Assembly: GCA_031406795.1 (NCBI GenBank)
Contig: JANOHV010000137.1
Span: forward strand, 1 to 11,997
Length of the DNA: 11,997 nucleotides
Reading direction: 5' to 3'
Source of the DNA: DATDCY01 sp031406795 [NCBI: Candidatus Rokuibacteriota bacterium]
GTDB taxonomy: Bacteria; JAUVQV01
A program made the translations under genes and the position numbers. How positions within the stretch are numbered: the first letter of the stretch is position 1; the number at the start of each line of letters is the position of its first letter. The notes under the pieces are model-generated. The model worked only from the letters and a program-made list of their open reading frames with translations. It was not told where the DNA came from and searched no databases. Of this stretch, positions 1-11,997 are shown piece by piece.

Positions 1-695
1 GCAGCGGCAGCTACGACGCAATCCTCGGGAACCTCCGGGACGTCCACGATCTGGTCGACCTGAAGATCGGCGGGAACTACCAGCGGGAGAACTTCCGGGA
101 GTTCCCCCGCCTGCTCGACGATCTCGCCGCCAAAGGCCTGACACCGGCGGTCGTCTCTCACGTCAAGTTCGACCCGGTGGTCAGGGAGCGGGAGGGTATC
201 GCGCCGCCGGATTTCCACGGCGGCTGCACCACGCTGAACGAACCATGGCTCTACGAGGCCAGCGTCTTTCTCCGGGAGGAGGTCCTGCGCCGGGGATACC
301 GCACATCGAGGATCATGCCGGCGATCTGCATGATCGATTTTCCCGGGCAGATGGTGATCGATCACGATGGCGCCATCTACAAGTGCTCCGGGCTGATCGG
401 TCGGAGGCAATTCCAGGTCGGCGATCTCGAACTGGGTCTGACGGACGTTCGCCGTACCCACAACCTCGACGCCTGGAAGAACGAATCGTGCCTCTGCTGC
501 CCGTACCTACCGCTCTGCTTCGGCGGCTGCCGCTATCTGAAACTGTTGCGCGACGGCGAGATGGCCGGGGTGGATTGCCGCAAACCGTACTTCGACGCCG
601 TGCTCGAGAAGCTCGTGCTCCAGGACCTGCGCATTGGCTGCGCTCCGGATGCCGGGAGTCCGCGGGGTTGGTCCGAACCTTCGCATGCGGGATGA
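1..695 (+). CDS. Radical SAM/SPASM domain protein, C-terminal part (5' end outside window)
   Basis: The frame is open from base 3 to a TGA at 693-695, so the gene begins upstream and its radical SAM CX3CX2C core is not visible. The remaining ~230 residues include the end of a radical SAM barrel and a complete SPASM domain. Its cysteines fit the seven-Cys signature: C-x13-G-x4-C, a gap, then C-x2-C-x5-C-x3-C (an extra Cys sits inside the first CX2C), a gap, and a last Cys. SPASM domains bind auxiliary [4Fe-4S] clusters in enzymes that modify ribosomally made peptides or protein side chains, so a peptide or protein maturase is the likely role. The substrate cannot be told; no precursor peptide or RiPP partner lies directly downstream. 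The last ~20 residues are a low-complexity tail. A strong hairpin begins 52 bp after the stop. A GTG at 177 is not a credible start because the homology-like reading continues upstream of it. Confidence 0.88.
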   Translation, partial: SGSYDAILGNLRDVHDLVDLKIGGNYQRENFREFPRLLDDLAAKGLTPAVVSHVKFDPVVREREGIAPPDFHGGCTTLNEPWLYEASVFLREEVLRRGYRTSRIMPAICMIDFPGQMVIDHDGAIYKCSGLIGRRQFQVGDLELGLTDVRRTHNLDAWKNESCLCCPYLPLCFGGCRYLKLLRDGEMAGVDCRKPYFDAVLEKLVLQDLRIGCAPDAGSPRGWSEPSHAG

Positions 696-735
696 TTGAC
701 CTCCCGCGGCGGTTGGTGGTACTGATGACCGTGTA

Positions 736-747
736 GTGTCTTGACAC
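736..747. promoter_or_regulatory. 12-bp perfect palindrome GTGTCTTGACAC
   Basis: GTGTC, TT, GACAC form a perfect inverted repeat abutting the GC hairpin at 747-771. It contains TTGACA, a -35-like hexamer, but no -10 hexamer sits at the right distance. It could be a small operator or chance. It lies 105 bp upstream of the binding-protein start. Confidence 0.2.
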
Positions 748-771
748 CCCGGGCTGCCCGGCAGGCCGGGG
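747..771 (+). terminator. GC-rich hairpin, possible terminator after the radical SAM gene
   Basis: Bases 747-752 (CCCCGG) pair with 766-771 (CCGGGG). An inner stem of 754-758 with 760-764 follows after one G/G mismatch, giving 11 base pairs around a one-base centre. A real RNA loop would have to open the innermost pairs. Only two Ts follow, so it is not a canonical intrinsic terminator. Its place between the SPASM gene and the next unit supports a termination or transcript-end role. Confidence 0.4.
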
Positions 772-851
772 TTCCGAGTTGGCGCCCCTGCTCGTGGCAG
801 ATGCGGGTACTGGCGCAGCCACAATCTTGTTGAGGATCGGCAGAAAGACAC

Positions 852-1817
852 ATGATCGGCGTGCTGGAAAGCAAAGTGCAGCCGGGAATCGGCTTCCCGC
901 CGAGGCGCTTTTTCGCGTTCGCCTTTGCCGTGCTGATTTCATTCCCGCTCCCCGCCCCCCCGCGCGCCACGGCCGCCGTCGGCTATGTCGTCGTCGTCTG
1001 CGATCGCGAGATCGCGCCGTATCGCGCGCTGCTGGAGAGCTTCACGAAGGCCTGTGACTGCACGGTGCGTGTCATCCCGCCGCAGGAGGCCGCGCAGGAG
1101 GGGCTCGAGCGGCGGCTCAAGGCCGCGGGTGCGCGCGCAGTCGTGGGCGTCGGTCTGCAGGCGCGCGCGGCGGTCGAGGAGCTGCGCGATCTGCCGGTCC
1201 TGCTCACCATGGTCCCGCAGGTGCAACCCTGGGTCTTGGCGGCGGCCAACCGCTCGGGCATCGAGATGTCGCTCTCGCCGCGGCAGCACCTGGAAACGCT
1301 GCGGCAGGTCTTCCCGCGGGCGAAGCGGATCGGCCTGATCTTCGACCCCGCGCAGACCGGCGGCTATGTTCGCGAGGCGCAGGCGGCGGCGCGCGCGCTG
1401 AACCTGTCGCTGGTCGCCCTCGAGATCGCGCGGCCCGGGGAGCTGCTCCGCCGATTCGAAGAGTTGCGCGGCCAGATCGACGTCTTCTGGGTGCTCCCCG
1501 ACCCGACGGTGCTCCAGCCGGAGAACCTCAAGGCCCTGTTGCTCGCCTCCTTCGAGTCGCGGATTCCGCTCTATGCCTTCGCGAGGAAGTACGTGGAGCT
1601 GGGTGCGATCGCGGCCGCGCATCTCGATCCCGCGGCGCTCGGCGCCCAGGCCGCAGGGTTGCTCCCGCGCGTTCTCTCCCCGCCCGGCGGCGCCGACGCG
1701 CCCCGCTGGGAGTACGCCAGCGGCGCGCAGCTCGTGCTCAACCAGAAAGTCGCCCGCAAGATGGGCATCGTCCTCGACCCCGACGTGCTTGAGGCCGCCA
1801 CCGATGTACTCCGATAA
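852..1817 (+). CDS. Periplasmic ABC-type substrate-binding protein (ABC_sub_bind / COG2984 type), putative ligand sensor
   Basis: The 321-residue product starts with an N-terminal signal sequence: an RR pair at ~18-19, a hydrophobic run to ~35, and an ATAA-type cleavage site near 40. It is therefore expected in the periplasm. The rest reads as a two-lobed binding protein of the COG2984/TrpX-like type. Familiar elements are an opening strand followed by an APYRALLESF helix, KRIGLIFDP at the second-lobe start, and an LDPAALGAQAA segment near the C-terminus. No permease or ATPase gene is nearby. The stop overlaps the histidine kinase start by 14 bp, so the two are translationally coupled and the protein probably presents a ligand to the kinase rather than to a transporter, in the manner of TorT/TorS. 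The ligand is unknown. The start at 852 has only a poor purine-rich stretch (AGAAAGA) upstream; a GTG at 861 is the alternative and would keep the signal peptide. Confidence 0.85.
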   Translation: MIGVLESKVQPGIGFPPRRFFAFAFAVLISFPLPAPPRATAAVGYVVVVCDREIAPYRALLESFTKACDCTVRVIPPQEAAQEGLERRLKAAGARAVVGVGLQARAAVEELRDLPVLLTMVPQVQPWVLAAANRSGIEMSLSPRQHLETLRQVFPRAKRIGLIFDPAQTGGYVREAQAAARALNLSLVALEIARPGELLRRFEELRGQIDVFWVLPDPTVLQPENLKALLLASFESRIPLYAFARKYVELGAIAAAHLDPAALGAQAAGLLPRVLSPPGGADAPRWEYASGAQLVLNQKVARKMGIVLDPDVLEAATDVLR

Positions 1818-3366
1818 GCCCACGCGCCGCATCAGCTTCCGGGTCTTCAGAGTCCTGGCGATCTCGCTGTTGGGGGTTTCCGCGATTTTCACCACGTACT
1901 TCGTGCAGTTCCAGAAGCAGCGCCTGGAGGCCGCCCTCGTCGAGCGAAGCAAGGGGCTCGCCGGGCTCCTGGCCACCGGCGCAAAGATCGCGGTCTACTC
2001 GGAAAACGCCGAACTGGTGCAGGAAACGCTTCAGGGTGTAGTCGATCGCCGGGACGTCCTCGCCGCGGCGGTCTTCACTTTCGACGATGTCCCGATCGCG
2101 ACGGCCGGTCGGACTCCGGCGTTGAAAGCCGATGCCGCCCGGCTCATCTCCCGGGACCTCGAGGCCGTGCGCCGCATCCGGACTCAGAGCGGGTGCACGA
2201 GCCACCAGGACGCCGAAATCGTGGACGCGTTCTGCCCGGTCATGATTCGAAAGACTTCGACGTCGGGCGGCGACCTGTATTACGAGTACCCGACGGAGGA
2301 AACCGTCGAAACGCATGTCGGCTTCGTGAGAGTCTCGCTCGACCGCAAGCCGATGCGCCGCGAACTCAAATCGCTCGTGCTGCGCAGCCTGGCCTTGATG
2401 CTCGTCATCCTGCTCCCCGGCACCTGGGCGGGGTACCTCTTCGCGCGGCGCGTGACCGAACCGCTCGAACGGCTCACCGAGGCGGTGCGCACCTTCGGCG
2501 CCGGTCGCGAGATCGGCGAGCTGTCCCGGATGCCGGACAACGAGGTCGGCAGGCTGGCCGAGGCGTTCACCAGCATGACCCGCGAGATCACCGAACGCGA
2601 ACTTGAGAAGGAGCGTCTCGCGGAACGGCTGCGCGAGGCCCAGAAGATGGAGGCCGTGGGCACGCTCAGCCAGGGGATTTCCCACGATTTCAAGAACATC
2701 CTCTCTACGCTCAAGGCGGCCGTGCACATTCTGCAGAAGGGTTCGCCGGACAATGAGTTCGTGCTGAAATACACCGGAAAGATCCAGGTGTCGCTCGATC
2801 GCGCCCGGGACCTGGTGGAGCGGTTGGTCACCTTCAGTCGCACGCGCCAGCGCCCGTCGCGGTGCGTCGACCTGAGCGCGCTGCTCGCCCGGCTGGCGCC
2901 GATGCTCCGTGAGGCGGTCGGTGAAAGCGTGCGCCTGAGCCTGGAGCCGTCCCCCGAGCCGGTGCAGGTCCTCGGGGATGCGGCAAGTCTGGAGCAGTTG
3001 TTGATCAACCTGGCGTACAACGCGCGCGATGCGATGCCGGAGGGCGGCATCCTCTGCATCCGCCTCGACAGCCTCGCGGCGGACTCGGCCGACGAGCGTG
3101 GCACCGCGCGCATCACGGTCGGCGACACGGGCGTCGGCATGGACCCCGAGGTGCGCCGGCGGCTGTTCGAGCCGTTCTTCACGACGAAGGACGTTGGCGC
3201 CGGCATGGGCCTCGGTCTCTCGATCGTTCATGGTATTGTCGAGCAGCACCACGGGCGGATCGAGGTCGAATCCGAGCCCGGGCAGGGCGCCACTTTCCGG
3301 GTGGAGCTGCCGCTGGCGGAACCGTGGGGCGCGGAGACGCCGGCGCGGCCCTGTCCCGGGGACTGA
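1804..3366 (+). CDS. Membrane sensor histidine kinase (periplasmic CHASE8-like region, HAMP, HisKA, HATPase_c)
   Basis: Starting at the ATG at 1804 gives 520 residues. The open frame runs further upstream but only as an antiphase reading of the preceding gene, and a GAGG lies ~10 bp before this ATG. TM1 is about 15-34, a periplasmic segment 35-188 resembles CHASE8 sensor domains, TM2 is about 190-212, HAMP 213-265, and a short coiled linker follows. HisKA carries the phospho-acceptor His294 in GISHDFKNIL. HATPase_c has an N box (N402/N406, NLAYNARDAM), G1 (D441, DTGVGM), F box (FEPFFTTK, 456-462) and G2 (GAGMGLGLS, 465-473), so it looks fully active. The H-box style matches NtrB-like kinases that partner with NtrC-type regulators, and such a regulator follows 24 bp downstream. 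The overlap with the binding-protein gene suggests that protein contacts the periplasmic domain. The cognate signal is unknown. Confidence 0.92.
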   Translation: MYSDKPTRRISFRVFRVLAISLLGVSAIFTTYFVQFQKQRLEAALVERSKGLAGLLATGAKIAVYSENAELVQETLQGVVDRRDVLAAAVFTFDDVPIATAGRTPALKADAARLISRDLEAVRRIRTQSGCTSHQDAEIVDAFCPVMIRKTSTSGGDLYYEYPTEETVETHVGFVRVSLDRKPMRRELKSLVLRSLALMLVILLPGTWAGYLFARRVTEPLERLTEAVRTFGAGREIGELSRMPDNEVGRLAEAFTSMTREITERELEKERLAERLREAQKMEAVGTLSQGISHDFKNILSTLKAAVHILQKGSPDNEFVLKYTGKIQVSLDRARDLVERLVTFSRTRQRPSRCVDLSALLARLAPMLREAVGESVRLSLEPSPEPVQVLGDAASLEQLLINLAYNARDAMPEGGILCIRLDSLAADSADERGTARITVGDTGVGMDPEVRRRLFEPFFTTKDVGAGMGLGLSIVHGIVEQHHGRIEVESEPGQGATFRVELPLAEPWGAETPARPCPGD

Positions 3367-3380
3367 GCGGCCGGTGAGCA

Positions 3381-3388
3381 GGAGAAGG
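3381..3388 (+). promoter_or_regulatory. Ribosome binding site of the NtrC-family regulator
   Basis: The purine run GGAGAAGG ends 2 bp before the ATG at 3391 and 5 bp before a second in-frame ATG at 3394. The spacing favours the second ATG slightly; the two differ by one Met. Confidence 0.6.
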
Positions 3389-3390
3389 CG

Positions 3391-4740
3391 ATGATGAAAC
3401 GGGTGCTGGTCGTCGACGACGAGGCCGACTTCCGGTCGCTGATGTGCGAGGCCCTCCAGATGGAAGGGTACGCGACCAGCGAGGCGGCGGATGGCCTGGA
3501 GGCGACCGCGGTCTTCCGCGCCGTCGCTCCGGACGCGGTGCTGCTCGACCTGCAGATGCCGCGCCGGGGCGGGCTGGCGGTGCTGCGGGAAATCCGGGGC
3601 ATCGCGCCGGACGTGCCGGTGATCGTCCTGTCGGGGCAGGGAGACATCGCCGCGGCCGTCGAGGCGGTGAAGGGCGGCGCGTTCGACTACCTCCAGAAGC
3701 CGCCGGACTTCGAACGGGTCGCGCTCACGCTGCGGCAGGCGCTGGAGAAGCAGCACCTCGAGGGGGAGGTGCGGCGCATCAGCGCGGCGCTCGATACCTC
3801 ACTGGAGAACAAGTTCGGCGCGAGCCCCGCCATCCGCGGCGTGATCGAGCGCATGAAGCAGGTGGCCCCGACGGATCTGGCCGTCATCGTGCAGGGGGAG
3901 ACCGGGACCGGCAAGACCTACGTGGCGCACGCCATCCACGAATTGAGCCGCCGGGCCGGCATGGCTTTCGTCCGCGTCGACGTCAGCGTGATCCCTCCAA
4001 GTCTCGCGGAGAGCGAACTCTTCGGAGCGCGCAAGGGCGCCTACACCGGATCCGACAAGGACCGCGTCGGCTACGTCGCCGGCGCGAACGGCGGGACGCT
4101 TTTTCTCGACGACATCGAGAACATCCCGTTGGAGATCCAGGCGAAGCTGCTCGACGTGCTGGAGACCAAGCGCATCTGTCCGGTCGGCGGCGGCGAGCCG
4201 ACCGCGCTGGACTTTCGCGTGATCGCGGCCACGAACCGCGATCTGCGCCGCTGCGTCGCCGCGAAAACGTTCCGCGAGGATCTGCTCTACCGCCTCGGCG
4301 AGTTCGTCATCGACATCCCGCCGCTGCGCGAACGGCCCGAGGACATTCTCTTCTTCATGGACGTGTTCCTCCTCGACGCGTGCACGGAGATGGGACGCCA
4401 GGTTCGGGGTTTCAGCGCGGACGCCGCCGAAGTGCTGCTGCGCCACCCCTGGCCGGGGAATGTCCGGGAGCTCAAGAATGTGGTGCGGCGGGCGACGCTG
4501 CTGGCGCCTGGCGACCTGGTTGAGACCGCACAGGTGAATTTCATCGCGCGAGAGGACGAAGACCTCCCGGGAGACTGTCTGGCGCATTCGCTGAAAGAGG
4601 CGGTGCACAGCTTCGAGAAGCAGCTTCTCCGCCAGGCTCTGGACAAGACCGGCCGCAACAAGAAACGGGTGGCGGAGCTGCTCAGGATGAGCTACCCGAA
4701 CCTGTTGAGCAAGATCAGGGAGTACGGACTCGAGGAGTAG
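3391..4740 (+). CDS. NtrC-family sigma-54-dependent response regulator (REC, AAA+, Fis-type HTH)
   Basis: The 449-residue protein has all three modules. The receiver (1-120) has D9/D10, phospho-acceptor D53 and K103 of the QKP turn. The sigma-54 activator AAA+ domain (about 142-385) has Walker A GETGTGKT (169-176), loop 1 GAYTGS (216-221), Walker B ending LDD (239-241), sensor I ATNRD (280-284) and the FREDLLYRL arginine region (294-302). The Fis-type helix-turn-helix (about 405-447) ends KIREYGL. Two positions are unusual: loop 1 is GAYTGS rather than GAFTGA, and the Walker B pair is DD rather than DE. The family binds enhancer-like sites 80-150 bp upstream of -24/-12 promoters and remodels sigma-54 RNA polymerase. 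Exactly such a site pair and promoter begin 13 bp after the stop codon. The kinase upstream is the evident phospho-donor. Confidence 0.95.
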   Translation: MMKRVLVVDDEADFRSLMCEALQMEGYATSEAADGLEATAVFRAVAPDAVLLDLQMPRRGGLAVLREIRGIAPDVPVIVLSGQGDIAAAVEAVKGGAFDYLQKPPDFERVALTLRQALEKQHLEGEVRRISAALDTSLENKFGASPAIRGVIERMKQVAPTDLAVIVQGETGTGKTYVAHAIHELSRRAGMAFVRVDVSVIPPSLAESELFGARKGAYTGSDKDRVGYVAGANGGTLFLDDIENIPLEIQAKLLDVLETKRICPVGGGEPTALDFRVIAATNRDLRRCVAAKTFREDLLYRLGEFVIDIPPLRERPEDILFFMDVFLLDACTEMGRQVRGFSADAAEVLLRHPWPGNVRELKNVVRRATLLAPGDLVETAQVNFIAREDEDLPGDCLAHSLKEAVHSFEKQLLRQALDKTGRNKKRVAELLRMSYPNLLSKIREYGLEE

Positions 4741-4753
4741 CGTCGTCACCGAC

Positions 4754-4770
4754 TATTAAAACTTTTAATA
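4754..4770. promoter_or_regulatory. Palindrome copy 1, likely enhancer site for the enhancer-binding protein
   Basis: TATTAAAACTTTTAATA is a perfect 8-bp inverted repeat around one C, almost pure A+T inside a very GC-rich genome. Its centre (4762) is about 129 bp upstream of the predicted sigma-54 transcription start. It is one of two identical copies. Confidence 0.7.
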
Positions 4771-4773
4771 CTC

Positions 4774-4790
4774 TATTAAAACTTTTAATA
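4774..4790. promoter_or_regulatory. Palindrome copy 2, likely enhancer site for the enhancer-binding protein
   Basis: This is the same 17-bp palindrome as at 4754-4770, with centres exactly 20 bp (about two helical turns) apart, so both face the same side of the DNA. Outer GAC (4751-4753) and GTC (4791-4793) make the whole 43-bp block nearly palindromic. It could alternatively form a cruciform or a weak transcript-end hairpin for the upstream regulator gene, but it lacks GC stems and a U-tract. Confidence 0.7.
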
Positions 4791-4836
4791 GTCGCTCCCC
4801 CTTCCCGCGATCCAGGCTGAGCAGAATAGTGCCTGA

Positions 4837-4849
4837 TATCAATTGGTTG
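4837..4849 (+). promoter_or_regulatory. IHF binding site, exact consensus match
   Basis: TATCAATTGGTTG fits WATCAANNNNTTR at every specified position. It lies between the tandem palindromes and the -24/-12 promoter, where IHF normally bends DNA to bring an enhancer-bound activator onto sigma-54 holoenzyme. It overlaps the left arm of an 8-bp inverted repeat (CAATTGGT 4840-4847 with ACCAATTG 4859-4866). Confidence 0.65.
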
Positions 4850-4866
4850 AGATTTTGCACCAATTG
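4840..4866. repeat. Inverted repeat CAATTGGT / ACCAATTG next to the -24 element
   Basis: The perfect 8-bp arms are separated by 11 bp. The left arm lies within the IHF match and the right arm runs into the -24 box. It could be a repressor or anti-activator operator occluding the promoter, or a by-product of the two sites sharing CAATTGG. Confidence 0.35.
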
Positions 4867-4880
4867 GCACCGCTCTTGCT
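4865..4880 (+). promoter_or_regulatory. Sigma-54 (-24/-12) promoter
   Basis: TGGCACCGCTCTTGCT matches TGGCAC-N5-TTGCW exactly, with 10 bp between the invariant GG (4866-4867) and GC (4878-4879). Transcription should start near 4891, leaving a ~33-nt leader before the receiver gene at 4924. Together with the upstream palindromes and IHF site this is a complete sigma-54 control region. Confidence 0.85.
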
Positions 4881-4913
4881 TGCTCCTTTGACAGCCGTTT
4901 CAACAGCCGACCC

Positions 4914-4919
4914 AGGAGG
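4914..4919 (+). promoter_or_regulatory. Ribosome binding site (AGGAGG) of the receiver protein
   Basis: A full AGGAGG ends 4 bp before ATG 4924 and just before GTG 4921. It fixes the start downstream of the sigma-54 promoter and rules out the TTG at 4843, which lies inside the promoter region. Confidence 0.75.
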
Positions 4920-4923
4920 GGTG

Positions 4924-5418
4924 ATGCGCATCGAAGTGACTGTCGGGTTGAGCCTGGAACCGTGCTCCGGTTCCGGAGGGGGACGAGCCGAGGAATCCGC
5001 GCACCTCGCGGCCCGCGGCCGCGGACCGCGGCGGGGAAGGATCCTCATCATGGACGACGACCGCATGGTCCGCGAGACCATGTACCGGCAGCTCGCGATC
5101 TGCGGCTACGAGGTCGTGGCCGCGGTGCAGGGCGAGGACGCCGTGCACGCCTACCAGCAGGCGCGCGAGGCGGGGCGGCCGTTCGATGCGGTCATCCTGG
5201 ACCTGCAGGTTGAAACCGGCTGGGGCGGCGAGCAGACGCTGGGCGAGCTGCTGAGGCTGGACCCCGGGGTGAAGGCGCTGGTCTGCAGCGGCTCCCTGGA
5301 AGGACCGAAGTCGGGCTATGAGCAAAAGGGGTTCCGCGGCGTCATCGGCAAACCCTATTCGCTGGCGGAGTTGCGCGCGCAGGTCGAGGCGGTGCTGTTC
5401 GCGCCCGCCGATGTCTGA
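4924..5418 (+). CDS. Stand-alone receiver-domain response regulator
   Basis: The 164-residue protein consists of a ~37-residue N-terminal extension and one receiver domain (about 38-160). Receiver residues are the acidic cluster D44-D46, phospho-acceptor D93 in VILDLQV, S122 at the usual Thr/Ser switch position and K143 in GKPYS. There is no output domain. The sequence style (GRPFDAVILDL, GYEQKGFRGVIGKPY) resembles receivers that normally sit at the C-terminus of hybrid histidine kinases. It is the first gene behind the sigma-54 promoter, so it should be induced by the NtrC-type regulator upstream and may act as a phosphate sink, shuttle or protein-interaction switch. The N-terminal extension is rich in Gly, Arg and Ser, looks disordered and has no recognised motif. 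An internal start would cut into the first receiver strand. Confidence 0.85.
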   Translation: MRIEVTVGLSLEPCSGSGGGRAEESAHLAARGRGPRRGRILIMDDDRMVRETMYRQLAICGYEVVAAVQGEDAVHAYQQAREAGRPFDAVILDLQVETGWGGEQTLGELLRLDPGVKALVCSGSLEGPKSGYEQKGFRGVIGKPYSLAELRAQVEAVLFAPADV

Positions 5419-5459
5419 TCGCCGCCGCCGCTGCGAGAATGCGCGTGAGCACGCCGCAG

Positions 5460-5471
5460 GGTGACGTCACC
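5460..5471. promoter_or_regulatory. 12-bp perfect palindrome GGTGACGTCACC
   Basis: A perfect dyad with a TGACGTCA core lies in the 80-bp gap between the receiver gene and the preferred start of the next one. It could be an operator for a dimeric regulator or chance in GC-rich DNA. It falls inside the next reading frame only if that gene starts at 5439. Confidence 0.2.
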
Positions 5472-5498
5472 GGCGACCGAAGGGTGCGGGAGCGCGGC

Positions 5499-5771
5499 AT
5501 GCGCCTTGAATCCATGGACCGGGTCTTCGAGGATTACATTTCCACGGTCACCGGGGAGCTGCGCGCCCCCCTGCGGTCGCTGCTGACGCTGGCCCGGCAG
5601 ATCGGGGAATACGACGGAGTGATGGACGCCGGCGCCAGGGAATATGCCGACTATATCCGCGCGAGCGCGGAGCACATGTCAGTCATGCTCAATGACCTGA
5701 AGCGTCCAGCGGCTCCCCGGGCAACCGTCGGCGAAAGCCGGCGCTCCTGGCAATCCGTGGAGACTCGCTGA
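5499..5771 (+). CDS. Orphan DHp (HisKA-like) small protein lacking the phospho-acceptor histidine
   Basis: Starting at the ATG at 5499, preceded by GGGAG at 6-bp spacing, the product is 90 residues; an in-frame ATG at 5439 would add 20. Residues ~10-68 read as the two-helix dimerisation domain of a histidine kinase. A helix-1 segment TGELRAPLRSLL corresponds to SHELRxPLxxI, and the helix-2 segment EYADYIRASAEHMSVMLNDL corresponds to the usual ERMxxLIxDLL stretch. The catalytic His is replaced by Gly19 and there is no ATPase domain, so it cannot be a kinase. It may be a decoy or adaptor that docks onto receivers, or the relic of a receiver-HisKA-HATPase protein broken up with the receiver gene 80 bp upstream. 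It is expected to be in the sigma-54 operon; 25 bp separate it from the next gene. The domain call rests on pattern recognition only. Confidence 0.6.
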   Translation: MRLESMDRVFEDYISTVTGELRAPLRSLLTLARQIGEYDGVMDAGAREYADYIRASAEHMSVMLNDLKRPAAPRATVGESRRSWQSVETR

Positions 5772-5796
5772 CAGAGACTCCTCCTCAAACCGGGGG

Positions 5797-6042
5797 ATGA
5801 GCGCCATGGAATTGCAGGTCAGCCATGAGTCGCGATGGGCGACAACGAAGTGCCCGAGTGGGTTTTCCTGTCTCGCGGCGGAGCCGACGGATCTTTGCTC
5901 CGTGGAAACTTTCGTCGACGGGACAGTCCAGTTCATCAAATGCCTGCACAATGGCTGCTGCACTTATCAGCACCCGTTCGGCAAGGGTGATGTGTGCATG
6001 TGCCCGGTGAGAAAAGAGATTTTCAGCACGTACAAGTTCTGA
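5797..6042 (+). CDS. Small eight-cysteine protein of unknown function
   Basis: The product is 81 residues from ATG 5797, or 78 from ATG 5806; the second start has GGGGG about 9 bp upstream and is at least as likely. Eight cysteines lie in residues 19-69 with pattern C-x5-C-x8-C-x14-C-x4-CC-x11-C-x-C, followed by a basic PVR-x-EIF tail. No signal peptide or membrane segment is seen, so it is probably cytoplasmic and may bind metal or an Fe-S cluster, or be a modified peptide. From memory it resembles small uncharacterised Cys-rich proteins of deltaproteobacteria ending in CxCPxR; this was not checked. It lies 25 bp after the HisKA-like gene and is likely co-transcribed from the sigma-54 promoter. 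A link to the SPASM enzyme at the left end is possible but the genes are 5 kb apart. Confidence 0.7.
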   Translation: MSAMELQVSHESRWATTKCPSGFSCLAAEPTDLCSVETFVDGTVQFIKCLHNGCCTYQHPFGKGDVCMCPVRKEIFSTYKF

Positions 6043-6089
6043 ATCCGTAACTGCCGCGCATTTCTGACCTGGCCAGTCGTTCTCCTTTC

Positions 6090-6118
6090 TTGATGTCTCC
6101 GCTCGGAATGGGTAATCT
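6090..6118 (+). promoter_or_regulatory. Weak candidate sigma-70-type promoter for the HD-GYP gene
   Basis: TTGATG (6090-6095) and TAATCT (6113-6118) are separated by exactly 17 bp. The -35 matches TTGACA at 4 of 6 and the -10 matches TATAAT at only 3 of 6. It would start transcription near 6125, about 46 nt before the ATG at 6171. The 128-bp gap after the Cys-rich gene makes a separate promoter plausible. Confidence 0.25.
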
Positions 6119-6170
6119 GGGCGCGGCGTCGTTCGGGAGACGGGGGGGAGATCGTGAAAGAGGGGCTGGC

Positions 6171-7238
6171 ATGGATACGCGATCGCACCTGAGAGCCATC
6201 CCGCTTTTTCAGTCGCTGACCGAGACCCAACTCGACGACATCTCGCGCAAGATGACCTTCGCCGATTTGCCGGCCGGAACGGTCGTGATGAGCGAGGGCG
6301 GCGAGCGCATGGGCTTTTTTCTGCTGCTCTCCGGCAGCGTCAGGGTCATGAAGAATTACGGCCGGCGGTCGCAGAAGGAACTCAGCCGGCTCGAGGCCGG
6401 TTCGTACTTCGGCGAGATGAGCCTTCTGGACGAGTGCCCTCCTTCCGCCACGGTCGTCGTGTCCGAGGCGGCACAGGGGCTCGTGCTGACTCCCGAAGGT
6501 TTCAATGCCGTCATCAGCGCCCATCCCGGGGTGACCCACCTGCTCCTCTCGACGTTGAGTCGGCGGCTGCGGGTTCTGGAGGACTCCGGCATGCGGGAAC
6601 TCATCGCGGCGCAGGAAGCGGTCATCCTCAGCCTGGCCAAACTCGCGGAATGCCGCGACCCCGAGACGGGGGCGCATCTGGACCGGATCAGCCACTATTG
6701 CCGTCTGCTGGCGCGCGCCGCGGCCGGGAGTCCGGCATTCCGGGAGGAGATCGACGCGGATTTCGTCGACATCATCGCCATGTCGAGCCCCCTGCACGAT
6801 ATCGGGAAGGTCGGCGTGCCGGACGCCGTGCTCCTCGCGCCCCGGCGGCTCACCGCGGAAGAGACTCTCATCATGCGCCGCCACCCGGAGATCGGCGCCA
6901 CCGCGATCCGCCGGGCGATGGCCAAGAGCCCGGGCGTCGCCTTTCTCGCGATGGGGCACGACATCGCCCTGTTCCACCACGAGTGGGTGAACGGCAACGG
7001 CTACCCCCAGGGCCTCGCCGGAGACGCGATTCCGTTGAGCGCCCGGATCATGGCGGTGGCGGACGTCTTCGACGCCTTCCGCTCCGACCGGGTCTACCGC
7101 AAGGGACTCTCCCACGAGGAGACGAAACAGATCCTGATCGACGGGAGCGGCACGCAATTCGATGCCCGGCTGGTGGACCTCTTTCTGGGGCGGGAGGACG
7201 AGCTGCTGGAGCTGGTCGGGCTCTACCGCGAGGCGTAG
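6171..7238 (+). CDS. Cyclic-nucleotide-binding-like domain plus HD-GYP phosphodiesterase
   Basis: The start at ATG 6171 follows AGAGGGG (spacing ~5) and begins right at the domain; a longer reading from 6093 adds a low-complexity leader. The product is 355 residues. Residues ~1-130 form a cNMP-binding fold (LFQSLTETQLD opening, GSYFGEMSLLD in the phosphate-binding cassette). The Arg that normally contacts the cyclic phosphate is Pro91, so classical cAMP/cGMP binding is doubtful. Residues ~145-345 are an HD-GYP domain with TGAHLDR (166-172), catalytic H209-D210, K213, HHE (269-271) and GNGYP (275-279), all as in active c-di-GMP phosphodiesterases. No membrane segment is seen, so it is cytosolic. 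The context suggests it turns two-component or cyclic-ligand input into changes in c-di-GMP. Its stop overlaps the convergent MeaB-epimerase gene by 16 bp. Confidence 0.9.
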   Translation: MDTRSHLRAIPLFQSLTETQLDDISRKMTFADLPAGTVVMSEGGERMGFFLLLSGSVRVMKNYGRRSQKELSRLEAGSYFGEMSLLDECPPSATVVVSEAAQGLVLTPEGFNAVISAHPGVTHLLLSTLSRRLRVLEDSGMRELIAAQEAVILSLAKLAECRDPETGAHLDRISHYCRLLARAAAGSPAFREEIDADFVDIIAMSSPLHDIGKVGVPDAVLLAPRRLTAEETLIMRRHPEIGATAIRRAMAKSPGVAFLAMGHDIALFHHEWVNGNGYPQGLAGDAIPLSARIMAVADVFDAFRSDRVYRKGLSHEETKQILIDGSGTQFDARLVDLFLGREDELLELVGLYREA

Positions 7239-8713
7239 CTCCTGTCGTTCCTGCTCCTTTCTCGAGCTGTTTCCTCCAACTCCACCAGCGTGCCGCAGAA
7301 GTCCTTCGGGTGCAGGAAGAGCACCGGCGTGCCGTGGGCGCCCGTTTTCGGCTCGCCGTCGCCGAGGACCCGCGCACCCTGCCCGGCGAGGGCGGCCGCG
7401 GCCGCGCGGACGTCGGGCACCTCGAGGGAGAGGTGGTGGATGCCGCCGCCGGGGCTCTTCTCGAGGAAGGAGCGCAGCGGCGAGCGCTCGCCGAGCGGGG
7501 TCACCAGTTCGATCTTGGTGTTGGGCAGCGCGACGAAGACGACGATTACGCCGTGCTCGGGCAGCGACCGCGGCTCGGAGACGCTCGCGCCGGGGAGCCG
7601 GGCGAAGGCCCGACGAGCGCCCTCGAGATCAGGGACGGCGATCGCGACGTGGTTGAGGCGGCCGGCAGCCGCGGCCGGGAGCGGCGGTGCGGCAGTGTCC
7701 GCCGCCGTGGGCGATGCGTCGCCCGGACCGCCGGTTTCGCCGAGGAAGCCGGCGATCAGCCGGCGGGCGCCGATGGTGGGAGGCAGTGTTCCCTCACGGA
7801 CGGCGCTCTCGAGCTGCGCGAGGCGCTCGCGCACGCCGGGGTGCTCGCGAAGGCTCTCGAGCAGCGTCTCGGCGGTTTCGGCCCAGAGCCACTCGCCGGC
7901 CTGCGCCGCGCGGCGCGCCGCGAGTTCCCCGCTCGCGGTCAGCGTCTCGTGGTAGCGCAGCATCGCGTCCCAGGCCGCGGCGATCCCGGCGCCGGTGCGC
8001 GAGGAGCAGGCGGCCACCGGCACGTCCCACCCGGCGGCGCGCGGGCGCAGCAGCGTCAGCGCGTTGCGGTAGGCTTCGACGGCGCGCTCGGCCGCAGCCG
8101 CGAGGTCGCCGTCGGCCTTGTTGACGAGCACCAGGTCCGCCAGCTCGACGATGCCGCGCTTGATCCCCTGCAGCTCGTCGCCGCCGCCGGGGACCAGCAG
8201 CAGCAGGAACAGGTCGGTCATGCCGGCGACCGCCGTTTCGCTCTGACCGACGCCGACGGTTTCGACAAGCACGGTGTCGAACCCCGCCGCCTCGCAGACC
8301 AGCAGCGCCTCGCGAGTCCGCCGCGCGACGCCGCCGAGCGTGCCCCCGGAGGGGGTGGGGCGGATGAAGGCTTCGGGGCGGCGCGCCAACTCGGCCATGC
8401 GGGTCTTGTCGCCGAGGATCGAGCCGCCGCTCGCGGGCGAGGAGGGGTCGACGGAGAGCACGGCGACGCGGCGTCCTTTGGCGAGCAGGTGCAGGCCGAA
8501 GGCCTCGATGAACGTCGACTTGCCGGCGCCGGGGACCCCGGAGATGCCGATGCGGAAGGCGCCGCCGGCCGCCGGCGCGAGCAGCTCGATCAGCCGCGCG
8601 GCCTCGCCGCGGTGGTCGGCGCGGGTGGACTCGACGAGCGTGACGGCGCGGGCGAGCGCCCGCCGGTCTCCGGAGCGCACCGCCGCCGCGAGCTTGTCGA
8701 TCGTGGCCGTCAT
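7223..8713 (-). CDS. Fusion of MeaB/ArgK-type mutase chaperone GTPase and methylmalonyl-CoA epimerase
   Basis: The single 496-residue polypeptide carries two enzymes. Residues 1-~325 are a MeaB (LAO/AO ATPase, ArgK) G3E GTPase: Walker A GVPGAGKS (59-66), DPSSPASGGSILGDKTRM (89-106), switch ETVGVGQ (151-157) and NKAD (198-201), plus the C-terminal dimerisation arm. A Pro/Ala/Gly linker (~326-350) leads to a VOC-fold methylmalonyl-CoA epimerase (351-485), with putative metal ligands H355, E402, H426 or H427, and E478 in the LVELE end motif. MeaB loads and protects the B12-dependent methylmalonyl-CoA mutase; the epimerase makes its (R)-substrate. ATG 8713 begins at the normal MeaB N-terminus but has no clear Shine-Dalgarno; a TTG at 8785 would add 24 unrelated-looking residues. 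It lies 172 bp downstream of the carboxylase alpha subunit and forms one pathway with it. Confidence 0.93.
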   Translation of the reverse strand: MTATIDKLAAAVRSGDRRALARAVTLVESTRADHRGEAARLIELLAPAAGGAFRIGISGVPGAGKSTFIEAFGLHLLAKGRRVAVLSVDPSSPASGGSILGDKTRMAELARRPEAFIRPTPSGGTLGGVARRTREALLVCEAAGFDTVLVETVGVGQSETAVAGMTDLFLLLLVPGGGDELQGIKRGIVELADLVLVNKADGDLAAAAERAVEAYRNALTLLRPRAAGWDVPVAACSSRTGAGIAAAWDAMLRYHETLTASGELAARRAAQAGEWLWAETAETLLESLREHPGVRERLAQLESAVREGTLPPTIGARRLIAGFLGETGGPGDASPTAADTAAPPLPAAAAGRLNHVAIAVPDLEGARRAFARLPGASVSEPRSLPEHGVIVVFVALPNTKIELVTPLGERSPLRSFLEKSPGGGIHHLSLEVPDVRAAAAALAGQGARVLGDGEPKTGAHGTPVLFLHPKDFCGTLVELEETARERSRNDRSYASR

Positions 8714-8714
8714 T

Positions 8715-8728
8715 GTTTCGATTGAAAC
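8715..8728. repeat. Small palindrome GTTTCGATTGAAAC at the meaB-epimerase start
   Basis: Five-bp perfect arms around GATT end one base before the start codon (minus strand), where a ribosome binding site would be expected. It may affect translation initiation or be chance. It is a single copy and not a CRISPR repeat array. Confidence 0.2.
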
Positions 8729-8809
8729 TTGGTGATGGAGGTGCTGCAGGGAACGGAGATGCTGCTCAAAAGGGTCCAGGTGCAAGGCGCCCGACGATCC
8801 GGTGACTGA

Positions 8810-8827
8810 GGCGGGCTGGTGCCCGCC
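8810..8827. repeat. GC stem-loop between the carboxylase alpha and MeaB-epimerase genes
   Basis: GGCGGGC, loop TGGT, GCCCGCC form a perfect 7-bp stem in the 172-bp intergenic region. No T-run follows on either strand, so it is more like an mRNA-stabilising or REP-like hairpin than an intrinsic terminator. Apart from this and a short palindrome at 8715-8728, I see no other feature in 8714-8885. Confidence 0.4.
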
Positions 8828-8885
8828 GCAGGGAACCGGGAGGAGGGCAACGCAGCAGATGGGCCCTTTTCAGCGGCCGTCACGG

Positions 8886-10883
<1,998 letters not shown>

Positions 10884-10892
10884 GACCTTTGC

Positions 10893-10913
10893 GGGAGGGG
10901 ATGAACCCCTCCC
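10893..10913. repeat. REP-like hairpin A in the carboxylase intergenic region
   Basis: GGGAGGGG (10893-10900) and CCCCTCCC (10906-10913) form a perfect 8-bp stem with loop ATGAA. It is a variant of the two hairpins further right and ends 10 bp before the alpha-subunit start. Confidence 0.6.
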
Positions 10914-10915
10914 CT

Positions 10916-11016
10916 ACACCCGGGGTCGAATCCGCAGGGGCGGGATGATCCAGATCGTCGCGCGAGCGAGTTTCAATGAATTCGCCCACACCCGGGGTCG
11001 AATCCGTAGGGGCGGG
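10916..11016. repeat. Direct repeat pair flanking the REP-like hairpins
   Basis: The 19-mer ACACCCGGGGTCGAATCCG occurs at 10916-10934 and 10988-11006, 72 bp apart. Each copy continues as (C/T)AGGGGCGGG. The second copy leads into a full hairpin, the first into a shortened one. The spacer 10945-10987 shows no recognisable feature. Confidence 0.6.
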
Positions 11017-11031
11017 GTTGATCCCCGCCCG
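11006..11031. repeat. REP-like hairpin B
   Basis: GGGCGGGG (11010-11017), loop TTGAT, CCCCGCCC (11023-11030) form a perfect 8-bp stem preceded by GTAG. It is identical over 26 bp to the copy at 11051-11076. Confidence 0.75.
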
Positions 11032-11050
11032 CCGGGAGCCGCGTCGGTTC

Positions 11051-11076
11051 GTAGGGGCGGGGTTGATCCCCGCCCG
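11051..11076. repeat. REP-like hairpin C
   Basis: This is a second identical 26-bp unit with stem GGGCGGGG / CCCCGCCC and loop TTGAT, 45 bp from hairpin B. It lies 24 bp beyond the stop of the beta-subunit gene on the minus strand, so in the polycistronic mRNA the hairpins would separate the beta and alpha cistrons. Confidence 0.75.
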
Positions 11077-11099
11077 CTCGAGAATCGAATTGCACGCGC

Positions 11100-11997
11100 T
11101 CACAGTGGTATATTCCCGTGCTTGCGCCAGGGGTTTTCGAGCTTCTTGCCGCGCAGCATCGCCAGCGAGCGGCAGATCCGCGTGCGCGTGTCGCGCGGCA
11201 GGATCACGTCGTCGATGTACCCGCGGTGCCCGGCGATGAAGGGATTGGCGAATTTCTGCCGGTACTCCTCGGTGCGTTCGGCGAGTTTCGCCGGGTCGCC
11301 GGCCTCCTTGCGGAAGATAATCTCGACCGCGCCCTTCGGACCCATGACCGCGATCTCGGCGGTCGGCCACGCGAAGTTCACGTCGCCGCGCAGGTGCTTG
11401 GAGCTCATGACGTCGTAGGCGCCGCCGTAGGCCTTGCGCGTGATCACCGTGACCTTGGGCACCGTGCACTCGGCGAAGGCGTAGAGCAGCTTGGCGCCGT
11501 GGCGGATGATCCCGCCGTACTCCTGCGCAGTGCCTGGCATGAACCCCGGCACGTCCACGAAGGTGATGATCGGGATGTTGAAGGCGTCGCAGAAGCGCAC
11601 GAAGCGCGCGCCCTTGTCGGAGGAGTTGATGTCCAGGCAGCCCGCGAGGATCATCGGCTGGTTGGCGACGATCCCGACCGTGGAGCCCTGCATCCGCGCG
11701 AAGCCGGTGACGATGTTTTTCGCGTAGTCCGCCTTGAGCTCGAAGAACTCTCCGTCGTCGACGACCTTGGCGATCAACTCCTTGATCTCGTAGGGCTTGT
11801 TCGGGAGGTCCGGAACGAGGGTGTCGAGCGAGGACTCGACGCGCTCGGCCGGGTCGCTCGTCGCCAGCAGCGGGGGCTTCTGACGGTTGTTGAGCGGCAG
11901 GAAATTCAGGAAGCGGCGCATCATCAACAGCGCCTCCACGTCGTTCTCGAACACGCCGTCGGCGACGCCGCTGCGCGTGGCGTGGGTCACCGAGCCG
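11100..11997 (-). CDS. pccB: Propionyl-CoA (acyl-CoA) carboxylase beta subunit, carboxyltransferase (N-terminus outside window)
   Basis: The frame is open from the right window edge to a TGA at 11100-11102, giving about 298 C-terminal residues of a protein usually ~510-550 long. The visible part covers the end of the N-terminal crotonase-like half and the whole C-terminal half. Landmarks are [77 protein letters not shown] and [15 protein letters not shown]. These glycine-rich motifs form the acyl-CoA and carboxybiotin pockets of the carboxyltransferase. The AYDVM form of the pocket is typical of propionyl-CoA/methylmalonyl-CoA type enzymes. Same-strand neighbours for the alpha subunit and the MeaB-epimerase fusion support propionyl-CoA as substrate. 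A decarboxylase-type subunit (MmdA) is closely related, but the paired biotin carboxylase argues against that. Confidence 0.92.

Follow-up and report, generated by a model that had tools for sequence, protein, structure and literature searches.

A Predicted Sigma-54 Control Region with Twin Operators Follows the Gene of an NtrC-Family Activator in a Candidatus Rokuibacteriota Genome

Results

Twin palindromes, an IHF consensus site, and a sigma-54 promoter lie directly 3' of an NtrC-family activator gene in a Candidatus Rokuibacteriota genome, and this anatomy is conserved with several orthologous activators. Judged from its sequence, the region very probably serves a locally acting two-component system as enhancer and promoter. 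Several relatives have the same arrangement with the same spacings, so that activator, site, and target can be paired with good confidence. We analyzed a stretch of 11,997 nucleotides (contig JANOHV010000137.1), here called the window, whose features are collected in Table 1.

The genes run in the order maturase, binding protein, histidine kinase, activator, control region, receiver gene, and HisKA-like gene. The maturase fragment (230 aa) falls short of the whole-protein TIGR04280 cut-off of 400 bits; the gene is truncated at the 5' edge of the window. The substrate-binding protein is the probable sensory partner of the histidine kinase, which also has a weak sCache match, under the cut-off for that family. 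Target gene 1 has a possible alternative GTG start at 4921. In the HisKA-like protein, what we take to be the usual phospho-accepting histidine is absent by eye (TGELRAPL), and the protein may be a dimerization or inhibitor module. Then comes a gene whose product has cNMP-binding and HD domains. Further on, the opposite strand carries biotin-dependent carboxylase genes and a fusion (7223-8785, minus strand) of a MeaB GTPase and a methylmalonyl-CoA epimerase in one frame, both parts above their NCBIfam cut-offs. A lower-GC stretch contains an 81-aa cysteine-rich open frame at 5797-6042 (FIKCLHNGCCTYQHPFGKGDVCMCPVRKEIFSTYKF), for which we found no Pfam match at E 1.

Table 1. Coordinates of the features of the window
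Feature	Position	Strand	Evidence or remark
Geopeptide radical-SAM/SPASM maturase, C-terminal part	3..695	+	TIGR04280, 306.8 bits, profile 218-426 of 428
ABC-type substrate-binding protein	852..1817	+	Pfam PF04392, E 1.8e-24
Histidine kinase (HAMP, HisKA, HATPase)	1804..3366	+	Pfam, searched as 1801-3366
NtrC-family sigma-54 activator (REC, AAA+, Fis-type HTH)	3391..4740	+	PF00072, PF00158, PF02954
Inverted repeat of both operators	4750..4794	.	Arms and hairpin z
Predicted operator 1, CTATTAAAACTTTTAATAC	4753..4771		Center 102 bp before promoter YTGG, about -129
Predicted operator 2, CTATTAAAACTTTTAATAG	4773..4791		Center 82 bp before YTGG, about -109
IHF consensus site, TATCAATTGGTTG	4837..4849	+	Starts 27 bp before YTGG
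Sigma-54 promoter, TTGGCACCGCTCTTGCTTGC	4864..4883	+	Start site expected near 4891, from the -12 position
Shine-Dalgarno AGGAGG	4914..4919	+	Sequence
Predicted target gene 1: stand-alone receiver protein, extended N terminus	4924..5418	+	PF00072, E 2e-11
Possible target gene 2: HisKA-like helical domain, no ATPase domain	5439..5771	+	PF00512, E 2.6e-4, below cut-off

Pfam places a receiver, a sigma-54 AAA+ domain (PF00158, 196.7 bits), and a Fis-type HTH in that order in the activator, bearing out the original prediction that the preceding gene encodes an NtrC-family enhancer-binding protein. The protein resembles AtoC and XrtA-PEP-CTERM-type response regulators over its whole length. Its scores against NF008469 (369 bits, cut-off 714) and TIGR02915 (371 bits, cut-off 502.6) lie far under the curated cut-offs, which places it outside both families. 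Among the matches listed in a plasmid collection, all had less than 60% identity to it. In an 82-row tree, it sits on a long branch (0.98) inside a clade of 17 with support of 100/99, and its nearest rows are L041 and L051. Its sigma-54 contact loop reads GAYTGS, the sole such row of the 82; the loop is GAFTGA in 67 and GAYTGA in one other, and 3 rows were not matched. Walker B is DD, not DE, as in several relatives. Since GAYTGS replaces GAFTGA, the action of this activator on sigma-54 is less certain, and a weaker contact is possible.

The palindrome TATTAAAACTTTTAATA is a 17-mer with perfect 8-nt arms around a central C and occurs twice, at 4754-4770 and 4774-4790, start to start 20 bp; 200 shuffles gave 0 matches, even with three mismatches allowed. 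Together, the copies form a 45-bp inverted repeat with 21-nt arms that are 95% complementary, starting about 10 bp 3' of the activator stop codon. The operator thus lies 3' of the activator gene, which gives no sign that this gene controls itself through it. The IHF consensus WATCAANNNNTTR has a single match in the window (0.03 expected), as does TGGCAC-N5-TTGCW (4865-4880; 0.00 expected). Sigma-54 promoters carry GG and GC 10 bp apart in the consensus YTGGCAC-N5-TTGCW. The promoter of the window meets 12 of 14 consensus positions, with GG at 4866-4867 and GC at 4878-4879. Palindromes, IHF consensus, and -24/-12 promoter all stand at the coordinates originally predicted, as does the 10-bp spacing, and shuffles give 0.00 to 0.03 matches. 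We found no Rfam match in the whole window and no match to the regulatory region in the plasmid collection.

A scan of genome contigs with the activator found three remote loci, by the receiver domain, one of them in Nitrospirae bacterium GWC2_56_14. In that phylum (presumably Nitrospirota), 12 of 148 genomes encode a geopeptide maturase over the cut-off. The full series of maturase, binding protein, kinase, and activator occurs in 2 of 14 stretches around such maturase genes, with activators 52% and 47% identical to that of the window. We then searched 395 genomes with an alignment of three activators, scoring the best 4 candidates per genome, and later all 176 genomes of the order, taking matches at E ≤ 1e-192 as orthologues. 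Orthologues occur in 19 of these 176 genomes, up to 54% identical to the activator of the window (47 to 53% in the three genomes of the operator model below). The four genes are in order at 12 of the 19 loci, where the binding protein adjoins the maturase. The others have binding protein, kinase, and activator (3), kinase and activator (1), or the activator alone (3) by tblastn, counts in which some contigs are too short to tell. The activator therefore belongs to a recurring set of geopeptide radical-SAM maturase, binding protein, histidine kinase, and activator.

We looked within 300 bp 3' of the activator gene for a promoter matching at least 11 of 14 consensus positions. Of the 30 nearest relatives, 22 have one, as do 18 of the 33 intermediate relatives, against 1 of 19 activators in the distant set (a twentieth sequence was too short and was left out). 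Orthologous activator genes in G132 and G126, and likewise in G254, are directly followed by twin palindromes and then a sigma-54 promoter. In these three genomes, the palindromes are of the CTAT-N11-ATAG type, stand 21 bp apart, and lie 9 to 17 bp past the activator stop codon, and each promoter meets 12 of 14 positions. Distances from the operator centers to YTGG are 103/82 bp in both G132 and G126 and 101/80 bp in G254, against 102/82 bp in the window. Sequences vary between relatives (e.g., CTATACAGAAAGTGTATAG and CTATACAAAGTTTGGATAG) with CTAT-N11-ATAG in common, and one G254 site ends in ATAA; the half-sites are conserved and the cores variable. The 17-bp palindromes of the original prediction are present, and this comparison suggests that the recognized unit is 19 bp, CTAT-N11-ATA[G/C], covering both predicted operators. 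Genomes G260 (103/81 bp) and G306 (103/83 bp) keep the distances with weaker sites. In G306, about 370 bp separate the pair from the stop codon, so it is the spacing to the promoter that is conserved.

We built a strand-symmetric operator model from G132, G126, and G254. In the 12-kb window, its two highest scores (15.8 and 11.3) fell on the two operators, and the next was 1.5. Counting the window, 17 loci had no part in the model, and 14 of them have a promoter. In 8 of the 14, the best site was phased, lying 79-84 or 100-105 bp from YTGG, against a simulated mean of 0.27 and a maximum of 3 in 500 runs; these distance ranges were chosen after the distances in relatives had been seen, and at least two locus pairs are close kin. 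Five of the 8 phased sites are weak (scores 2.3 to 7.0).

The clear twin arrangement occurs in only 5 of the 19 orthologues, 3 of which built the model, and the rest have single or weak sites, a different distance, or no site. L041 and L051 lack both an operator and a promoter 3' of the activator. The loci examined last (L048 and L150-L153) lack the conserved geometry, and L150 and L152 also lack a promoter. L153, whose promoter is weaker, shows another inverted repeat about 81 bp ahead of that promoter (by eye). Also by eye, L047 may have a decayed promoter about 200 bp past the activator stop codon: this promoter-like stretch reads GA for GG at -24 and stands close to the distance from one palindrome that would be expected. 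An automatic twin-palindrome score was weak: only some loci reached the level of 2 or fewer of 60 shuffles, a level that L115 and L128, which belong to the distant set, reached as well, so we rested nothing on that score alone. Conservation beside orthologous activators, proposed as a check in the original prediction, is thus seen in several genomes as variant palindromes in the same architecture and spacing; many orthologues, including the two nearest in the tree, are without it.

The layout recurs with sister activators of the same phylum (e.g., L053 and L057), whose genes are followed by twin palindromes spaced about 20 bp apart and by a sigma-54 promoter. Their operators are of the TTCTGGAA or CTATGGAA type, unlike those of the window, and their targets also differ, with a STAS-domain gene first in L053 and L057 (Pfam). 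Twin TGGAA/TTCCA-type palindromes before sigma-54 promoters were seen in L053, L054, L057, L061, and others. By eye, site form follows the clade: CTAT-N11-ATAG with core CAAA/TTTG stands beside a SYTNLL-type recognition helix, whereas the different twin palindrome CTATGGAA-N4-TTCCATAG stands beside a DYKTLL-type helix. Operators of this second type lie near 81/61 bp from the promoter in L057 and L061 (81.5/61.5 bp in L057), about two helical turns closer than those of the window.

Our survey of the IHF site covered the window and 63 relatives; 45 of these 64 loci had a usable promoter. In the 70 bp preceding the -24 element, 7 of the 45 have an exact match to the consensus (0.5 simulated), and 21 have a match when one mismatch is allowed (9.0 simulated). 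Such matches on the coding strand at 27-29 bp occur in nine loci: the window, six others of its clade, L056, and L086. Nine further loci, none from the clade of the window, have matches at 15-18 bp, about one turn away from the first cluster. Given this shift and the two-turn shift of the sister operators, the regulatory assembly seems to move by whole helical turns. The exact match in the window lies between the predicted enhancer and the promoter, and its 27-bp offset is kept in several relatives.

We searched related genomes for the operator pattern with at most one mismatch. In G132 (3.6 Mb), there were two matches, both at this locus, and both matches in G254 were also at the locus. In G126, the locus accounted for 2 of 2 matches in one scan and 2 of 3 in another. 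A reversed control pattern matched 0 times in G132, once in G126, and 6 times in G254. In several genomes, the control equals or exceeds the operator pattern (6 versus 2 in both G254 and G306), and the evidence is therefore the place of the matches, not their number. Single one-mismatch matches elsewhere were seen in G296, G346, G288, G386, G224, and G322, with one each in G306 and G126. The operator probably serves one promoter only. The original prediction held that a palindrome scattered as a generic repeat would speak against it; in three related genomes, the palindrome is nearly confined to the locus.

We considered whether the 45-bp repeat is instead an RNA hairpin at the end of the activator operon, marking where the transcript stops or is processed and having nothing to do with activator binding. 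Its 21-nt arms, a hairpin z of -5.9 against shuffles, its start just after the stop codon, and, by eye, sites that mirror each other in several relatives would suit such a role. However, no T run follows the repeat, a simple scan finds no terminator-like site, the G306 pair holds its distance to the promoter far from the stop codon, and conservation falls on the half-sites and not on the cores. We therefore rejected a plain terminator, and we regard a hairpin of this kind as improbable.

The palindromes could also be the site of another regulator, with a different activator of the genome driving the sigma-54 promoter. The pairing of activator and palindromes is drawn from sequence, and activators are many in related genomes (G001 has 14 matches at E ≤ 1e-100). 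Against this, site form goes with activator clade and recognition-helix type (by eye), and the pair remains behind the activator gene in five genomes and the window; we rejected this reading, too, and give it little credence. A chance or generic AT-rich repeat was also weighed, since AT-rich patches can be spacers in a window of 68% GC, and the single matches elsewhere in some related genomes come at about the rate of the reversed control. The lack of shuffle matches, the position and form kept in several relatives, and the near confinement of the palindrome to the locus in three genomes exclude this origin as far as sequence allows, leaving it extremely unlikely. Binding by the neighboring activator is the reading we retain.

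In relatives, the first genes behind the promoter include those for LuxR-type HTH proteins (Pfam GerE in L030, L066, L068, L071, L072, and L074, with L065 and L073 recognized by eye) and for receivers (L065, L070, and L075, Pfam). L025 has an 86-aa protein without a Pfam match. Target genes differ between genomes, and the receiver as first target in the window is in keeping with a second signaling tier. A protein of about 210-220 aa recurs behind the promoter in L066, L067, L070, and L071, beside LuxR-type, receiver, or kinase genes; the L066 copy has no Pfam or NCBIfam match. In L071, we also saw a LuxR protein with an autoinducer-binding domain.

On the maturase side, a TonB-receptor gene precedes the maturase in L030 (Pfam), with look-alikes at several other loci. 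In the window, an adjacent precursor gene would fall beyond the edge. In five related loci examined by eye, the stretch before the maturase encodes small, basic peptides whose C-terminal part contains a Cys-Cys motif (activator-forward coordinates: L030, 9094-9228; L066, 3961-4200; L072, 5740-5940; L065, 4778-4894; L069, 4976-5125). These are likely geopeptide precursors (by eye), and NCBIfam, applied to four of the five, named none as a precursor.

Discussion

We propose that the histidine kinase detects a signal together with the binding protein. This signal is probably connected with the neighboring geopeptide (radical-SAM RiPP) pathway, and the kinase would phosphorylate the activator. The activator would then bind both 19-bp palindromes, which are spaced by two helical turns, and assemble into an active oligomer, with the DNA bent by IHF at about -48. 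Its AAA+ domain would open the sigma-54 polymerase at the promoter, and transcription would cover a short operon, the receiver gene first and probably the HisKA-like gene, as a second signaling tier. The original prediction had likewise read the palindromes as the sites of the neighboring activator, IHF as bending the DNA between them and the promoter, and the downstream operon as the target. These readings are supported by the variant palindromes of several orthologues at the same helical distances from a -24/-12 promoter behind the activator gene, by the different twin palindrome of the sister activators, and by the near confinement of the palindrome to the locus in three related genomes.

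Activators that combine paired half-sites with a local promoter and a small regulon are already well described, for example in Desulfovibrio (PMC4641369). Local regulons have been reconstructed for Desulfovibrio vulgaris, which has 37 NtrC-family activators (PMC4641369). In that study, the motifs include three groups whose TGT/ACA half-sites are separated by 9, 11, or 12 bp, most activators control between one and four operons, and the sigma-54 promoter of DVU0569 lies downstream of its gene (PMC4641369). Comparative pairing of activators and sites is thus published practice (PMC4641369), and the original description of this locus as a rare case was too strong. The activator of the window resembles those of D. 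vulgaris in its predicted sites with short half-sites, neighboring -24/-12 promoter, and probably small regulon. It differs in its CTAT/ATAG half-site, in paired sites distance-locked to promoter and IHF site, and in its linkage to a geopeptide maturase. A literature search, mostly of titles and the beginnings of abstracts, found no description of the activator clade, the operator motif, or the gene context, and found nothing on the geopeptide radical-SAM peptide pathway.

Gene neighborhood is what links the system to geopeptide sensing. Tentatively, the binding protein, kinase, and activator might form a dedicated listening arm of the geopeptide RiPP pathway. The signal would be a Cys-Cys peptide carrying the radical-SAM modification, which the linked TonB receptor perhaps takes up as a metal complex, and the output would be a second signaling tier of receiver or LuxR-type proteins, reached through a single-promoter sigma-54 switch. 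If so, this arm would be a cascade that senses a peptide and can be read from sequence. For the activator clade, which is here tied to a radical-SAM peptide pathway, our analysis adds a predicted operator sequence, its geometry, and its target. The phase-locked spacing of two operators, IHF site, and -24 element across diverged sequences can be used as a template when the sites of other sigma-54 activators are to be assigned in uncultured bacteria.
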